Shown here one piece after another: positions 1 to 64,000 of a stretch of 64,000 bases of DNA. The stretch is from Parabacteroides faecis (GTDB taxonomy: Bacteria > Bacteroidota > Bacteroidia > Bacteroidales > Tannerellaceae): contig NZ_BMPB01000004.1 of assembly GCF_014647375.1 (NCBI RefSeq), positions 124,001 to 188,000 on the forward strand. The letters run 5' to 3'. Made by a program: the position numbers and the translations under genes. The notes under the pieces were generated by a model, which saw only the letters and a list, made by a program, of their open reading frames with translations, was not told where the DNA came from and did no database searches. How positions within the stretch are numbered: the stretch's first letter is position 1; every line of letters starts with the position of its first letter.

Positions 1-40
1 GTGGGCGAAGAAACAATATTAATTTAAACAATAAAACACC

Positions 41-2200
41 ATGAAGAAAATCTTATTATCTGTCCTGGCTGCCGCCTTATCGTTGCCTGCAATAGCGGAC
101 GAGGGTATGTGGTTGCTTCCGTTGCTCAAGCAACAGAAGTTTCCCGAAATGCAGGCACTGGGACTTAAATTGCAGGACTATGATATATATAGTCCTGATT
201 CTGCATCCCTGAAAGATGCTGTCGTCATTTTTGGCGGAGGCTGTACGGGTGAAATCGTCTCGCCGGACGGTCTGCTGCTGACTAACCACCATTGCGGATA
301 TGGTCAGATCCAGCAGCACAGTACGCTGGAACATGATTACCTGACGGACGGTTTCTGGGCAGCTTCCCGCGACCAGGAATTACCGAATCCGGGCTTGACA
401 GTCACGTTCATTGATAAAATAGAGGATGTCACCGATTATGTAAAGGCGGAACTGGCAAAAGATACCGATCCGAACAGCATGAATTTTCTCTCCCCAAAAT
501 ACCTGAACGGACTGGCAAAAACCAGGGTCGGCGAGAAGTTCCTGCAGGATAACCCCGGGACGGATGTCGAGATCAAAGCATTCTACGGAGGTAACGTATA
601 TTATATGTTCACGAAGAAAATCTATTCGGATATCCGATTGGTAGGTGCTCCTCCTTCATCTGTAGGTAAGTTCGGTGCCGATACCGACAACTGGATGTGG
701 CCGCGTCATACCGGAGACTTCTCTGTATTCCGTGTATATGCCGATGTTAACGGTAATCCGGCAGAGTATTCTGAGTCGAACGTCCCGTTGCGTCCGAAGC
801 GCTGGTTTAAAATCTCTATCAAGGGCGTTGAGGAAGACGATTATGCGATGATGATGGGTTTCCCCGGCCGTACCAATAAATATTATACCTCCTGGGAAGT
901 CGCAGAACGCCGTGATATCGACAATACGGTCCGTATCAATATCCGTAATCTCCGCCAGGAAGTCATGTTGGATGAAATGTTGAAAGACCCTTCTGTCCGT
1001 ATTCAGTATGCTAGTAAATATGCCGGATCGACTAATGCCTATAAAAATGCGATCGGCAGTAACTGGGCGATTAAAAAGCGTAATTTCGAGCAGGTAAAGA
1101 AAGAGGAGCAAGACCTTTTGATTGCCTGGGCACAGAAGAATAACGAAGCAACCTATCCCGAAGCTTTGTCCACGTTGGAACAGATCGTTTCCGACCGTAA
1201 AGACCTGCGTTTTCGTAGCTGGATGTTGGATGAAGCGATCCTCCGCGGTATCGAGTTTACAAAGGTACCGGCGGAAGTACAATCCGTATGTAATGTCCTG
1301 AAAGGGAAAGACCGTAACGAACAGCAGAAGCAGATACGTTTGCTGGATATGTCTTATCACCGCTTTGCCGATAAAGACTATTCGCCGGAAGTAGACCGGA
1401 AGATAGCTAAGGTGATGTTGAAAGAATATCGCCGCCTGATACCAGCCAAGTCGCAACCAGCTTACTTTGCTTTGATCGATAAAAAATTCAAAGGTGATGT
1501 CGACCGCTTTGTCGATTATCTCTTCGAAAAGTCTATCTACGGAAGTGAAGAGAACTTTGAAAAGTTCAAAATACGTCCGTCTGTTAAGGTACTCGAGGAA
1601 GATCCCATGATTCTCTTTGCCAAATCGGTACAGGAAGAAAAGGCGAACCTGAATGCAGCATTGGCAGACTTTGACACCGGCTATGCCCTGGCACACCGGG
1701 AATATGTGAAAGGCCTGTTAGCCATGTATCAGGATAAAGCGAACTTTCCCGATGCCAATTTCTCCTTACGTCTGACTTACGGGCAAGTAAAAGGCTATCG
1801 TCCGAAGGATGCAGTCTATTATAACTGCCAGACCACTCTTGACGGTGTCATGGAAAAAGAGGATTCGACAAATTGGGAATTTGTTGTTCCGGGCCGTTTG
1901 AAGGCTTTGTATGAAGCTAAAGATTTCGGTCGTTATCAACTGGCTGACGGAAGAATGCCGGTAGCCTTCAGTGCGACGACACATACGACCGGAGGTAATT
2001 CGGGAAGCCCGGTATTGAATGCGAACGGAGAACTGATCGGTATTAATTTCGACCGTAACTGGGAAGGTGTAGGAGGCGATATCCAATATTTGCCCGATTA
2101 TCAGCGCAGTATCATTGTGGATATCCGTTATGTCTTGTTCCTGATAGACAAATATGCCGGAGCAAGTTACCTGTTGGAGGAAATGGAACTGGTTGAATAG
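41..2200 (+). CDS. dpp11: S46 family dipeptidyl-peptidase, DPP11 type (Asp/Glu-specific)
   Basis: Secreted or periplasmic serine exopeptidase that releases dipeptides from oligopeptide N-termini, feeding amino-acid metabolism. The 719 residues match the usual length of about 720. A signal peptide ends near AIA (residue 19). The S46 triad is visible: His84 in TNHHCGYG, Asp226 in RHTGDFSVF and Ser654 in GGNSGSPV. Eighteen residues after the serine lies Arg672 (INFDRNWEG). In P. gingivalis DPP11 the equivalent Arg673 selects acidic P1 residues, while DPP7 has Gly there, so DPP11 specificity is inferred. The gene stands alone and is followed by a hairpin terminator. Its upstream context is outside the window. 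Confidence 0.93.
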   Translation: MKKILLSVLAAALSLPAIADEGMWLLPLLKQQKFPEMQALGLKLQDYDIYSPDSASLKDAVVIFGGGCTGEIVSPDGLLLTNHHCGYGQIQQHSTLEHDYLTDGFWAASRDQELPNPGLTVTFIDKIEDVTDYVKAELAKDTDPNSMNFLSPKYLNGLAKTRVGEKFLQDNPGTDVEIKAFYGGNVYYMFTKKIYSDIRLVGAPPSSVGKFGADTDNWMWPRHTGDFSVFRVYADVNGNPAEYSESNVPLRPKRWFKISIKGVEEDDYAMMMGFPGRTNKYYTSWEVAERRDIDNTVRINIRNLRQEVMLDEMLKDPSVRIQYASKYAGSTNAYKNAIGSNWAIKKRNFEQVKKEEQDLLIAWAQKNNEATYPEALSTLEQIVSDRKDLRFRSWMLDEAILRGIEFTKVPAEVQSVCNVLKGKDRNEQQKQIRLLDMSYHRFADKDYSPEVDRKIAKVMLKEYRRLIPAKSQPAYFALIDKKFKGDVDRFVDYLFEKSIYGSEENFEKFKIRPSVKVLEEDPMILFAKSVQEEKANLNAALADFDTGYALAHREYVKGLLAMYQDKANFPDANFSLRLTYGQVKGYRPKDAVYYNCQTTLDGVMEKEDSTNWEFVVPGRLKALYEAKDFGRYQLADGRMPVAFSATTHTTGGNSGSPVLNANGELIGINFDRNWEGVGGDIQYLPDYQRSIIVDIRYVLFLIDKYAGASYLLEEMELVE

Positions 2201-2228
2201 AAGGAAAGTAAACCTTTCTGGGTATAAT

Positions 2229-2266
2229 AAAAAAAGCGAATGATCGATGATCACTCGCTTTTTTTA
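2229..2266 (+). terminator. Rho-independent terminator after dpp11
   Basis: A-rich run, then a hairpin with arms GCGAATGATC and GATCACTCGC (one mismatch), then seven Ts. It lies 29 bases after the dpp11 stop. The A and T runs on both sides mean it could also stop minus-strand transcripts from the toxin-like operon, whose last stop is at 2280. Confidence 0.85.
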
Positions 2267-2279
2267 TATTCTGAAATAA

Positions 2280-2450
2280 TTAAAATATGCCTTTTTCCAG
2301 ATCAGCCGCTTTAACGCGGAAAATATATCCGTTACGTGAGAATACTAATTCTCCGTCTTCTTTCTTTTTCTGGTTAACTAAGCGTTGAAAAGCTATATTG
2401 GCACCTTTTACTATATTCTCTTCAAATTCTCTTACTTCTTGTTCACTCAT
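2280..2450 (-). CDS. Small protein overlapping the zeta-toxin-like gene (antitoxin candidate)
   Basis: A 56-residue reading frame running from ATG at 2450 to TAA at 2280. The protein starts MSEQEVREFEENIVKGANIA and ends in a basic, beta-like segment (ELVFSRNGYIFRVKAADLEK). Its start lies inside the end of the upstream zeta-toxin-like gene (8-base overlap), so the two are translationally coupled. From memory, short proteins of this look (an acidic helix, then LVxxRDGxIxRVK) often accompany chromosomal zeta-like kinases. An antitoxin or accessory role is therefore inferred, not shown. Classical epsilon antitoxins precede zeta, whereas this gene follows it. Confidence 0.72.
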   Translation of the reverse strand: MSEQEVREFEENIVKGANIAFQRLVNQKKKEDGELVFSRNGYIFRVKAADLEKGIF

Positions 2451-3018
2451 GATGTTCAAGTTTAGTGTAAATATCCGAATTATATATCTCTTTTTTATCC
2501 TTCCTGAATCCTTTGGCTATTACTTCCATCGGAGACATAGAATTGTCTGTTATCATCCAATAATCACTAATAGGGAGATATAGTTCAAACAAGTTGTGGA
2601 TACCCGCCTCATATCTGCGACGGATTGTACTCTCCGGTATGTTATGACCACCGGCGGCCACTCTCATTTTTACCCGTTCCACTGCTAAATCCGGCGTATT
2701 CAACCAGAAATACAACAATGTAACATAATAACCTTCCCTTTGTGCTTCCCTGATCAGGTTTGCGACTGACCGGGTGGCGAGCGTAGTTTCCATTGCAAAA
2801 GTCTCACCGGCTGCGATGAGTTCCTTAATGCGTTTATACATAATACGGCTTGCTTCTACAGCTACGGCGATGCTATCTGCGTTAAAAGGGGAAAGCCCCT
2901 TGGCTATCTCGTCGGAGTTCACAAACTCTTTACACTTCAACATTTCCGGAAGAATTGTAAATGAAGCTGTGGTCTTCCCTGCTCCGTTGCAACCTGATAT
3001 TATATATAAATATGGCAC
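2443..3018 (-). CDS. Zeta-toxin-family P-loop kinase
   Basis: 191-residue cytoplasmic kinase-like protein. Zeta toxins phosphorylate UDP-N-acetylglucosamine or related metabolites and are held in check by a small antitoxin. Visible motifs: Walker A GCNGAGKTT at residues 9-17, FVNSDEIAKGLSPFN (the family's catalytic Asp region), METTLATRS, and the arginine-rich RVAAGGHNIPESTIRRRYE segment typical of zeta and AAA_33 proteins. The start is the first ATG, about 23 bases downstream of a TATATTTG -7 box. The 56-residue partner gene overlaps the 3' end. It may be a true toxin or a housekeeping-type zeta homologue; family assignment is firm, toxicity is not. Confidence 0.87.
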   Translation of the reverse strand: MPYLYIISGCNGAGKTTASFTILPEMLKCKEFVNSDEIAKGLSPFNADSIAVAVEASRIMYKRIKELIAAGETFAMETTLATRSVANLIREAQREGYYVTLLYFWLNTPDLAVERVKMRVAAGGHNIPESTIRRRYEAGIHNLFELYLPISDYWMITDNSMSPMEVIAKGFRKDKKEIYNSDIYTKLEHHE

Positions 3019-3040
3019 TATTTGCTGCTTTTTGACAGGG

Positions 3041-3048
3041 CAAATATA
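3041..3048 (-). promoter_or_regulatory. -7 promoter box for the zeta-toxin-like gene
   Basis: The minus strand reads TATATTTG, a perfect Bacteroidetes TAnnTTTG box 22 bases before the start codon. A possible -33 TTG lies at 3071-3073, slightly far at 22 bases of spacing. Confidence 0.6.
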
Positions 3049-3158
3049 GATAATAGTTTTATATGTTGTACAATTTATTTCTCAAAAATAGTAAAAATGT
3101 GCAGAATTTGTACGAATAACCCGCCATTTCGTTGTTTCGGAGGCCTGTTTTGTTAATT

Positions 3159-4286
3159 TTAGACCCATAAAAGATCACTCATTATACTATCGGATATGAA
3201 AATTCCGTTGCGGGAAAGCGTGAGAATATCCTCTTTTTGGACGAGTAATCCCTGTTTGAGATAAGGGGAGGCCTGCTTCTTACAATAGATTAATTTGTCA
3301 TTTCCGTATTGTCTTTGAATTTCGGTTAAACTGACTCCCCACATGGTGCGAAGTCCGGTAATAATGAGATCATTGTAACGGGTGTTTATATCCAGTTCTT
3401 CCACTTCTATGTTCGGCAATCCCTTCTCAATCCCCCGGATGTAGGCCGGAAGGGAGGATATATTCCATTGGCGGCTTTTTCCGTTGTAGGAATGGGCAGA
3501 CGGTCCTATACCCAGATATTTCTTGCCGGTCCAGTAAGAACTGTTATGGCGGGAGATCATCCCGGGACGTGCAAAGTTGGATATTTCATAGTGAAGATAG
3601 CCGTTTGCCGTCAGCCGGTCGATCAGGGAGGTGAAAAGAGTTACGCTGACCTCTTCTTCAACAGGAGATATCTTTCCCGCTTCCTTTAATTTATATAAGG
3701 CGGTCCCTTCTTCATATATTAAATGGTAAGCGGAAATATGGGGAATATCCAGGCGGATAGTCCTATCGAGGTTAGACTCCCATTCTTCCAATGTTTGTCC
3801 GGGTAAACCGTAGATCAGGTCGATACTTATATTCGACAGGCCGTTTTCCTTACATAACTCTACAGCCCGTAAAGCTTGTTCCCGGTTATGGCGGCGATTC
3901 AGGAAACGGAGGTCCTCTTCTTTGAAACTCTGTACCCCCATACTGATGCGGTTAAAAGGAAATGAACATAGAGAAGTCACATATTCAGGTGTCATATCAT
4001 CCGGATTGGCTTCCAGCGTGATCTCAGAACAATGGCTTACATCGAACAAGCGATGAATGGCATTGAATATGCGTTCGAAGTCTTTCGACTGTAGTTGCGA
4101 AGGTGTTCCTCCTCCGAAATAGATCGTTTCAAGCGGCTCGCCATCTATATAATCCTTCCGCATTTCCAACTCACGGATCAATGCGTCGACATACGGTTCT
4201 TTATATTTCATCTCCGTATTGGAGAAAAAATCACAGTACAAACAACGTTTTGCACAAAAGGGAATATGGATGTAAAGGCCTGCCAT
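3159..4286 (-). CDS. hemW: Radical SAM heme chaperone HemW
   Basis: 375-residue cytoplasmic iron-sulfur protein of the HemW (oxygen-independent coproporphyrinogen oxidase-like) family. HemW proteins bind heme and pass it to respiratory proteins rather than oxidising coproporphyrinogen. The N-terminus carries the radical SAM cluster motif C11-x3-C15-x2-C18 (IPFCAKRCLYCDFF), followed by the SAM-contacting GGGTPS and the HemW-type IDLIYGLPGQT. True coproporphyrinogen dehydrogenases (HemN) are longer and have an N-terminal extension and a fourth cysteine that are absent here. The start is the first ATG; a TACTTTTG box lies just upstream. Single-gene transcription unit. Confidence 0.93.
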   Translation of the reverse strand: MAGLYIHIPFCAKRCLYCDFFSNTEMKYKEPYVDALIRELEMRKDYIDGEPLETIYFGGGTPSQLQSKDFERIFNAIHRLFDVSHCSEITLEANPDDMTPEYVTSLCSFPFNRISMGVQSFKEEDLRFLNRRHNREQALRAVELCKENGLSNISIDLIYGLPGQTLEEWESNLDRTIRLDIPHISAYHLIYEEGTALYKLKEAGKISPVEEEVSVTLFTSLIDRLTANGYLHYEISNFARPGMISRHNSSYWTGKKYLGIGPSAHSYNGKSRQWNISSLPAYIRGIEKGLPNIEVEELDINTRYNDLIITGLRTMWGVSLTEIQRQYGNDKLIYCKKQASPYLKQGLLVQKEDILTLSRNGIFISDSIMSDLLWV

Positions 4287-4306
4287 ACTTTCTGTTTATT
4301 TCATGA

Positions 4307-4337
4307 CAAAAGTAATGATTCTATTGTTTAAATCATA
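4307..4337 (-). promoter_or_regulatory. Promoter of hemW
   Basis: Minus strand: TACTTTTG (4307-4314), with an imperfect TATG 19 bases further upstream (4334-4337) in the place of the -33 TTTG. This predicts a short leader of roughly 15 bases. Confidence 0.55.
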
Positions 4338-4467
4338 GGCCTGTTACATAACATAGTTCTCAAACAGGAGGCAGATAATTGCTTTTTTCCTGTACATTCT
4401 CTAATTTGCGGCCTCGTGAGTATTTCACGTAATGATATTTATTGTTAAACTCAAATTACCTGATATC

Positions 4468-6624
4468 ATGAAAGTATACCAAACAAACGAAATTAAGAAC
4501 ATCTCTATCTTGGGAAGTTCGGGCTCTGGGAAAACCACTCTCGCTGAAGCAATGCTTTACGAGGGTGGAGTTATAAAACGTCGCGGCTCTGTAGACGCAG
4601 GAAATACGGTGAGCGACTATTTCCCGGTTGAGAAAGAGTATGGCTACTCAGTGTTCTCAACCGTTTTCAGTGTTGAATGGCAGGACAGGAAGCTGAATTT
4701 CATCGATTGCCCGGGTTCGGACGACTTTATCGGTGGAGCTGTTTCCGCTCTGAACGTGACTGATACAGCACTGATGGTGTTGAATGCCCAGTATGGAGTG
4801 GAAGTAGGAACATTGAACCAGTTCCGGTATACAGAACAATTTCATAAACCCGTTATTTTCGTTGTCAACCAGTTGGATAACGATAAAGCGGACTACGATG
4901 GAACTATAGCCCAGCTGAGAGATCAGTTCGGCAGCAAAATCGTTCCTATCCAGTATCCGGTGAATACAGGAACAGCTTTCAATGCCGTTGTCGATGTGTT
5001 GAAGATGAAGATGTATCGCTGGAAACCAGAAGGCGGTGTGCCTGAAGTATTGGAAGTTCCCGCAGAAGAAATGGATAAAGCAATGGAGCTTCATAAAGCA
5101 CTCGTTGAGGCTGCTGCCGAGAATGACGATATGCTGATGGAAAAATTCTTTGAAGAAGGCACTTTAAGTGAAGACGATATGCGTGCAGGAATCCGTGCAG
5201 GTCTGGTGACCCGCAGTATGTTCCCTGTATTCTGTGTTTGCGCAGGACGTGATATGTGCGTTCGCCGTACTCTGGAATTCCTGGGTAATGTGGTGCCTTG
5301 TACCGATAAGATGCCTCGTCCGGTAACTACCGAAGGAGTGGAGGTTACTCCGGTGTCAGACGGTCCGACCAGCCTGTTCTTCTTCAAGACTACGGTAGAA
5401 CCGCATATCGGCCAGGTTTCCTATTTTAAAGTGATATCAGGAAAGATAAAAGAAGGAGACGATTTGCTGAATGCCGACCGTGGCTCAAAAGAACGTATCG
5501 CACAGCTATTTTCTGTTGCCGGCCAGACCCGTAACGAGGTGACTGAAATGGTAGCAGGTGATATCGGTGCAACCGTAAAACTGAAAGATGTACGTCGTGG
5601 TAATACCCTGAATGGTAAGGGATGCGATTACAAATTCGACTTTATCAAATATCCGGATCCGAAATACCGCCGAGCCGTTAAGCCGGTCAATGAAGCAGAT
5701 TCGGAAAAAATGATGGAAATATTGAACCGTATGCGTGAGGAAGATCCGACATGGGTGATCGAGCAGTCTAAGGAACTGAAACAAACGATTATTTCCGGAC
5801 AAGGAGAATTCCATTTGCGTACGTTGAAATGGAGAATTGAAAATAATGATAAGCTGCCGATCGAATATATCGAACCGAAGATTCCGTATCGTGAGACGAT
5901 TACTAAAGCTGCCCGTGCAGACTATCGTCATAAAAAACAATCCGGTGGTGCTGGTCAGTTCGGTGAAGTTCACCTGATCGTGGAACCTTATTACGAAGGT
6001 ATGCCGGCTCCGGATATGTATCGTTTTGGCGGACAAGAATTTAAAATTAGCGTACGTGATACGCAAACTATTGATTTGGACTGGGGTGGTAAGCTGGTAT
6101 TTATTAACAGTATCGTTGGTGGAGCCATCGATGCACGTTTCTTACCGGCTATTCTGAAAGGTATTATGGCACGTATGGAACAGGGACCGTTGACCGGTTC
6201 GTATGCCCGTGACGTGCGCATCATTGTTTATGATGGCAAGATGCACCCGGTTGACAGTAATGAAATTTCTTTCATGCTGGCCGGTCGTAATGCCTTCAGT
6301 ACTGCCTTTAAAGAAGCGGGTCCGAAGATCCTTGAACCTGTTTATGATGTAGAAGTTTCCGTTCCCGGCGATTACCTGGGTGATGTAATGAGTGACCTGC
6401 AAGGTCGTCGTGCCATCATTATGGGTATGAACAGTGAAAAGGGATTTGAAAAGTTGCTGGCAAAAGTTCCTCTGAAAGAAATGTCAAGCTATTCAACCTC
6501 CTTGAGTTCAATTACCGGTGGCCGTGCTTCGTTCACCATGAAGTTTGCTGCTTACGAACTTGTTCCGACCGATGTTCAGGACAAATTGCTGAAAGCATAC
6601 GCTGCTACGCAAACAGACGAATAA
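4468..6624 (+). CDS. fusA2: Elongation factor G paralogue (EF-G2 type)
   Basis: 718-residue translational GTPase-fold protein with all EF-G domains. The ATG at 4468 is preferred over the in-frame ATG at 4432 because the family starts just before the G1 loop. G1 is GSSGSGKTT (residues 16-24). G3 reads DCPGSDDF, so Ser84 replaces the catalytic histidine of DTPGH. G2 reads YGYSV instead of RGITI, and G4 reads NQLD instead of NKxD. In Bacteroides thetaiotaomicron a paralogue called EF-G2 translocates ribosomes without detectable GTP hydrolysis and matters during starvation and gut colonisation; the substitutions here fit that class. It stands apart from any ribosomal operon, unlike canonical fusA, and is followed by a terminator. 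Confidence 0.9.
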   Translation: MKVYQTNEIKNISILGSSGSGKTTLAEAMLYEGGVIKRRGSVDAGNTVSDYFPVEKEYGYSVFSTVFSVEWQDRKLNFIDCPGSDDFIGGAVSALNVTDTALMVLNAQYGVEVGTLNQFRYTEQFHKPVIFVVNQLDNDKADYDGTIAQLRDQFGSKIVPIQYPVNTGTAFNAVVDVLKMKMYRWKPEGGVPEVLEVPAEEMDKAMELHKALVEAAAENDDMLMEKFFEEGTLSEDDMRAGIRAGLVTRSMFPVFCVCAGRDMCVRRTLEFLGNVVPCTDKMPRPVTTEGVEVTPVSDGPTSLFFFKTTVEPHIGQVSYFKVISGKIKEGDDLLNADRGSKERIAQLFSVAGQTRNEVTEMVAGDIGATVKLKDVRRGNTLNGKGCDYKFDFIKYPDPKYRRAVKPVNEADSEKMMEILNRMREEDPTWVIEQSKELKQTIISGQGEFHLRTLKWRIENNDKLPIEYIEPKIPYRETITKAARADYRHKKQSGGAGQFGEVHLIVEPYYEGMPAPDMYRFGGQEFKISVRDTQTIDLDWGGKLVFINSIVGGAIDARFLPAILKGIMARMEQGPLTGSYARDVRIIVYDGKMHPVDSNEISFMLAGRNAFSTAFKEAGPKILEPVYDVEVSVPGDYLGDVMSDLQGRRAIIMGMNSEKGFEKLLAKVPLKEMSSYSTSLSSITGGRASFTMKFAAYELVPTDVQDKLLKAYAATQTDE

Positions 6625-6646
6625 TTAATAGATTATTATTGAATAT

Positions 6647-6681
6647 GAAAGCACTCTCTGTATCAGGGGGTGCTTTTTTTG
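6647..6681 (+). terminator. Rho-independent terminator after the EF-G paralogue
   Basis: Hairpin pairing AAAGCACTC with GGGTGCTTT, followed by a run of seven Ts, 23 bases after the stop codon. Confidence 0.85.
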
Positions 6682-6771
6682 TAGTTGTCTGGCGTATGAT
6701 ATAATGGTAAATATCCAAATAGAGGAAACTTTTCCTAAAAAAGAATCGTATCGTATAAGTAAATGATGGAG

Positions 6772-6785
6772 GTAAGTCGTTTATA
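6772..6785 (+). repeat. Motif GTAAGTCGTTTATA, copy 1 (before the sigma gene)
   Basis: GTAAGTCGTTTATA lies 32 bases before the sigma-factor ATG. A near-identical copy, GTAAGTCGTGTATA, lies before fecR at 7394-7407 (13 of 14 bases equal). The pairing of sites before sigma and fecR suggests a shared binding or promoter element. The function is inferred. Confidence 0.5.
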
Positions 6786-6817
6786 CTTGTAAAGAGGATT
6801 CTTTGTTGACTACGAAT

Positions 6818-7372
6818 ATGAAGAAAATCGAAGAGGAAGATCGGGAATTAAATCAATTCAGGATGTTGTACAAAACAAATGTCCCGATGTTGATCTTTTA
6901 TGCCCGTAAGTTTGTGGATCCCGCAACTGCGGAAGATTTAGTGCAAGATATTTTTTTAAGAGTATGGCAAAAGAGATTATTCCAATTTTTACAGGAGGGA
7001 ATAAAAACGTATTTATATCGTTCGGTCAGACACGCTTGTTTGGATTACCTGAAGCATCAAGATGTAAGAGGTGACTATGTAAAATCAATGGTTACTCGTC
7101 TGAAAATCGAAGAAATCTACTATAATGATGATCCCCGGTTCCTTTTCCCCGAAGATGAACGTATAGCATTTATTTATAAAGAAATGGAAAAACTTCCTGA
7201 CAAATGTCGGGAAATATTCTCTATGTCTTATTTGGAAGAAAGAAAGACGGTGGAAATAGCTGATTTACTGAATATTTCACCTCGAACGGTAGAGGCGCAA
7301 TTATATAAAGCTTTAAAATTGCTTAGAGCTGTGTTGATGGCAGTTTTCTTTTTTCTGATAAAATATTACTGA
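6818..7372 (+). CDS. ECF RNA polymerase sigma factor (FecI-like), PUL 1
   Basis: 184-residue sigma-70 family factor that would direct RNA polymerase to the adjacent SusC/SusD genes once released by its FecR partner. Region 2 is at about residues 20-85 (AEDLVQDIFLRVWQKR; YLYRSVRHACLDYLK) and region 4 at about 120-175 (CREIFSMSYLEERKTVEIADLLNISPRTVEAQLYKALKLL). It ends in a hydrophobic tail (AVFFFLIKYY), also seen in the two other sigma factors of this window. ATG 6818 is chosen over an in-frame TTG at 6803. FecR follows after 54 bases. The coding sequence is clearly AT-rich compared with the EF-G gene before it. Confidence 0.9.
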   Translation: MKKIEEEDRELNQFRMLYKTNVPMLIFYARKFVDPATAEDLVQDIFLRVWQKRLFQFLQEGIKTYLYRSVRHACLDYLKHQDVRGDYVKSMVTRLKIEEIYYNDDPRFLFPEDERIAFIYKEMEKLPDKCREIFSMSYLEERKTVEIADLLNISPRTVEAQLYKALKLLRAVLMAVFFFLIKYY

Positions 7373-7393
7373 ATGAGTAAGTAAAAAAGTAAA

Positions 7394-7407
7394 GTAAGTC
7401 GTGTATA
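7394..7407 (+). repeat. Motif GTAAGTCGTGTATA, copy 2 (before fecR)
   Basis: Second copy of the element at 6772-6785, ending 19 bases before the FecR start codon. See the corresponding finding. Confidence 0.5.
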
Positions 7408-7426
7408 ATATAAATACAAGTAAATT

Positions 7427-8479
7427 ATGTCGGAAAAAAATAGTATAGAAACTTTGATTGTCCGTTATCTAAAGCAGGAAATTGACGAGCATGAACTTCG
7501 GATTTTGGATGCTTGGCTGGAAGAATCTCCGGAGAATAAATCTTATTTTTTTCAACTAAAAAATGTTTCTGACGAAGCTATATATTTGTCTTTTACTCCT
7601 GAAAGTGTGGGTGAGGAGAGTTGGCAGAAAATGAAAAAACGAATGTTTCCAGAAAAAACAGAAATTATTTTATCAAAGAAACAGTTTTTTAAGAATAATC
7701 TGTTTTTTTCTTATTTTAAATATTCAGCAATTATTCTGTTGACTTTGAGTATAGGTTGGGGGATTAGTGAGTTTAGGTATCACAGTCAAAATTTATCTTC
7801 AAATACAGAAGAGGTTGTATATAATGAAATCTCAGTTCAAAAAGGTGGGAGAGCAAATACATTGATGCTTTCGGATGGTAGTAAGGTTATTTTGAATGCT
7901 GCCACAAAATTTCGGTATCCTGCCAATTTTGCAACTGATACACGTACTGTTTATTTGGAGGGTGAAGCATATTTTGAAGTTACTAAAGATGTAAAAAGGC
8001 CCTTTATAGTAAAAGTAAAAAGGCAGGATATTACGGTTCTGGGTACCACCTTTAATGTGGAAGCATATGAAGATTTTCCTTTCAGTGTGGTGACTTTATT
8101 GAGTGGAAGTGTAGCACTTAAAGCTTTTGATGATAAAGGAAAAGTTATAAGTCATATGCTCTTAAGACCCAACCAGAAAGCTTTTTTTGATAACTATAGT
8201 GGTTCTTTGTCCGTCGAGAATGTAAATGCGGCGTTAGTTACTTCCTGGGTGAGAGGTGAGTTTAAATTTAAAGATGCCCCGTTAATTGCAATAATTACGC
8301 ATCTGGAACATTATTACAATGTGCGTATACATTTGGATGATCAACGATTAGGTTGTATTAAATATACGGGGACATTCTCTTTGGATCAGAATATTGAAGA
8401 AGTATTGAAAATTATTGATTATGAAAAAGCTTTTATTTTCAAAAAGATAGGAAAGGACATTTATATTTCAAGAAACTGA
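7427..8479 (+). CDS. FecR-family anti-sigma factor, PUL 1
   Basis: 350-residue inner-membrane regulator that relays the ligand-occupied SusC signal to the sigma factor. It has an N-terminal cytoplasmic sigma-binding part (residues 1-90), one membrane helix near 97-113 (YSAIILLTLSIGWGI), a periplasmic FecR domain at about 130-235 (ANTLMLSDGSKVILNAATKF, VYLEGEAYFEVTKD, VLGTTFNVEAY), and a C-terminal DUF4974-like domain (270-348) related to the STN fold. It lies between the sigma gene and the STN-bearing SusC, the classical arrangement. AT-rich like its neighbours. Confidence 0.9.
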   Translation: MSEKNSIETLIVRYLKQEIDEHELRILDAWLEESPENKSYFFQLKNVSDEAIYLSFTPESVGEESWQKMKKRMFPEKTEIILSKKQFFKNNLFFSYFKYSAIILLTLSIGWGISEFRYHSQNLSSNTEEVVYNEISVQKGGRANTLMLSDGSKVILNAATKFRYPANFATDTRTVYLEGEAYFEVTKDVKRPFIVKVKRQDITVLGTTFNVEAYEDFPFSVVTLLSGSVALKAFDDKGKVISHMLLRPNQKAFFDNYSGSLSVENVNAALVTSWVRGEFKFKDAPLIAIITHLEHYYNVRIHLDDQRLGCIKYTGTFSLDQNIEEVLKIIDYEKAFIFKKIGKDIYISRN

Positions 8480-8487
8480 TTGTTTAA

Positions 8488-8510
8488 CTTTTAAATACTG
8501 TTAGCCTATG
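8488..8510 (+). promoter_or_regulatory. Conserved leader element upstream of susC, PUL 1
   Basis: CTTTTAAATACTGTTAGCCT followed by ATG, starting nine bases after the fecR stop. Nearly the same string occurs at the same place in PUL 2 (37602-37623). It probably marks the susC promoter or transcript start; the exact role is not shown by the sequence. Confidence 0.5.
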
Positions 8511-8538
8511 TAATATGAATTTGAATACAACAAAAAGA

Positions 8539-8569
8539 GGTCAGAAAATGATTGAGACATCTTCTGACC
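8539..8569 (+). promoter_or_regulatory. Leader hairpin between fecR and susC, PUL 1
   Basis: Perfect arms GGTCAGAA and TTCTGACC around a 15-base loop, with a loose T-rich stretch after it. It begins 59 bases after the fecR stop and ends 94 bases before susC. Hairpins in the equivalent place occur in the two other sigma/FecR loci. A partial terminator, attenuator or RNA-processing site is possible. Confidence 0.6.
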
Positions 8570-8663
8570 CGGATTTAATTTTTAATTAGTTAACCATTCT
8601 CAATCGCCTGTGTCTGGAAAATACTGCGAATGAGATAATTTAATAATAAAAACATTCAAATAT

Positions 8664-11600
8664 ATGGAAAAAGAGCGAGATAAGTATGTCTTATTGTATC
8701 AAAAAATTAGACGTGTTATGAAAATCACAACAATATTCCTTTTAGTAGGAATTCTGCAATTGTCTGCAACTACTTATGCACAGGAACAGCGTATCTCTGT
8801 AACTTTAAATAATGGGACATTTTATGATTTGGTTTCTCAGATAGAAAAACAATCAGAATTCATGTTTTTTTATAAGAGTGAAGAGATTGATAGTAATCAA
8901 CGATTTAACTTGAAAGCGAATAATAAGGAGATTTCAGAAATTCTTAATGAGGTAACGAAAAAAAATAATTTGTCATATGCAATAACCGGAAAGCATATTA
9001 TTATCACAAAGATAACGGGAGTGAGTCAGCAATCAAGGAAGATAACAGGTGTCGTTTTGGATGAGGCTGGTGAACCGATTATCGGAGCTAATGTGATTGA
9101 AAAAGGTACAACAAACGGAGTGATGACAGATATAAACGGGACTTTTAGTTTGGAAGTGAAAAGAGGTTCGATTCTTCAGGTATCTTATATCGGTTATAAA
9201 CCTATTGAGGTATCATCAGGATTAACTCCGTTTAAAGTTATTTTAGAGGAAGATAACCAACAGATAGAGGAAGTTGTTGTAGTAGGTTACGGAACGCAGA
9301 AAAAAATAAATCTGACAGGTGCAGTGAGTAATGTAAAAGCGGATATGCTTGAAAATAGAACAAGTTCGAGCCCGATCAATTTACTGACAGGTCAGGTTCC
9401 GGGTATGACAATTATTCAACGTTCTGGTCAACCGGGGGCTGACATGGGAACCCTTCGCGTGAGAGGTATCGGTACTTTGGGGAATGCTGAAGCAATGGTT
9501 GTTATTGACGGAGTAGAATCTTCTTTCAATAATGTCAGTCCCGATGATATTGAAAGTATATCTGTCCTGAAAGATGCTGCAGCATCATCTATTTATGGGG
9601 TCCGTGCAGCAAATGGAGTGATACTTATAACAACGAAGAAAGGCGTGGTAGGAAAACCTGTCGTTTCATATAATGGCTATGTGGGTTGGCAATCGGCTTG
9701 TCGTATGCCGGATTATTTGGACTCTTATCATTATGCTCAGTTGTTTAATGAGGCTTATGCCAACGATGGTTTACCTGCCCCTTATTCGGAACAAGACCTT
9801 CAAAAATTTAAAGATGGCAGCGATCCTGATCATTATCCGAACAGTAACTGGTTAAATACATTATTAAGTGAAAACGGTCTTTTTCATAATCACCATTTAA
9901 GTGTTGTCGGAGGAAATGATAATCTGAGATATTCTTTAGCACTTGGTTATCATGAGAAGAATGGTCTGATTCCTAACTCCGATTACAATAAGTTTACCGT
10001 GCGTTCTAATATTGATGCAAAAATAAACAGTCGTTTGAATATCGGCATGTATTTGAGTGCTTACCGGGATCGTTCTACATCTCCTGCAGGAGCAAGTATT
10101 GATGATATTTTTTATCATGCTTTGCGTGAAACACCTGTATCTCCGATTCAGTTCCGGAATGGTAATTATGGTTTGTATCTGAATGAACATAGTTCAGTTG
10201 CGGAAGCTCGTTTGGGAGGTAAAGACCAATTATATAATAATAATTTTCAGGGGAGTGCATTTTTTGAATATAAAATTATTGAAGGATTGACTTTAAAGGG
10301 CAATGCATCAGCAACTTTTAACTCGAACAATCAACATAAATTTCAGAAGAGCATCAAGTTCTATAATGCAGATTCGGATGATCCGATTAAAACAACCCGT
10401 AGTATGGCTGTCGATTTTGAAAAGAAAAGTTGGGAAGTTAATTTACAGGCTTATCTCAATTATAATAAATCTTTCGGTAAAAATAATATTGCAGCTTTGC
10501 TTGGATATTCACAATTGTATAACCAATACAGGGAATTTGGAGCATCTCGTAAAGATTTACCGAGTAACAATAATCTGGGAGAAGTAAATGCAGGAGATGT
10601 GACCACACAGTCCAATCAAGGAAATATGGTGGAATATGCCTTGCGATCGGTGTTTGGTCGTGTAAACTATACTTTTGCCGATAAATATCTGTTTGAAGCA
10701 AATCTGCGTTATGACGGGACATCCCGTTTCCCTAAAAACAATCGTTTTGGTGCTTTTCCTTCATTCTCGGCAGGTTGGCGAATTTCGGAGGAAAGTTTTT
10801 ATCATGCAGACTGGATGGATAATCTGAAGCTTAGAGCTTCCTGGGGACAATTGGGTAATCAGGAGATTGGAAATTATGCTTTTTATAATACCTATGTTTT
10901 CGGGCAGAATTACAGTTTTGGTAATATGTTGACCCCGGGTGTTTCTATTAATAGTAAGATGGGGAACTCTATTATTACTTGGGAAAAAACGGATCAGATA
11001 GATGCTGGTATTGATGCCTCTTTTCTGGCTGGGAAATTAAGTTTTTCTGGCGATTTCTTTATAAAGAATACAAGAGATATTTTGTTGGATTTGCCAATAC
11101 CAGATGTCGTAGGGGTTGGTGCTCCGACTCAAAATGCCGGAAAGGTACGTAATACCGGTGTTGAATTGCTATTGACACATAATAATCAGGTGCGTGATTT
11201 TAACTATTTTGCAACTATTAATTTCAGTTATGTACATAATGAAATTACAGACCTGAAAGGTGGAGATACTCCTGGTCGTTCGGTAGGTGATCCGATTAAT
11301 AATATTTATGGATATGTATGCGAAGGAATTTTTAAGGACCAGGCAGAAATAGATGCACACCCGAAACAGGTGACAGGTGATGTCGTTCCTGGTGATTTAA
11401 AATATAAAGACTTGAATGGAGATAATATAGTAAATGAAAAAGACCGTAAATCGTTAGGAACCTATTTCCCTAAAATAAACTTTGGTATTCGTCTTGGATT
11501 TGAATATCACAACTTCGATTTTTCTGCATTATTACAAGGTGCAGGGATGGTAGATGCGATTGTTCGTGAACAGGTAGGCAAAGCTTTCTACAATGGAGGT

Positions 11601-11933
11601 GGAGTTATAGTAGGTTATCTGGATAGGTGGACGCCTGATAATCCAAATGCAAAATATCCTCGTTTGTCAATGAAAGACACGCAGAAGAACTGGGAAACTT
11701 CAACTTTCTGGATGCAAAATGCCTCCTATCTGAAGATGCGTAATGTACAGTTGGGATATACAATTCCCAAAATGATCTTAAGCAAAAGTGGAATTTCCAA
11801 TCTACGTATTTATTGCAGTATAGATAATCTGTTTACGATAACAGGCTTTGACAATGTAGATCCTGAAGTCCCTTATGGATCTTATTATCCTTTGACTAAG
11901 AATTATTCATTCGGTATCAATTTATCTTTTTAA
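8664..11933 (+). CDS. SusC/RagA-like TonB-dependent outer-membrane receptor with STN domain, PUL 1
   Basis: 1089-residue glycan importer of the outer membrane. Order: a polar N-terminal extension, a signal peptide (about 19-40), an STN signalling domain (about 43-118, contacts FecR), a CarboxypepD-regulatory-like domain (about 127-210, ITGVVLDEAGEPIIGANVIEKG), a TonB-box-like EEVVVVGYGTQKK, a plug (about 220-330, DIESISVLKDAAASSIYG), then a 22-strand-type barrel ending in aromatic residues (FGINLSF). The STN domain ties it to the sigma/FecR pair upstream. SusD follows after 12 bases. The rhamnosidase-like enzyme further downstream suggests rhamnose-containing glycans, by inference only. Confidence 0.94.
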   Translation: MEKERDKYVLLYQKIRRVMKITTIFLLVGILQLSATTYAQEQRISVTLNNGTFYDLVSQIEKQSEFMFFYKSEEIDSNQRFNLKANNKEISEILNEVTKKNNLSYAITGKHIIITKITGVSQQSRKITGVVLDEAGEPIIGANVIEKGTTNGVMTDINGTFSLEVKRGSILQVSYIGYKPIEVSSGLTPFKVILEEDNQQIEEVVVVGYGTQKKINLTGAVSNVKADMLENRTSSSPINLLTGQVPGMTIIQRSGQPGADMGTLRVRGIGTLGNAEAMVVIDGVESSFNNVSPDDIESISVLKDAAASSIYGVRAANGVILITTKKGVVGKPVVSYNGYVGWQSACRMPDYLDSYHYAQLFNEAYANDGLPAPYSEQDLQKFKDGSDPDHYPNSNWLNTLLSENGLFHNHHLSVVGGNDNLRYSLALGYHEKNGLIPNSDYNKFTVRSNIDAKINSRLNIGMYLSAYRDRSTSPAGASIDDIFYHALRETPVSPIQFRNGNYGLYLNEHSSVAEARLGGKDQLYNNNFQGSAFFEYKIIEGLTLKGNASATFNSNNQHKFQKSIKFYNADSDDPIKTTRSMAVDFEKKSWEVNLQAYLNYNKSFGKNNIAALLGYSQLYNQYREFGASRKDLPSNNNLGEVNAGDVTTQSNQGNMVEYALRSVFGRVNYTFADKYLFEANLRYDGTSRFPKNNRFGAFPSFSAGWRISEESFYHADWMDNLKLRASWGQLGNQEIGNYAFYNTYVFGQNYSFGNMLTPGVSINSKMGNSIITWEKTDQIDAGIDASFLAGKLSFSGDFFIKNTRDILLDLPIPDVVGVGAPTQNAGKVRNTGVELLLTHNNQVRDFNYFATINFSYVHNEITDLKGGDTPGRSVGDPINNIYGYVCEGIFKDQAEIDAHPKQVTGDVVPGDLKYKDLNGDNIVNEKDRKSLGTYFPKINFGIRLGFEYHNFDFSALLQGAGMVDAIVREQVGKAFYNGGGVIVGYLDRWTPDNPNAKYPRLSMKDTQKNWETSTFWMQNASYLKMRNVQLGYTIPKMILSKSGISNLRIYCSIDNLFTITGFDNVDPEVPYGSYYPLTKNYSFGINLSF

Positions 11934-11945
11934 AATCTAATCGAT

Positions 11946-13484
11946 ATGAAAAATACATATATAATAGTAACATTACTCTTTTGGGGATTAGTTAGTTGCA
12001 ATGATTCTTTTTTGGACAGAGGTCCTAAAGATCAGTTGACGGACGAATCTTATTGGTCGACTGTCGAAGATGTGGAAATGTATACAACATCGGTTTATAC
12101 TTACTTACTTGACCCTGTTAATTATATATTGATGACAGATGGTTATACAGATAATGCTGTTCCTGTTCATATCTATGATGCACAAGGAGCAATCTCTTCG
12201 GGTACTGCCACCTCTACGACACGTTATTTTGGGGAAACATGGAAAAATCAGTTTCAAGGTATACGCCGTTGTAATGTCTTTCTGGAAAATATAGAGCGGG
12301 TAGATATGAATGAAAACAGGAAACAAATCTTTATCGGTGAAGTGAAGTTCTTACGTGCATTCTTTTACACAACTTTGGTACGTTTGTTTGGAGGAGTGCC
12401 CATTTTGACAAAGCCTTTAGAGTTGAATGAGGCTATTCCTGCCAGAGATTCAGAACAAGATGTATACAACTTTATTGTGAAAGATTTGGATGAGGCTGCT
12501 CAATTATTGCCTTTAAAACGAACTGAACAAACGGAAATAGGACGAGCAACTAAAGGTGCTGCATTATCATTGAAAACCTGTATCAGCACATATTTTAATA
12601 AATATGATGTAGCAGCCAGAACTGCTAAAGAAGTGATGGATTTAGGTGTATATGGCTTGTTTGATAATTATGAAAAACTATTTTTGCCGGAAGATGAAAA
12701 CAATCAAGAGGTGATTTTTGACCATCAATATCTGGAAAATGCAAAAGATTTTACAGAAGGGAGCCTCATTGATCAGGCTTTTGGGCCACAAACTTCAAGT
12801 GGATGGGAAGCTTTGTCTCCTACACAAGATTTAGTTGACGATTATTTATGCACGGATGGAAAACCCATTGGTGAATCACCTCTTTATAATCCAATGAAAC
12901 CTTATGAGAATAGGGATCCCCGTCTCGCTTATACGGTTTTATGGGAAGATGCTATTTTTGTAGGAAAGCCTTATAAACCGATGACTGGTTCTGCAAATGC
13001 TACCCGCACAGGTTATAATTTCCGTAAATATATTAACCCTAAAAATGATGGTTGTACAAAACCTGGTTGGACTAATTTTATCTATATGCGCTATGCTGAA
13101 ATATTATTGTCATATGCAGAGGCTCAAAATGAAATTAGTGGTCCCGATCAATCTGTTTATGATGCAGTGAATCAGATTCGTCAGCGTCCTAGTGTTGATA
13201 TGCCTCCTTTAACAAGAGGATTGACAAAAGAGCAGATGCGTGAAGTAATCCGTCATGAAAAAAGAATAGAATTTGCCTTTGAAGGTATTCGTTTATTGGA
13301 TACCCGTCATTGGCGAATAACAGAAGATGTTGTGAAAAAGCCTGTTTATGGTGCAATGAAAGATGGAAAACATATCTTTGTAGAACAGCGTAATTTTAAT
13401 CCGGAAAAAGACTATCTTTGGGCTATACCATTGACTGAGATAAATTTATCGAAAGGTGCTTTGGTGCAAAATCCCGGATATTAA
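11946..13484 (+). CDS. SusD/RagB-like surface glycan-binding lipoprotein, PUL 1
   Basis: 512-residue lipoprotein that caps the SusC barrel and delivers oligosaccharide. The lipobox LVSC (Cys19) is followed by NDSFLDRGPKDQLTDESYW, the standard SusD opening. TPR-like helices include the family hallmark FLRAFFYTTLVRLFGGVPIL, and the C-terminal part has YMRYAEILLSYAEAQNE and IRHEKRIEFAFEGIRLLDTRHW. It lies 12 bases after SusC and 14 bases before the GH78-like gene, so all three are probably co-transcribed. Confidence 0.94.
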   Translation: MKNTYIIVTLLFWGLVSCNDSFLDRGPKDQLTDESYWSTVEDVEMYTTSVYTYLLDPVNYILMTDGYTDNAVPVHIYDAQGAISSGTATSTTRYFGETWKNQFQGIRRCNVFLENIERVDMNENRKQIFIGEVKFLRAFFYTTLVRLFGGVPILTKPLELNEAIPARDSEQDVYNFIVKDLDEAAQLLPLKRTEQTEIGRATKGAALSLKTCISTYFNKYDVAARTAKEVMDLGVYGLFDNYEKLFLPEDENNQEVIFDHQYLENAKDFTEGSLIDQAFGPQTSSGWEALSPTQDLVDDYLCTDGKPIGESPLYNPMKPYENRDPRLAYTVLWEDAIFVGKPYKPMTGSANATRTGYNFRKYINPKNDGCTKPGWTNFIYMRYAEILLSYAEAQNEISGPDQSVYDAVNQIRQRPSVDMPPLTRGLTKEQMREVIRHEKRIEFAFEGIRLLDTRHWRITEDVVKKPVYGAMKDGKHIFVEQRNFNPEKDYLWAIPLTEINLSKGALVQNPGY

Positions 13485-13498
13485 TAAATAGAATTAAT

Positions 13499-15721
13499 AT
13501 GAAAATACCAGTATCAAAAAAGGTTCAGATATGGATAACCGGACTGTTGCTGCTTGTGGGGTGTAACTTGCAGGCACAAGGCCAGGCTTTCGACCCGATG
13601 TCTGATCCTCAGTGTAAAATTCAGCCTTTTCCACAAAAGGAAGTGTGGAAAAGTTCTTATATGTGGTATCCGGGGCAATTAGCGGCACATATGCAAAAAC
13701 TGCATAAAGAAAAATCAAAGGAACGATGTTCCTATGTCGGTTATCCTGGGAAATTCAATGAACCAATCGGACATGCTTATTTCAAAAAGACGATGAAGTT
13801 AGGAAAAGAGACGCTGGTGAAATGGAATGGGGCAGAAACTATTAGCTGTACTGTGAACGGTCGGAAAATGGAGAACTCTCATCGTTCTTGTACACTTCCC
13901 AAAGGTACAAATACATTGTTTTTTGAAGTACGATCCGAGAATAATCTGCCTTGTCTGATTATAGACGGAGAACAGGTTTCTGACTTGGTTGGTTGGCAGG
14001 TCAGTTTAGATAATAGTGAATGGAATAGTGCCGAAACGTATTCCATGTATGATCAACCAGATAAGCGACCGGATACAGAATGGGAAGAGACGGTCCGGAT
14101 ATTGCCTGATCAATATCTTTTTTTACGAAATACCGTTAGGGAGGGGAATAACCTGAAGTTGGGAAAACATGGTCGCCTGATTATTGATTTCCGCCATCTC
14201 GAAGTTGGTAATGTGTCTTTTACAGCAACAGGAAAAAGTAATTTGTCTTATAGGGTTGGGGAAAGTCCGGAAGAGGTATTGAATGAGGATGAGAAAGCCT
14301 TTGAACAAAAGGCTATTCCGTCCTGTGTTCTTTCCGGCATAAAAGAGAAGATACGTTTGCCGGAACTGGCTTTGCGTTATTTGATAATTGAATGTGATGA
14401 ACCTTGTACGCTTTCGGATATTTATTTTGACGCGAAAATTTGGCCGGTGGATTTTCTGATGACATTTGAGTGCAACGATCCGAAGATGAATAATCTCTGG
14501 AATGCAGGTGTTGCAACGCTTCATACCTCCATGCATAATTTCTATTTGGACGGGGTAAAGCGAGACTATCTACCCTGGTCGATGGATGCAATTGTGAGTG
14601 CTTTTGCCGGAGACTATCTGTTTGGTGACGAACAGGTTTCCCGCAATGGTCTGTCAATAGCGTTGATGCCCCCTAATCCGAAAGTCTCAGATTTGGGAAT
14701 TGTCGATTATCCGCTTCATGCCTTGATCGGTTTCAAACAGAACTATCTGCGTTATGGGAATTTAAGAACCTCTTTGCTTTATAAGAAGCGTATTATCCAA
14801 ATGCTGGATTTTTATACTTCCATCCAGGATGAAAATGGTTTTATCTCAGCCAAGCACTCTACTTCCGGCTTTATCCCCGGGTGGTCTACTAAAATGGGAC
14901 CGGATGGACAAGGGACGGCTGCTTACGGACAGATTATGCTATACTTGAATTTTAAGTATGGAGCTTATTTTGCTCGTCTATGGAAAGAGAAAACCCTTGC
15001 ACACAAATATGAGCAGCGGGCTGAAGCGCTTCGCAAAAGTATATTGACACATTTCTGGGATGAAGGACAAAAGGCTTTTATTAACGGATATACGAAAGCG
15101 GGAGATAAGGATATGCGTATTTCCCATCATGCACAATATTGGGCTATTTTGGCAGATCTTTTCCCTTCTCAATATTTTGATAATCTATTTGATAAGGTAT
15201 TACCTTCTATTAAATATTATAAGGAGAATATTAGTTATGAGAAAGGATATGAGTTTTTGGCCTATGTAAAAGCCGGACGGACCCGGGATATTTTTCCCTT
15301 CCTGAATGCTGTTTGGGGAGAATGGCTGGATCAAGGTTATACCCGCTTCCCTGAGAACTTTTCACCATACGCTTCGGTAAAGGAACAGCTTGTGTTTTAC
15401 AATCGTCCTTTTGGGTTAAGTTTGTGTCATGGAGGAAATGGTGTTCCTCCGGTGATAGCGGTATTGAACGGCTTGTTGGGGTTCTCGCAATCTGACCGGG
15501 ATATTTCAGAATACAGTCTGGCTCCGCAGTTGATGGATCTGGATTGGGTAAAAGCCCGGATACCGGTTAAAGAAGGTTTTATTAAGCTGAATATCCAACG
15601 AACGGGTACAAGTACGATTGATATTCCGGCTGGTTGCGTTGTTCATTTGTATAATAAAGGTACGGCTTCACAAAAGAAAGTATTAAGAAAAGCCGGGCAT
15701 TACGAATTTATTTATCAATAA
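13499..15721 (+). CDS. GH78-family alpha-L-rhamnosidase-like lipoprotein
   Basis: 740-residue putative glycoside hydrolase removing terminal alpha-L-rhamnose. A type II signal peptide with lipobox LVGC (Cys21) predicts membrane anchoring. N-terminal beta-sandwich domains (about 60-310) precede an (alpha/alpha)6 catalytic barrel. It carries the GH78-like segment LDGVKRDYLPWSMDA, with Asp351, Arg355 and Asp356; the common form is DGxKRDRLxWxGD, so the glycine before the last Asp is methionine here. The C-terminus is a small beta domain. It is the only enzyme in PUL 1, so the substrate is probably simple or shared with other loci. GC content looks higher than in the sigma-to-susD genes before it. 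Confidence 0.82.
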   Translation: MKIPVSKKVQIWITGLLLLVGCNLQAQGQAFDPMSDPQCKIQPFPQKEVWKSSYMWYPGQLAAHMQKLHKEKSKERCSYVGYPGKFNEPIGHAYFKKTMKLGKETLVKWNGAETISCTVNGRKMENSHRSCTLPKGTNTLFFEVRSENNLPCLIIDGEQVSDLVGWQVSLDNSEWNSAETYSMYDQPDKRPDTEWEETVRILPDQYLFLRNTVREGNNLKLGKHGRLIIDFRHLEVGNVSFTATGKSNLSYRVGESPEEVLNEDEKAFEQKAIPSCVLSGIKEKIRLPELALRYLIIECDEPCTLSDIYFDAKIWPVDFLMTFECNDPKMNNLWNAGVATLHTSMHNFYLDGVKRDYLPWSMDAIVSAFAGDYLFGDEQVSRNGLSIALMPPNPKVSDLGIVDYPLHALIGFKQNYLRYGNLRTSLLYKKRIIQMLDFYTSIQDENGFISAKHSTSGFIPGWSTKMGPDGQGTAAYGQIMLYLNFKYGAYFARLWKEKTLAHKYEQRAEALRKSILTHFWDEGQKAFINGYTKAGDKDMRISHHAQYWAILADLFPSQYFDNLFDKVLPSIKYYKENISYEKGYEFLAYVKAGRTRDIFPFLNAVWGEWLDQGYTRFPENFSPYASVKEQLVFYNRPFGLSLCHGGNGVPPVIAVLNGLLGFSQSDRDISEYSLAPQLMDLDWVKARIPVKEGFIKLNIQRTGTSTIDIPAGCVVHLYNKGTASQKKVLRKAGHYEFIYQ

Positions 15722-15728
15722 GAATAAT

Positions 15729-15763
15729 GGGAGGAGAATGAAATAGTTTTCCTCCTGTTTTAT
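15729..15763. terminator. Bidirectional terminator between PUL 1 and the cysteine-cluster gene
   Basis: A GGAGGA stem pairs with TCCTCC; a T-rich tail (TGTTTTATT) follows on the plus strand. It sits between two convergent genes (stops at 15721 and 15774). Confidence 0.65.
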
Positions 15764-15773
15764 TCTACTCTTA

Positions 15774-16256
15774 TCAAAACTCCCTCTTTAACTGTTCCAG
15801 TGCATGAAACACCGCCGGACAAGTCTCCGCATTCTTCACCGTCAGTGCATGTATCTGATAAAACTTCTTCCTGTCTGTATGTGGATATTCCCGGCAGGCT
15901 TTCGGTCTGTCCTCGTAAATACTGCAATAATTGTCATCTCCCAGGAAGGGGCAAGGCATCGACCGGAATACGTAATCCTTATCTTCATCGATATGCAAAT
16001 GCCGTTGTACAACTTCATGTGGTTTAATGCGTAATGCCTGTGCGATCCGTTCGATATCACGGTCTGTGATACGTGGTCCCAATGTGCGGCAGCAATTCCC
16101 GCAATCCAGGCAATCGATCGAATCGAATACCTCTTCATGGATGGCGTGTATCGTATCGTCCAGTTCCCGCATGCGGTTTTTCTTGATCGATTTGAAAAAA
16201 GCTTTTGTTTCCTTCTCAACTTTTTTAGCTCTCTCAGGGAGGGAGTTAATATCCAT
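15774..16256 (-). CDS. YkgJ-family cysteine-cluster protein
   Basis: 160-residue cytoplasmic protein with the zinc/iron-chelating cysteine cluster: CLDCGNCC, then PCPFLGDDNYC and YEDRPKACREYP. The biochemical role of the family is not settled; metal-cluster binding is inferred from the cysteines. ATG 16256 is chosen because the conserved protein begins MDINSLPERAKKVEKE and a TACATTTG promoter box lies 29 bases upstream. Longer in-frame extensions would overlap that box. Divergent from the metallophosphoesterase gene. Confidence 0.85.
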   Translation of the reverse strand: MDINSLPERAKKVEKETKAFFKSIKKNRMRELDDTIHAIHEEVFDSIDCLDCGNCCRTLGPRITDRDIERIAQALRIKPHEVVQRHLHIDEDKDYVFRSMPCPFLGDDNYCSIYEDRPKACREYPHTDRKKFYQIHALTVKNAETCPAVFHALEQLKREF

Positions 16257-16284
16257 AAAATGATCCTGTTTTAATTTGAAGGGG

Positions 16285-16292
16285 CAAATGTA
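16285..16292 (-). promoter_or_regulatory. -7 promoter box for the YkgJ-family gene
   Basis: The minus strand reads TACATTTG, a perfect TAnnTTTG match, 29 bases before ATG 16256. Confidence 0.6.
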
Positions 16293-16334
16293 ATCATTTA
16301 CAGCGGAAAACGAAAAAGCATCTTCATACAGTTG

Positions 16335-16363
16335 TTGCAACACTGTAACAGCGACTATGTTTC
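16335..16363 (+). promoter_or_regulatory. Promoter of the metallophosphoesterase-glycosyltransferase operon
   Basis: TTG at 16335-16337, an 18-base spacer, then TATGTTTC at 16356-16363 (one mismatch to TAnnTTTG). This gives a leader of about 20 bases to ATG 16389 and supports that start over the earlier in-frame one. Confidence 0.5.
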
Positions 16364-16388
16364 TTTGTGTAGTGTAAATATCTTACGT

Positions 16389-17192
16389 ATGAAACTAAGA
16401 AAATATTATCCGACCGTTGTGCTTTCCGACATTCACCTGGGTTCTGAACACTCCAGGACGAAAGAAGTAACCAATTTCCTGAAACATATCGACTGCGACC
16501 GCCTGATCCTGAACGGCGACATTATCGATGGCTGGCAACTACAAAAGTCCGGCAAGCGATGGAAGCAGGCACAGACCGATTTCTTCAAAGTCCTGATGAA
16601 GATGATGGAGAAGAAAGGGACACAGATCGTTTATGTACGTGGCAACCACGATGACTTCCTGGACAACCTGGTTCCTTTCCGCTTCTCTAACATCTCTATT
16701 GTGAAAGACTATTTGCTGAATAGCCACGGGAAGCGTTACCTGGTGACTCATGGCGACATTTTTGACACGATAACCACGAATATGCGCTGGCTGGCCATGC
16801 TGGGCGATATCGGCTACACTTTCCTGCTGTGGCTGAACAAAATTTATAACAAGAACCGTGAGAAGCACGGAAAACCTTACTTCTCCCTTTCGCAACATGT
16901 GAAGCACCGGGTGAAGAGTGCCGTTTCCTATATCTCAGATTTTGAGAAAGAACTGGTCAAACTTGCTCAGATCAAGCATTTGGACGGGATTATCTGCGGT
17001 CATATCCATCAGGCTGCTAATGTCTGGTACGATAATGTCCATTACCTGAACTCCGGCGATTGGGTGGAAAGTATGACCGCCCTGGTAGAGAATGAACAAG
17101 GCGAGTGGAATATTGTTACTTACAATAAGGCAGAGTATGGTACGGACGAAGAGGCTGCCGGGAAACCTTTATTATATGCTGAAGTAATATGA
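16389..17192 (+). CDS. LpxH-like metallophosphoesterase (UDP-2,3-diacylglucosamine diphosphatase family)
   Basis: 267-residue calcineurin-fold phosphoesterase. Metal-ligand motifs appear in order: SDIHLGS (Asp14, His16), NGDIIDGW (Asp44), VRGNHDD, and ICGHIHQAA near the C-terminus. Close relatives are annotated as UDP-2,3-diacylglucosamine hydrolases of lipid A synthesis, but this subfamily is broad and the true substrate may be another lipid-linked or nucleotide phosphate. It overlaps the glycosyltransferase downstream by ATGA, which suggests the two act in one glycolipid or cell-surface pathway. Confidence 0.85.
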   Translation: MKLRKYYPTVVLSDIHLGSEHSRTKEVTNFLKHIDCDRLILNGDIIDGWQLQKSGKRWKQAQTDFFKVLMKMMEKKGTQIVYVRGNHDDFLDNLVPFRFSNISIVKDYLLNSHGKRYLVTHGDIFDTITTNMRWLAMLGDIGYTFLLWLNKIYNKNREKHGKPYFSLSQHVKHRVKSAVSYISDFEKELVKLAQIKHLDGIICGHIHQAANVWYDNVHYLNSGDWVESMTALVENEQGEWNIVTYNKAEYGTDEEAAGKPLLYAEVI

Positions 17193-18343
17193 AAATGCTG
17201 TTTATTATACAGGGAGAAGGCAGAGGGCATCTAACACAGGCTTTGTCTCTCCGTCAGAAGCTGGCTGATGAAGGCCATCAGGTAGTCGGTGTGCTTGTTG
17301 GGAAGAGTCCTGCCCGCCGTATTCCTGACTTCTTTACAGAGAAAATTGATGCACCGGTTTACCCTTTCGAAAGTCCGAATTTCCTCCCTACGGCAAAGAA
17401 TAAACAGGTTAATTTGCTGAAAAGTGTGGGATATAATGTATTGCGTCTCCATACTTATGTGGCTAGCATACATTATATTAATCGGATGGTGAAGGAGACA
17501 GATGCAGACGTGGTTGTTAACTTTTACGAGTTACTGACAGGACTGACTTATCTGTTCTGCCGTCCAAAGGCGATGATGGTTTGTATTGCCCATCAATATC
17601 TGTTCCTGCATCCGGATTTCTCTTTCCCGAAGCTGAATGTTGTTTCTTTGTCCTTATTGAAGTTCTTTACCCGTATGACGGCTATCGGTGCGACGAAGAA
17701 GCTGGCTTTGTCTTTTCGGAAGATGCGCGAAGTGCCTGCCGATAAGATGGTTGTAGTTCCTCCTTTGTTACGTAAGGAAGTGATAAATAAGACTCCCCGC
17801 AAAGGACGCTATCTGCATGGCTATTTATTGAATAGCGGATTCAGTGAGGAAGTAAAGGAGTGGCATGCTGCTCATCCGGAAGTTTCGATGCACTTTTTCT
17901 GGGATAAGAAAGGGGCAGGGGAGGTTACCCGGATAGACAATACGCTTTCTTTTCATCAGTTGAACGATATTCGTTTTGTTAAATATATGGCAAATGCCAA
18001 AGCGTACGCAACGACTGCCGGCTTTGAATCTGTTTGCGAAGCGATGTACCTGGATAAGCCTGTATTGATGGTTCCTACTCATATTGAACAGGCTTGTAAT
18101 GCCTATGATGCATCCTTATCAGGAGCTGGTGCGGTAGCTGATCGTTTTGACCTGGATGCTTTACTACATTTGTCAGAAAACCATCAATCGAATCCTGTGT
18201 TCCGTCATTGGGTACAACAGGCGGATTGGTTGATCTTGCGTGAGTTCCGCGAAGATTTGTTGATGGAGGAGATGCCGTCGTCAGTCTGGCATCGTTTGTC
18301 TATGCATTGGGTGTACCGGGTGGCAAAGACGTTCTCGATTTAA
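17189..18343 (+). CDS. Glycosyltransferase, GT-B fold (Glyco_trans_1_3-like)
   Basis: 384-residue predicted glycosyltransferase. The N-terminal glycine-rich loop IIQGEGRGHLTQALSLRQKL resembles the acceptor-domain loop of MurG-type and diacylglycerol glucosyltransferases. The C-terminal half has the donor-site pattern AYATTAGFESVCEAMYLDKPVLMVPTHIEQACNA (glycine, glutamate and proline positions typical of GT-B enzymes). It starts on the ATGA overlap with the metallophosphoesterase. An acceptor of lipid nature is plausible from the partner gene but unproved. No clear terminator follows, only the palindrome at 18411. Confidence 0.82.
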   Translation: MKMLFIIQGEGRGHLTQALSLRQKLADEGHQVVGVLVGKSPARRIPDFFTEKIDAPVYPFESPNFLPTAKNKQVNLLKSVGYNVLRLHTYVASIHYINRMVKETDADVVVNFYELLTGLTYLFCRPKAMMVCIAHQYLFLHPDFSFPKLNVVSLSLLKFFTRMTAIGATKKLALSFRKMREVPADKMVVVPPLLRKEVINKTPRKGRYLHGYLLNSGFSEEVKEWHAAHPEVSMHFFWDKKGAGEVTRIDNTLSFHQLNDIRFVKYMANAKAYATTAGFESVCEAMYLDKPVLMVPTHIEQACNAYDASLSGAGAVADRFDLDALLHLSENHQSNPVFRHWVQQADWLILREFREDLLMEEMPSSVWHRLSMHWVYRVAKTFSI

Positions 18344-18410
18344 TGTATGAAGCTCTTATTTGAACCAATAGATGAGGGCTATGAATCGAGATTGAGTAAA
18401 AGGTTTAATT

Positions 18411-18432
18411 ATTAATGTACGTGTACATTAAT
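18411..18432. repeat. 22-base near-perfect palindrome
   Basis: ATTAATGTAC, two bases, GTACATTAAT. It lies 67 bases after the glycosyltransferase stop and about 310 bases before the DUF6383 gene. There is no T tract, so an intrinsic terminator is less likely than a protein-binding site. Confidence 0.6.
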
Positions 18433-18604
18433 GTAATATTTACTTATGGTAGATAACCCATCTCTCTTTCTTTCTTGTTTTCCTGATTATAGTCAGTAAT
18501 ATAACCAAAAGCAAGGTTTGTCATTTTTATCGCCGATTTTGTACAGACTATCGTATTCAACTGATAAGAAAGGAGATGCCTACGTAAAAAAATCAATGAA
18601 AATA

Positions 18605-18635
18605 ATTGCGGATAAAAAACTATTGTTTACTTTTG
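18605..18635 (+). promoter_or_regulatory. Promoter of the DUF6383 surface protein
   Basis: ATTG at 18605-18608, a 19-base spacer, then TACTTTTG at 18628-18635: close to the Bacteroidetes consensus in sequence and spacing. It predicts a 5' leader of about 100 bases. Confidence 0.7.
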
Positions 18636-18742
18636 CTGAAGTATTTGACGATCGTATGAAAAGGCCGATAGAATAAGATTTCGGCATATTATATTTAGAT
18701 AGAACTTTAAAATTACTTAGTATTAATATTAAATTTTTGATT

Positions 18743-21700
18743 ATGAACAAAAAGTTTTCTACTTTTTTGGCAGGTGCTGCGCTTTTGAGTGCAATGTCTG
18801 TTTCTGCTGCTCCTGGTGATGCAGTTCAGTCATTGAAGCTAGGCAAGAATGCTGGCCTATATCAACTGACTACAGGAGATAAAGTACTTTCTATGGATGC
18901 AGATGGTAAGTTAACAGTTGTTGCTGCTCCTACTACTTCTACAGGTTTGGCTAATACTCTTTGGTGTGTTGAAGTTGCAACACAGGTTCAGGGTCAGGCT
19001 CCTAAATTCGATTTCGTAAATAAAGGAACAGAACGTCGTTTGGATATAACGATGGCTGGTTTGGAAGGTCTGGCAAATCACGAAGCTTTTGCTGGTGCTC
19101 CTATTGAAGTCGGTGGAGAAATCTCCGGTTGGGCTTTTTCTAAGACTTATGCTAAGGATTTAGAAGGAGAAAAACCTCTTTACTCTTATTTTAAAACTGA
19201 CTCTGTAATTGGATTGGTTTTGGATGGAGATGATGTTACTGTAGCTAAATGTGGAGCTAACGAAGATGGTGTAACTACTGCTAACTTTGAAAAATTCACT
19301 CTGAAGAGTTCTAATGTTGTTACTCTTAATGCAGAAGAATTGAATACTATCTTAGGCCTTCAAGCAGCTGACAAGGGTGTTAAGTTGACTTTCAAGCCGG
19401 ATACATTGGGTACTACTTTGGAAAATCCTTTCAGCTCACAGAAATTTATTGCTAAAGAATCTGGTGAAGATACTTATTTGAATGTTATGAGAGGTGATAA
19501 CTATTTGAGAGTTGATACCACTTTCACAAATGAAAAGGGTGCTCGCTTCCTTGCTTATAAATGGACTACTGCTGCTGTAAAGGATGCTTCTACTATTGGA
19601 GAACAGTATAAATTTAAATTTACTTACAGTCCTTCAAACGACAGTCTGACAATTCAGGTTAAAAAAGCTACATTTGATAACGGTCGTGTTCTTGAAGCTT
19701 TTGTTTCATTGCAAGATTTGATCAAAGACGAGGCTCGTATCTTAACTGTTGATACACTGGCTCAGAATACAATGATTTCTTTAGGCTTTAAAGGTTGTAA
19801 TGAAGTATCAAACAGAACTTCTATTGCTTCTGACCTGTATGTTATCAAAAATGCTGCAAATAAATATTTAGCAGTTCCTTTGTATGGTGATAGCACTGCT
19901 CAATGGGTTACTCTTGACAAGAACATGGATCCTTGGCATATGCCTGCATTCCAGTGGGTTGTAGAGAAAAACCGTACGACATCTGAAATGGCTCCTACTT
20001 CTCCTATCAAGATCACTAACCGTGAATTTGAAAATGTTGTAGTTGATGCTTCACTGCAATTGTATACTGATGGTCCTTCTAAACTTGCTGGTGTAGAAAT
20101 TACATCTGCAAACTTTACTGCTGACCCTGCTAATGTTAAAGCTAATCCGTACGTAGGTTACAGATTCTTAAATGCAGATTCTTTGACTGTTACAACTTAT
20201 AAATTGAGATATCTGCATGAATTTGCTGATGACAAATATATGGGTACTTCAAGCGATGCTGCTGACTCAGTTTTATATGTAGGTGCTAAATCTTCTTTCG
20301 TACTGACTGGTATGGATACTGATGGCGTAGAATATGGTTATTCTACAAAAGCTATCGCTTCAATGAAACGTCTTGTAAGAAAGGCTTATACATTGAATTT
20401 GAAATCTAATGGTAAATATATCATGGCTGATGCAGAAAAGAGATATGCTGTATCTGCAACAGGTAAACCTGCTGTATTCTATCTGAAAGAAAACAATGAC
20501 AAAGCAACTCATTACTATGCTTTGATCGATACTGCTTCTTACGCTGATGTTCGTAAAGTAGGTGTTGATGATAACAATGTTTATCTGAAAGTTCAGAATT
20601 TGAAAGAAACTCGTACTTCTGCATTCTCTGTAGAAATCGATGACGCTCCTCTGTACCGTCGTTTCAACAACGCTGCATTAGGCGAAAATGATGTTGTTGA
20701 CAGCTTGAGATTCTACGAAAATATTCGTCACGAATATTTGATGGATGAAACTAACAAAGAATTACAGAATGAAGGTGTTAACTACTTAGGTATCTGGACA
20801 GCAGACAAAGCTAAAGCAGGTTTGTCATTCCGTATCGATACTGCTTGGGTAAGTCGTGGTCTTGGTTTCATTAAACCTCAGTATTTGATTTCTGTTTCTC
20901 GTAATGATCAGGTTGCTACTCCGGGTCAAGATTGTACAGAAGCAACAGGACATCACGTAGATGCTAACGGTAAACCGACAGATGCTGCACATTGTGTTCA
21001 TGCTATTCCTGGAAAAGCTGGCTTCAATTATGGTAAATATTTAGTAAGCTTTGCTGACTCTGTTACTTATGTAGGTAAAGACAAACCTTATACAGATGTT
21101 AAGGGTGGTTATACTCGTGTTGGTTTTGTAAAAGCAATCCAGACTGGTGACAGCTTGATTATTTTGGTTAATGGTTTTGAAAACATGGATCCGAAAGATC
21201 TGAATGTAGAAGAAATTGTTAAAGCATACGAAAAAGCAGGTATTAATAAGAAATACATCAATGACTTGAAGGGTGATAACCATAAGAGCTATACTTGGTC
21301 ATTCCGTTATACAAACCCGGATGTTGCAGTTGGTGTAACTGAAGAAGGTGCTGAAAACGCATTCTTGATTGAATCTGCAGCTTATGAAAAGAAAGATGGT
21401 AAATTAGTTGCTATCGCTCCTGAAAAAGCAGCATGGATCAAAATGCAGAATGGTTGCATCGTATTGACAGATGAAAAATCTGAATTCAATAATGCTAAGA
21501 CTGGTGGTGACGGTGCTCTGATTTTCAATGTTGAAAACATCGAAAACGACGAAATGGCTACAGATACTAAAGATATTACAACTAGCGACGTAACTGTTAT
21601 CGCAGGTAAGGGTGACATCACTATCAAGGGTGCTGCAGGTAAGACTGTTACTATCAGCAACGTTCTTGGTCAGACAGTTGCTAACGCAGTTCTTTCTTCT

Positions 21701-21784
21701 AACGAAGCAACAATCTCTGCTCCTGCAGGTATCGTAGTTGTAGCTGTTGAAGGTGAAGCAGCTGTTAAAGCAATCGTAAAATAA
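18743..21784 (+). CDS. Large secreted DUF6383-domain protein
   Basis: 1013 residues, exported. ATG 18743 (not the TTG six bases earlier) gives a clean signal peptide, MNKKFSTFLAGAALLSAMSV, with cleavage after SAA. The mature protein is rich in beta-forming segments with repeated short motifs such as NKYLAVPLYGDS and GKYIMADAEKRYAV. The last 70 residues (KDITTSDVTVIAGKGDITIK onward, with VTISNVLGQTV and APAGIVVVAVEGEAAVKAIVK) look like the DUF6383 C-terminal domain that I associate with Parabacteroides, resembling a sorting or anchoring beta domain. Codons strongly favour GCT, GTT, ACT and GAA, as in highly expressed genes. A surface-layer or matrix role is inferred; no enzyme motif is seen. 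Confidence 0.85.
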   Translation: MNKKFSTFLAGAALLSAMSVSAAPGDAVQSLKLGKNAGLYQLTTGDKVLSMDADGKLTVVAAPTTSTGLANTLWCVEVATQVQGQAPKFDFVNKGTERRLDITMAGLEGLANHEAFAGAPIEVGGEISGWAFSKTYAKDLEGEKPLYSYFKTDSVIGLVLDGDDVTVAKCGANEDGVTTANFEKFTLKSSNVVTLNAEELNTILGLQAADKGVKLTFKPDTLGTTLENPFSSQKFIAKESGEDTYLNVMRGDNYLRVDTTFTNEKGARFLAYKWTTAAVKDASTIGEQYKFKFTYSPSNDSLTIQVKKATFDNGRVLEAFVSLQDLIKDEARILTVDTLAQNTMISLGFKGCNEVSNRTSIASDLYVIKNAANKYLAVPLYGDSTAQWVTLDKNMDPWHMPAFQWVVEKNRTTSEMAPTSPIKITNREFENVVVDASLQLYTDGPSKLAGVEITSANFTADPANVKANPYVGYRFLNADSLTVTTYKLRYLHEFADDKYMGTSSDAADSVLYVGAKSSFVLTGMDTDGVEYGYSTKAIASMKRLVRKAYTLNLKSNGKYIMADAEKRYAVSATGKPAVFYLKENNDKATHYYALIDTASYADVRKVGVDDNNVYLKVQNLKETRTSAFSVEIDDAPLYRRFNNAALGENDVVDSLRFYENIRHEYLMDETNKELQNEGVNYLGIWTADKAKAGLSFRIDTAWVSRGLGFIKPQYLISVSRNDQVATPGQDCTEATGHHVDANGKPTDAAHCVHAIPGKAGFNYGKYLVSFADSVTYVGKDKPYTDVKGGYTRVGFVKAIQTGDSLIILVNGFENMDPKDLNVEEIVKAYEKAGINKKYINDLKGDNHKSYTWSFRYTNPDVAVGVTEEGAENAFLIESAAYEKKDGKLVAIAPEKAAWIKMQNGCIVLTDEKSEFNNAKTGGDGALIFNVENIENDEMATDTKDITTSDVTVIAGKGDITIKGAAGKTVTISNVLGQTVANAVLSSNEATISAPAGIVVVAVEGEAAVKAIVK

Positions 21785-22049
21785 GAATAAAGAATAATTA
21801 AATAGAAAAAGCTTCTCTGCTCTTCCCCTTTTGGGGAAGGGTGAGTAGCCTGTGAAGGTGAACAGATTGGAAGCGTAATTTTAGTAATAAAAATAAAATA
21901 AAGTTCATCCGTGAATATCCCTGCGAAGAGAGAAAATGGATAAAAAACAACCCCGGCGGTATTTGTTACCATCGGGGTTTTGTTTTTGAATAGCTCCCGG
22001 AAACGGAGTTCATTATGTTTAATAGGATTTCGACCTGAACCAAGTCTGT
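21785..22049 (+). other. Intergenic region after the DUF6383 gene
   Basis: Contains two hairpins. The first pairs CTTCCCC with GGGGAAG around TTTT (21822-21839); the second is the terminator at 21944-21988. No gene is supported. Confidence 0.6.
21944..21988. terminator. Bidirectional Rho-independent terminator
   Basis: A CCCCG and GGTA stem pairs with TACC and CGGGG, flanked by an A run on the left and TTTTGTTTTT on the right. It can end the DUF6383 transcript (plus) and any transcript of the DUF4143 remnant (minus). Confidence 0.8.
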
Positions 22050-22340
22050 TTATGGCAGCAATAGCCATTTCCAGATAGGAATCACATGTATGGTAGTGCC
22101 ATTTTCATGTGTAATAGTTCTCTCTTCGTCTTTGGTTATAATATACATCCTCTTTAAAGGATAAACATTGTTTAATTTGATCAGACCTTCTACTTCCTGT
22201 TGATAAGTGGCTTCATCTTGCAGGGAGTAACTTACCTGATAGGCTGTCTCTATTTCCGGAATAATGAAATCAACCTCTATATTCTGGTTGTAGAAATAAA
22301 CTTTGTCGCCATATTGTTTATATAGATGTATAGCGACCAT
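22050..22340 (-). pseudogene. C-terminal remnant of a DUF4143-type ATP-binding protein
   Basis: The 96 residues (VYFYNQNIEVDFIIPEIETA, QVSYSLQDEATYQQEVEGL, NNVYPLKRMYIITKDEE, VIPIWKWLL) match the C-terminal DUF4143 part of the large AAA ATPase-DUF4143 family common in Bacteroidales. Full members have about 380-450 residues with an N-terminal P-loop ATPase. The first 300 or so residues are missing and no ATPase motif occurs in the 100 bases before it. Most likely a decayed gene. An inverted repeat lies directly upstream. Confidence 0.8.
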
Positions 22341-22369
22341 AATAGGGGTGAGATGTTACAAAGATAAGA

Positions 22370-22426
22370 AATCGTTTTGTATAGAAGACGATTTTAACAA
22401 AGAATCGTCTTCTATACAAAACGATT
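22370..22426. repeat. Perfect 24-bp inverted repeat with a 9-base loop
   Basis: Left arm 22370-22393 and right arm 22403-22426 are exact reverse complements; the arms begin AATCGTTTTGTATAG. A second, competing hairpin (11-bp arms CAAAGAATCGT and ACGATTCTTTG, 22398-22431) uses the right arm. It lies between the metY stop (22448) and the DUF4143 remnant. It may be the metY terminator, although the T tract is weak, or a trace of a mobile element. Confidence 0.85.
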
Positions 22427-22447
22427 CTTTGTTTTACTTGGGCGCTT

Positions 22448-23728
22448 TTACTGATTCAATGCCTGCTCGATATCTGCAATGATATCGTCTGCACTTTCGA
22501 TGCCGACAGAGAAACGGATCAGGTCAGGAGCAATACCAGCTTCCTTCAACTGTTCATCTGTCAACTGACGGTGCGTATGGCTTGCCGGGTGAAGCACACA
22601 AGTACGGGCATCTGCTACGTGGGTAACGATAGCAGCCAGTTTCAGGCTATCCATAAACTTAATGGAAACATCGCGTCCGCCTTTCAATCCGAATGACAAC
22701 ACACCGCATGAGCCGTTCGGCAGATATTTCTTTGTCAACTCATAATACTTATTACCTTCCAGATCCGGATAGTTCACCCAGGCTACTTTGTCGCAATTCT
22801 GAAGCCATTTAGCAACGGCCAACGCATTTTTACAATGCTGTGGCATGCGCAGATGTAAAGTCTCCAAACCTAAGTTCAGTAAGAATGCATTCTGTGGAGA
22901 CTGGATAGATCCCAGGTCACGCATCAACTGGCTGGTCGCTTTGGTGATATACGCCATCTTGCCGAATGTCTTTGTATAAGTCAATCCGTGATAAGACTCG
23001 TCCGGCTGGCAAAGGCCCGGATATTTGTCGGCATGTGCTTCCCAATCGAAGTTACCGCTATCGACGATACAGCCTCCAACAGCAGTTGCATGTCCATCCA
23101 TATATTTAGTTGTAGAATGGGTTACGATATCTGCTCCCCATTCGAACGGACGGCAGTTGATCGGTGTGGCAAACGTATTATCGACGATCAATGGTACCCC
23201 ATGTTTATGGGCGATATGAGCGAACTTTTCGATATCCAGTACCATTACTCCCGGATTGGAGATCATTTCGCCGAACAATAACTTTGTATTCGGACGGAAT
23301 GCCTTACTGATCTCTTCTTCACTGGCATCCTGATCGATGAAAGTACATTCGATACCCAGTTTCTTTAACGTGACGGACAATAAATTGTATGTACCTCCAT
23401 AAATACCGGTAGCACTTACGATATGATCGCCGGCTTCGCAGATATTGAAACAGGCGAAGAAGTTAGCTGCCTGTCCGGATGAAGTCAACATGGCTGCAAC
23501 ACCACCTTCCAAAGCTGCTATCTTACTGGCAACAGCATCGTTGGTCGGGTTTTGTAGGCGGGTATAGAAATAGCCGCTCTCTTCCAGGTCGAATAATTTC
23601 GCCATCTGTTCGCTGGTTTCATACTTGAAGGTAGTACTTTGATAGATTGGAAGTACGCGCGGTTCTCCCTTTTTCGGTTGCCAACCACCTTGTACACACA
23701 AAGTTGCCGGCTTAAATGAATTGCTCAT
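22448..23728 (-). CDS. metY: O-acetylhomoserine aminocarboxypropyltransferase / sulfhydrylase
   Basis: 426-residue cytoplasmic PLP enzyme joining O-acetyl-L-homoserine with sulfide (or methanethiol) to make homocysteine (or methionine). Family features: YTRLQNPTNDAVASKIAALEGG, the substrate and PLP loop TSSGQAANFF, IVDNTFATP, and the PLP-binding lysine Lys208 in THSTTKYMDGH. The length fits MetY (about 425) rather than MetB/MetC (about 380). A TACTTTTG box stands 36 bases upstream. It is divergent from the cobalamin riboswitch unit; both touch methionine metabolism, since B12 is the MetH cofactor. Confidence 0.94.
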   Translation of the reverse strand: MSNSFKPATLCVQGGWQPKKGEPRVLPIYQSTTFKYETSEQMAKLFDLEESGYFYTRLQNPTNDAVASKIAALEGGVAAMLTSSGQAANFFACFNICEAGDHIVSATGIYGGTYNLLSVTLKKLGIECTFIDQDASEEEISKAFRPNTKLLFGEMISNPGVMVLDIEKFAHIAHKHGVPLIVDNTFATPINCRPFEWGADIVTHSTTKYMDGHATAVGGCIVDSGNFDWEAHADKYPGLCQPDESYHGLTYTKTFGKMAYITKATSQLMRDLGSIQSPQNAFLLNLGLETLHLRMPQHCKNALAVAKWLQNCDKVAWVNYPDLEGNKYYELTKKYLPNGSCGVLSFGLKGGRDVSIKFMDSLKLAAIVTHVADARTCVLHPASHTHRQLTDEQLKEAGIAPDLIRFSVGIESADDIIADIEQALNQ

Positions 23729-23764
23729 ATTATTAAATGTTTGCTATGTAATTGTTTCTGCAGA

Positions 23765-23772
23765 CAAAAGTA
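23765..23772 (-). promoter_or_regulatory. -7 promoter box for metY
   Basis: The minus strand reads TACTTTTG, a perfect TAnnTTTG match, 36 bases before the start codon. Confidence 0.6.
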
Positions 23773-23845
23773 AAGAATAGTTTGTTCCATTCGTACAAAT
23801 CAGCGATCATTTATAAAAAATAGCTTTCCGTTTAAAAATAATCTT

Positions 23846-23853
23846 TACCTTTG
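23846..23853 (+). promoter_or_regulatory. -7 promoter box for the cobalamin riboswitch transcript
   Basis: TACCTTTG, with an imperfect TTTC at 23825-23828 at 17-base spacing. The predicted start at about 23860 coincides with the riboswitch 5' end. Confidence 0.65.
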
Positions 23854-23859
23854 TACCCG

Positions 23860-24036
23860 AATTTTGGTGTCACGATTCCATTTCTACGGAAGAGTGATGA
23901 AAAGGGAATCAGGTGAAAATCCTGAACAGACCCGCTGCTGTAAGCTCCGCCAAAGTCTTTGAACACGACTCAATCCACTGTTCGCAATGAATGGGAAGGA
24001 CGTTCAAAGATGGAGTAAGTCAGAAGACCTGCCAGA
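23860..24036 (+). ncRNA. Cobalamin (adenosylcobalamin-type) riboswitch
   Basis: The class core is clear: AAAAGGGAATCAGGTGAAAA followed by TCCTGAACAGACCCGCTGCTGT (23900-23942), then the B12 box AGTCAGAAGACCTGCC (24018-24033). The 5' GGTGTCACG also fits. About 150 bases separate it from the TonB receptor start. Known members repress transport genes when cobalamin is plentiful, through terminator formation or by masking the start region; no T-tailed terminator is obvious here, so translational control is likelier. Confidence 0.95.
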
Positions 24037-24182
24037 ATAATAGTTGAAGGCTTTCGGGAAATAGGGCTGAAAACATATGAGTTAGAGCTTTTCACTATAT
24101 TATTGGGGCTTTGTCTGTTCATGTGTTCTATTTTATTTCATCGGGAGCATACAGTATAATAACGGTTAACAAACTTGATGAA

Positions 24183-26534
24183 ATGAGAGGTTTCATACAT
24201 GTCCTTTTTCTATTTATTTACTTGTTTTCTGCCAATCTGTCGGCGCAGAATAAAGTGACTCTTTCCGGTGAAGTCAAAGACCAGGAGGGTATTCCGCTTT
24301 CTTCGGTGACAGTTGCCCTGGAGAATACGACGGTCGGTACTTATACAAACGATCGGGGATATTATTCCTTGACTGTAACTCCGGGAAGACATACTGTTAT
24401 TGTCACTTCATTAGGGTATAATACGATAAAGACCCAGATCGATCTCCGTAAAAGTAAAACAGTGGATTTTACAATGGAGGAAAACTCCGTTACTCTGAAT
24501 TCGGTGGAGGTATATGGCAAATCGAAAACCCAGAAGATCAAAGAAAGTGCTTTTTCAGTAAATGCCCTCGATATAAAGCCGCAGATCAACTCATTGAAGA
24601 ACCTCAATGAGATCGTGAACCGGACAACCGGTATAAAGATCAGGGAGGAAGGTGGAGTCGGTTCCGACTTCGATCTTTCTATTAATGGGTTATCAGGCAA
24701 TTCCGTCCGTTACTTTATCGATGGGATGCCTCTGGATACAAAAGGAAGCGGTGTCTCGCTGGCAAATCTTCCTGTCAATATCATTGACAGGGTGGAAATA
24801 TATAAAGGGGTAGTTCCTGCCAGCCTGGGTTCGGATGCTCTGGGGGGCGCCATTAATATTATTACCAGTCAGGAAAAAAAGAATTATCTGGATGCTTCTT
24901 ATGGTATAGGTTCTTTCCATACTCATAGAGCTGACCTGAATGCCCAATTCGTAGAACCGAAGACCGGATTGATCATCAAGCCGACCGTCGGTGTCAATTA
25001 TTCCAAGAATGATTATAAGATGAAAGGTGTCGAGGTATGGGATGAAGATAGCCGTAAATATATTGAAGTCAACCGTAAACGGTTTCATGATGATTATTTT
25101 TCCTTGTTAGGACAATTGGAAGCAGGCTTTGTCGATAAAGCGTGGGCAGATGCTTTCTTTGTTTCCGGATCTTATTCCAAAATAGATAAAGAAATACAGA
25201 CAGGGTCTATCCAGACAAAGGTGATCGGTAATGCAGAGCGTCATTCCGATGCCTGGAATGTATCAGCCCGTTATCAAAAGCGGTTTGAGAAAATCAATAC
25301 GAGCGCATCGTTTTCCCATACCTGGGACGCGTCGCTTACCGTCGATACTGCTTATCGTATCTATGACTGGAACGGTGATTTTACTCCCTCATCCCGAAAC
25401 GAGCTTAATGGCCGCGGACGTTCTATGCGTCATTACAACCGTCCAATGACTATTTTCCGCGGAGGTGTCGATTATGCGATCAACCGGCATCATTCAGTCA
25501 GTCTGAACTATCTGCTTAACCGTACCGGAAATAAACGCCGTGATGATGTCGACGAAACTTTTGAACCGACCAACGATGTACTGACCAAGCATATTCTCGG
25601 ATTGACTTACAATCAGTCTTTTTTCGACGGAAGATGGGAGAGTACTGTTTTTATTAAAGACTATATCAATGCTACCTCTATCGAACAAAACGATCTTGCC
25701 TGGATAACCGGTTCGGAGGATGCCAAAGGACATTCTTCCAACAGTTATTGGGGAGGCGGTTTGGGGCTGCGTTATACATTTTGGGATGCACTGGCAGGAA
25801 AGGTTTCTTATGAACATAGTGTGCGTCTTCCTTTGTCGCGTGAGCTGCTCGGAAACGGAACGACCATCTATCCCAATCTCGCCCTTCATCCCGAAAGCAG
25901 CGATAATATAAACCTGGGCCTTTTTGGTAACTGGTATCCTGCTTACGGTCATTCTTTCTATTATGAGGTCAACGGATTTCTCCGCTTTGTCGACGATTAT
26001 ATTCAGGCAACCGTATCGGAAAAAGAAGGTATGATGCAATACGAGAATATTCCGGCTGTACATGTGAAAGGTATTGAAGGGGAAATGCGTTACAACTGGA
26101 AAAACAGCTTTCAGATAATGGTCAACTGTAGTTATAACGAAGCACGCGACCAGAAGAAATATAAAACCGACGGTAAGCCTTCGGCTACTTATAATAACCG
26201 TGTGCCTAATCGTCCCTGGGTGTATAGTAATGCTGATGTGAGCTATACATTTCACAATCTGGCGCAGAAGGAAGATAACCTTCGCATCGGATATTCCTGG
26301 CAATGGATACATTGGTTTTACTTATCATGGGAAGCATACGGAGCTCTTGAAAGCAAGTCGCGTATCCCGACTCAGAATGTATCGAATCTTAATGTGACCT
26401 ATTCATGGATGAAAAGACGCTATAATGTGTCATTGGAATGTAGTAATCTGTTTGATGCTACGGTCTATGACAATTACAAACTCCAGAAACCCGGTCGTGC
26501 ATTCTTCGCTAAATTCAGATTATTCATTAATTAA
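24183..26534 (+). CDS. TonB-dependent outer-membrane receptor, riboswitch-controlled (BtuB-like role)
   Basis: 783-residue outer-membrane transporter, probably for cobalamin or other corrinoids because of the riboswitch directly upstream. ATG 24183 gives a proper signal peptide (MRGFIHVLFLFIYLFSANLS, cleaved before AQN). Then come a CarboxypepD-like beta domain (about 25-110, VTLSGEVKDQEGIPLSSVTVAL), a plug (about 120-235, IDRVEIYKGVVPASLGSDALGGAINIIT) and a barrel ending FAKFRLFIN. It has no STN domain and no SusD partner, as expected for a small-molecule receptor. The DUF4374 lipoprotein follows after 18 bases. The substrate is inferred from the riboswitch alone. Confidence 0.9.
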   Translation: MRGFIHVLFLFIYLFSANLSAQNKVTLSGEVKDQEGIPLSSVTVALENTTVGTYTNDRGYYSLTVTPGRHTVIVTSLGYNTIKTQIDLRKSKTVDFTMEENSVTLNSVEVYGKSKTQKIKESAFSVNALDIKPQINSLKNLNEIVNRTTGIKIREEGGVGSDFDLSINGLSGNSVRYFIDGMPLDTKGSGVSLANLPVNIIDRVEIYKGVVPASLGSDALGGAINIITSQEKKNYLDASYGIGSFHTHRADLNAQFVEPKTGLIIKPTVGVNYSKNDYKMKGVEVWDEDSRKYIEVNRKRFHDDYFSLLGQLEAGFVDKAWADAFFVSGSYSKIDKEIQTGSIQTKVIGNAERHSDAWNVSARYQKRFEKINTSASFSHTWDASLTVDTAYRIYDWNGDFTPSSRNELNGRGRSMRHYNRPMTIFRGGVDYAINRHHSVSLNYLLNRTGNKRRDDVDETFEPTNDVLTKHILGLTYNQSFFDGRWESTVFIKDYINATSIEQNDLAWITGSEDAKGHSSNSYWGGGLGLRYTFWDALAGKVSYEHSVRLPLSRELLGNGTTIYPNLALHPESSDNINLGLFGNWYPAYGHSFYYEVNGFLRFVDDYIQATVSEKEGMMQYENIPAVHVKGIEGEMRYNWKNSFQIMVNCSYNEARDQKKYKTDGKPSATYNNRVPNRPWVYSNADVSYTFHNLAQKEDNLRIGYSWQWIHWFYLSWEAYGALESKSRIPTQNVSNLNVTYSWMKRRYNVSLECSNLFDATVYDNYKLQKPGRAFFAKFRLFIN

Positions 26535-26552
26535 TAATTTAAAAATTATCAA

Positions 26553-27827
26553 ATGAAAAAGTTTCAATTACTATTTTGGGCATTATTAACGACATTGTTT
26601 ACCTTGTCTTTTAGTGCTTGTTCTGACGATGATGATCCAACTCCGGAACCGGAGCCTACTCCTGAAGCGCAAACCTATCACTTCGACATCTGGATTGCTC
26701 TGGATAAACACGGTGGTATGGGACGTGACGTACAGACTCTTGTCAAGAGCATCGATTCTTTGAAGGCTGGCTCTCAGATGATCAGCTTTGAAGGAGATGG
26801 AACGGAAGTTCATAGTGTTATGTCTTTGGAAACTATTGTCAAAGGGAAATACTATTATCAGGTTCCTGTATCGGGTGATCGTTTTTCCAAATATACACTG
26901 TCGAATAATAAGATCAATGTTATCCAGGAGCAGAAATTCGGTACAAATACGTACGATACCCGTAAATATACACATGCCTGGATCGATGATAATACGCTTG
27001 TGATCATGGCTTCTAACGGAGATGGAGATAAAATCATCTGGACGAAGCTGAATACGACCGATATGACTATTATCAAGGAAGGTGTTCTTGATATCCCTCT
27101 TCCTGAAGGAGATAAATTATTCTCAACTTCAGGTATTCTGAACTATCGTAAAAGCGATAATAAACTTATTTATTTCTATTTGGGTAAGAAAAGTAAACGT
27201 GGAGATACAACACCTTTCTTCTTTACAACTGTGATCAATGCTGAAACAATGGCCGTTGAAAGTAATATACGTAATACAATGGCTCATCAGATGGTTGGTA
27301 GTGCTTATGGCGAATTGTTGCAGAAATGTACGCTGGTTGACGAGAGTGGAAATCTTTATCTTGCAGGTTTCTCTGAAAATGAAGATGGAACGGAGAAGAG
27401 CCATTTGATTCGTATCAAAGCCGGTGAGAAAGATTTTGATCCTAGTTACGATGCTTTCACCAATGCCGGAAAGCTTGTTTCTCTCGAATATCTGGGTGAT
27501 GGTAAAGTGCTTGCTTATGCACGTCAGGATGAACTTGGAATGGAAATTGATAGTTACAGCCATTATTATACGATCATCGATCTCAATAGTAAAACCAGCA
27601 GCCGTGTAAAATACAACGGACAGGATCTTCCGTATAGCGGTGGCCGCTTCTCTCAGCGTACTGCTGTGGTTGATGGTAAGGCTTATATCGGTGTTAATCC
27701 GGAAAGTTCAAATCCTTGTGTCTACATTTATGATATAAAGACAGGTAATGTAGAGAAGGGTGCTGATATTAAAGAAGGCTACTACTTCGAGCAGATCCGC
27801 GTACTTGATAATGAAGATGCTGAATAA
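26553..27827 (+). CDS. DUF4374-like surface lipoprotein, partner of the riboswitch-driven receptor
   Basis: 424-residue lipoprotein with signal MKKFQLLFWALLTTLFTLSF and lipobox SAC (Cys23). The following SDDDDPTPEPEPTPE is an acidic stretch like the lipoprotein export signal that sends Bacteroidetes lipoproteins to the cell surface. The body shows repeated beta-strand pairs (KYTHAWIDDNTLVIMASNGD, GNLYLAGFSENEDG, YLGDGKVLAYAR, RTAVVDGKAYIGVNP), consistent with a beta-propeller. It resembles DUF4374 proteins, some of which bind siderophores beside TonB receptors (XusB). The riboswitch context suggests corrinoid capture, like the unrelated-looking BtuG propeller. Function inferred. Confidence 0.8.
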   Translation: MKKFQLLFWALLTTLFTLSFSACSDDDDPTPEPEPTPEAQTYHFDIWIALDKHGGMGRDVQTLVKSIDSLKAGSQMISFEGDGTEVHSVMSLETIVKGKYYYQVPVSGDRFSKYTLSNNKINVIQEQKFGTNTYDTRKYTHAWIDDNTLVIMASNGDGDKIIWTKLNTTDMTIIKEGVLDIPLPEGDKLFSTSGILNYRKSDNKLIYFYLGKKSKRGDTTPFFFTTVINAETMAVESNIRNTMAHQMVGSAYGELLQKCTLVDESGNLYLAGFSENEDGTEKSHLIRIKAGEKDFDPSYDAFTNAGKLVSLEYLGDGKVLAYARQDELGMEIDSYSHYYTIIDLNSKTSSRVKYNGQDLPYSGGRFSQRTAVVDGKAYIGVNPESSNPCVYIYDIKTGNVEKGADIKEGYYFEQIRVLDNEDAE

Positions 27828-27854
27828 GAACCTTGCATTTGGTTGAACGGTGTA

Positions 27855-27921
27855 TTGTCGGTTGATTTCTGACCGACAAGCAGCCGTGCTCCGGCCGATA
27901 GTTATCCGTTGAGGAACGGAT
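27855..27921. repeat. Palindromic extragenic repeat cluster, copy 1
   Basis: TTGTCGGT / ACCGACAA hairpin (27855-27879), then GGCCGATAGTTATCCG, then ATCCGTT / AACGGAT (27904-27921). Related strings, GGCCGATAAATATCAACCG and TTGTCGGCCG, make up the cluster at 53561-53645, so these may belong to one repeat family. Confidence 0.55.
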
Positions 27922-27959
27922 AGTTGTCCGTTTTTTAAGTATAGGTGTTTTGAAATGTA

Positions 27960-28020
27960 AATAAGGGACTTTTGACTGCAAAACATATATGTTTCGCAGT
28001 CAAAAGTCCCTTATTTTTTC
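27960..28020. terminator. Terminator formed by a 56-base near-perfect palindrome
   Basis: Arms of 28 bases (27960-27987 and 27988-28015) pair with a single mismatch; the left arm begins AATAAGGGACTTTTGACTGC. Six Ts follow. It lies 133 bases after the DUF4374 stop and is unusually long for an intrinsic terminator. Confidence 0.8.
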
Positions 28021-28167
28021 GGAGGATGTGCTAACCCCGATTTTTGTATATATTTTTTATGATTCCATCCTTTCAGGGCGATGACTTTTGGGGCAGGCAT
28101 ATTGCAGAGAAACTATATTCAGTTTATAACCGAGCCTGTTATTTTTATATGGTTAACAAATAAGTCC

Positions 28168-28175
28168 TATCTTTG
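28168..28175 (+). promoter_or_regulatory. Candidate -7 box (upstream promoter)
   Basis: TATCTTTG matches TAnnTTTG. No good -33 is visible. It could start a long leader for the regulator gene at 28679 or a separate RNA. Confidence 0.4.
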
Positions 28176-28268
28176 CAGAATCAAGTTGTCAGGAGGATAA
28201 ATCCTTCGATTAATAATGATAAACAAAATAACAGATGGATTATCATAGGTTAAAATATTATTAATACG

Positions 28269-28276
28269 TATATTTG
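28269..28276 (+). promoter_or_regulatory. Candidate -7 box for a structured RNA
   Basis: TATATTTG matches TAnnTTTG exactly. A start near 28283 would coincide with the AAGGCTTT/AAAGCCTT hairpin. No clear -33 element. Confidence 0.45.
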
Positions 28277-28282
28277 CAACTG

Positions 28283-28544
28283 AAAGGCTTTTGAATAGAA
28301 AGCCTTGTGTTGCGTGTGATATTTGTGCGTCTAAATGAAAATCGGCTAAATTTTCTCAAGAACGAATGCACAAAGAAAGCCCTCGCAACCCTTTACCGGA
28401 TATACGTGTTATCTATGCTGCGATGCAGTGTGGATATATTATTGTATACAGATAAAGGGGGCGTGCGGCTGACTTTTATTCGTTGTTGGGTCTTAGCCGA
28501 ACCTTCATTTAGATAAAAGTTCAGTCCGCCGCCCTTTCTTTTTT
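28283..28544 (+). ncRNA. Possible structured leader or small RNA ending in a terminator-like hairpin
   Basis: The region starts just after a TATATTTG box, opens with an 8-bp hairpin and ends with a strong intrinsic-terminator shape, giving about 260 bases of predicted RNA. No known RNA family was recognised. The 3' hairpin has a competing partner: CGGCT (28466-28470) can instead pair with AGCCG (28495-28499), which would break the long stem. That is the layout of an attenuator in front of the regulator gene, but an independent small RNA fits equally well. Confidence 0.35.
28454..28544 (+). terminator. Strong terminator-like hairpin before the alpha-CTD-like regulator gene
   Basis: The left arm 28454-28479 pairs with the right arm 28513-28537 through GGGCG-, GCGG-, TGA- and TTTTAT-type blocks with few bulges. 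The T-rich tail CTTTCTTTTTT follows. It lies 134 bases before ATG 28679. Confidence 0.75.
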
Positions 28545-28678
28545 ATGAAAGGACTACTCTACTATTATAACGCCATTTAACACCCGCATATTTTAAGGAA
28601 AAATCGTTTAAAGTTTATTCCATACCCTTGCTGCTGTATTGCAGGGAGGTATTATGTTTTACTTATAACCTTATTAAT

Positions 28679-29572
28679 ATGTCTGAACGTATTACCATTG
28701 AAAAAGCTGTCCAGATGACTGGTTTCCCGGCTGAAGATATTCGGGATTGGGCGAAATCCAAAAAGATAAAGTCTTATTCGTATAGAGACGGTGAACCATT
28801 GATAGATGCCGCAAGTTTGCAGAATTTTATATCCGGCGTCAAACGCCAGGGAATGCAAAAGTTATATCTCCAAGAGATCATTGAGGATAAAGAGGAAGAG
28901 ATTAACGAAATCATTGCCTGGTATGACGATTATATTTTCTGCTTGCGTTCTCTCACAACTGTCTCTCCCTTGCTTAAAATAATAATTGCCGAACTGGCCT
29001 CTTTCATAGAGGATAAGAAAGCACGATATATATTCACTGAAATAACGGGGGGAGCAAGAATATTGGATGTTGCCAAACATTGTGGTATGTCGTACGATGG
29101 TATGTGCAAACGGTATAACACCATTTTGTCTCACCTGAAGTCGGATACTTGTTTTATGCTTGAATATCATAAGACAATAACGAATCAGGAACTGGAGATA
29201 GAACGCCTGGAACTTGAAAACAGGAATTTGGAGTATGAGTTAAACCGGTTGTATGAAAAAGGACTTAAAGCAGGTCTACAATTTAATATCTCCCAATCAT
29301 TAATCCATGTACCTTTGGAGGCAGCCCAGCGGCTTTGCAGGCCGCTTACTGACCTGACACTGTCTCCCTATATCCGTAAAATACTTGAGAATCTCCATAT
29401 AGAAACAATGGAGGATATGTTGCGTTATATAGAAACCAAAGGGCTTGACTCTTTGCTGGAGATTCCCGGATTTGGTAAACTCGGACTGGAACAACTTAGG
29501 TTCCAGTTAGAGAAACATAGGGTACTCGATAAGAATGGCTATTCAGACCTCTATCAATATCTTGTTCGGTAA
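28679..29572 (+). CDS. Putative transcription regulator with an RNA polymerase alpha-CTD-like C-terminal domain
   Basis: 297 residues, no signal peptide, function unknown. Residues 5-50 (TIEKAVQMTGFPAEDIRDWAKSKKI) look like a MerR/excisionase-type winged helix-turn-helix. Residues 112-155 (KARYIFTEITGGARILDVAK through SYDGMCKRYNTILSHL) resemble the sigma-70 region 4 helix-turn-helix. Residues 165-198 form a charged coiled coil. Residues 223-285 (LTDLTLSPYIRKILENLHIE, SLLEIPGFGKLGLEQLRFQLE) closely follow the helix-hairpin-helix alpha-CTD that contacts UP elements and activators. A DNA-binding regulator that touches polymerase or mimics its parts is inferred. ATG 28679 is chosen because the earlier in-frame start gives a non-conserved tail. 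Confidence 0.75.
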   Translation: MSERITIEKAVQMTGFPAEDIRDWAKSKKIKSYSYRDGEPLIDAASLQNFISGVKRQGMQKLYLQEIIEDKEEEINEIIAWYDDYIFCLRSLTTVSPLLKIIIAELASFIEDKKARYIFTEITGGARILDVAKHCGMSYDGMCKRYNTILSHLKSDTCFMLEYHKTITNQELEIERLELENRNLEYELNRLYEKGLKAGLQFNISQSLIHVPLEAAQRLCRPLTDLTLSPYIRKILENLHIETMEDMLRYIETKGLDSLLEIPGFGKLGLEQLRFQLEKHRVLDKNGYSDLYQYLVR

Positions 29573-29577
29573 ATATC

Positions 29578-30909
29578 TCATTTCAATATTTTCTTCTGCA
29601 ATGTCCGGAACCAGATAAACGCAACAATCCCTTTCAGCATGCTCGATATACTGATCGCCCACCAAACACCGATAATCCCTAATCCCATTGCAGATAAAAC
29701 GATCGCCATCGGAATACGTAGCGAGTTGAAAGTAATGCTGATGATCGCAGGCGGAACCGTACGTCCTGTTCCGTAGAACAGTCCTTGCATCGTAATCTCA
29801 AGCATCATGAACAGCATCGAATACCCGTCTATCCGCAGGAAAATACCTCCGGCTTCAAATGCTTCCTTTTGGGGTACGATCAGTGAGAATACTTCGCTAC
29901 CATAAAAGACGAACAATAAAGTACACAGGATTCCGAATATGGCCGTCATTTTCAATGTCGTGTGATAGGCCTCCAATACCCTGTTCTTTTCGGAGGCTGC
30001 ATAGTTCTGGGCAACGAAGGCACTCAATGCCGTACTGAATCCCTGGGAGGTATTCCAGGCAATCGCTTCAATCTGCCCTCCGGCGGTAAGTGTCATCAGG
30101 CCGATATGACCTCCGTAAGTGGAGGCTGTCCGTGCCATGAAAATGTTGATAATGGCAAACAGCGTATTCAGCATGGCAACCGGTAATCCCAGTTGCAGGA
30201 TTCTTTGTGAATAGTTTTTCTTTAGTTTGACGAAGAAAGAGAATCCTCCCAATAATTTGCTTCTCCATTTTAGTTGATATACGAAAATAGCGCATACCGT
30301 TGCTTGCGATAGCCACGTCGCCCAGGCTGCTCCGGCTGTACCCATGTCGAATACAAAAATAAATACCGGGTCGAGTATCATATTAATGATAAGTCCCGTT
30401 CCGCTGATATAAAACGGTATTTTACTTAGCCCTGCTGCATTGTGGATGCCGGTGAAGGCAGCCGAGAGGAATATAAAGGGGAAGGCTGTCGATACGATCC
30501 GTAAATATTCTACGGCATTATCCGCAATAGGGGCTTCCAGTTTATAAATGCCGATGATCGGGTGGGCAAAGACAAAAAGAAGCAATCCCCAGCATACAGA
30601 GATAATCAGGGCAATGGTAAGGTTATGTGAAGAATAGTTCCTGGCGTCCTCTTCATTCCGTGCTCCGATGCTTTGTCCGACACTCACTTCCGAGCCTACT
30701 TTATTCAACAGCGATATCGAGTTGGTCATCCAGGTAAGGATACCCACGGCACCGATAGCGGCAACAGCCTCGCTACCCAAACGTCCCACCCAGGCCATAT
30801 CGGTAATGCTGTAAGCCATCTGAATGAAAGAAGTACCCATAATCGGCAAAGCCAGATTGAATAGCTGCCGTTTGATCGGGCCTTGTGTCAGGTTTTTTGT
30901 TCCTTGCAT
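29578..30909 (-). CDS. MATE-family efflux transporter
   Basis: 443-residue inner-membrane protein with about 12 predicted helices, exporting organic cations or drugs by Na+ or H+ antiport. It has the DinF/NorM-like N-terminus LTQGPIKRQLFNLALPIMGTSFIQMAYSITDMAWVGRLGSEAVAAIG, and the second half repeats the pattern (LGLPVAMLNTLFAIINIFMA). ATG 30909 is chosen because the TACTTTTG box lies 19 bases upstream; the longer frame would run through that box and a terminator. It converges with the alpha-CTD-like regulator gene, only five bases apart at the stops. The substrate cannot be told. Confidence 0.92.
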   Translation of the reverse strand: MQGTKNLTQGPIKRQLFNLALPIMGTSFIQMAYSITDMAWVGRLGSEAVAAIGAVGILTWMTNSISLLNKVGSEVSVGQSIGARNEEDARNYSSHNLTIALIISVCWGLLLFVFAHPIIGIYKLEAPIADNAVEYLRIVSTAFPFIFLSAAFTGIHNAAGLSKIPFYISGTGLIINMILDPVFIFVFDMGTAGAAWATWLSQATVCAIFVYQLKWRSKLLGGFSFFVKLKKNYSQRILQLGLPVAMLNTLFAIINIFMARTASTYGGHIGLMTLTAGGQIEAIAWNTSQGFSTALSAFVAQNYAASEKNRVLEAYHTTLKMTAIFGILCTLLFVFYGSEVFSLIVPQKEAFEAGGIFLRIDGYSMLFMMLEITMQGLFYGTGRTVPPAIISITFNSLRIPMAIVLSAMGLGIIGVWWAISISSMLKGIVAFIWFRTLQKKILK

Positions 30910-30927
30910 GTTCGTCTTATTTGGGTG

Positions 30928-30935
30928 CAAAAGTA
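30928..30935 (-). promoter_or_regulatory. -7 promoter box for the MATE gene
   Basis: The minus strand reads TACTTTTG, 19 bases before ATG 30909. Confidence 0.6.
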
Positions 30936-30940
30936 GAAAT

Positions 30941-30977
30941 AAAAAAGGAGAACCCATTACTGGATTCTCCTTCTCTT
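30941..30977 (-). terminator. Terminator of the TPR-barrel operon
   Basis: AAGGAGAA and TTCTCCTT arms around a 12-base loop; on the minus strand six Ts follow. It lies between the barrel gene stop (30995) and the MATE promoter. Confidence 0.75.
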
Positions 30978-30994
30978 GTATATCTTATATCAAT

Positions 30995-32794
30995 TTAGAA
31001 GTTGATATTCACTCCGATCATTGCACTGAACTTCTGCAACGGATATCCGTAGTAAAGTTCATATTTCTGGAATAATACATTATTCAGTTTCAGATACATC
31101 CCGAAAGTATCGTTGAAGTTGTATGCTCCGGTCAAATTCAGTTCGTTGATATTTTTCATATTTTTCTCCCCGTCTGTAATCAGGAAACTTTTGCGGCCTG
31201 TTGCCAGATAATAATCCAGCGATGCTGATAAGTTTTTGATAGGACGAACTGTTACGCCGGCTGTGATTTCCATTTCTGGCATACCGTAAGCTTCCGGTTC
31301 GTTTTTAGTAAAACCAATAGACTTAAATTCGTCAGTTTCTTCGACCTTCCAATTGTTGTAGACCCCTTTTAAGGATACTTCAAATAATTGTTGGTAACTA
31401 TACTTCAGATTGGCTCCGATAAACAATTGTTTGGAGTCCAGCATGTTTAGCGGTGTGCTAAAGTTTCCGAAATTATCTTTTACATTATTGAGTAACGGTG
31501 CAAAGAAGTAATTATCATTTGTAATCTTGTATCCTCCGAAAATATCAAACCAAAAGCCTGGTGCTACTCCGCTTTTAATTCCTACTATCCCATCTAACCA
31601 GTTGCGTGAAGGCATTATTCTGGAGAATGGAGCTGTGTAACGATTTTCCTGAAACATGTCATACTGGCTGTTCGCTTTTAATTCTCCATTGGCTTTCAGG
31701 TATAATACTGTCTTGTCTGCCACTTCTACATCTGCAGAAATATTAGGAGATGCCATAAACTTTTTATGCTCTCCACTGAAGAACATCGCGTTTATTCCCA
31801 GTTTGATATGCCAGTTGTCACCCTCGACTTTATAATAAGGACTTAATGTGGCTGCGGCAAAATTGTCGAAATAATATGTGTATCCGGCTTTCTCTCCTTC
31901 CGGTATCTCTATTTCCTTAGGTAAACTATAGTTGAAGTACTGGAAGTTACCATCTAATCCAATTCTTTGATTACCGCCAAAACCTGCATTTAGTCCAAAA
32001 TTAAGATTGAATGTTCCTTCTGTCGGTCCGTCGAATGGTTTGCCCGCTCCGTATTTATAAGAGAAATTGGTATAACCTAAATCCAACAGATATCCTACAG
32101 GCGCATCTTCTTTTGACTCAACGCCAACATTCGCTTTGATTGTTTGGGCGACCTGGTTGGTTTCAACATCGCTGACAAAATCCGGTACCACACTGGAAGC
32201 CGGATCTAAATACACCGGTAAGCCGTAGTAATTGAATCCTGAATAACCATACTTAACGCCCATCTTCAATGCCAACTTATCGAAGTTATGCTTGAAGTTA
32301 AGGCCGCCCATATTATCGTTCAGCTTCGCCTTTACCTTTTCGTCTATCTGGAGATATTTCACCTTGCCGTTGGTAGAACGGTGTGAGAACCAGATATTCA
32401 GTTGATCCTTGTCTGTGCTGAGGATATGGTAGCCCAGGTCTCCGTTCAGGTTCAGATAGGTGCCGCCTCCGAAGTTGAAATAACCGCGGCGTTTGTTGTA
32501 TTGGATATCCGTCATGATATTACCGGAAGGGAGCAGGCTGATCTCTTTCTGAGGATCGGCTGCAATTGTAAAACCGGCATAGTCGATCGGCATCTTCTTT
32601 ACTTCCGGTTCTTTGATGACCGGAAGGGTGTTCACTTTGCTTGCATCCTGTACCGTCGGATCATATTCACGTTCGAGCGTCATCTCCCGGTCCAGATTCT
32701 GTTTCTTCGAAGTATCTTCCTGTGCACTCATTGTGGCTGTAGTCCCAAGCAAGGCTACAACACACAGCGCTTTTACATTATATATAGTCTTCAT
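30995..32794 (-). CDS. Outer-membrane beta-barrel protein paired with a TPR protein
   Basis: 599 residues with a signal peptide (MKTIYNVKALCVVALLGTTA, cleaved near MSAQ). The mature N-terminus is charged (LDREMTLEREYDPTVQDASKVNTLPVIKEPEVKKMP), then many amphipathic aromatic strands follow up to a C-terminal barrel strand (KFSAMIGVNINF). It resembles the barrel part of TonB receptors but no plug or TonB box is seen. ATG 32794 is chosen over an upstream TTG. It starts nine bases after the TPR gene stop, so the two are almost certainly one operon. This pair is widespread in Bacteroidales as far as I recall, but its function is not known to me; a scaffold or secretion role is possible. Confidence 0.78.
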   Translation of the reverse strand: MKTIYNVKALCVVALLGTTATMSAQEDTSKKQNLDREMTLEREYDPTVQDASKVNTLPVIKEPEVKKMPIDYAGFTIAADPQKEISLLPSGNIMTDIQYNKRRGYFNFGGGTYLNLNGDLGYHILSTDKDQLNIWFSHRSTNGKVKYLQIDEKVKAKLNDNMGGLNFKHNFDKLALKMGVKYGYSGFNYYGLPVYLDPASSVVPDFVSDVETNQVAQTIKANVGVESKEDAPVGYLLDLGYTNFSYKYGAGKPFDGPTEGTFNLNFGLNAGFGGNQRIGLDGNFQYFNYSLPKEIEIPEGEKAGYTYYFDNFAAATLSPYYKVEGDNWHIKLGINAMFFSGEHKKFMASPNISADVEVADKTVLYLKANGELKANSQYDMFQENRYTAPFSRIMPSRNWLDGIVGIKSGVAPGFWFDIFGGYKITNDNYFFAPLLNNVKDNFGNFSTPLNMLDSKQLFIGANLKYSYQQLFEVSLKGVYNNWKVEETDEFKSIGFTKNEPEAYGMPEMEITAGVTVRPIKNLSASLDYYLATGRKSFLITDGEKNMKNINELNLTGAYNFNDTFGMYLKLNNVLFQKYELYYGYPLQKFSAMIGVNINF

Positions 32795-32803
32795 TGTATT
32801 CAA

Positions 32804-35803
32804 TTATTGCTTTAGTTTACCTAATCTGTCCTCTATCATACCGGCAATCTCATCGTCACCCTTGTAGTTGTTTTGCAGGTTGTTCAGATAAGCGCGTGCC
32901 TGAACGTCGTCTCCCTGGCGGATATAAATATCTGCCCACAGGATGAATCCGCGTGCCAGCCAGTACTGGTGAGGTGTTCCGTTCTTAGCGAAATCTTCCA
33001 GTATCTTTTCAGCATTCTTATCGTCTTTGGTGTCATAGAAGTATTGAGCTAACAGATATTTGGCTTCTGCTCCGTGAGCCGTACGGGTATCCTTGCTGAG
33101 AACCTTTAGGTCTTCGAGTGCTTTCGCCGGTTGCTTGTGGTCGATATAAGCTTTGGCACGTATATAGCGGGCTTCGGCTTCTACTTCAGGAGACAGCTTC
33201 GGGTCTTTCAGTAATTCGTTGGCTGCGAGCTGTGCTTCTTCCTGTTGTCCGGTCTGCAGGGTACAACGCATGATACCCAGGCGGGCTGCCTGTTTGTTTT
33301 CCGGATTCTCAGCGATAACCTGTAAACGTTTGAAAGTTTCCAGTGCTGCAGGGAAGTCCTGAGTGAGATATTGCATTTCTGCCGTACGTGCCACCGATTC
33401 TTCCAGGAATTTAGTGTCGCCGCTATCGATAACCGATTTGAAACGCTGCAGGGCTTCGTCATATTCCTTCTTGGCAAAGGCGATGCTTCCCAGGTAATAG
33501 TTCGCATTCGAACTGAAAGCTCCTTCCGGGAATGTCTGCAGATAGTTGACCAGGCTGCGGCGGGCTTCATCGTTATTACCGCGCAGGAAGAGTTTTTCTG
33601 CTGCAATGTATGTCAGTGAATCCTGTTCGCTGACTTCCAGGCGGACATTGCCTCCGAGTGAGTTGACATAGTTGGCATACGCATTGATATCGTTCAGGTC
33701 GATATAAACAGACTTCAGGTCCTGAAGAGCTACTCTGGCTTCTTCGCTGCCCGGATAGTTGCTGATAACCTTCTTATAGGCATCGGCAGCTTTCTGCGGT
33801 TGGTTGTCATTGAAATACAACAGACCTAACTGGATGCCGGCTTTACGGGCGAGACTGCTTTGCGGGAAACGCTGGATCAGTGTTTCGAAAGCCTGTGCTG
33901 CCTGTGAACTGTTTTCAAGCAATACATAAGAACGTCCTTTTTCGAAAAGAGCGTCGTCTACATATTGTGATTCCGGATAATCGCGGATCAGGCGGTCCAT
34001 TGCACTGATCTTACCCCGATAGTCTTTCTGCAAACCGAGCAGGAAGCCTTTCTGGTAAACCGAATAATCTCCGGCAGAAGGTTGTAGTTGAGCGGCACGG
34101 CTATAGTTTTCTTCTGCCTGTGCGAACTGACGTTTCTGATACAGACAGTCACCGACACGGTTATAAGCATCAGCCAAAGCCGGAGCCTGCTGGTTGCTTT
34201 CCAGATTGATATACTGGCGGAAACGGTTTTCTGCTTCCCCGTATTCTTTCAGTTTGAAGTAGCAATATCCCAGATTGTAATGAGCCAGCGCGTACATGTC
34301 GGTATTTCGCTGGCGGGTATTGTTCAGATAGGTACGGTAATCGGAGATCGCCTGCTGATATTCTCCTTTGCGGTAGTATGATTCTCCACGCCAGAAATAA
34401 GCATCGTTGCGCGATTCCATATTATAGGAACCCAGATTGATCGCTTGTGTGAACAGATTAACCGCTTCATCCAGTTTCATATTGGTGAACGCCTGCGTTC
34501 CCAACTGGAACAAGATGTCTTGTTTGGCTTCCAGTATCTTTGTACTCGGATGGTTGATCTTATTGATGGAGTTGAGGGCTGCCTGATAGTTTTTAGTAGT
34601 CAGATAGACTTCCACCAGGTAGTCGTTTACTTTATCGGCATATTGTGAATTCGGGAAATCGTTGAGGAAGTCTTCGAAGATGGTCACCGACTCGCCGAAT
34701 CCTGTAAAGGCAGTTTCATGGATCAGCAACGCATAATTGAACATCGCTACTTCCTGGATCTGTTTGTCGAAAGAAGAGGTTGCCGCAGCTTCGAAAGCCA
34801 TGCGGGCATTGTTCTTGTCTTTCAGTTTCAGGTAAGACTGTCCCAGATACAGATAAGCATTCTGTGTCAGTGCATCGTTTTCGCGTACGGTCTGTGACAA
34901 AGCGCTGACTGCACTGCTGTAATTCCCTTTATTATAATAGCAGACGCCGAGAATATACAGATCGCCTCTTAACGGACTGTCGGTAGACGATACATATTTG
35001 CTTAACATGCTGATCGCCTTATCCTGATTTCCCTGGTGGTAATACGAATTACCCAGGATACGATAGACTTCGCTGTTATTCTTGCTGTTCGGATAAGAGG
35101 AGAGAAGTTCTTCCCCTTCGCTTATCACCTTTTCATACTTGTTCTGTATAAAATAGATCTGTGTAATATAGTACAATGATTGTTCGCGGTAATCCGGCAT
35201 GTCTTTCAGGCGGGTGAACTCGACCAGTGCATTGTTGTATTTGCCGGTTGCGTAATCTATATAAGCCACATAGTAGGTAGCGGCTTCCCGGTACTGGGTC
35301 CCTATTTGTTGTATCCGGGCAAAATAGTTCCGCGCCTTATCCATCTCACCCGTTTGCAGAAGTGAATAAGCCAGCCGGAAGCTATAGACTTCCTGTTGCT
35401 CCGGACTGAGCACATCTATATTCGATTCGTTGAACCAGAAAATAGCTTTCTGGTATTCTCCGCGTCCGAAATGAACGGAACCGATCAGGAAGTTCACTTC
35501 ATCGCTATGGCGTGAAGCCGGATAATCTTCCAGATAATCTTTCAATAGTTCGTCGGCATTGGGACGTCCTTGTTCATAAGCTGCATATACGATCATATAG
35601 TCAGCTTCCTGGACCAGGTCTGCATCTTTAGCATGCTGTTTATAAGCTTCCAGCTTATCGATACAACCCGGATAGTTCTTTAAACTAAACAATTCTTTAC
35701 CTTCTACGAACAAACGGTCCGGTGCCTCAAACTGGTACGACCGTTGCCCGCTAGCCACATGACTTCCTACCACCAGGCACAGTGGAATAAGTATTCTTTT
35801 CAT
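32804..35803 (-). CDS. Large tetratricopeptide-repeat periplasmic protein
   Basis: 999 residues with signal peptide MKRILIPLCLVVGSHVASGQ. Almost the whole mature protein is tandem TPR units of about 34-38 residues (for example AIFWFNESNIDVLSPEQQEV, NSEVYRILGNSYYHQGNQDK, AYLYLGQSYLKLKDKNNARM, DAYNRVGDCLYQKRQFAQAE, AEAKYLLAQYFYDTKDDKNA). Such solenoids bind other proteins; its partner is probably the barrel encoded nine bases downstream. ATG 35803 is chosen because it gives the signal peptide and lies about 55 bases after a TATATTTG box. No enzymatic motif. Confidence 0.88.
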   Translation of the reverse strand: MKRILIPLCLVVGSHVASGQRSYQFEAPDRLFVEGKELFSLKNYPGCIDKLEAYKQHAKDADLVQEADYMIVYAAYEQGRPNADELLKDYLEDYPASRHSDEVNFLIGSVHFGRGEYQKAIFWFNESNIDVLSPEQQEVYSFRLAYSLLQTGEMDKARNYFARIQQIGTQYREAATYYVAYIDYATGKYNNALVEFTRLKDMPDYREQSLYYITQIYFIQNKYEKVISEGEELLSSYPNSKNNSEVYRILGNSYYHQGNQDKAISMLSKYVSSTDSPLRGDLYILGVCYYNKGNYSSAVSALSQTVRENDALTQNAYLYLGQSYLKLKDKNNARMAFEAAATSSFDKQIQEVAMFNYALLIHETAFTGFGESVTIFEDFLNDFPNSQYADKVNDYLVEVYLTTKNYQAALNSINKINHPSTKILEAKQDILFQLGTQAFTNMKLDEAVNLFTQAINLGSYNMESRNDAYFWRGESYYRKGEYQQAISDYRTYLNNTRQRNTDMYALAHYNLGYCYFKLKEYGEAENRFRQYINLESNQQAPALADAYNRVGDCLYQKRQFAQAEENYSRAAQLQPSAGDYSVYQKGFLLGLQKDYRGKISAMDRLIRDYPESQYVDDALFEKGRSYVLLENSSQAAQAFETLIQRFPQSSLARKAGIQLGLLYFNDNQPQKAADAYKKVISNYPGSEEARVALQDLKSVYIDLNDINAYANYVNSLGGNVRLEVSEQDSLTYIAAEKLFLRGNNDEARRSLVNYLQTFPEGAFSSNANYYLGSIAFAKKEYDEALQRFKSVIDSGDTKFLEESVARTAEMQYLTQDFPAALETFKRLQVIAENPENKQAARLGIMRCTLQTGQQEEAQLAANELLKDPKLSPEVEAEARYIRAKAYIDHKQPAKALEDLKVLSKDTRTAHGAEAKYLLAQYFYDTKDDKNAEKILEDFAKNGTPHQYWLARGFILWADIYIRQGDDVQARAYLNNLQNNYKGDDEIAGMIEDRLGKLKQ

Positions 35804-35857
35804 CACTCCTTCGCTTTTATGTACAGATATTAAACAGTCTCTGTTAATTCTAAGTTG

Positions 35858-35865
35858 CAAATATA
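35858..35865 (-). promoter_or_regulatory. -7 promoter box for the TPR-barrel operon
   Basis: The minus strand reads TATATTTG, about 55 bases before ATG 35803. Confidence 0.6.
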
Positions 35866-36015
35866 AAGAATAACATACAAAAGCTAAGTAAGTTATTAAC
35901 AAAAAGAATTAATATTTGGAATCATAAACAAACGTGTTAAGGTAAAAAGTAATGACACCGGTCATGGTTTCGTGTAAAAATGTCTTATATTTACGCTCTC
36001 TTCATACAGCAAAAG

Positions 36016-36603
36016 ATGAGTGGATCAGAAGACATAAAAGAATTGAGCCGGTTGTTGGAAAGTTATAAAAGCCGTTTTATTAGCTTTGCAAATTCCTATG
36101 TGCAGGAGTTTTCCGTGGCGGAAGATTTCACGATGGAGGCTTTTATGGACTATTGGGAAATGCGGGAAATGCTGTTGCCTGATTCCAATGTTCCTGCCTA
36201 TATACTGACTTTGATCAAGCATAAATGTCTGAATCACCTGAAACGAAAACAACTGCATGAAGATATATCTCAAAGACTCCGTGCGGTTGCCGAATGGGAA
36301 TTGAACCTGCAAATCTCGTCTTTGGAAGTCTGCGAACCAACAGAACTTTTCACAGCGGAAATAAAAGCAATAGTGAATCGTACTTTACAACAATTACCAG
36401 AGCAGACGCGGCGCGTTTTCCTGATGAGCCGCTTCGAGAATAAAACCCGTAAAGAGATAGCCGACGAATTGGATATGACTCCGAAAGGAGTAGAGTACCA
36501 CATTGCTAAAGCCTTGTCTGTCCTTCGTGTTAATTTGAAAGACTATTATACGATCCTTCCTTTTTTATTTTATAATCTGAAATTTTTAACTTTTTTAAAC
36601 TAG
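36016..36603 (+). CDS. ECF RNA polymerase sigma factor, PUL 2
   Basis: 195-residue sigma factor of the Bacteroidetes FecI-like type. Region 2 is at about residues 15-90 (FTMEAFMDYWEMRE, YILTLIKHKCLNHLKRKQ) and region 4 at about 125-180 (LQQLPEQTRRVFLMSRFENKTRKEIADELDMTPKGVEYHIAKALSVL). It ends in a hydrophobic tail (ILPFLFYNLKFLTFLN). ATG 36016 is preferred; an in-frame ATG at 35980 would add 12 residues and cannot be excluded. FecR follows after 43 bases, then SusC. Confidence 0.9.
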   Translation: MSGSEDIKELSRLLESYKSRFISFANSYVQEFSVAEDFTMEAFMDYWEMREMLLPDSNVPAYILTLIKHKCLNHLKRKQLHEDISQRLRAVAEWELNLQISSLEVCEPTELFTAEIKAIVNRTLQQLPEQTRRVFLMSRFENKTRKEIADELDMTPKGVEYHIAKALSVLRVNLKDYYTILPFLFYNLKFLTFLN

Positions 36604-36646
36604 GCACTTGCTTCTTCCGATTTCTATATATACAGAAGATAGAAAT

Positions 36647-37588
36647 ATGGAGAAAGAATTGTTATATAAGTTTTTTGCAGGAACTGCTACGCTGGAAGAA
36701 AAAGAATGTATTATGAGGTGGATGGAAGTCTCTCCGAATAATAAAGCTGTTTTTCTGAAAGAAAGGAAGTGGTATAATGCGGTGCTGTTGAACAGTGAAC
36801 CGGGTAATGTTTTGGCTGCAGCAAATAAAAAACAACATTGGATGCGTTCCGGGGTCATGAAGTTTCTGCGGATAGCGGCAATGATCGCCATCGCTTTCGG
36901 ATTGGGGTATTTTGCGCAGGATAGAGACGATGATGGACCGGTTCCTATGCAGACCATCGCTGTTCCTGCCGGTCAATGTGTCAATCTCACTTTACCTGAT
37001 GGCAGTAGTATCTGGCTGAATGCACAGACAACTATACAATATCCGGTCTCCTTCAACAAGCATGAACGTAAGATCAAACTGGATGGAGAAGCTTATTTTG
37101 AAGTGGCGAAAGATAAGAAACGGCCTTTTATCGTCAACACAAAAGATTGCAGTGTGGAAGTATTAGGCACGAAATTCAATGTGGATGCCTATTCCAGCCG
37201 GGATAAATTTGAAACGGTACTGATGGAAGGAAGCGTCAAGGTTTCCATGCATACTGATCCTTCGGAAACAGTTTCGCTAAAACCCAATAATAAAGTGTAT
37301 CGTTCGAATGGGAAATTGTTGACACAGAAAATAGATAATTACGAAAGATACCGCTGGAAAGAAGGATTGATCTGTTTCCAGGATGAACCGTTTAGACTGG
37401 TTATGGAAGACTTTGAAAAATTCTATGGATTGAAGATCGTTGTGAATAACCAGAAGGTTACAAAATATTTGTACACAGGAAAATTTAAGCAAACAGATGG
37501 TATTGATTATGCGCTCAGTCTGCTGCAGAAAAATATCCACTTTACCTATCAACGCGACCGCGAAAATCATGTGGTGTATATTAATTGA
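36647..37588 (+). CDS. FecR-family anti-sigma factor, PUL 2
   Basis: 313-residue inner-membrane anti-sigma factor. One membrane helix near residues 75-93 (FLRIAAMIAIAFGLGYFA), a FecR domain at about 105-200 (AGQCVNLTLPDGSSIWLNAQ, KLDGEAYFEVAKDKKRPFIV, VLGTKFNVDAY) and a C-terminal DUF4974-like domain (about 235-313, FQDEPFRLVMEDFEKFYGLKIV). ATG 36647 is chosen over an in-frame TTG because MEKELLYKFFAGTATLEEKE matches the usual sigma-binding N-terminus. Confidence 0.9.
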   Translation: MEKELLYKFFAGTATLEEKECIMRWMEVSPNNKAVFLKERKWYNAVLLNSEPGNVLAAANKKQHWMRSGVMKFLRIAAMIAIAFGLGYFAQDRDDDGPVPMQTIAVPAGQCVNLTLPDGSSIWLNAQTTIQYPVSFNKHERKIKLDGEAYFEVAKDKKRPFIVNTKDCSVEVLGTKFNVDAYSSRDKFETVLMEGSVKVSMHTDPSETVSLKPNNKVYRSNGKLLTQKIDNYERYRWKEGLICFQDEPFRLVMEDFEKFYGLKIVVNNQKVTKYLYTGKFKQTDGIDYALSLLQKNIHFTYQRDRENHVVYIN

Positions 37589-37601
37589 ATGAAATAATAA
37601 C

Positions 37602-37623
37602 CTTTTAAATCTGATAGCCTATG
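37602..37623 (+). promoter_or_regulatory. Conserved leader element upstream of susC, PUL 2
   Basis: CTTTTAAATCTGATAGCCTA followed by TG, beginning 14 bases after the fecR stop. It matches the element at 8488-8510 in PUL 1 except for one base missing and one changed. Probably part of the susC promoter or transcript start. Confidence 0.5.
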
Positions 37624-37654
37624 GTATAGTAAGAAATATTTTTGTTAACGAAAA

Positions 37655-37684
37655 TGCCGGTTGATGGTGACGCATCAACCGGCA
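37655..37684 (+). promoter_or_regulatory. Leader hairpin between fecR and susC, PUL 2
   Basis: Perfect 12-bp arms TGCCGGTTGATG and CATCAACCGGCA with a six-base loop, 66 bases after the fecR stop and 52 bases before ATG 37737. No T tail, so attenuation by itself is unlikely; RNA stability or protein binding fits better. The TGCCGGTT arm recurs in the hairpin at 42696. Confidence 0.65.
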
Positions 37685-37736
37685 GGAATCTCAATCACAA
37701 TTAATTAAATTGTATTATTTTGAAACACACAAATGT

Positions 37737-40700
37737 ATGAAAAAAAATACTTTACAGGGACATTATTGCCTAAAAAGTCCCGACCTTAAACAACTCTTTA
37801 GAATTATGCGAATAACTACATTCTTGTTATTGGTCTGTATCTTTTGTTCGTTTGCCTCTACTTCCCATTCACAAAATATGCGGGTAAGCATAAGTAAATC
37901 AAGCACGCAGTTAAACAAAATTTTCTCTGAAATAGAGAAACAGACAGAGTATCTGTTTGTGTATAACAATCAGATAGATGTGAATCGAAAAGTTTCTGTT
38001 AATGTAAAGGAGAAACAAGTTGCCCAGGTATTAGATGAACTGTTCCGTGATACGAATATTGAGTATATGATCCAGGGGAATCATATTGTTTTGTCCTCCA
38101 AAGAAAATAAACAGGAAATATTGCAGCAGTTGAGGCGCCAGATTTCCGGGGTTGTCGTAGATGATAATGGCGAGCCGGTTATTGGTGCCAATGTGCTGGT
38201 GAAAGGAACGACGACCGGAAATATAACAGATGTAGATGGAAAATTCTCTTTTGAAGTGCCGGATAATGCTGTACTGGAGGTTTCTTATATCGGCTATTTA
38301 TCGCAGGAAGTCAGCACAAAGAATAAATCGATCCTGAAGATTATTTTACATGAAGATACTCAGAATCTGGATGAAGTCGTGATTGTGGGTTACGGTACAA
38401 TGAAGAAAAGTGACTTGACCGGTGCTTCCGGTTCTGTGAAGGAAGAAGCATTGGCACAGCGGACAGTGACTTCTTTCGGACAAGCTTTGTCGGGACGTGT
38501 TTCCGGTGTGAATATCTCCACAAACTCTGGACGTCCGGGCGGACGTGCTTCCATCCGTATTCGTGGTAACTCTTCTATCAGTGTAACGAACGACCCTCTT
38601 TATGTGGTGGATGGTGTGATCCTGAATGTAAGTACATTGACCAACGGGACATCTCCGATCGACTATCTGAACCCGAACGATATCAAGTCGGTGGAAGTCC
38701 TGAAAGACGCGTCGGCAACAGCTATCTACGGTGCCCGTGGTGCGAATGGCGTTATCCTGGTCACTACGAAAAAAGGTGAAGGGATGGGAACGACCATTCG
38801 TTATGATACCGACTTCGGTATAGGTGTTCTTCCGAAGAAACTGGATGTACTGAATGCTGCCGAGTTTCTGCAACTGGAAGATCTGGCCTATGCGAATGCC
38901 CAAAAGTTCGATCCTGAAGGATGGCAGAACGGAAACTATAAAGATCCGAAACTGAAAAGAACAGACTCACGGTTGTTCGATTCTAATGGCCAACCATTGT
39001 ATGATACAGACTGGCAGGATGAAACTATCCGTAATGCTTTCTCTCAGACACACCAGATATCAGTCTCCAATACGAAAGGCGGCGATAGCTATGGCTTGTC
39101 TGTCGGATTCAGAGGCGAGGATGGTTTGATCATCGAATCTTACCTGAAACGTTATTCCGCACGTTTCTTTATGGATAGCGAACTGACTAAATGGTTGAAA
39201 GTGGGAGGTAGCCTGAGTTATGCTTACCAGAAAGAACGCCAGACCGATTCAGTGGGCGACGGTGGTATCACTGTTGGTCGTCAGATCGTGGAGGCATTAC
39301 CTTTTCTGCCTGTCCGTTACGAGGATGGAACTTTTGCCGGAAACAACGATTATCCGGGAATGGAAGGCGGTAACAGTCCTGTTCAGGTTGCTAAAGACCG
39401 TAACTATACATTGGAAACACAGACTATGTTAGGAAACGTATATGCAAATATCACTATACTTCCGGGTCTGGAATTCCGTTCCGTATTAGGTGCCAATATC
39501 ATCAATCAGAAATCGAATTATTATGGAGGCCGTCAGCTGATCTGGATCTCTTCACCGAACGGTAGTGCATCCATCGATAATAACCGAAATAACTCCTGGC
39601 AGTTTGAAAATTATGTGACTTATCATAAAGATTTTGCCCGGGCACATTCGTTTACCGGTATGGTTGGTTTATCTTGGCAGCATGTGGATAACTCTTCGTC
39701 CACAGCATCGGCTACAGGTTTCGAAGATGATTTCTTCCAGTATAACAACCTGGGGATCGGAACTTCTCCTACAGCAGCATCGAGTGCCAATGCGTATGGT
39801 CTGAATTCTTATTTTGCCCGTGTCAATTATGGTTATAAAAGCAAATATTTATTGACGGCAACAGCGCGTTTGGACGGATCGTCTAAATTCGGACAGTCAA
39901 ACAGATATGCATTCTTCCCGTCTGTTGGTGCTGCATGGCGTATCTCGGAAGAGAACTTTATGAAACCGGCTACTGCCATCTCCAACCTGAAGCTGAGAGC
40001 CAGCTACGGCTTGACAGGTAACTCGGAAACCGGTGCTTATGCTTCGCAGGGCAGTTTGGGTAATTATACAACTGTTTTCGGCAGTTCGAAAGCATCCGGT
40101 ATCGGTGTTTCTTCTTTAGCAAATCCCGATCTGAAATGGGAAAAGACTTCCCAGATAAATGCAGGATTGGATATCGGTCTGTTCAACAATCGCGTAAACC
40201 TGGAAATGGATGTATATTATAAGAAAACGACAGACATGTTGCTGAGTGCTCCGGTACCTGCTTCCAGCGGTTTCACTTCAATTACGAAGAATGTCGGAAG
40301 TATGAGCAATAAAGGTTTTGAGTTTTCTATCAATACGGTAAATATTACCAATGAGAATTTTTCATGGGAAACGACATTCAATATCTCGTTCAATAAGAAC
40401 AAGGTGCTGGCATTGAGCGAAGGGGATGATGATATTTATCCGGGACCGGATATTTTGTCTTCAAGCAATAACATCATCCGTGTAGGTGAACCTGTCGGCT
40501 CTTTCTACGGCTACAAACGTTTGGGAACCTGGGGTACAGACGAAGCGGAGGAAGCTGCCAAATATAACCTGCGTCCGGGTGACCTGAAACTTTGGGACCG
40601 TAACAACGACGGACAGATCAATGATATGGACCGTCTGATTATCGGTAAAGGTATTCCTGACGGTTACGGAACATTTTCCAACTCATTCCGTTATAAAAAC

Positions 40701-41153
40701 TTCGACCTGGTTGTCGACCTACAGTATATGTTCGGTAATGATGTACTGGATATTTCCAAACACTCGGCAGAAGACCGTACCGGTATAGCAAATAGTTATA
40801 AGACCGTTCTGGATGCATGGACTCCTGAAAACCAGAATACAATGATCGCACAGATCAGACCGACCGGAGCGGGATATACGACGAACATCGATTCTCATTT
40901 CGTGGAAGACGGCTCCTTCCTGCGTGGTAAGAACCTGGTGTTGGGATATACTTTTCCGTCTGAATTGACAAAGAAGATCTCGATCAAGTATCTGAGAGTA
41001 TACGGTAGTGTTCAGAACTTCTTCCTGATCACCAAATATAATGGTTATGACCCGGAAGTGTCGGATGCGACACAGACGTTTGCTCAAGGTATCACCGTAT
41101 TCGGTTATCCGAAACCGCGTACGTTCACAATTGGTCTGAATGTTAGTTTTTAA
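37737..41153 (+). CDS. SusC/RagA-like TonB-dependent receptor with STN domain, PUL 2
   Basis: 1138-residue outer-membrane glycan importer. An N-terminal polar stretch precedes the signal peptide (MRITTFLLLVCIFCSFASTS), then STN (about 55-130, LNKIFSEIEKQTEYLFVYNN), a CarboxypepD-like domain (about 142-222, ISGVVVDDNGEPVIGANVLV), TonB-box-like DEVVIVGYGTMKK, a plug (DIKSVEVLKDASATAIYGARG) and a barrel ending TIGLNVSF. ATG 37737 is preferred; another ATG nine codons earlier is possible. SusD follows after 21 bases. The STN domain links it to the sigma/FecR pair; the downstream fucosidase-like enzyme hints at fucosylated glycans. Confidence 0.94.
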   Translation: MKKNTLQGHYCLKSPDLKQLFRIMRITTFLLLVCIFCSFASTSHSQNMRVSISKSSTQLNKIFSEIEKQTEYLFVYNNQIDVNRKVSVNVKEKQVAQVLDELFRDTNIEYMIQGNHIVLSSKENKQEILQQLRRQISGVVVDDNGEPVIGANVLVKGTTTGNITDVDGKFSFEVPDNAVLEVSYIGYLSQEVSTKNKSILKIILHEDTQNLDEVVIVGYGTMKKSDLTGASGSVKEEALAQRTVTSFGQALSGRVSGVNISTNSGRPGGRASIRIRGNSSISVTNDPLYVVDGVILNVSTLTNGTSPIDYLNPNDIKSVEVLKDASATAIYGARGANGVILVTTKKGEGMGTTIRYDTDFGIGVLPKKLDVLNAAEFLQLEDLAYANAQKFDPEGWQNGNYKDPKLKRTDSRLFDSNGQPLYDTDWQDETIRNAFSQTHQISVSNTKGGDSYGLSVGFRGEDGLIIESYLKRYSARFFMDSELTKWLKVGGSLSYAYQKERQTDSVGDGGITVGRQIVEALPFLPVRYEDGTFAGNNDYPGMEGGNSPVQVAKDRNYTLETQTMLGNVYANITILPGLEFRSVLGANIINQKSNYYGGRQLIWISSPNGSASIDNNRNNSWQFENYVTYHKDFARAHSFTGMVGLSWQHVDNSSSTASATGFEDDFFQYNNLGIGTSPTAASSANAYGLNSYFARVNYGYKSKYLLTATARLDGSSKFGQSNRYAFFPSVGAAWRISEENFMKPATAISNLKLRASYGLTGNSETGAYASQGSLGNYTTVFGSSKASGIGVSSLANPDLKWEKTSQINAGLDIGLFNNRVNLEMDVYYKKTTDMLLSAPVPASSGFTSITKNVGSMSNKGFEFSINTVNITNENFSWETTFNISFNKNKVLALSEGDDDIYPGPDILSSSNNIIRVGEPVGSFYGYKRLGTWGTDEAEEAAKYNLRPGDLKLWDRNNDGQINDMDRLIIGKGIPDGYGTFSNSFRYKNFDLVVDLQYMFGNDVLDISKHSAEDRTGIANSYKTVLDAWTPENQNTMIAQIRPTGAGYTTNIDSHFVEDGSFLRGKNLVLGYTFPSELTKKISIKYLRVYGSVQNFFLITKYNGYDPEVSDATQTFAQGITVFGYPKPRTFTIGLNVSF

Positions 41154-41174
41154 CTTTTAATACGATTATTAAAT

Positions 41175-42665
41175 ATGAAGACAAAATATGCTTTATTGAT
41201 ATTATCACTGGTGCTCGGTTGTAGTTGTACTGACTTTCTGGACGAATCGAATCCGTCTAACTTTACTCAGCAAAACTATTTTAAGACGGCGGAGCATGCG
41301 CGCAGTGTGGTTAATTCTATCTATGCAGATCTGCGGTATTCGGCAAACGGTGACTATGGTGGAAACCCCTATTTTATGACCGATTTCCTGACAGGACTGG
41401 CTGGAACGAAAGTAAGCCAGAATGTCAACATCAATAATATCCGTCTGGTAGTGAATAACTCGGACAACGAGTACAGTAAGAGTTGGTGGAACTATGCATA
41501 CCGTGCCATTGCTAACGCCAACCTGGCAATCACTTATATACCGGGAATCGAGATGGATAAATCGACCAAAAGTAAATGTTTGGGCGAAGCCTATTTCCTT
41601 CGTGCCTATAATTATTTCAACCTGGTACGCTTGTTCGGATCTATTCCGTTGGTATTGGTGCCCGTGGATGCTTCCTCTCCCGAACTGTATCCGCAACAGG
41701 CTTCTACGGAAGAAGTGTATAACTCGATTCTTTCGGACCTGAAACAGGCGGAAGAATCTGATCTGGGCTGGACGGATGAAACCGGACGTGTGACGAAGGC
41801 TACAGTGAAATCTTTGCTGGCGAGTGTTTATCTGACAATGGCGGGATATCCGATGGAAAAAGGGAGGGAATATTATGCGCTGGCTGCGTCAAAAGCAAAG
41901 GAGGTGATCGACAATGGCAGTTATAAACTCTTTTCTTCTTACAGCGACCTGCATAATATTGAAATGGAAAATAAAGGGGAACATCTGTTCATGATACAAT
42001 ATCAGTCCGGTATTGTAGAGAATCCGTTCCAAAGCTTACTTTTACCTTACAATATGGACGTTTCTTATTATTCGACGGAAACAGGCTCTGTATATGCACT
42101 GGATGAATTTATCAGTACTTATGAAGAGGGAGATAAGCGTACCGAAGAAGGCGAGTTTTATTATACTCAGTTCACATCGAATGCCAACCGTGAAGAAATG
42201 GTGAAATTCGGCGGCTATTATATTTATAAGTTCTTCGATATGGATGCCCATTTGAATACGGCTAAGAGTAGTCTCAATTATCCGTTGCTTCGTTATGCCG
42301 ATGTACTGTTGATGTATGCGGAAGCCCAGAATGAAGCTGAAGGTGGGCCTTCGGCTACTGCTTATGCTTGTGTCAACCAGATCAGACAACGTGCGAACCT
42401 GAAAGGTCTGAGCGGATTGTCGCAGGAAGATTTCCGTTATGCGGTTTGGAAAGAACGTTACCATGAACTGGCTTTCGAGAATAAGATCTGGTTCGATATG
42501 GCACGTACCCGTAAGGCTTTGAACCTGACAACCAGTAAATTCGATAATTATGTTGGTCATAAGTTCACGTATGGCCCGACATTGAGTGAACGGGAATTAC
42601 TGTTCCCGATTCCGACGAACGAGATCAAGAACAATAAGAACCTGAAACAGAATGACGGTTATTAA
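41175..42665 (+). CDS. SusD/RagB-like surface glycan-binding lipoprotein, PUL 2
   Basis: 496-residue lipoprotein, signal MKTKYALLILSLVLG with lipobox cysteine in CSC, followed by TDFLDESNPSNFTQQNYF. TPR-like helices with FLRAYNYFNLVRLFGSIPLVL; C-terminal YPLLRYADVLLMYAEAQNEAEG and WKERYHELAFENKIWFDMART. Partner of the preceding SusC. Confidence 0.94.
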   Translation: MKTKYALLILSLVLGCSCTDFLDESNPSNFTQQNYFKTAEHARSVVNSIYADLRYSANGDYGGNPYFMTDFLTGLAGTKVSQNVNINNIRLVVNNSDNEYSKSWWNYAYRAIANANLAITYIPGIEMDKSTKSKCLGEAYFLRAYNYFNLVRLFGSIPLVLVPVDASSPELYPQQASTEEVYNSILSDLKQAEESDLGWTDETGRVTKATVKSLLASVYLTMAGYPMEKGREYYALAASKAKEVIDNGSYKLFSSYSDLHNIEMENKGEHLFMIQYQSGIVENPFQSLLLPYNMDVSYYSTETGSVYALDEFISTYEEGDKRTEEGEFYYTQFTSNANREEMVKFGGYYIYKFFDMDAHLNTAKSSLNYPLLRYADVLLMYAEAQNEAEGGPSATAYACVNQIRQRANLKGLSGLSQEDFRYAVWKERYHELAFENKIWFDMARTRKALNLTTSKFDNYVGHKFTYGPTLSERELLFPIPTNEIKNNKNLKQNDGY

Positions 42666-42695
42666 AAGAACGGTTATTTAAGTAGAAAAAAAGGT

Positions 42696-42734
42696 ATATT
42701 TGCCGGTTGACTTTTCGGAGGAACCGGCAAATAT
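42696..42734 (+). promoter_or_regulatory. Hairpin between susD and the GH29 gene
   Basis: Perfect 13-bp arms (ATATTTGCCGGTT and AACCGGCAAATAT) with a 13-base loop and a short TTTT after it. It could partially terminate so that less enzyme than SusCD is made. It shares the TGCCGGTT / AACCGGCA arms with the hairpin at 37655. Confidence 0.65.
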
Positions 42735-42751
42735 TTTAATAAGGAACAGTT

Positions 42752-44158
42752 ATGAGAAAAAATGTATCTATTCTTTTATGTCTCGCCTTTTTATGTAGCC
42801 TGGCAATACAGGGATTGAAGGCACAACCAGCAGAAGGAACCCCGGATCTGAGGACTTTGCAACAGCAATTTGTCGATCTGAAATTCGGGATGTTCATTCA
42901 TTTCAATATTCCGACTTTTATGAGTGACGATTGGGCTGATCCCGATGCCAGTCCGGCTATCTTTAATCCGGTGAAGCTGGATTGTAATCAGTGGGCTGAA
43001 GCAGCTAAAGCGGCCAGGATGCGCTATGGCTGTCTGACAACCAAGCATCATAGTGGTTTTTGTATATGGGATACGAAAACAACCGGTTATAACGTCATGA
43101 ACGGTCCGCTCAAACGGGATGTGGTAAAAGAATATGTGGAGGCCTTCCGGAAGCGGGGACTTAAAACCATGCTTTATTATTCTATCCTGGACACGCATCA
43201 TAAATTACGTCCCGGTTTTATCACGAAAGCACATATCAACATGGTGAAAGCACAGTTGACGGAACTTCTAACCAACTATGGTGAAATAACCGCAATCATT
43301 ATAGACGGTTGGGATGCTCCCTGGTCAAGGATATCCTATGAAGATGTTCCTTTTCAGGAAATTTACCGGCTGATCAAACGGCTTCAGCCTGATTGTCTGG
43401 TCATGGATTTGAATGCGGCCAAATATCCGAAAGAAGCTTTGTTCTATACCGATATTAAATCGTACGAACAGAATGCCGGGCAGCATATTTCAAAAGAATC
43501 CAATCAGTTGCCGGCTCTCTCCTGTCTGCCTATCAATAAAAACTGGTTTTGGAAAGAAGAGTTTCCAACCTCGCCGGTGAAAGATCCGACAGTGATCGTA
43601 AAAGAGAATCTGGAACCGTTCAACCAGGCTTATTGTAATTTCATACTGAATGTGGCTCCTAACCGGGATGGGTTGATTGATCCGAATGCTGTAGAAGGAT
43701 TGAAGAAGATTGGGGCTATCTGGAAAGACAATACTGCGGTTCCGGAATTACCGGCGTATGATGCCCCGATAACTGCAACAAATATAGCAAAGCATAAACC
43801 TGCCAATTCCAGTTGGAGTGATGATATGTGGATTATGGATTTTGCCAATGACAATGATTTTACAACAAGTTGGAGATCCAATAAACAGGTGGCAAAACCC
43901 TGGTTGGAAATCGATCTGGACAAATGTCATTCATTCAATATGATAACGATAACCGACCTGCAGGAAAGTATAAAGAGTTATCGTTTATTATATGAAACGG
44001 ATGGTGTCTGGAAAGAAATTTGTTCAGGCGATAAGTCTGACAAAGTGAAAGTACATCGTTTCGACCGTCTCTGGGGAAACAAAATAAAAATAGAGATCGA
44101 CAGCACCGACGGACAGGCTTCAATTGCGGAGTTCGGGGTGTATGATGAACAACGTTAA
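42752..44158 (+). CDS. GH29-family alpha-L-fucosidase-like enzyme with C-terminal F5/8C domain
   Basis: 468 residues with a type I signal peptide (MRKNVSILLCLAFLCSLAIQ, cleaved near LKAQ). The GH29 barrel (about 30-325) shows LKFGMFIHFNIPTFMSDDWA, AARMRYGCLTTKHHSGFCIWDTK and ITAIIIDGWDAPW, where Asp185 is at the position of the family nucleophile. The C-terminal 130 residues (ATNIAKHKPANSSWSDDMWI onward, WLEIDLDKCHSFNMITITDL) form a discoidin-like carbohydrate-binding domain. The sequence near the nucleophile suggests the alpha-1,3/4-acting type, with limited certainty. Last gene of PUL 2; a terminator follows. Confidence 0.87.
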   Translation: MRKNVSILLCLAFLCSLAIQGLKAQPAEGTPDLRTLQQQFVDLKFGMFIHFNIPTFMSDDWADPDASPAIFNPVKLDCNQWAEAAKAARMRYGCLTTKHHSGFCIWDTKTTGYNVMNGPLKRDVVKEYVEAFRKRGLKTMLYYSILDTHHKLRPGFITKAHINMVKAQLTELLTNYGEITAIIIDGWDAPWSRISYEDVPFQEIYRLIKRLQPDCLVMDLNAAKYPKEALFYTDIKSYEQNAGQHISKESNQLPALSCLPINKNWFWKEEFPTSPVKDPTVIVKENLEPFNQAYCNFILNVAPNRDGLIDPNAVEGLKKIGAIWKDNTAVPELPAYDAPITATNIAKHKPANSSWSDDMWIMDFANDNDFTTSWRSNKQVAKPWLEIDLDKCHSFNMITITDLQESIKSYRLLYETDGVWKEICSGDKSDKVKVHRFDRLWGNKIKIEIDSTDGQASIAEFGVYDEQR

Positions 44159-44167
44159 GAATAAATA

Positions 44168-44197
44168 AAACCGCCGCGAATCACTTCGGGGCGGTTT
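44168..44197. terminator. Terminator after PUL 2
   Basis: AAACCGCC and GGCGGTTT arms with a 14-base loop, ten bases after the GH29 stop and between convergent genes. It has only a short T run, so its strength is uncertain. Confidence 0.65.
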
Positions 44198-44261
44198 CAG
44201 GTTCCACATTTACCATCAATTATGTTTATAATTTATGTGGAGATATTTTTGTTTGTCAAAA

Positions 44262-45878
44262 TTATTCAATGACTTTATACCAATCACTCTTCATCCAGAA
44301 TAGCGTTGTGTACCAGGAGTCTTCTTTACCATTCAGGAATGCATTCAAACTTTCCTGATTGTAATCTTTTTCGTCAGAAGTATATTCCAGGCGGTTCAGA
44401 GGAAGTGGGGTATCTGCAGTCTGAGGATCTCTCTTGAAATAGAGTTCCGGATATCCTGTACGGCGTACAACATTCCAGGCTTCCAGTTCCTGAATAGCTC
44501 CGTGATGAATCCATCGTTGTGTCAGGATTGATTTTAACGGATTACTAGCATCCCACTGTGATTCAGCATAGGCTTCGACTGTAGCGTCATCTGGTGCCGG
44601 CAGTGCTGTACGGTATGTACCGGTTGAATTCAGGTTGAAATAAAACTCAGTAGATAATTTAACACCGTCTATATAAGCCGCTTTGGCATCACCGCTGGCC
44701 CAGTTGTTGGCATAGGCTTCCGCTTTCATAAAGGCTACTTCGGCAGCTGTCATCCAGATACCTGGGAAACCCGGGTTACGTGTGAAAGTTGAGGTATCCA
44801 ACGCAGCATAATATTTAGCTGTACCATGTGTACTGATAGCCATATTTGCTTCCTGATCTGCTGCGCTTTCCGTAGGGTCCAGACCGATATACTGGTTATC
44901 CCAGTTTGCGTCATATAATACTTCCAGACGTGGATCCGGATTATCGGTATTTGCATTTAATGCCCGTTGCATGAAACCGGACATACGGTTATATGTCGAG
45001 TTTTCAATAGCGTCTTGCAGATCTTTATCGAAATTGAAAGCATCATCGCTTTGTGCTACCGTTGTGTTTTCTGCATTCGTGTCTACCATCGGGTAAGTGG
45101 AAGGATTACTAAGCATGGTTTGGATAGCACTGCGTGCTTCTGATGTCAGGTCACCGTTTGAAGCCAAATGAGTGGCGACGCGAAGACGCAGAGAATTGAC
45201 ATATCTCTGCCACATGGATACATCTCCTTTGTTTACATAGTCTTCTGCTGTCATGTAGGTGGCTGCAGAAGAGCTTAATGACGGATGATTGTTCAGGTAT
45301 GTATTTGTTTCATCCAGATCTTTTAAGATCATGCTATACAGTTCCGTTTCAGAATCGTATTTAGGTTTGGACGAAACAATATCCCCGGTACTCCATAGGT
45401 ATCCGGCTTCCGAGAAAGGCAGGCTTCCCCATAAAGACAATACTTCATATAGTTGTTCTTCCAGAACAGTGCGTCCCAAATGAAGGAAAATTTCGTTATC
45501 TTCTTTTTCTTTATCTGTCAGATTATTGTAAGTCTGTTCCAGTAACCTGTATTGGGCAAGTGTTGTATAGAAATTTTTCCATCTTTCGTTGAAATAAGTT
45601 GTTCCCGCACCGGTGAAACGACCTTTGTCGTTGGTGTGTCCGATTACCCCGGAAAAGCGGCCGGAAGTAGTCGAAGATACATAATATCTGTAATATACTG
45701 GATTCATCCAGGTATTACAAGCCTGCCAAAGTCCTACCATTACCCCAGGACATGTCACAGACTGTGCCTGTTCCGGATTTTGATATTGATCCGAAAATTT
45801 ATCGTCGCTGCATGAGAAGGTGGATAATAGTGCCGCACATCCCAATACAAGTGAATATATTTGTTTCATTTTCTGCAT
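44262..45878 (-). CDS. SusD/RagB-like lipoprotein (SusD-like_2 type), phase-variable locus
   Basis: 538-residue lipoprotein: signal peptide ending at STFSC, followed by SDDKFSDQYQNPEQAQSVTCPG. The internal features (LLEQTYNNLTDKEKEDNEIF, YVNKGDVSMWQRYVNSLRLR, FMKAEAYANNWASGDAKAAYIDGV and a C-terminal ILTQRWIHHGAIQELEAWNVVRRTGYPELYF) fit the SusD-like_2 group, whose ligands are often not simple starch-like glycans. Two ATGs (45878 and 45869) are equally possible. It follows its SusC by 25 bases. No hydrolase or regulator gene accompanies the pair. Confidence 0.9.
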   Translation of the reverse strand: MQKMKQIYSLVLGCAALLSTFSCSDDKFSDQYQNPEQAQSVTCPGVMVGLWQACNTWMNPVYYRYYVSSTTSGRFSGVIGHTNDKGRFTGAGTTYFNERWKNFYTTLAQYRLLEQTYNNLTDKEKEDNEIFLHLGRTVLEEQLYEVLSLWGSLPFSEAGYLWSTGDIVSSKPKYDSETELYSMILKDLDETNTYLNNHPSLSSSAATYMTAEDYVNKGDVSMWQRYVNSLRLRVATHLASNGDLTSEARSAIQTMLSNPSTYPMVDTNAENTTVAQSDDAFNFDKDLQDAIENSTYNRMSGFMQRALNANTDNPDPRLEVLYDANWDNQYIGLDPTESAADQEANMAISTHGTAKYYAALDTSTFTRNPGFPGIWMTAAEVAFMKAEAYANNWASGDAKAAYIDGVKLSTEFYFNLNSTGTYRTALPAPDDATVEAYAESQWDASNPLKSILTQRWIHHGAIQELEAWNVVRRTGYPELYFKRDPQTADTPLPLNRLEYTSDEKDYNQESLNAFLNGKEDSWYTTLFWMKSDWYKVIE

Positions 45879-45903
45879 TCTTTATATATTTCTTTACAAT
45901 CAA

Positions 45904-48900
45904 TTAAAAACTAGCACGTAGTGAGAAACCAAAGGAGCGGGTTGTTGCTGTAGATCCGCTGATATAAGATTGGTTCACCCAGTTTGTACCATCCGTTGAT
46001 TCCGGATCCATTTCTTTCAAACTCTTGTAGAAGTAGAATAAGTTACGTCCGTAAACAGAAACCATTAGATTTTTACAACCAAATTTGGCAACCAGTTCTT
46101 TCGGCAGGCTGTAACCTATGCTTAATTCGCGCAGTTTGAAATAGGTGTTTTCCTGGATAGCGTTTTCGTAGGTGACATTACCTGAGTATCCCCAGCCGTA
46201 TTGGTTGTAAAATGTTTCACCTGCTGTCGCGATGATATCGTTCGGAGTTCCGTCCTCTTTTACACCGGGTAGGATTACACCATTGTCATATACTGTACAG
46301 CCGTTTACGGTAGAACCGGCTGCCTGGTCTGTCAGGTGGCGTATGGAAGGATCGGATAATACGTTGCCATCGGCATACCAGCTCAAACCGCCATGAGAGG
46401 CGTCACGACCTTGCAGTGTATGTTCCAATGTTCCGATTTCAGACATGTATTGATAGGGCTTGTTCATTACGTCACCACCAATACGGAAGTCGATAGAAGC
46501 ATCCAGATACCAGTTCTTGTAGCTGACAGATGTACTCAGACCGCCGACCAGTTTCGGCATGGCATTGCCTGCTTTTACGCGTTGTGTGTAATCAACTTTG
46601 TATAAACCGTTTTCATCAACAATTTTATTGCCGTTTTCATCTGTTACAGTTTTATATACATACCAGTCGCCCATTGCTTCTCCGACATGTGATTCCAGTA
46701 CAGCTGCTCCGTTGTCGATGGTTGTATGTTCAAGTCTGTCAACGCCATCTGTTAACTTCACGACCTTATTACGGTTCCAGGCCCAGTTGGCGCGGATATC
46801 CCAGGTCCAGTCTTTAGTCTGGATCGGCGTACCGTAAATAGACATTTCCAAACCTTGGTTCTTCAACTCACCCACGTTCATCCAGATGGAAGTACCTCCC
46901 GAAGAAGCAGCTGTTGAGGTATTCAGAATTTGGTCTTTTATTTTGTTATGATAGAAAGACAATTCAAATCCTAAGCGGTTTTGTAGAAACTTGTTTTCCC
47001 ATCCCAGTTCGAATTCGTATTTCTTTTCCGGCTGTAACTCGTTGTTTCCCAGTTCGCTTAATGAAATCTGATTATAAATATAGCTGTCTGCAGCATCTTG
47101 TTTATATCCGGTTGTTGCTTTATAGACAATTGGAGCATTACCTACGATACCGTAGCTTACACGAATTTTACCATAGTCATACCAACTTGGGTTCTTATCT
47201 TTCAATAATGAAGTATAGATTACACTACCATTGACAGAAGGATAGAAGAAAGAGTTGTTGCCTGGAGCCAAGGTGGATGTTTTTTCCTGACGTATAGTTC
47301 CTTCCAGATAAGCCCAACTATCGTAACCAAACGAAGCGGTAGCGAAATATGCTGTTTTCAGCAATGACATTTTTGTCATACTGGGGGTAGCGGGAGATAA
47401 AGCGGAAGCATTCAAATGGAACCAGTTTTCCACGCTTAATCCACCACGGGTAGTGACAGAGGTCATCATCTGACGTTCCTGGCGGCCTGACCAGCCGACG
47501 TTGGCTGTAATATTGTACTTCTCTGCGAATGTACGGTCAAACATCAACATGATATCACCGTAGTAAATTTCATACTTGTCGTTTTTCAGAGAATAACTAC
47601 CTGTATAGTTACCTGCCGTTGCCAATGCATTCGGATATTCTGTGTGGTTCTTATTCTCTTCTTCGTCAAATGTTAAGTCGGTAGACAAACGTCCCCGGGC
47701 GGTCAATCCAGGTATGATTTCCCAACTGGGAGAAACACTGGCAATAAAACGATTGTTGTTTTCGTATTGTTCCTTGCCGTAGATGTTCCATAAATAACGG
47801 TCGCCTATGTAACTGAAAGATGGGTCATATTCCCATGCTTCATCCAGGAATGTAGCAGCATATTCAGAGGTGTATGCTCTGTTCATGTAGCCCTGGCTGG
47901 TTACGATCCTGTTTTTCAAAGATGCGATATCGTCATAGCCGGTAAACATACCGTTATAACTACTCATCAACTGGTCGATACGATAGGTACGGTTCTTTAC
48001 GTATTGACGCATATAATTAGCAGAATAATCAAGTTTTATTCCTTTCAGGATATTCTGAGAACCTGTTAATGAGAAATTGTGTTTGTTGTTATGAGAGTTT
48101 AACTGAGTCGGTGTAACATCTGTATAGGTATAAGAAAAACGCATATTGCCTTTTTCCGTACCGTTTGTAACAGCGAGGTTATATGTTTGATTGATACCTG
48201 TCTGGAAAAGATCGTTCCATTGGTTATGATCGATGGGGGAATAAGTTCGTATTGTTCCATCCCAGTTATATAATTGGGAGGTATTGTCGTACTTGGGTCC
48301 CCATGAATAATATGTATTACGTAAGCTGGTAACCGGGTTGCCGTTTCTGTCAGTACGCGTGTTTTGGAAACCGGTAGCCTTTTCAAAATCATTACCTCTT
48401 GTGTCAAGCAGAGAGTTGTCATAACCCGGTCCGAATTCTTTCTGAATATTGGGCATATAGGCTACTTTGTCAAAACTAACGTTTGCACTGAAATCTACTC
48501 CTAAGCCGGAAGCTCCTTTACCGCTTTTAGTTGTAATCATAACAACTCCATTAGCGGCCTCAGAACCATACAAAGCAGAAGCTGCTGCACCTTTCAGGAT
48601 AGAGATATTTTCAATATCGGCAGGGTTGATGTCTACTAAACCATTTGATTCGACACGCTGTTGGCTCCAGTAGTCTTTATTGTTGGCATCCCCGTTGTGA
48701 ATGGGAACACCATCCATTACGATTAACGGCTGTGTAGAACCGGAAATAGATGATAAGCCGCGGACAGAGATAGATACAGACGATGTACCTCCACCGGGAG
48801 CTGCATTGATACGTACACCGGACGCTTTACCATACAATGAAGTGGCGAAATCAGGAGTACCGGTTTTTACGAGTTCTCCTGCCTCAATTGTACTTACAGC

Positions 48901-49311
48901 GTAACCCAGTTTTTTTGCATCTTTCTTGATACCCATAGCTGTTACAACTACTTCGTCCAGTTTTTGGGTGTCTTCAACTAATTTAATATTCAAAGAGGCT
49001 TGACCTGTGTAAGCGATTTCCTGGGTCGCATATCCGATAAAGGAAATCTGGATAACGTCTCCGTTTTTGACTCCTTCCAAGATGAAGTTACCATCCATGT
49101 CGGTAATATTACCATTGGTGGTTCCTTTAATAACAACTGATGCTCCGGCAACAGGGCCGAAATCATCTTCTACAACACCCGTCACTTTTCCGTTTTGTTG
49201 GGAAATGGCGGTTTCTAGCTTCTCTGGCGCTAAATCAGCGTATACGCTGGCTGGTAGTGCCATAGCTCCTGCGGCAAGGAGTAAGCTGACTTGTTTGAAG
49301 TGTTTCAACAT
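45904..49311 (-). CDS. SusC/RagA-like TonB-dependent receptor without STN domain, phase-variable locus
   Basis: 1135-residue outer-membrane importer. Signal peptide MLKHFKQVSLLLAAGAMALP to VYA, then directly a CarboxypepD-like domain (about 38-115, KVTGVVEDDFGPVAGASVVI), TonB-box-like DEVVVTAMGIKK, a plug (DIENISILKGAAASALYGSEA) and a barrel ending TRSFGFSLRASF. The absence of STN agrees with the absence of a sigma/FecR pair. Control may instead come from DNA inversion: the upstream region is bounded by an 18-bp inverted repeat and its only consensus promoter box points away from this gene. Confidence 0.94.
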   Translation of the reverse strand: MLKHFKQVSLLLAAGAMALPASVYADLAPEKLETAISQQNGKVTGVVEDDFGPVAGASVVIKGTTNGNITDMDGNFILEGVKNGDVIQISFIGYATQEIAYTGQASLNIKLVEDTQKLDEVVVTAMGIKKDAKKLGYAVSTIEAGELVKTGTPDFATSLYGKASGVRINAAPGGGTSSVSISVRGLSSISGSTQPLIVMDGVPIHNGDANNKDYWSQQRVESNGLVDINPADIENISILKGAAASALYGSEAANGVVMITTKSGKGASGLGVDFSANVSFDKVAYMPNIQKEFGPGYDNSLLDTRGNDFEKATGFQNTRTDRNGNPVTSLRNTYYSWGPKYDNTSQLYNWDGTIRTYSPIDHNQWNDLFQTGINQTYNLAVTNGTEKGNMRFSYTYTDVTPTQLNSHNNKHNFSLTGSQNILKGIKLDYSANYMRQYVKNRTYRIDQLMSSYNGMFTGYDDIASLKNRIVTSQGYMNRAYTSEYAATFLDEAWEYDPSFSYIGDRYLWNIYGKEQYENNNRFIASVSPSWEIIPGLTARGRLSTDLTFDEEENKNHTEYPNALATAGNYTGSYSLKNDKYEIYYGDIMLMFDRTFAEKYNITANVGWSGRQERQMMTSVTTRGGLSVENWFHLNASALSPATPSMTKMSLLKTAYFATASFGYDSWAYLEGTIRQEKTSTLAPGNNSFFYPSVNGSVIYTSLLKDKNPSWYDYGKIRVSYGIVGNAPIVYKATTGYKQDAADSYIYNQISLSELGNNELQPEKKYEFELGWENKFLQNRLGFELSFYHNKIKDQILNTSTAASSGGTSIWMNVGELKNQGLEMSIYGTPIQTKDWTWDIRANWAWNRNKVVKLTDGVDRLEHTTIDNGAAVLESHVGEAMGDWYVYKTVTDENGNKIVDENGLYKVDYTQRVKAGNAMPKLVGGLSTSVSYKNWYLDASIDFRIGGDVMNKPYQYMSEIGTLEHTLQGRDASHGGLSWYADGNVLSDPSIRHLTDQAAGSTVNGCTVYDNGVILPGVKEDGTPNDIIATAGETFYNQYGWGYSGNVTYENAIQENTYFKLRELSIGYSLPKELVAKFGCKNLMVSVYGRNLFYFYKSLKEMDPESTDGTNWVNQSYISGSTATTRSFGFSLRASF

Positions 49312-49386
49312 AATAAATGATGTTATTGATGATAATACTAGTGTTAGTAAAGGTTCTTTAGATTTTGACGTTTATCGATCTTTGAT

Positions 49387-49404
49387 CTTAGTTCTGAAAG
49401 AACT
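49387..49404 (+). repeat. Left inverted repeat of a proposed invertible promoter
   Basis: CTTAGTTCTGAAAGAACT, the exact reverse complement of 49768-49785. The core AGTTCT-GAA-AGAACT is itself dyad-symmetric with an asymmetric centre, like a site-specific recombinase crossover site. It lies 75 bases before the susC start. Confidence 0.85.
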
Positions 49405-49740
49405 TTGTCTATTGTAATGTTTGTGGGCTTTGATAAATATGGTTTTTGCTTCTTTTTAAAAAAGATAAGAAACTATAAATCAGATAAGAGTCATGGTTTA
49501 TGGCTCGGAATAGCTTAAAGTGTCTGGTTAATAAATATTGTGTAAAATAGTATTGAGGAAATTTCTTTGAATCGGCTATGTCATATTATGCTTGAAATAT
49601 ACAATATGAATAAATTCATAAGATGTAATTTGCTACTGGATTGACTTGAATTAATTTTCTTATTTTTATCGACAATGTTAAAAACGATGTATTATATGAT
49701 TAAAATTGACGTAAAATAACAATATGAAATAAAAAAGCTA

Positions 49741-49748
49741 TACATTTG
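49741..49748 (+). promoter_or_regulatory. Promoter -7 box inside the proposed invertible segment
   Basis: TACATTTG matches TAnnTTTG, reading rightward, away from susC, with a start predicted about 12 bases inside the right repeat. No minus-strand TAnnTTTG occurs between 49312 and 49785. Inversion would place this box toward susC with a leader of roughly 105 bases. Confidence 0.6.
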
Positions 49749-49767
49749 TAGCGAGTATTAAGTATTG

Positions 49768-49785
49768 AGTTCTTTCAGAACTAAG
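49768..49785 (-). repeat. Right inverted repeat of a proposed invertible promoter
   Basis: AGTTCTTTCAGAACTAAG, the exact reverse complement of the left copy; the two are separated by 363 bases. Confidence 0.85.
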
Positions 49786-49876
49786 TTGACATTTCTACCG
49801 TATATCCTTATTTTTATTTATTTTTTACTATATATTAATCTATTTTGTCGGGTGCGAGTCGTAATTGTATTAAAAA

Positions 49877-49903
49877 CAAAAGAGCGGACTTTTATCCCGC
49901 TCC
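49877..49903 (-). terminator. Terminator of the Nudix gene
   Basis: GAGCGG / CCGCTC hairpin; on the minus strand TTTTGTTTTT follows. It lies 28 bases beyond the Nudix stop. Confidence 0.7.
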
Positions 49904-49930
49904 TAATTGTAATAAACTCATGTTTACCGG

Positions 49931-50455
49931 CTAGCGATAGTTTTTTCTATAGATTTCGATCCCTTTCTTTATCGACATGAGGCCGAAATCATCTGCATTT
50001 AACTCTTCCTTTTTCAGGATAACGGCTTCGCCTGCATCATCTTCTGCATGGACGCCATCGAAGTTTTCCACATAACATTCAAAAAACATATCCACTGTGT
50101 GTACCTCAAAGCCGCTATACATATATAGATTAGGAATAGAAAACAGATAACGACATTCGGTAATATCCAATCCTGTCTCTTCCTTCACTTCACGATGTGC
50201 CGCTTCTTCAGCCGATTCATGCATATCGACAAAACCTCCCGGTAAATCGAGTGTTCCTTTGGCCGGATCTTTGGCACGACGCACCAATAAGATTTCTCCT
50301 GCCGCGTTGCGGATAAAACAGGCAACGGCCGATGAAGGATTGAAATAATAAACGAAGCCGCATGTCGTGCATTGTTTAGCTTTCTCATTACGTTCGACGA
50401 AAGTTTTAGCACCACACTGGGGGCAATAAACGAACTGATGTAAAGGATGACTCAT
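49931..50455 (-). CDS. Nudix hydrolase with N-terminal zinc ribbon
   Basis: 174-residue cytoplasmic pyrophosphohydrolase acting on a nucleoside diphosphate derivative. A zinc ribbon (Cys11, Cys14, Cys29, Cys32; CPQCG and CTTCG) precedes the Nudix box Gly74-x5-Glu80-x7-REVKEETG (residues 74-95). The ribbon layout recalls NADH pyrophosphatase (NudC) but the protein is shorter. It lies 87 bases downstream of the ROK glucokinase on the same strand, with a hairpin between. Confidence 0.9.
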   Translation of the reverse strand: MSHPLHQFVYCPQCGAKTFVERNEKAKQCTTCGFVYYFNPSSAVACFIRNAAGEILLVRRAKDPAKGTLDLPGGFVDMHESAEEAAHREVKEETGLDITECRYLFSIPNLYMYSGFEVHTVDMFFECYVENFDGVHAEDDAGEAVILKKEELNADDFGLMSIKKGIEIYRKNYR

Positions 50456-50491
50456 AGAATAAACTGATATATAATGTATATAAATGAATAA

Positions 50492-50510
50492 GGGCGGCTT
50501 TAGGCCGCCC
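50492..50510 (-). terminator. Hairpin between the ROK kinase and Nudix genes
   Basis: GGGCGGC pairs with GCCGCCC around a short loop. The minus-strand tail is only loosely T-rich, so it may terminate partially. Confidence 0.5.
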
Positions 50511-50542
50511 TCGATCCGGGGAAAATCCCCAGTGAAATACGA

Positions 50543-51508
50543 TTATTCTTTCACTTCCCAACCCAAAGCACTTGCACCTAATACAGCTGCATCGCTTTCT
50601 TTCAATTGAGAGAAAAGAAGTTTTGTTTTACCTTCGTACACTTTCAGCATGTTCTTTTCCATAGAACGTTTGATCGGATTCATGATCAGATCGCCTGCCT
50701 TGGTCAGACCGCCGAACAGAATGATAGCTTCCGGACTGGAGAACGCAACAGCATCAGCAAAAGCTTCACCCAGGATATTACCTGTAAATTCAAAGATTTC
50801 CTGAGCCAGTTTATCATTCTTCATCGCTGCATCATATACATCTTTTGAAGTGATTTCATCCGGATCCAGTTCACGCAGCAAGCTGTCGTCTTTACGGATT
50901 TCCAGATATTCACGTGCTGTACGGGCTACACCTGTTGCAGATGCATACGTTTCCAGACATCCCTGGCGACCGCAACCGCAAGGACGACCGTTGTTACGAC
51001 GCATAATAACGTGTCCCAACTCACCGGCAAATCCGTCATGTCCGTAAACCAGGTTACCGCCGATAACGATACCGCTACCAACACCTGTTCCCAGTGTGAT
51101 CACGATAAAGTCTTTCAGGCCGCGTGCTGCGCCATAAGTCATTTCTCCGATCGCTGCAGCATTCGCATCGTTAGTCAGTGCTACGGGAATACCTCCGATC
51201 TGTTCGCTGATCAACTGAGCTAAAGGAATTTTACCTTTCCACGGAAGGTTAGGTGCAAATTCGATACAGCCGTTGAAGAAGTTACCATTGGGAGCTCCTA
51301 CGCCTACACCTTTGATTTTGTCGGGACCACCAGCTTGTTCGATCACTAATGATAAACCTTGACCGAGTTCGGTCACATAATCATTAATGTCATTATATTT
51401 ACCTGTTTTGATCGATCCACTGTACAAGATTGTTCCTCTTGCGTCTACTACTCCAAAAACAGTATTGGTACCGCCTATATCAATACCTACTACATAAGGC
51501 TTCTCCAT
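50543..51508 (-). CDS. ROK-family sugar kinase, probable glucokinase
   Basis: 321-residue cytoplasmic kinase, phosphorylating glucose (possibly other hexoses or N-acetyl sugars) with ATP. Phosphate loop DIGGTNT at residues 10-16; catalytic-region LTNDANAAAIGE; GTGVGSGIVIGG; the ROK zinc motif CGCGRQGCLE with HVIMRRNNG before it; and a C-terminal adenosine loop IILFGGLTKAGD. The start is the first ATG, with a TATATTTG box about 40 bases upstream. Glucokinase is the commonest activity for this Bacteroidales subgroup, but substrate assignment is inferred. Confidence 0.9.
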   Translation of the reverse strand: MEKPYVVGIDIGGTNTVFGVVDARGTILYSGSIKTGKYNDINDYVTELGQGLSLVIEQAGGPDKIKGVGVGAPNGNFFNGCIEFAPNLPWKGKIPLAQLISEQIGGIPVALTNDANAAAIGEMTYGAARGLKDFIVITLGTGVGSGIVIGGNLVYGHDGFAGELGHVIMRRNNGRPCGCGRQGCLETYASATGVARTAREYLEIRKDDSLLRELDPDEITSKDVYDAAMKNDKLAQEIFEFTGNILGEAFADAVAFSSPEAIILFGGLTKAGDLIMNPIKRSMEKNMLKVYEGKTKLLFSQLKESDAAVLGASALGWEVKE

Positions 51509-51548
51509 GATTTTATATTTATGATTAATAATGAGATTTTCTGGAAAG

Positions 51549-51556
51549 CAAATATA
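51549..51556 (-). promoter_or_regulatory. -7 promoter box for the ROK kinase gene
   Basis: The minus strand reads TATATTTG, 40 bases before the start codon. Confidence 0.6.
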
Positions 51557-51717
51557 AGAGGAATCTGATTAGCTGCAATGATTTTCTTCAAAAAAATGAT
51601 GAATTGTTTCAGTTTTCAGTTGTGACAATAAATGTAACTTCAATTTGTTATTCGATCAAAATGTGTCATTTTCAGCTTTTTTCCTGCTTTGGATAGTGGA
51701 TTTATCGGGATTTGTTT

Positions 51718-51725
51718 TATATTTG
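51718..51725 (+). promoter_or_regulatory. -7 promoter box for the GyrI-like gene
   Basis: TATATTTG, 19 bases before ATG 51745. No clear -33 at the right distance. Confidence 0.5.
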
Positions 51726-51744
51726 GTAGATTCTTAACTCATTA

Positions 51745-52230
51745 ATGAATAACACTATGCCACAGGTTTCAGACATACGGCTTATGGTCCGGGCGGAACA
51801 ACCTGTTTTATCGGCCCGCATAAAAGTCAGTTACAACAATTTGGAAGGAATGTTCGCCAGGAAGCGCGAAGAAGCATTGAGCCTTTTACGGAAAACAGGG
51901 GTCTATATGACCGATGTACCGTTTATTATTTACTACGATTTTATGAATTTGGATATGTACGACCTGGATGTGGAGTTCTGCTTTCCGGTTTCTTGCCTGA
52001 TGGAAGGGAATGAAGGTGTGCAACCCCGCGTCATTCCACAATCGAAGGTGGTCCACTGCCTGTTCAAGGGCGATTACGACGAAATGGATTATTTGTATGG
52101 TGAAATGACTTCCTGGATGATGCAGAAAGGCTATGAGCCGGAAGGCACTGCTTATGAATATTATTACCGCCGGAAAGAAGAACCTTATGACGACCGTTTA
52201 ACCAAAATTGTATTGCCGGTAAAAAGCTGA
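51745..52230 (+). CDS. GyrI-like / AraC effector-binding-domain protein
   Basis: 161-residue cytoplasmic protein made of a single SOUL/GyrI-type ligand-binding fold: VLSARIKVSYNNLEGMFARKREEALSLL, then PFIIYYDFMNLDMYDLDVEFCFPV, KVVHCLFKGDYDEMDYLYGEM and a final EYYYRRKEEPYDDRLTKIVLPV. There is no DNA-binding domain, so it is a stand-alone ligand binder; some relatives hydrolyse cyclopropanoids, others sequester drugs or gyrase inhibitors. The ligand is unknown. Convergent with the VOC gene. Confidence 0.8.
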   Translation: MNNTMPQVSDIRLMVRAEQPVLSARIKVSYNNLEGMFARKREEALSLLRKTGVYMTDVPFIIYYDFMNLDMYDLDVEFCFPVSCLMEGNEGVQPRVIPQSKVVHCLFKGDYDEMDYLYGEMTSWMMQKGYEPEGTAYEYYYRRKEEPYDDRLTKIVLPVKS

Positions 52231-52259
52231 TACAATTTTGGCCGTTGGTGTTTTTTTCT

Positions 52260-52637
52260 TTATTTAGCGGGTAATATTTCGATCCAGTAATCATCCGGGT
52301 CATTGATGAAATATAATCCCATATCAGTATTCTCGTAGCATACGCAGTCCATTTCCTTATGGAATTTGCGGACTTCATCGTAATCGCCGGCTACACGGAA
52401 ACAGAGATGGCTTTCGTTATCTCCCAGTTCGTATGGTTCGTTACGGTCTTTCAGCCAGGTCAGTTCCAGCAGGAAGCCGGTCTGATCGTCTGTCAGGTAA
52501 ACTAAAATGAATGAACCGTCTTTCGCTTCTTTTCGATGGTGTTCTTTCAGCCCCAGCGCTTTGTTGTAGAAAGCGATACTTCTTTCAAGGTCGAGAACAT
52601 TAATGTTGAAATGATCAAATCTACTTTTAATTTCCAT
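52260..52637 (-). CDS. VOC-superfamily (glyoxalase-like) protein
   Basis: 125-residue protein with the paired beta-alpha-beta-beta-beta modules of the vicinal oxygen chelate fold: FDHFNINVLDLERSIAFYNKALGL, FLLELTWLKD, ESHLCFRVAGDYDEVRKFHKEM and YFINDPDDYWIEILPA. His9, a glutamate in LLELTW, His in SHLCF and the final glutamate in IEILP are at the usual metal-ligand places of glyoxalase I, so lactoylglutathione-lyase-like activity is possible. It lies 18 bases after the MBL-fold gene, probably one operon. Confidence 0.87.
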   Translation of the reverse strand: MEIKSRFDHFNINVLDLERSIAFYNKALGLKEHHRKEAKDGSFILVYLTDDQTGFLLELTWLKDRNEPYELGDNESHLCFRVAGDYDEVRKFHKEMDCVCYENTDMGLYFINDPDDYWIEILPAK

Positions 52638-52655
52638 AATTGATATCTTTATAAA

Positions 52656-53378
52656 TTAAAAATCAGTGCCTTCACCCGGTACGGACAACAAAATATAGCG
52701 GCATCCCTTCGATTCGGCATAAGGGCCGAAAGCTACTACTTCGGCGGGACGTTCCCAGAAGTGCATGGGGACTAATACGTCTGTCTTTATCCGGTCGACA
52801 AACTGCTCGGCTCCCCGCATGAAGTCCGTACCGATACGTGGGTCGACGGGGAACATGGCGAGGTGTAAATGTTGTGTCGTTTGAGTCAATGTTGTCAGTT
52901 CGTGCAGGTAATCACCTTCCGCCTTAGCCACTTCCTGCGGTGTCGATTCGTCTTTCCAGTGCCAGTTGTTGAGGTCGCCGGCGTGGAACAGTTGTTTCCC
53001 TTCCGCTTCTATCAGGAAAGAGATACCGACATCGGTCGAACCAAAAGCCTGGATGCGGATATGCTCGTCTTCAAATACATTCCCTTTTTTCAGAAAAGTG
53101 GCATCTTCGGCTTTCGCACGCCGACGTTTCAGGATGTCTTTGGAGAAAATATATTTGATATCCGGCTTGATCTCTTTCCATTTTAAAATGTCCGGGTTGA
53201 AATGGTCCGGATGAAAATGGGAAGATAATATATATAATGTCCCTGCGCGATGGAGTAATTCATCATGAACGAATCCAGTATCCGGCGTCTTCCCCGTGTC
53301 TTTAAAATAATCGATCAGGATAGCATATCCGTCTGCTTCAATGGCAAAGCCGCTATGATAAATATAAGTAAGTCTCAT
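52656..53378 (-). CDS. MBL-fold metallo-hydrolase
   Basis: 240-residue cytoplasmic metallo-beta-lactamase-fold hydrolase. The zinc motif HxHxDH is complete (His54, His56, Asp58, His59 in SSHFHPDHFN); later metal ligands are in LFHAGDLN and VPMHFWERP. It resembles UlaG/YycJ-like hydrolases; the substrate is unknown. ATG 53378 gives the conserved start MRLTYIYHSGFAIEADGYA; an in-frame ATG at 53399 is possible. With the VOC gene it may form a detoxification unit, in which a glyoxalase I-like step is followed by hydrolysis, but it does not look like a classical glyoxalase II. Confidence 0.87.
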   Translation of the reverse strand: MRLTYIYHSGFAIEADGYAILIDYFKDTGKTPDTGFVHDELLHRAGTLYILSSHFHPDHFNPDILKWKEIKPDIKYIFSKDILKRRRAKAEDATFLKKGNVFEDEHIRIQAFGSTDVGISFLIEAEGKQLFHAGDLNNWHWKDESTPQEVAKAEGDYLHELTTLTQTTQHLHLAMFPVDPRIGTDFMRGAEQFVDRIKTDVLVPMHFWERPAEVVAFGPYAESKGCRYILLSVPGEGTDF

Positions 53379-53444
53379 ACTGTTTTCTTTTGTTTTCATG
53401 TAAATAAAACACGATACGATGTGATTAAGTTGCTTCCTGCGGTA

Positions 53445-53452
53445 CAAATATA
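53445..53452 (-). promoter_or_regulatory. -7 promoter box for the MBL-VOC operon
   Basis: The minus strand reads TATATTTG, 66 bases before ATG 53378. Confidence 0.55.
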
Positions 53453-53560
53453 CAAAAGGATGAACTGAATTTAGAAATAGTCCGGAGATAATCCGAAAAG
53501 TATACGAAGAAAGTATATTTACTATCCTATGTAAACTGATTTACTATGGCGGGAAATCAG

Positions 53561-53645
53561 TGGTTGATAATTGTCGGCCGATTGGTTCACGGTTATCAAC
53601 CGTATGGCCGATAAATATCAACCGAACGGCCGACAATTATCAGCC
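53561..53645. repeat. Palindromic extragenic repeat cluster, copy 2
   Basis: The outer arms 53561-53587 and 53619-53645 pair at about 24 of 27 positions, with a perfect 15-base core GATAATTGTCGGCCG / CGGCCGACAATTATC. Nested inside is ACGGTT-ATC-AACCGT (53589-53603). The right part reads as two 22-base units starting GGCCGATAAATATCAACCG and GGCCGACAATTATCAGCCA. Motifs are shared with 27855-27921. Confidence 0.75.
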
Positions 53646-53884
53646 ACAAAACAGATGTTGAATAGGGGTCTTTAAAGCATTGATTAACAGGATGTATGCT
53701 AAATGCTTACTTGAAAACAAATATAGTATAGCTTTTAGTAAGTTCAACTGTTTTTTATCAATTTATAAGAAAAAAAATTAATGGATGCAGTAAATCCGTT
53801 TGTAATCAGTTTATTTGTTAAGTAGTTTACCGCAATTCTTCAGGATTAGTAAAAATTACAAAGTTAATATAGATTAAAAATCAG

Positions 53885-53903
53885 TACCTTGCGATACAAG
53901 GTA
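53885..53903. promoter_or_regulatory. Dyad operator candidate of the efflux operon
   Basis: TACCTTG, five bases, CAAGGTA: a perfect 7-bp inverted repeat centred about 37 bases before the predicted transcript start, replacing a recognisable -33 box. Suits binding by a dimeric regulator. Confidence 0.55.
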
Positions 53904-53916
53904 TTTTATATAAATA

Positions 53917-53924
53917 TACATTTG
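53917..53924 (+). promoter_or_regulatory. -7 promoter box of the efflux operon
   Basis: TACATTTG matches TAnnTTTG, with a predicted leader of about 70 bases. Confidence 0.6.
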
Positions 53925-53998
53925 TTCCGTCAGAGAATAAAAAAGTTCCTTAAATGTGTAACATTTTTAGCAATGTGTACGTCTAATAATGAAAAGAA

Positions 53999-54700
53999 AT
54001 GACAAATATGATGATTCAGCTGAAAGGAATTAACAAAACGTATTTCAACGGTGCTCCGCTGCACGTCTTGAAAGGTATAGACCTGGAGATAGAAAAAGGA
54101 GAGATGGTTTCGATCATGGGAGCTTCCGGATCGGGAAAATCGACACTGTTGAATATACTGGGTATATTGGATACGTATGATACGGGTACCTATCACTTAA
54201 ACGGACAATTGATTCAGAATCTGAGCGAAACACGTGCAGCTGAATTTCGTAACCAGATGATCGGCTTCATTTTCCAGTCGTTTAACCTAATCTCTTTTAA
54301 AAATGCGATGGAGAATGTGGCGCTCCCTCTCTATTATCAGGGAATGAACCGTAAGAAAAGAAATGCCATGGCGATGGAGTATCTGGATATGGTCGGCTTA
54401 AGAGATTGGGCGGAGCATATGCCGAACGAAATGTCCGGCGGACAGAAACAGCGTGTCGCTATTGCCCGTGCCCTCATTGCCAAACCACAAGTGATTCTGG
54501 CAGACGAACCAACCGGTGCACTCGATAGTGTGACAACGGTTGAGGTAATGGAACTTCTTCGCAACGTGAATAAAGAAGGTATGACTATGGTGATCGTCAC
54601 CCATGAACAATCCGTAGCTGACGCTACAGAAAAGATCATCCGTGTAAAGGATGGTCTGATAGAAAACATAGAAAGAGGAAAAGGGTATGTTCGACTTTGA
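53999..54700 (+). CDS. ABC transporter ATP-binding protein, MacB/LolD type
   Basis: 233-residue ATPase of the MacB-like exporter family. Walker A GASGSGKST (41-49), Q-loop region IGFIFQSFNL, signature MSGGQKQR, Walker B VILADEPTGALD and switch His in VIVTHEQ. It energises the two permeases encoded next and overlaps the first by 14 bases. Starts at 53999 or 54008 are both possible (MTNMMIQLKGINKTYF). Confidence 0.94.
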   Translation: MTNMMIQLKGINKTYFNGAPLHVLKGIDLEIEKGEMVSIMGASGSGKSTLLNILGILDTYDTGTYHLNGQLIQNLSETRAAEFRNQMIGFIFQSFNLISFKNAMENVALPLYYQGMNRKKRNAMAMEYLDMVGLRDWAEHMPNEMSGGQKQRVAIARALIAKPQVILADEPTGALDSVTTVEVMELLRNVNKEGMTMVIVTHEQSVADATEKIIRVKDGLIENIERGKGYVRL

Positions 54701-55952
54701 TAATTTCCGGGAGATATGGAGTACGATCAAAAAGAACAAACTCCGTACGTTCCTCACCGGTTTTTCCGTGGCGTGGGGGATCTTTATGCTGATCGTCCTG
54801 CTGGGAGCGGGCAACGGGCTGAAGAACGGTATCATGCACAACTTCGACCGTTGGGCGGGCAACCGTGTGGAGACATGGCCACGTTATGCCAGCAAGCCGT
54901 ATAAGGGCATGCAGACGAACCGGCGTATTCAATATAAGGATGATGACCTGATCGGTCTGAAACAACAGAATCCGGAAGTGAACCTGATATCGGGTGTTCT
55001 TTACCAGAGTGATACGCTTTCATACAAAGAAGAGTATAATTCTTATTCTTTGCAGGGAGTACATCCCGATAAGGCGATAATCGACAAGATCAAGATGACA
55101 GTCGGCAACGGGCGTTTTATCAATGAAGTGGATATACTTCAGAAAAGAAAGGTGATCGTTATAAGTCCCCGTATAAAAGAAGTGCTTTTCCGCTCGGAGG
55201 ATCCGTTAGGAAAATATGTGAATGCCGGTGATGTACCTTATCAGGTGATCGGTGTTTATACGGATGAGGACAATAATAATAATGCTCCGGCTTATATCCC
55301 TTTCTCTACGGCACAACAATTGTACCGTTCTGGTTACGGGTTGGATAATATTATCTTCTCCCTGGATGGTATCAATACGAAAGAGGAATACGAGGCTTTC
55401 GAGAAACGTTTCCGCCAGCAAATGGGAAGACGGCACATGTTTGATCCGGAAGACTTGCGGGCGATCGGTATGTGGAGCACGATTGAAGATTTTGCCATGT
55501 TTAACGGGATGCTGAATGGTATCGCCCTGTTTATCTGGATAATCGGTATCGGAACACTGGCTGCCGGTATTGTGGGTGTTAGTAATATTATGCTGATCAC
55601 AGTCCGTGAACGAACCCGCGAGTTCGGTATTCGTAAAGCGATTGGAGCCACCCCTTTTTCTATCCTGAAACTGATCATCGTAGAATCTATCCTGATAACG
55701 GCCGTGTTCGGCTATCTCGGTATGATTGCCGGGGTGGGGCTGACAGAAGGTATTAATGCTATTATGGAAAGTGCAAAGATGGGACAAGCTTCTTCCGACG
55801 ATGATATGAGTACTTTCCTGAATCCTACGGTCGACTTGACCGTAGCCTTGATGTCGACGTTGCTTATTGTCGGTGCAGGCGTGTTGGCGGGTTATTTCCC
55901 CGCCCGGAAAGCAGTGAAAATTACGGCTATCGAAGCCATGAGAAACGAATAA
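54687..55952 (+). CDS. MacB-like ABC transporter permease 1
   Basis: 421-residue inner-membrane permease. One N-terminal helix (about 20-42, FLTGFSVAWGIFMLIVLLGA), a MacB-type periplasmic core (about 45-255), then three C-terminal FtsX helices (WIIGIGTLAAGIVGVSNIML, a second near 325-350, and LMSTLLIVGAGVLAGYFPARKA). The conserved RTREFGIRKAIGATPFSIL segment couples to the ATPase. Very similar in plan to permease 2, so the transporter may be a heterodimer. Confidence 0.92.
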   Translation: MFDFDNFREIWSTIKKNKLRTFLTGFSVAWGIFMLIVLLGAGNGLKNGIMHNFDRWAGNRVETWPRYASKPYKGMQTNRRIQYKDDDLIGLKQQNPEVNLISGVLYQSDTLSYKEEYNSYSLQGVHPDKAIIDKIKMTVGNGRFINEVDILQKRKVIVISPRIKEVLFRSEDPLGKYVNAGDVPYQVIGVYTDEDNNNNAPAYIPFSTAQQLYRSGYGLDNIIFSLDGINTKEEYEAFEKRFRQQMGRRHMFDPEDLRAIGMWSTIEDFAMFNGMLNGIALFIWIIGIGTLAAGIVGVSNIMLITVRERTREFGIRKAIGATPFSILKLIIVESILITAVFGYLGMIAGVGLTEGINAIMESAKMGQASSDDDMSTFLNPTVDLTVALMSTLLIVGAGVLAGYFPARKAVKITAIEAMRNE

Positions 55953-55964
55953 AAACAGATAGAT

Positions 55965-57230
55965 ATGTTCGATATAGACCGTTGGGTAGAGATATGGGTG
56001 ACTATCACCCGCAACAAGACCAGAAGCCTGCTGACCGGATTTGGGGTGTTTTGGGGAATCCTGATGCTTGTTATCCTGTTGGGATCGGGTACCGGTTTCA
56101 AGAACGGAGTATGGAAGAATGTGAATGGTTTTGCCACCAATTCAGCCTTTTTCTTTTCCGAACGTACGGGCGAGCCTTACAAAGGCTACAAGAAAGGACG
56201 TTACTGGCAGATGCGTAACCGTGATCTGGAAACGATCCGTAATCGGGTGAAAGGTGTTCGTTATTTGTCGCCGATGGCGATGTCGTGGGGTGGACAAAAT
56301 AATGTGGTGAGAGGACAGAAAGCCGGTACTTATAATGTACGCGGTGTACATTCCGAATATTTCAATATAGAAACACAGCACGTATTGGAAGGACGTTTAC
56401 TGAATGAGGTAGACGTAAAGGACAAACGCAAGGTCTGTCTGATCGGTAGTATCGTGCGTGAAGTATTGTTCACCCCTGGTGAAGATCCGATTGGAGAGTA
56501 TATCCGGGTAAACGGTATTTACTATCAGGTGGTGGGAGTTGTTAAACCTAAACCACGTGTGCAGATCGGAGGACGTACGGAGGAAAGTATCATGTTACCG
56601 TTCACAACCTTACAGCAGGTTGCAAACCAGGGGGATAAATTCTGGTTCCTTTGTGCAACGGCCGACGATGGTTATCCTTGCGATAAGATGGTGGAAGATA
56701 TAACAGCCGTACTGAAATCGCAAAATGAAATATCGCCTACCGACCCGCAGGCTGTCAGCAGTTTTACGATTGCTAAGCAGTTTGACAGTTTTGAAACGCT
56801 TTTTACCGGAATTAATATTCTGGTATGGCTGGTGGGAATGGGTACTTTGCTGGCGGGGATTATCGGCGTTAGTAATATTATGATGGTGACGGTCAAGGAG
56901 CGTACCCGTGAGATTGGGGTACGCCGTGCTATCGGGGCAAAGCCGTTCGATATCATTTCCCAGATCATGAGCGAGAGTTTGCTGCTTACGGCTCTGGCTG
57001 GCTTGATAGGGTTGAGTTGCGGGGTTTTCCTGTTGGATATAGCCAATAATTTGCTGGAAAGCAGTGGCAGTGCTTCTGATAACGGCACCTTCTTCAGTAA
57101 TCCGGAAATACATATCGGAGCTGCAGCTTCAGCAACCGTCGTTTTACTTATCAGTGGATTGATGGCGGGATTGATTCCGGCTTGGCGTGCCATGCAGATC
57201 AAGGCTATTGATGCAATCAGAGAAGAATAA
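55965..57230 (+). CDS. MacB-like ABC transporter permease 2
   Basis: 421-residue inner-membrane permease with the same plan as permease 1: an N-terminal helix (SLLTGFGVFWGILMLVILLG), a periplasmic core, and three FtsX helices containing GMGTLLAGIIGVSNIMMVTV and RTREIGVRRAIGAKPFDII, ending AGLIPAWRAMQIKAIDAIREE. It starts 12 bases after permease 1; the equal lengths point to gene duplication. Confidence 0.92.
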   Translation: MFDIDRWVEIWVTITRNKTRSLLTGFGVFWGILMLVILLGSGTGFKNGVWKNVNGFATNSAFFFSERTGEPYKGYKKGRYWQMRNRDLETIRNRVKGVRYLSPMAMSWGGQNNVVRGQKAGTYNVRGVHSEYFNIETQHVLEGRLLNEVDVKDKRKVCLIGSIVREVLFTPGEDPIGEYIRVNGIYYQVVGVVKPKPRVQIGGRTEESIMLPFTTLQQVANQGDKFWFLCATADDGYPCDKMVEDITAVLKSQNEISPTDPQAVSSFTIAKQFDSFETLFTGINILVWLVGMGTLLAGIIGVSNIMMVTVKERTREIGVRRAIGAKPFDIISQIMSESLLLTALAGLIGLSCGVFLLDIANNLLESSGSASDNGTFFSNPEIHIGAAASATVVLLISGLMAGLIPAWRAMQIKAIDAIREE

Positions 57231-57267
57231 CAGTATATCATTTGTCAATTAAATAAACTATATAATC

Positions 57268-58389
57268 ATGAAGAATCGTATCGTAAAGAAAGTCCTGCGA
57301 ATCATCTTTTTAGTATTGGTGGGAGCCGCGGTGGTCGGCACTTTCTACTTTTTGTGGAAAAAGGCACAGCCAGTCATCACTATGTATGAAGTGGTAACCC
57401 CAAAACGTGACTCGGTGGAAACAAAGACTGTGGCGACCGGAAAGGTGGAACCCCGCGATGAAGTACTCATCAAGCCCCAGATGTCGGGTATCATTTCCGA
57501 AGTACTGAAGGAAGCCGGACAGATGGTAAAGGAGGGTGAGATCATAGCAAAGATCAAGGTGATTCCGGAAATGGTCCAGTTGAACAGTGCCGAATCGCGT
57601 GTCCGTGTAGCAAAGATCAGTCTGGAACAGATAGAAGCGACTTATAAACGTGATAAGGAATTGCATGACCAGGGTGTGATCTCCAAAGAAGATTATGAAA
57701 CATCTTTGGCTAATTACAAGAAAGCACAGGAAGAAGCAGAGAATGCACAGGATGCATTGGAAATCATTCGTGAAGGAATTTCCCGAAAGTCAGCTTCCTC
57801 CAGTACGACACAGGTTCGCTCAACGATTACCGGTATGATTCTGGACGTTCCTATCAAAGTCGGCAACTCTGTGATCCAGTCGAACACATTCAACGACGGT
57901 ACGACGATTGCTTCCGTAGCCGATATGAACAATATGATCTTCCGGGGAAAAGTGGATGAAACCGAAGTGGGGCGTATCCATGAAGGGATGCCGATCAAAT
58001 TGACGGTCGGTGCGTTGGATAGCCGTACGTTCGATGCCATGCTGGAATATGTGGCTCCGAAAGGAGTGGAAGAAAATGGTGCCGTCCTGTTCGAGATCAA
58101 AGCGGCTGTGCAGATGCCGGAAGATGCCTTTATCCGTGCCGGTTACAGTGCGAATGCCGAGATCGTTCTGAAACGTGCGTCTGATGTCCTGACAATTCCT
58201 GAAAGCTGTGTCGAGTTCAGCGGCGATTCTACTTTCGTGCAGATCGTAAAACAGGAAAAGCCGGAACAGTTGTTTGAGAAACGTCCTGTCACTGTCGGTT
58301 TATCTGATGGTATCAAGATTGAGGTGAAAGAAGGTTTGACGGAAAATGACAAGATCCGCGGAGGAATTGTCGATGCAAATAAGAAATAG
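57268..58389 (+). CDS. Periplasmic adaptor (membrane fusion) protein, MacA-like
   Basis: 373-residue protein anchored by one N-terminal helix (VLRIIFLVLVGAAVVGTFYF). The order is a lipoyl-like half motif (about 60-95, VEPRDEVLIKPQMSGIISEV), a coiled-coil hairpin (about 105-175), the second lipoyl half (VRSTITGMILDVPIKVGNSV), a beta-barrel domain (GKVDETEVGRIHEGMPIKL) and a membrane-proximal domain. It bridges the MacB-like permeases to the TolC-like channel encoded next. Confidence 0.93.
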   Translation: MKNRIVKKVLRIIFLVLVGAAVVGTFYFLWKKAQPVITMYEVVTPKRDSVETKTVATGKVEPRDEVLIKPQMSGIISEVLKEAGQMVKEGEIIAKIKVIPEMVQLNSAESRVRVAKISLEQIEATYKRDKELHDQGVISKEDYETSLANYKKAQEEAENAQDALEIIREGISRKSASSSTTQVRSTITGMILDVPIKVGNSVIQSNTFNDGTTIASVADMNNMIFRGKVDETEVGRIHEGMPIKLTVGALDSRTFDAMLEYVAPKGVEENGAVLFEIKAAVQMPEDAFIRAGYSANAEIVLKRASDVLTIPESCVEFSGDSTFVQIVKQEKPEQLFEKRPVTVGLSDGIKIEVKEGLTENDKIRGGIVDANKK

Positions 58390-58407
58390 AAATAAAACGA
58401 GTAAACT

Positions 58408-59760
58408 ATGAAGCAAATAATACTATCCGTAGTATGGGCATCATCTCTTCTCTGTGCTTCGGCAGGAGCACAGGAAGCACCCAGACAATGGTCGCTGGAG
58501 GAATGTATCCGTTACGCTATTGAAAATAATATCGACCTGAAGCAGAAAGAACTGGAGCGGCAGAATCAGGAAGTAACGCTGCACACCAGCAAGTATAGCT
58601 GGTTACCCAATCTGAATGCCAGTATCAATGAGAATTTCGGTTTTGGCCGTTCGGAATCGAAAGATGGTCTGATCGTCGATCGTAACTCGGCAAATACTTC
58701 TGCTTCTATCCAGTTGAGTATGCCAGTGTTCGACGGTTTCAAAATACCCAATGATATTGCAGCCCGCAAGCTGGATCTGAAAGCGTCTGTCGAAACGTTG
58801 AATAAGGCAAAGGAAGATCTTTCCATAAATGTGGCTTCTTATTTTCTGCAGGTACTTTATAATAAGGAAATGCTGAAGATCGCTGAATTGCAGGTGGCAC
58901 TCAGTTCGGAGCAGGTAACGAAGACCGAGGCTCTTTATAATGCCGGAAAAGTGCCTGTATCCCAATTGTATGATATGAAAGCACAATTGGCTAAAGACGA
59001 AGTGACATTGACCGAATCGAAAAATAACGTGAAACTCGCATTGCTTGACCTGACGCAAAGTCTGGAACTGGAACGTGATGGTGAAAATTTCGACGTACAG
59101 GAGCCGGAAACCGGTGATGCGGTGGCTCAATATATGAGTAGTATCATTCCTCCTGATCAGGTGTACGACTATGCTGTAGGTGTCAAACCGCAGGTCAAGG
59201 AACAGGAATACCTGCTCGAAAGTCAGAAGAAAATGTTGAAGGTGGCTCAGGCCGGTTATTATCCCAAACTGAATTTCAGTGCCGGTTACAGCAACGGTTA
59301 TTATCATAACTTCGGTGACGGGGAGTACAATAACGCTCCGTTCAGCGATCAGTTGAAGAATAACGGACAGAAATCGATCGGTTTCAGTTTGAGTATTCCG
59401 ATCTTTAACCGTTTTCAGGTTCGTAACAGTGTCCGTTCTGCCCGCCTCGCTATCCATAATCGTGAGTTGCTGATGGAGAATTCCAAAAAGATACTTTACA
59501 AAGAGATCCAGCAGGCTTATTACAATGCCACGGCTGCCCAGGAAAAGTATGTGTCGTCTGACAAGTCGGTCGATGCCAGTAAAATAGCATTCTCTTATGC
59601 GGAAGAACGTTATGGTGCAGGAAAAAGTACTGTTTTTGAATACGGCGAAGCAAAAACCAAGTATGCACAGAGTTTGGCCGAACAGACACAGGCGAAATAC
59701 AACTTTATATTCCGTGCCAAGATTCTGGATTTCTATCACGGAATACCGATTACTTTATAA
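58408..59760 (+). CDS. TolC-family outer-membrane efflux channel
   Basis: 450 residues, signal peptide ending at AGAQ. The mature protein has the duplicated TolC layout: WSLEECIRYAIENNIDLKQ at the start of repeat one and long alpha-helical hairpins with KTEALYNAGKVPVSQLYDMKAQLAKDE. Repeat two ends KIAFSYAEERYGAGKSTVFEYGEAKTKYAQS. Last gene of the efflux operon, 18 bases after the adaptor. Confidence 0.94.
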   Translation: MKQIILSVVWASSLLCASAGAQEAPRQWSLEECIRYAIENNIDLKQKELERQNQEVTLHTSKYSWLPNLNASINENFGFGRSESKDGLIVDRNSANTSASIQLSMPVFDGFKIPNDIAARKLDLKASVETLNKAKEDLSINVASYFLQVLYNKEMLKIAELQVALSSEQVTKTEALYNAGKVPVSQLYDMKAQLAKDEVTLTESKNNVKLALLDLTQSLELERDGENFDVQEPETGDAVAQYMSSIIPPDQVYDYAVGVKPQVKEQEYLLESQKKMLKVAQAGYYPKLNFSAGYSNGYYHNFGDGEYNNAPFSDQLKNNGQKSIGFSLSIPIFNRFQVRNSVRSARLAIHNRELLMENSKKILYKEIQQAYYNATAAQEKYVSSDKSVDASKIAFSYAEERYGAGKSTVFEYGEAKTKYAQSLAEQTQAKYNFIFRAKILDFYHGIPITL

Positions 59761-59817
59761 TATTCTTTACACAAGAATATAGATCCTTTTTACAACATAA
59801 TTGATAGACACACCAAG

Positions 59818-59857
59818 AGGAAGGGAGGTTTTCGTGAGAAAGCTTCCCTTTGTTATT
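59818..59857 (+). terminator. Terminator after the efflux operon
   Basis: AAGGGA and TCCCTT arms, extended by G-U and A-T pairs, then TTTGTT. It starts about 60 bases after the TolC-like stop. Confidence 0.6.
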
Positions 59858-59895
59858 AATTTAGTAAATTCAGTTCAAAATGAGTGAATAAATAT

Positions 59896-59903
59896 TATAT
59901 TTG
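59896..59903 (+). promoter_or_regulatory. -7 promoter box before the third sigma-factor gene
   Basis: TATATTTG, with a predicted start near 59910. The transcript would run through the palindrome at 59935-59961 before reaching the sigma gene. Confidence 0.5.
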
Positions 59904-59934
59904 CTGCGTAAGAAAGTGATCGAAATACTTGGAA

Positions 59935-59961
59935 GGACTTAGTTCTAGAAGAACTAAGTCC
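59935..59961. repeat. Perfect 27-base palindrome (recombination site or attenuator), left site
   Basis: Twelve-base arms GGACTTAGTTCT and AGAACTAAGTCC around AGA, followed by TTTT. Its core AGTTCT-N3-AGAACT equals that of the sites at 49387 and 49768, and TTAGTTCTAGAAGAACT (59939-59955) is the exact reverse complement of 60082-60098. The T tail also makes it terminator-like. Confidence 0.75.
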
Positions 59962-60081
59962 TTTTCCATTCTCTTATCTTATATAAATCAATATCCCTCT
60001 ATTTTTTATACAAAAAGTAACAGAAGTATTCCTGCTTGGAACTTCCTGATATTTATGTGAATAATACAATAACTATTCCTC

Positions 60082-60098
60082 AGTTCTTCTAGAACTAA
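60082..60098 (-). repeat. Right inverted repeat partner of 59939-59955
   Basis: AGTTCTTCTAGAACTAA, 17 bases exactly complementary in reverse to the left site, 31 bases before the sigma-factor start. Confidence 0.8.
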
Positions 60099-60129
60099 TA
60101 TCGTTAATATAATTACTGGATGAATAGTC

Positions 60130-60708
60130 ATGAATACAAACCATATAAATGAAGAGATCATAAAACAGATCAGAAATGGTTCTGAAAAGGCTTTTTCTGA
60201 GTTATATTGCTACTATTATAGTTACCTGAATGCAATTGCCCTATATTACTTACTGGACAAAGATCTTTGTTCTGAAATTGTAGATGATGTATTTATAAAT
60301 GTCTGGTTTAAAAGGGATACCTTAGCGTATCCAATTCATTATTATTTAGTTCGTTCCGTACAGAATGGATGTCTTAATCACATTCGTTCACAGAGAAGCC
60401 AGCAGAATATGCTGGATATTCACAAAGATCAGTTACTGGCTCATCAGGAATCTTATATTCAATCGACTCCCGCCCCTTTACAGTACGTGGAAATGCGACA
60501 GACCGAAGAGGAGATCCGTTTGGCTGTGAATCAATTACCTCTAAAATGTCGGAAAGTTTTTGAAGAATATTTTTATGCCGGAAAGGCTGCTGATGTAATT
60601 GCAGAGGATATGGGACTGACTGTTAGTACAGTACGTGTTCAGCTCAAAAATGCGACCGACCGTTTGAAGCAAGCCCTTAAACATCTTCTTCTCTTTTTTA
60701 TTTACTAA
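60130..60708 (+). CDS. ECF RNA polymerase sigma factor, locus 3
   Basis: 192-residue FecI-like sigma factor. Region 2 at about residues 15-85 (AFSELYCYYYSYLNAIALYY, EIVDDVFINVWFKRD, YLVRSVQNGCLNHIRSQ) and region 4 at about 125-180 (LPLKCRKVFEEYFYAGKAADVIAEDMGLTVSTVRVQLKNATDRL). Hydrophobic C-terminal tail HLLLFFIY. FecR follows after 97 bases. The inverted repeats directly upstream may put this regulator under phase or attenuation control. Confidence 0.9.
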   Translation: MNTNHINEEIIKQIRNGSEKAFSELYCYYYSYLNAIALYYLLDKDLCSEIVDDVFINVWFKRDTLAYPIHYYLVRSVQNGCLNHIRSQRSQQNMLDIHKDQLLAHQESYIQSTPAPLQYVEMRQTEEEIRLAVNQLPLKCRKVFEEYFYAGKAADVIAEDMGLTVSTVRVQLKNATDRLKQALKHLLLFFIY

Positions 60709-60805
60709 ATATTTATTACACCAATCTTGAAAAAAAGATGATTTCATCTAAATGTTTTTCGATTGGGATGTGTATTAATTATAAACAGACAGAAAATATA
60801 GCAGT

Positions 60806-61801
60806 ATGCAAGATAAAAATATACTATTTGAGGAATTAATGGATAAATATATTTCGGGCTCGATAACAGACGGAGAAAAGATCTCTTTGTTTGCTTTAAT
60901 AGAAGAGTCGGATTTATATCGGAAACAATACCATGAGATGGTCAAGCTGTATGCTTTGCTCCATATTCCTGCTTTTGAATCCCGGAAAGAGACCGGATAT
61001 GTCCATCTGAAAGAAAGATTGCATTTGACAACCTTGGGAATATCCCGGCGTAGGTGGTTCGTTTATGCCCGGAATATTGCTGCTGTCCTTTTATTAATGG
61101 TAACTGTATCTGTCGGTTCGATTTTTACATATAATGAGTTGGATAAATCGGGTGACCAGTTATATAATGAGACAACGGTCCCTTTGGGTTCACAAACAAA
61201 AGTTCTTTTACCGGATGGTTCCACAGTAGTCCTAAACTCCGGTTCCGTGTTAAAGTATCCGTTATCTTATGGAAAAAAAGAACGAAATGTATATCTGGTG
61301 GGAGAAGGATATTTTGAGGTGGCAAAAGATAAAGAAAAAGCATTTCAGGTATATGCCGGGGATATGACGGTGAAAGTTACAGGTACGGAATTTAATCTCC
61401 GTTACTATCTGGAAGACCAATCGACAGAAGTATCTCTGATCGATGGAGGAGTCGATGTCTTTGCCAATAATAAGTATGTTCGTTTGAAACCGGATGAGAA
61501 AGCTATTTACAACCGCAATACCGGAGACTTGTACAGCGAGACCGCCGATTCCTATAAATCAGCATTGTGGACGACGGGCAGATTGAGTTTTGTGAATGCA
61601 TCTTTCCTGGATATATTGAAGGATATAGAACGGAAATACAATATAAAGATCCATGTGGATAGCCAAAAAGTGACGAATGAATATTTTTCAGGAAGTATCG
61701 ATCTGAATATGTCGCTTCAGGAGGTGTTTAATTTTATAGATGTGGACAAGAAGTATCGTTTTGAACAGAGTGGAGGTGTCATCACATTAAGAGATAAATA
61801 A
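60806..61801 (+). CDS. FecR-family anti-sigma factor, locus 3
   Basis: 331-residue inner-membrane anti-sigma factor. N-terminal sigma-binding part (FEELMDKYISGSITDGEKIS), a membrane helix near 90-110 (NIAAVLLLMVTVSVGSIFTY), a FecR domain at about 125-215 (TKVLLPDGSTVVLNSGSVLK, YLVGEGYFEVAKDKEKAFQV, VTGTEFNLRYY) and a C-terminal DUF4974-like domain (SFVNASFLDILKDIERKYNI). Confidence 0.9.
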   Translation: MQDKNILFEELMDKYISGSITDGEKISLFALIEESDLYRKQYHEMVKLYALLHIPAFESRKETGYVHLKERLHLTTLGISRRRWFVYARNIAAVLLLMVTVSVGSIFTYNELDKSGDQLYNETTVPLGSQTKVLLPDGSTVVLNSGSVLKYPLSYGKKERNVYLVGEGYFEVAKDKEKAFQVYAGDMTVKVTGTEFNLRYYLEDQSTEVSLIDGGVDVFANNKYVRLKPDEKAIYNRNTGDLYSETADSYKSALWTTGRLSFVNASFLDILKDIERKYNIKIHVDSQKVTNEYFSGSIDLNMSLQEVFNFIDVDKKYRFEQSGGVITLRDK

Positions 61802-61867
61802 AACTGCGAGTGAAATAGAATGTTTAACTTAAAAAAGAGAACTTATGGAAAGAACCGGATAAAAAAA

Positions 61868-61900
61868 GAATCGGAGATGGTTGGCACTTCTCTCCGATTC
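61868..61900 (+). promoter_or_regulatory. Leader hairpin between fecR and susC, locus 3
   Basis: Perfect 10-bp arms GAATCGGAGA and TCTCCGATTC with a 13-base loop; six Ts come ten bases later. It begins 66 bases after the fecR stop and ends 55 bases before susC, matching the spacing in PUL 2. Confidence 0.65.
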
Positions 61901-61955
61901 ATTAGATGATTTTTTGAATTAATTAGTTGTTAACTAACAAAATCGTTACAAAAGT

Positions 61956-64000
61956 ATGAAAATAAAGTATTTTTCAATCAAACAATTGGGCTTATTTTTG
62001 GCGATGAGTGTAATCTCTGCTTCTGTGTATGCTAATGCGGCAATGCAAAGTATAAAAATTACAGTACATCATCAAAATGTACCTATCAGTAAAGTTCTTG
62101 ATGATATAGAACGACAAACGGGATATTCTATCCTGGTCCGTAACAATGATATAAATATTAAACAAAAAGTTACGGTCAATGCAACGGACAAAACCTTAAA
62201 TCAAGTGCTAGCCTCCGTTTTTGAAGGCATGGAGGTGAAATATGATATTGAAAATAAAACAATATCTATTTATAAACCGAAAGAAACCACTTTTATTACA
62301 ACGGCGGTCGATCAGGATAAAAAGATCGTTACCGGTACTATTTATGATCCGAATGGCGAACCGGTGATCGGCGCTAATATTTTAGAGAAAGGTACCAGGG
62401 ATAATGGTACGATTTCGGATATCTACGGTAAATTTTCTTTAAATGTGGATGATAATGCGACATTATTGATATCGTATGTAGGTTTTAAGAATCTGGAAGT
62501 ACCGGTAAAAGGGAAAAAAGCATTCAATATTACGTTAGCTAGTGATACGGAGTTGTTGGATGAAGTGATAGTTGTCGGTTACATGACGCAGAAAAAAGGA
62601 CTGGTGACAGGTGCGGTATCTTCCATGAAGGTGGATGAGAATGTGAAAGCGCTTCCTACTACTTCTGCCGGAAATATTTTGGTCGGTAAATTAGCAGGTG
62701 TGAATGTGAGTACGCCGAGTGCTCTTCCTGGTGCTGCACCTAGTATCTCCATTCGTACAGGTGCTTCCTGGAACGCAGAGAATGTTACTTATGTGATCGA
62801 TGGTGTTGTTCGTGGTGGTGGTGATTTTAATAATTTGAGCCCGAATGAAATCGAGGATGTCTCTGTATTAAAGGATGCTGCCTCTGCTGCTATTTATGGT
62901 TCCCGTTCTGCCGGTGGTGTAATAATTGTTACGACTAAAAAAGGTAATCGGGGAAAACCGACGTTTAATTATTCGTATGGATTTAGTACGGATTCCCGTA
63001 CAAAGAACTCAGAGTTGACAAGTGCTGTTCAGGCCGGTGAAATGTACACCCGCATCAATGGTTCTGCTGATCCTGCAGGCTGGGCCTGGTCGCAGGATGA
63101 AATTGATCATTTTAAAACGATAAATGGTGGTTGGGGGTATGACCAGTTGGAAACAGTATGGAGGAATCCGACAACTCAAACACATAACCTGAGTGTAAAT
63201 GGCGGTAGTGATCGGGTTCGTTATTTTGGGGCTGCTTCTTATGTGAAACAAGAGGGCTTTTTAAAGCCGTTGACGTATGATAAATATAACATTCGTATGA
63301 ATGTAACAGCTGATATTACAAAAGACTTAGAGGTTTTTGCCGGTTTGGCTATTTACAATAACTTCACAGGAAACGCTGTTTTCGAAGATGCTGGTTCCAA
63401 TTACAGTAAACTGAGAGTCTGGCAACCGGACCAACCTGTTTATACGGATAACGGACAATATATCGATTATGGCTGGATTGCCAATATGGGAGCTGCTGTC
63501 GATGGTAGGGGTGGTTATAACAAATCGCAGATGTTGAAACCTCAAGCTGTTATCAGTGCAACTTATAAGATGCCATTCTTGAAAGGTTTAAGCGCAAAAG
63601 TTTCTTATAGCAGAAGTTGGACGAACGATGTCAACAAGAAATTTTATATCAACTATGATTTGGTGACCATGAAAAAAAGTGGTACGAATAATCGCATTAT
63701 GTCGACAAATGATAATGATATCATAAGTACAAGAAAGTCGACATGGGTCGGTAAGGATTATATTGAGCGTAAATCCAGTTGGAGTGATGACAAACAGTTT
63801 AACTTCCAGTTGAATTATGAAAATGTATTTAAAGGCGTACATCGTGTATCGGCAGCATTCGTAACGGAATGGTACGAAGGTGGTGGTGCTGGTGTTACAG
63901 GTGGACGTGAAACTTTTCCGGTATATACAACCGACCAGTTCTGGGCAGCAAGTAGTGCCCGTGCGGATACTTGGGGAAATGGTGATACCGACTGGATCAG
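61956..64000 (+). CDS. SusC/RagA-like TonB-dependent receptor with STN domain, locus 3 (partial, runs off the window)
   Basis: Starts at ATG 61956 and stays open to the last base: 681 codons, so the barrel end and stop are missing. Signal peptide MKIKYFSIKQLGLFLAMSVI to VYA; STN domain at about 30-105 (VPISKVLDDIERQTGYSILV); CarboxypepD-like domain at about 123-205 (VTGTIYDPNGEPVIGANILE); TonB-box-like DEVIVVGYMTQKK; plug with EIEDVSVLKDAASAAIYGSR; then the first barrel strands. The STN domain pairs it with the sigma/FecR genes upstream. A susD gene is expected just beyond the window. Confidence 0.93.
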   Translation, partial: MKIKYFSIKQLGLFLAMSVISASVYANAAMQSIKITVHHQNVPISKVLDDIERQTGYSILVRNNDINIKQKVTVNATDKTLNQVLASVFEGMEVKYDIENKTISIYKPKETTFITTAVDQDKKIVTGTIYDPNGEPVIGANILEKGTRDNGTISDIYGKFSLNVDDNATLLISYVGFKNLEVPVKGKKAFNITLASDTELLDEVIVVGYMTQKKGLVTGAVSSMKVDENVKALPTTSAGNILVGKLAGVNVSTPSALPGAAPSISIRTGASWNAENVTYVIDGVVRGGGDFNNLSPNEIEDVSVLKDAASAAIYGSRSAGGVIIVTTKKGNRGKPTFNYSYGFSTDSRTKNSELTSAVQAGEMYTRINGSADPAGWAWSQDEIDHFKTINGGWGYDQLETVWRNPTTQTHNLSVNGGSDRVRYFGAASYVKQEGFLKPLTYDKYNIRMNVTADITKDLEVFAGLAIYNNFTGNAVFEDAGSNYSKLRVWQPDQPVYTDNGQYIDYGWIANMGAAVDGRGGYNKSQMLKPQAVISATYKMPFLKGLSAKVSYSRSWTNDVNKKFYINYDLVTMKKSGTNNRIMSTNDNDIISTRKSTWVGKDYIERKSSWSDDKQFNFQLNYENVFKGVHRVSAAFVTEWYEGGGAGVTGGRETFPVYTTDQFWAASSARADTWGNGDTDWI

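Follow-up and report, generated by a model that had tools for sequence, protein, structure and literature searches.

A probable invertible promoter before a SusC/SusD gene pair of Parabacteroides faecis, and the set of similar site pairs in the same genome

Within the window, by which we mean the whole 64,000-nt stretch of Parabacteroides faecis DNA that was analysed, positions 49387-49785 are very probably an invertible promoter, flipped by a tyrosine recombinase whose gene lies at another place in the genome. The reading builds on the two sites and the box between them, a spacer rule, a geometry that recurs across the genome and the opposite orientations of related segments among relatives; that the segment inverts in this strain, we infer from a single assembly and a comparison between species. 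As we picture it, the recombinase would pair the two AGTTCT-N3-AGAACT sites and flip the 363-nt segment, because the spacers GAA and TTC match only in the inverted alignment. In the assembled orientation, transcription from the box TACATTTG would be directed at the end of a convergent NUDIX gene and not at susC, leaving susC/susD without this promoter (OFF); in the flipped orientation, it would cross the proximal site and the 75-nt leader and enter susC (ON). The assembled orientation, called OFF in the preliminary description of this DNA, is probably just that, a call that follows from box direction only. On this reading, a Parabacteroides nutrient importer is placed under a heritable ON/OFF switch that is one of about twenty in its genome, a set held together by a shared site, the fixed geometry of the promoter box and a candidate recombinase.

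The local architecture is largely as the preliminary description had it. Two exact 18-base inverted repeats had been claimed 363 bases apart, with dyad cores and asymmetric centres, and 49387-49404 and 49768-49785 are indeed 18 nt each, 100% complementary and separated by 363 nt, with spacers GAA and TTC (Table 1); within the 1.5 kb searched around the segment, no further inverted repeat was found except one 75% overlapping palindrome. The dyad centre of AGTTCT-N3-AGAACT sites is odd (N3), which would fit the overlap of a tyrosine recombinase better than the 2-bp overlap of a serine recombinase. Likewise as described, TACATTTG is the sole TAnnTTTG within 49405-49767 and points away from susC, and no such box in 49312-49785 is directed towards susC; no -33 element was evident in the segment when read by eye. 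The Bacteroides-type -7 box has the consensus TANNTTTGY in the available text of one survey (PMC8748976), and the TAnnTTTG box is presumably the promoter. Flipping the segment in silico does move the box in front of susC, to 49424-49431, though the distance to the ATG is a computed 112 nt and not the roughly 105 first given. The operon had been said to lack sigma, FecR and STN elements, and this holds: SusC matches TIGR04056, an STN domain is absent among its Pfam matches, and no sigma or FecR gene adjoins the pair. On the other side of the segment from susC lie NUDIX and ROK genes, the former convergent.

Table 1. Coordinates in the window of the features of the putative invertible promoter and of the second site pair
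Feature	Position	Strand	Details
susD-like gene, 538 aa	44262..45878	-	PF12771/PF12741
susC, 1135 aa	45904..49311	-	TIGR04056 617.7 bits, Plug, CarbopepD_reg_2
susC leader, proximal site to ATG, 75 nt	49312..49386	-	
susC-proximal putative recombination site (IRL)	49387..49404		core 49390-49404, AGTTCT-GAA-AGAACT
Probable invertible segment, 363 nt	49405..49767		basis: repeats and differing orientation of related segments among relatives
Putative -7 box, TACATTTG then T	49741..49748	+	19 nt inside distal core, directed away from susC
Distal putative recombination site (IRR)	49768..49785		core 49768-49782, AGTTCT-TTC-AGAACT
TATATTTG box	59896..59903	+	outside second segment, 37 nt before left site, towards segment and sigma gene
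Terminator-like hairpin overlapping left site	59931..59965	+	16 pairs, loop 3, tail CCATTCTCTT
Second pair, left site	59941..59955		AGTTCT-AGA-AGAACT
Second pair, right site	60082..60096		AGTTCT-TCT-AGAACT
ECF-type sigma factor gene	60130..60708	+	downstream of second switch
FecR-type anti-sigma gene	60806..61801	+	

The sites are not peculiar to this locus. The exact motif AGTTCTNNNAGAACT (AGTTCT-N3-AGAACT) occurs 31 times in the 6.66 Mb of the source genome (G000, 33 contigs) and the reversed motif used as control 0 times, which excludes chance; with relaxed matching (AGTYCT/AGRACT, one mismatch) the counts were 128 and, for the control, 117, so that single relaxed matches are mostly chance. 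The 23 pairs analysed are a lower bound (at least 23), coming from stretches fetched around sites among the matches listed, a few of them picked since a pair was already visible among these sites. Stretches L085, L086 and L087 held no pair under the pair rule, and of the two overlapping pairs of L045 one was used. When neighbouring sites (at most one mismatch, 100-1500 nt apart, within the fetched stretches) were compared, the N3 spacers were exactly complementary in 24 of 24 cases, with about 1 in 64 expected for each; the 24 include the second window pair twice, through the overlap of the window with L046, and two comparisons from L045. The spacers are of 15 types among the 23 pairs. Complementarity within pairs combined with diversity between them is what tyrosine strand exchange, needing matching overlaps, would enforce.

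The placement of the box recurs as well. An outward TAnnTTTG lies 14-21 nt inside one site in 16 of the 23 pairs, compared with a mean of 0.33 and a maximum of 3 in 300 dinucleotide shuffles, where the range of 14-21 nt was set after the distances had been seen; seven pairs are without a box in that range. Four of the 16 boxes are directed towards a SusC or sigma gene (L042, L047, L052 and L056) and 11, the window's included, away from the SusC-side gene, and one (L045) sits between two divergent SusC genes and is directed towards one of them. Judged by phmmer with the window proteins, some of the assignments being low scoring (from 30 bits), the next gene is a SusC in 12 pairs, an ECF sigma factor in six, a FecR in one, an unassigned gene and then FecR or SusC in three, and none of these in the last (L055).

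Comparison with relatives provides strong evidence, at the level of aligned sequences, that the module exists in both orientations. The 619-nt region matches eight of 39 genomes of the genus, own genome included. G009 shares the gene order fucosidase-SusD/C-NUDIX-ROK, the G038 stretch includes SusD/C, NUDIX and ROK, and the G013 stretch has these plus part of the fucosidase; the leader and susC start (49201-49383) are 82-84% identical in the three. The window segment aligns with those of G013, G009, G038 and G014 in the same orientation only, with scores of 90, 72, 70 and 34 against 16, 20, 18 and 19 for the flipped segment and shuffle maxima of 24, 30, 24 and 24. The G021 segment, by contrast, aligns with these four only when flipped (32, 29, 26 and 46; same orientation 12-17, shuffle maxima 18-22), and it has no similarity to the window segment in either orientation (16/15, shuffle maximum 22). 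Likewise, the G002 segment aligns with the window only flipped (48; same orientation 16, shuffle maximum 25), and in both G021 and G002 the box is directed towards susC, the ON way. SusC identity to the window is 62% in G021, about 61% in the relatives with conserved order and 33% in G002; given the last value, the comparison with G002 is one of promoter modules, without orthologous loci. Segments before other SusC genes in G013 (L068) and G009 (L069) face as the window does (37 and 36), G022 (L065) has a short 39-nt match to the region, and the segment at the closest SusC paralog of the own genome (L049) resembles none of those compared in either orientation. The check for inverted alleles that had been proposed was thus run between species, where G013, G009, G038 and G014 stand as the window and G021 and G002 opposite to it; together with the box-to-site geometry of 16 of 23 pairs, these orientations support the claim of an invertible promoter. 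A search of viral contigs for an ON and an OFF junction gave 0 matches to either and is thus uninformative. Among plasmids, a single one, from P. distasonis, carries a related susC start (15% of the query aligned at 71%), and upstream of it there is neither a box nor a site pair.

The transporter genes themselves show a separate pattern. A search of the genome_contigs set with SusC gave 13 loci, the best at 56% identity. The window SusC/SusD (44262-49311) is 78%/74% identical to a paralog pair in the own genome (L049, G000 C10) and about 61%/42% identical to its positional counterparts in relatives (L200 and L202 compared); the flanking genes fetched in relatives are 88-98% identical, and the susC start is likewise alike. 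The transporter body downstream of the switch may have been swapped. At the same place in G013 (L203 2781-6227), SusC runs for 739 aa before a stop and tblastn aligned all of it, the stop being either internal or an extraction error.

We considered whether the locus could be a relic, once invertible and now locked OFF with the recombinase no longer acting here, and regard this as improbable. A relic would suit the single assembly, the OFF orientation of the relatives that share the gene order (G013, G009 and G038), and the fact that 11 of the 16 boxed switches in the genome are directed away from the SusC-side gene. Yet both 18-nt repeats are exact, and their spacers match although they read GAA here and AAA in the relatives; a match kept despite that difference points to a paired change. 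An intact tyrosine recombinase at a conserved position is, moreover, present. It is more improbable still, and in our view very nearly negligible, that the repeats serve a regulator as dyad operators, or form hairpins in the transcript, and are not recombination sites. Each site is itself a dyad, as would befit a dimeric regulator, and one site of the second window pair forms the centre of a terminator-like hairpin, but operators have no need for spacers that are complementary within pairs (24 of 24) and differ between them (15 types in 23), and they give no reason for related segments to lie in opposite orientations.

For an invertible promoter, a recombinase gene should be found elsewhere in the genome, as the preliminary description had suggested checking, and the search gave a candidate whose link to the sites is circumstantial. 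L022 is a 397-aa tyrosine recombinase (G000:C3:454683-455873) with Arm-DNA-bind_5, Phage_int_SAM_5 and Phage_integrase, and we give it an about even chance, or a little better, of being the enzyme. When 22 of the 23 PF00589 matches of the genome were compared with 29 of 89 places in G006, G012, G014 and G015, only L022, besides XerC/XerD, matched well in all four; L016 and L017 were set aside as the housekeeping enzymes, their best NCBIfam models being XerD and XerC. A full-length relative of L022 is present in 13 of 14 genomes with at least four exact sites versus six of 25 with fewer (Fisher p 4e-5), the full-length criterion having been chosen after the data had been seen and several site-poor genomes holding shorter relatives. 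By 55% identity, a threshold fixed beforehand, the counts are 13/14 versus 9/25 (p 0.0007); with fragments included, the site-poor count becomes 11/25 (p 0.005), and at 45% identity 15/25 (p 0.06). All these p values treat genomes as independent and are uncorrected for kinship. Some genomes run against the co-occurrence: G022 has 10 sites without a close L022 relative (best 31%), G005, G018 and G026 carry the full gene and no exact sites, G004 carries the gene and one exact site, and, by identity alone, G011, G028 and G030 also deviate. Variant pairs containing AGTTCA lie near the L022-type gene in G004 and G005.

Within the fetched 15-20 kb, a site pair was found at six of 16 L022 ortholog loci versus one of 16 control stretches from arbitrarily chosen places in the same genomes (reversed motif, 0/16), and SusC genes are close by in five gene-listed ortholog loci (L181, L185, L186, L190 and L193). 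Across the order (295 genomes, at least 90% complete), genomes outside the genus have at most three sites, which is the control level, and relatives of L022 at E 1e-60 occur in six genomes only; G091 and G259 have relatives (55% and 48%) and 0 sites. Co-occurrence at this level thus contributes little. An enzyme other than L022, for example one of the tyrosine recombinases of 305-327 aa (L032, L034-L037), is a possibility that we rather doubt, and the switch itself would be unaffected by it. L036-like proteins (at least 54% identity) are found in seven of 14 site-rich versus 0 of 25 site-poor genomes, G022 among the former. However, in G014 (14 sites), G015 (8) and G006 (6) no protein exceeds about 40% identity to L036, L034 or L032, and full-length L022 relatives are present at 61-75%; lacking close relatives in these three site-bearing genomes, L032, L034 and L036 were rejected as the master enzyme and kept as rivals. 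Close to the candidate recombinase at L181 (14133-15323) is a SusC ORF whose end comes within a few bases of where contig C3 stops, as though a rearranging SusC/SusD cluster had interrupted the assembly.

Related gut bacteria are known to carry invertible promoters of this kind, and the closest parallel is the Tsr0667 regulon of B. fragilis. Tsr0667 is reportedly a tyrosine recombinase with sites said to follow AGTYYYN4GDACT, and the window site, written as AGTTCT-GAAA-GAACT, fits what we take to be that consensus. The architecture of the Tsr0667 (BF0667) regulon in B. fragilis YCH46, as far as it is given in the available sections of PMC4747536, matches that of the window switch, and the regulon is also treated in the accessible part of PMC11852207. 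Shared with it are one site class and many loci, largely SusC/SusD (here 12 of 23 pairs are directly before SusC); it differs in genus, and the Parabacteroides targets include ECF-sigma/FecR/SusC operons. In the same sections of PMC4747536, Mpi of B. fragilis is a serine invertase, one master enzyme throwing invertible capsule promoters. This resembles the control by one enzyme proposed here, but Mpi is a serine recombinase, and the N3 dyad would better suit a tyrosine overlap. PhaseFinder surveys, in the portions available, report promoter-bearing invertons with the Bacteroides-type box in Bacteroidota (PMC11892184, PMC8748976), and PMC5903667, likewise in part, has promoter-bearing invertons in Bacteroidota with a distasonis genome; those portions do not name the window locus or its site class. 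The site set and its recombinase, which the preliminary description had not recognised, need not be unknown, as the architecture of the Tsr0667 regulon matches and a candidate enzyme has been found.

A wider picture may be drawn, though we hold it tentatively and with more doubt than confidence: one conserved tyrosine recombinase could run at least 20 switches in a single Parabacteroides genome, with each pair kept apart from the others by its 3-nt spacer "address" and most switches gating SusC genes, directly or via ECF-sigma factors, and at least one of them (59941-60096) flipping a terminator instead of a promoter. If L022 played this part, much of the importer repertoire could be locked by a single deletion, and the role of that repertoire in colonisation and phage sensitivity would become measurable. 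The spacer rule predicts which segments can be flipped and which sites should not cross-react, and a second switch of the terminator type, if true, would bring to Bacteroidota a mechanism known from C. difficile.

This second switch, absent from the preliminary description, is a more novel lead than 49387-49785. The pair has the same core and brackets 126 nt, with no TAnnTTTG inside; the box that could serve it lies outside (Table 1). The left site is the centre of the terminator-like hairpin, and none of the other 46 sites in the 23 pairs comes near its perfect dyad arm of 14, the next longest being 9, so that the hairpin exceeds the site motif itself. The predicted fold of 59925-59975 has -22.4 kcal/mol (z -5.1), and the T tail is weak, with TTTT counted within the stem and then CCATTCTCTT; the right site of L083 has a nearly as strong fold on one strand (-22.1), formed by other pairs. 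Flipping the segment in silico reduces the junction hairpin to nine pairs, and the best local fold is then predicted at -14.1 versus -22.4 kcal/mol. A G009 pair with spacer AGA was rejected as an ortholog, the sigma factors being 30% identical. In C. difficile, cwpV has no ORF or promoter inside its segment, a promoter outside and an intrinsic terminator proposed in the OFF orientation, according to the available part of PMC2784873. The second switch similarly has its promoter outside and none inside (as judged here by box matches only), but cwpV belongs to another phylum and uses other sites, and the second switch is a putative one. A limited search of titles and abstract openings gave no description of an invertible terminator in Bacteroidota, and the available text of PMC11892184 names terminators near invertons as future work.

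Three other pairs of the set deserve mention. The 1195-nt segment at L055 5031-6225 (G000:C14:173430-174624) has matching spacers and overlaps ORFs, and neither a SusC nor a sigma gene adjoins it. At L050 5040-5610 (G000:C10:57039-57609), the pair has 21 further matching outer bases and lies by divergent FecR/SusC systems; it overlaps a FecR-like ORF and is without a box, and inversion there may swap the ends of coding sequences and not the direction of a promoter. Finally, the switch at L045 4584-5022 (G000:C3:209683-210121) has a SusC gene on either side, the two being divergent, and a third site at a distance of 51 nt; one promoter could there choose between two transporters.
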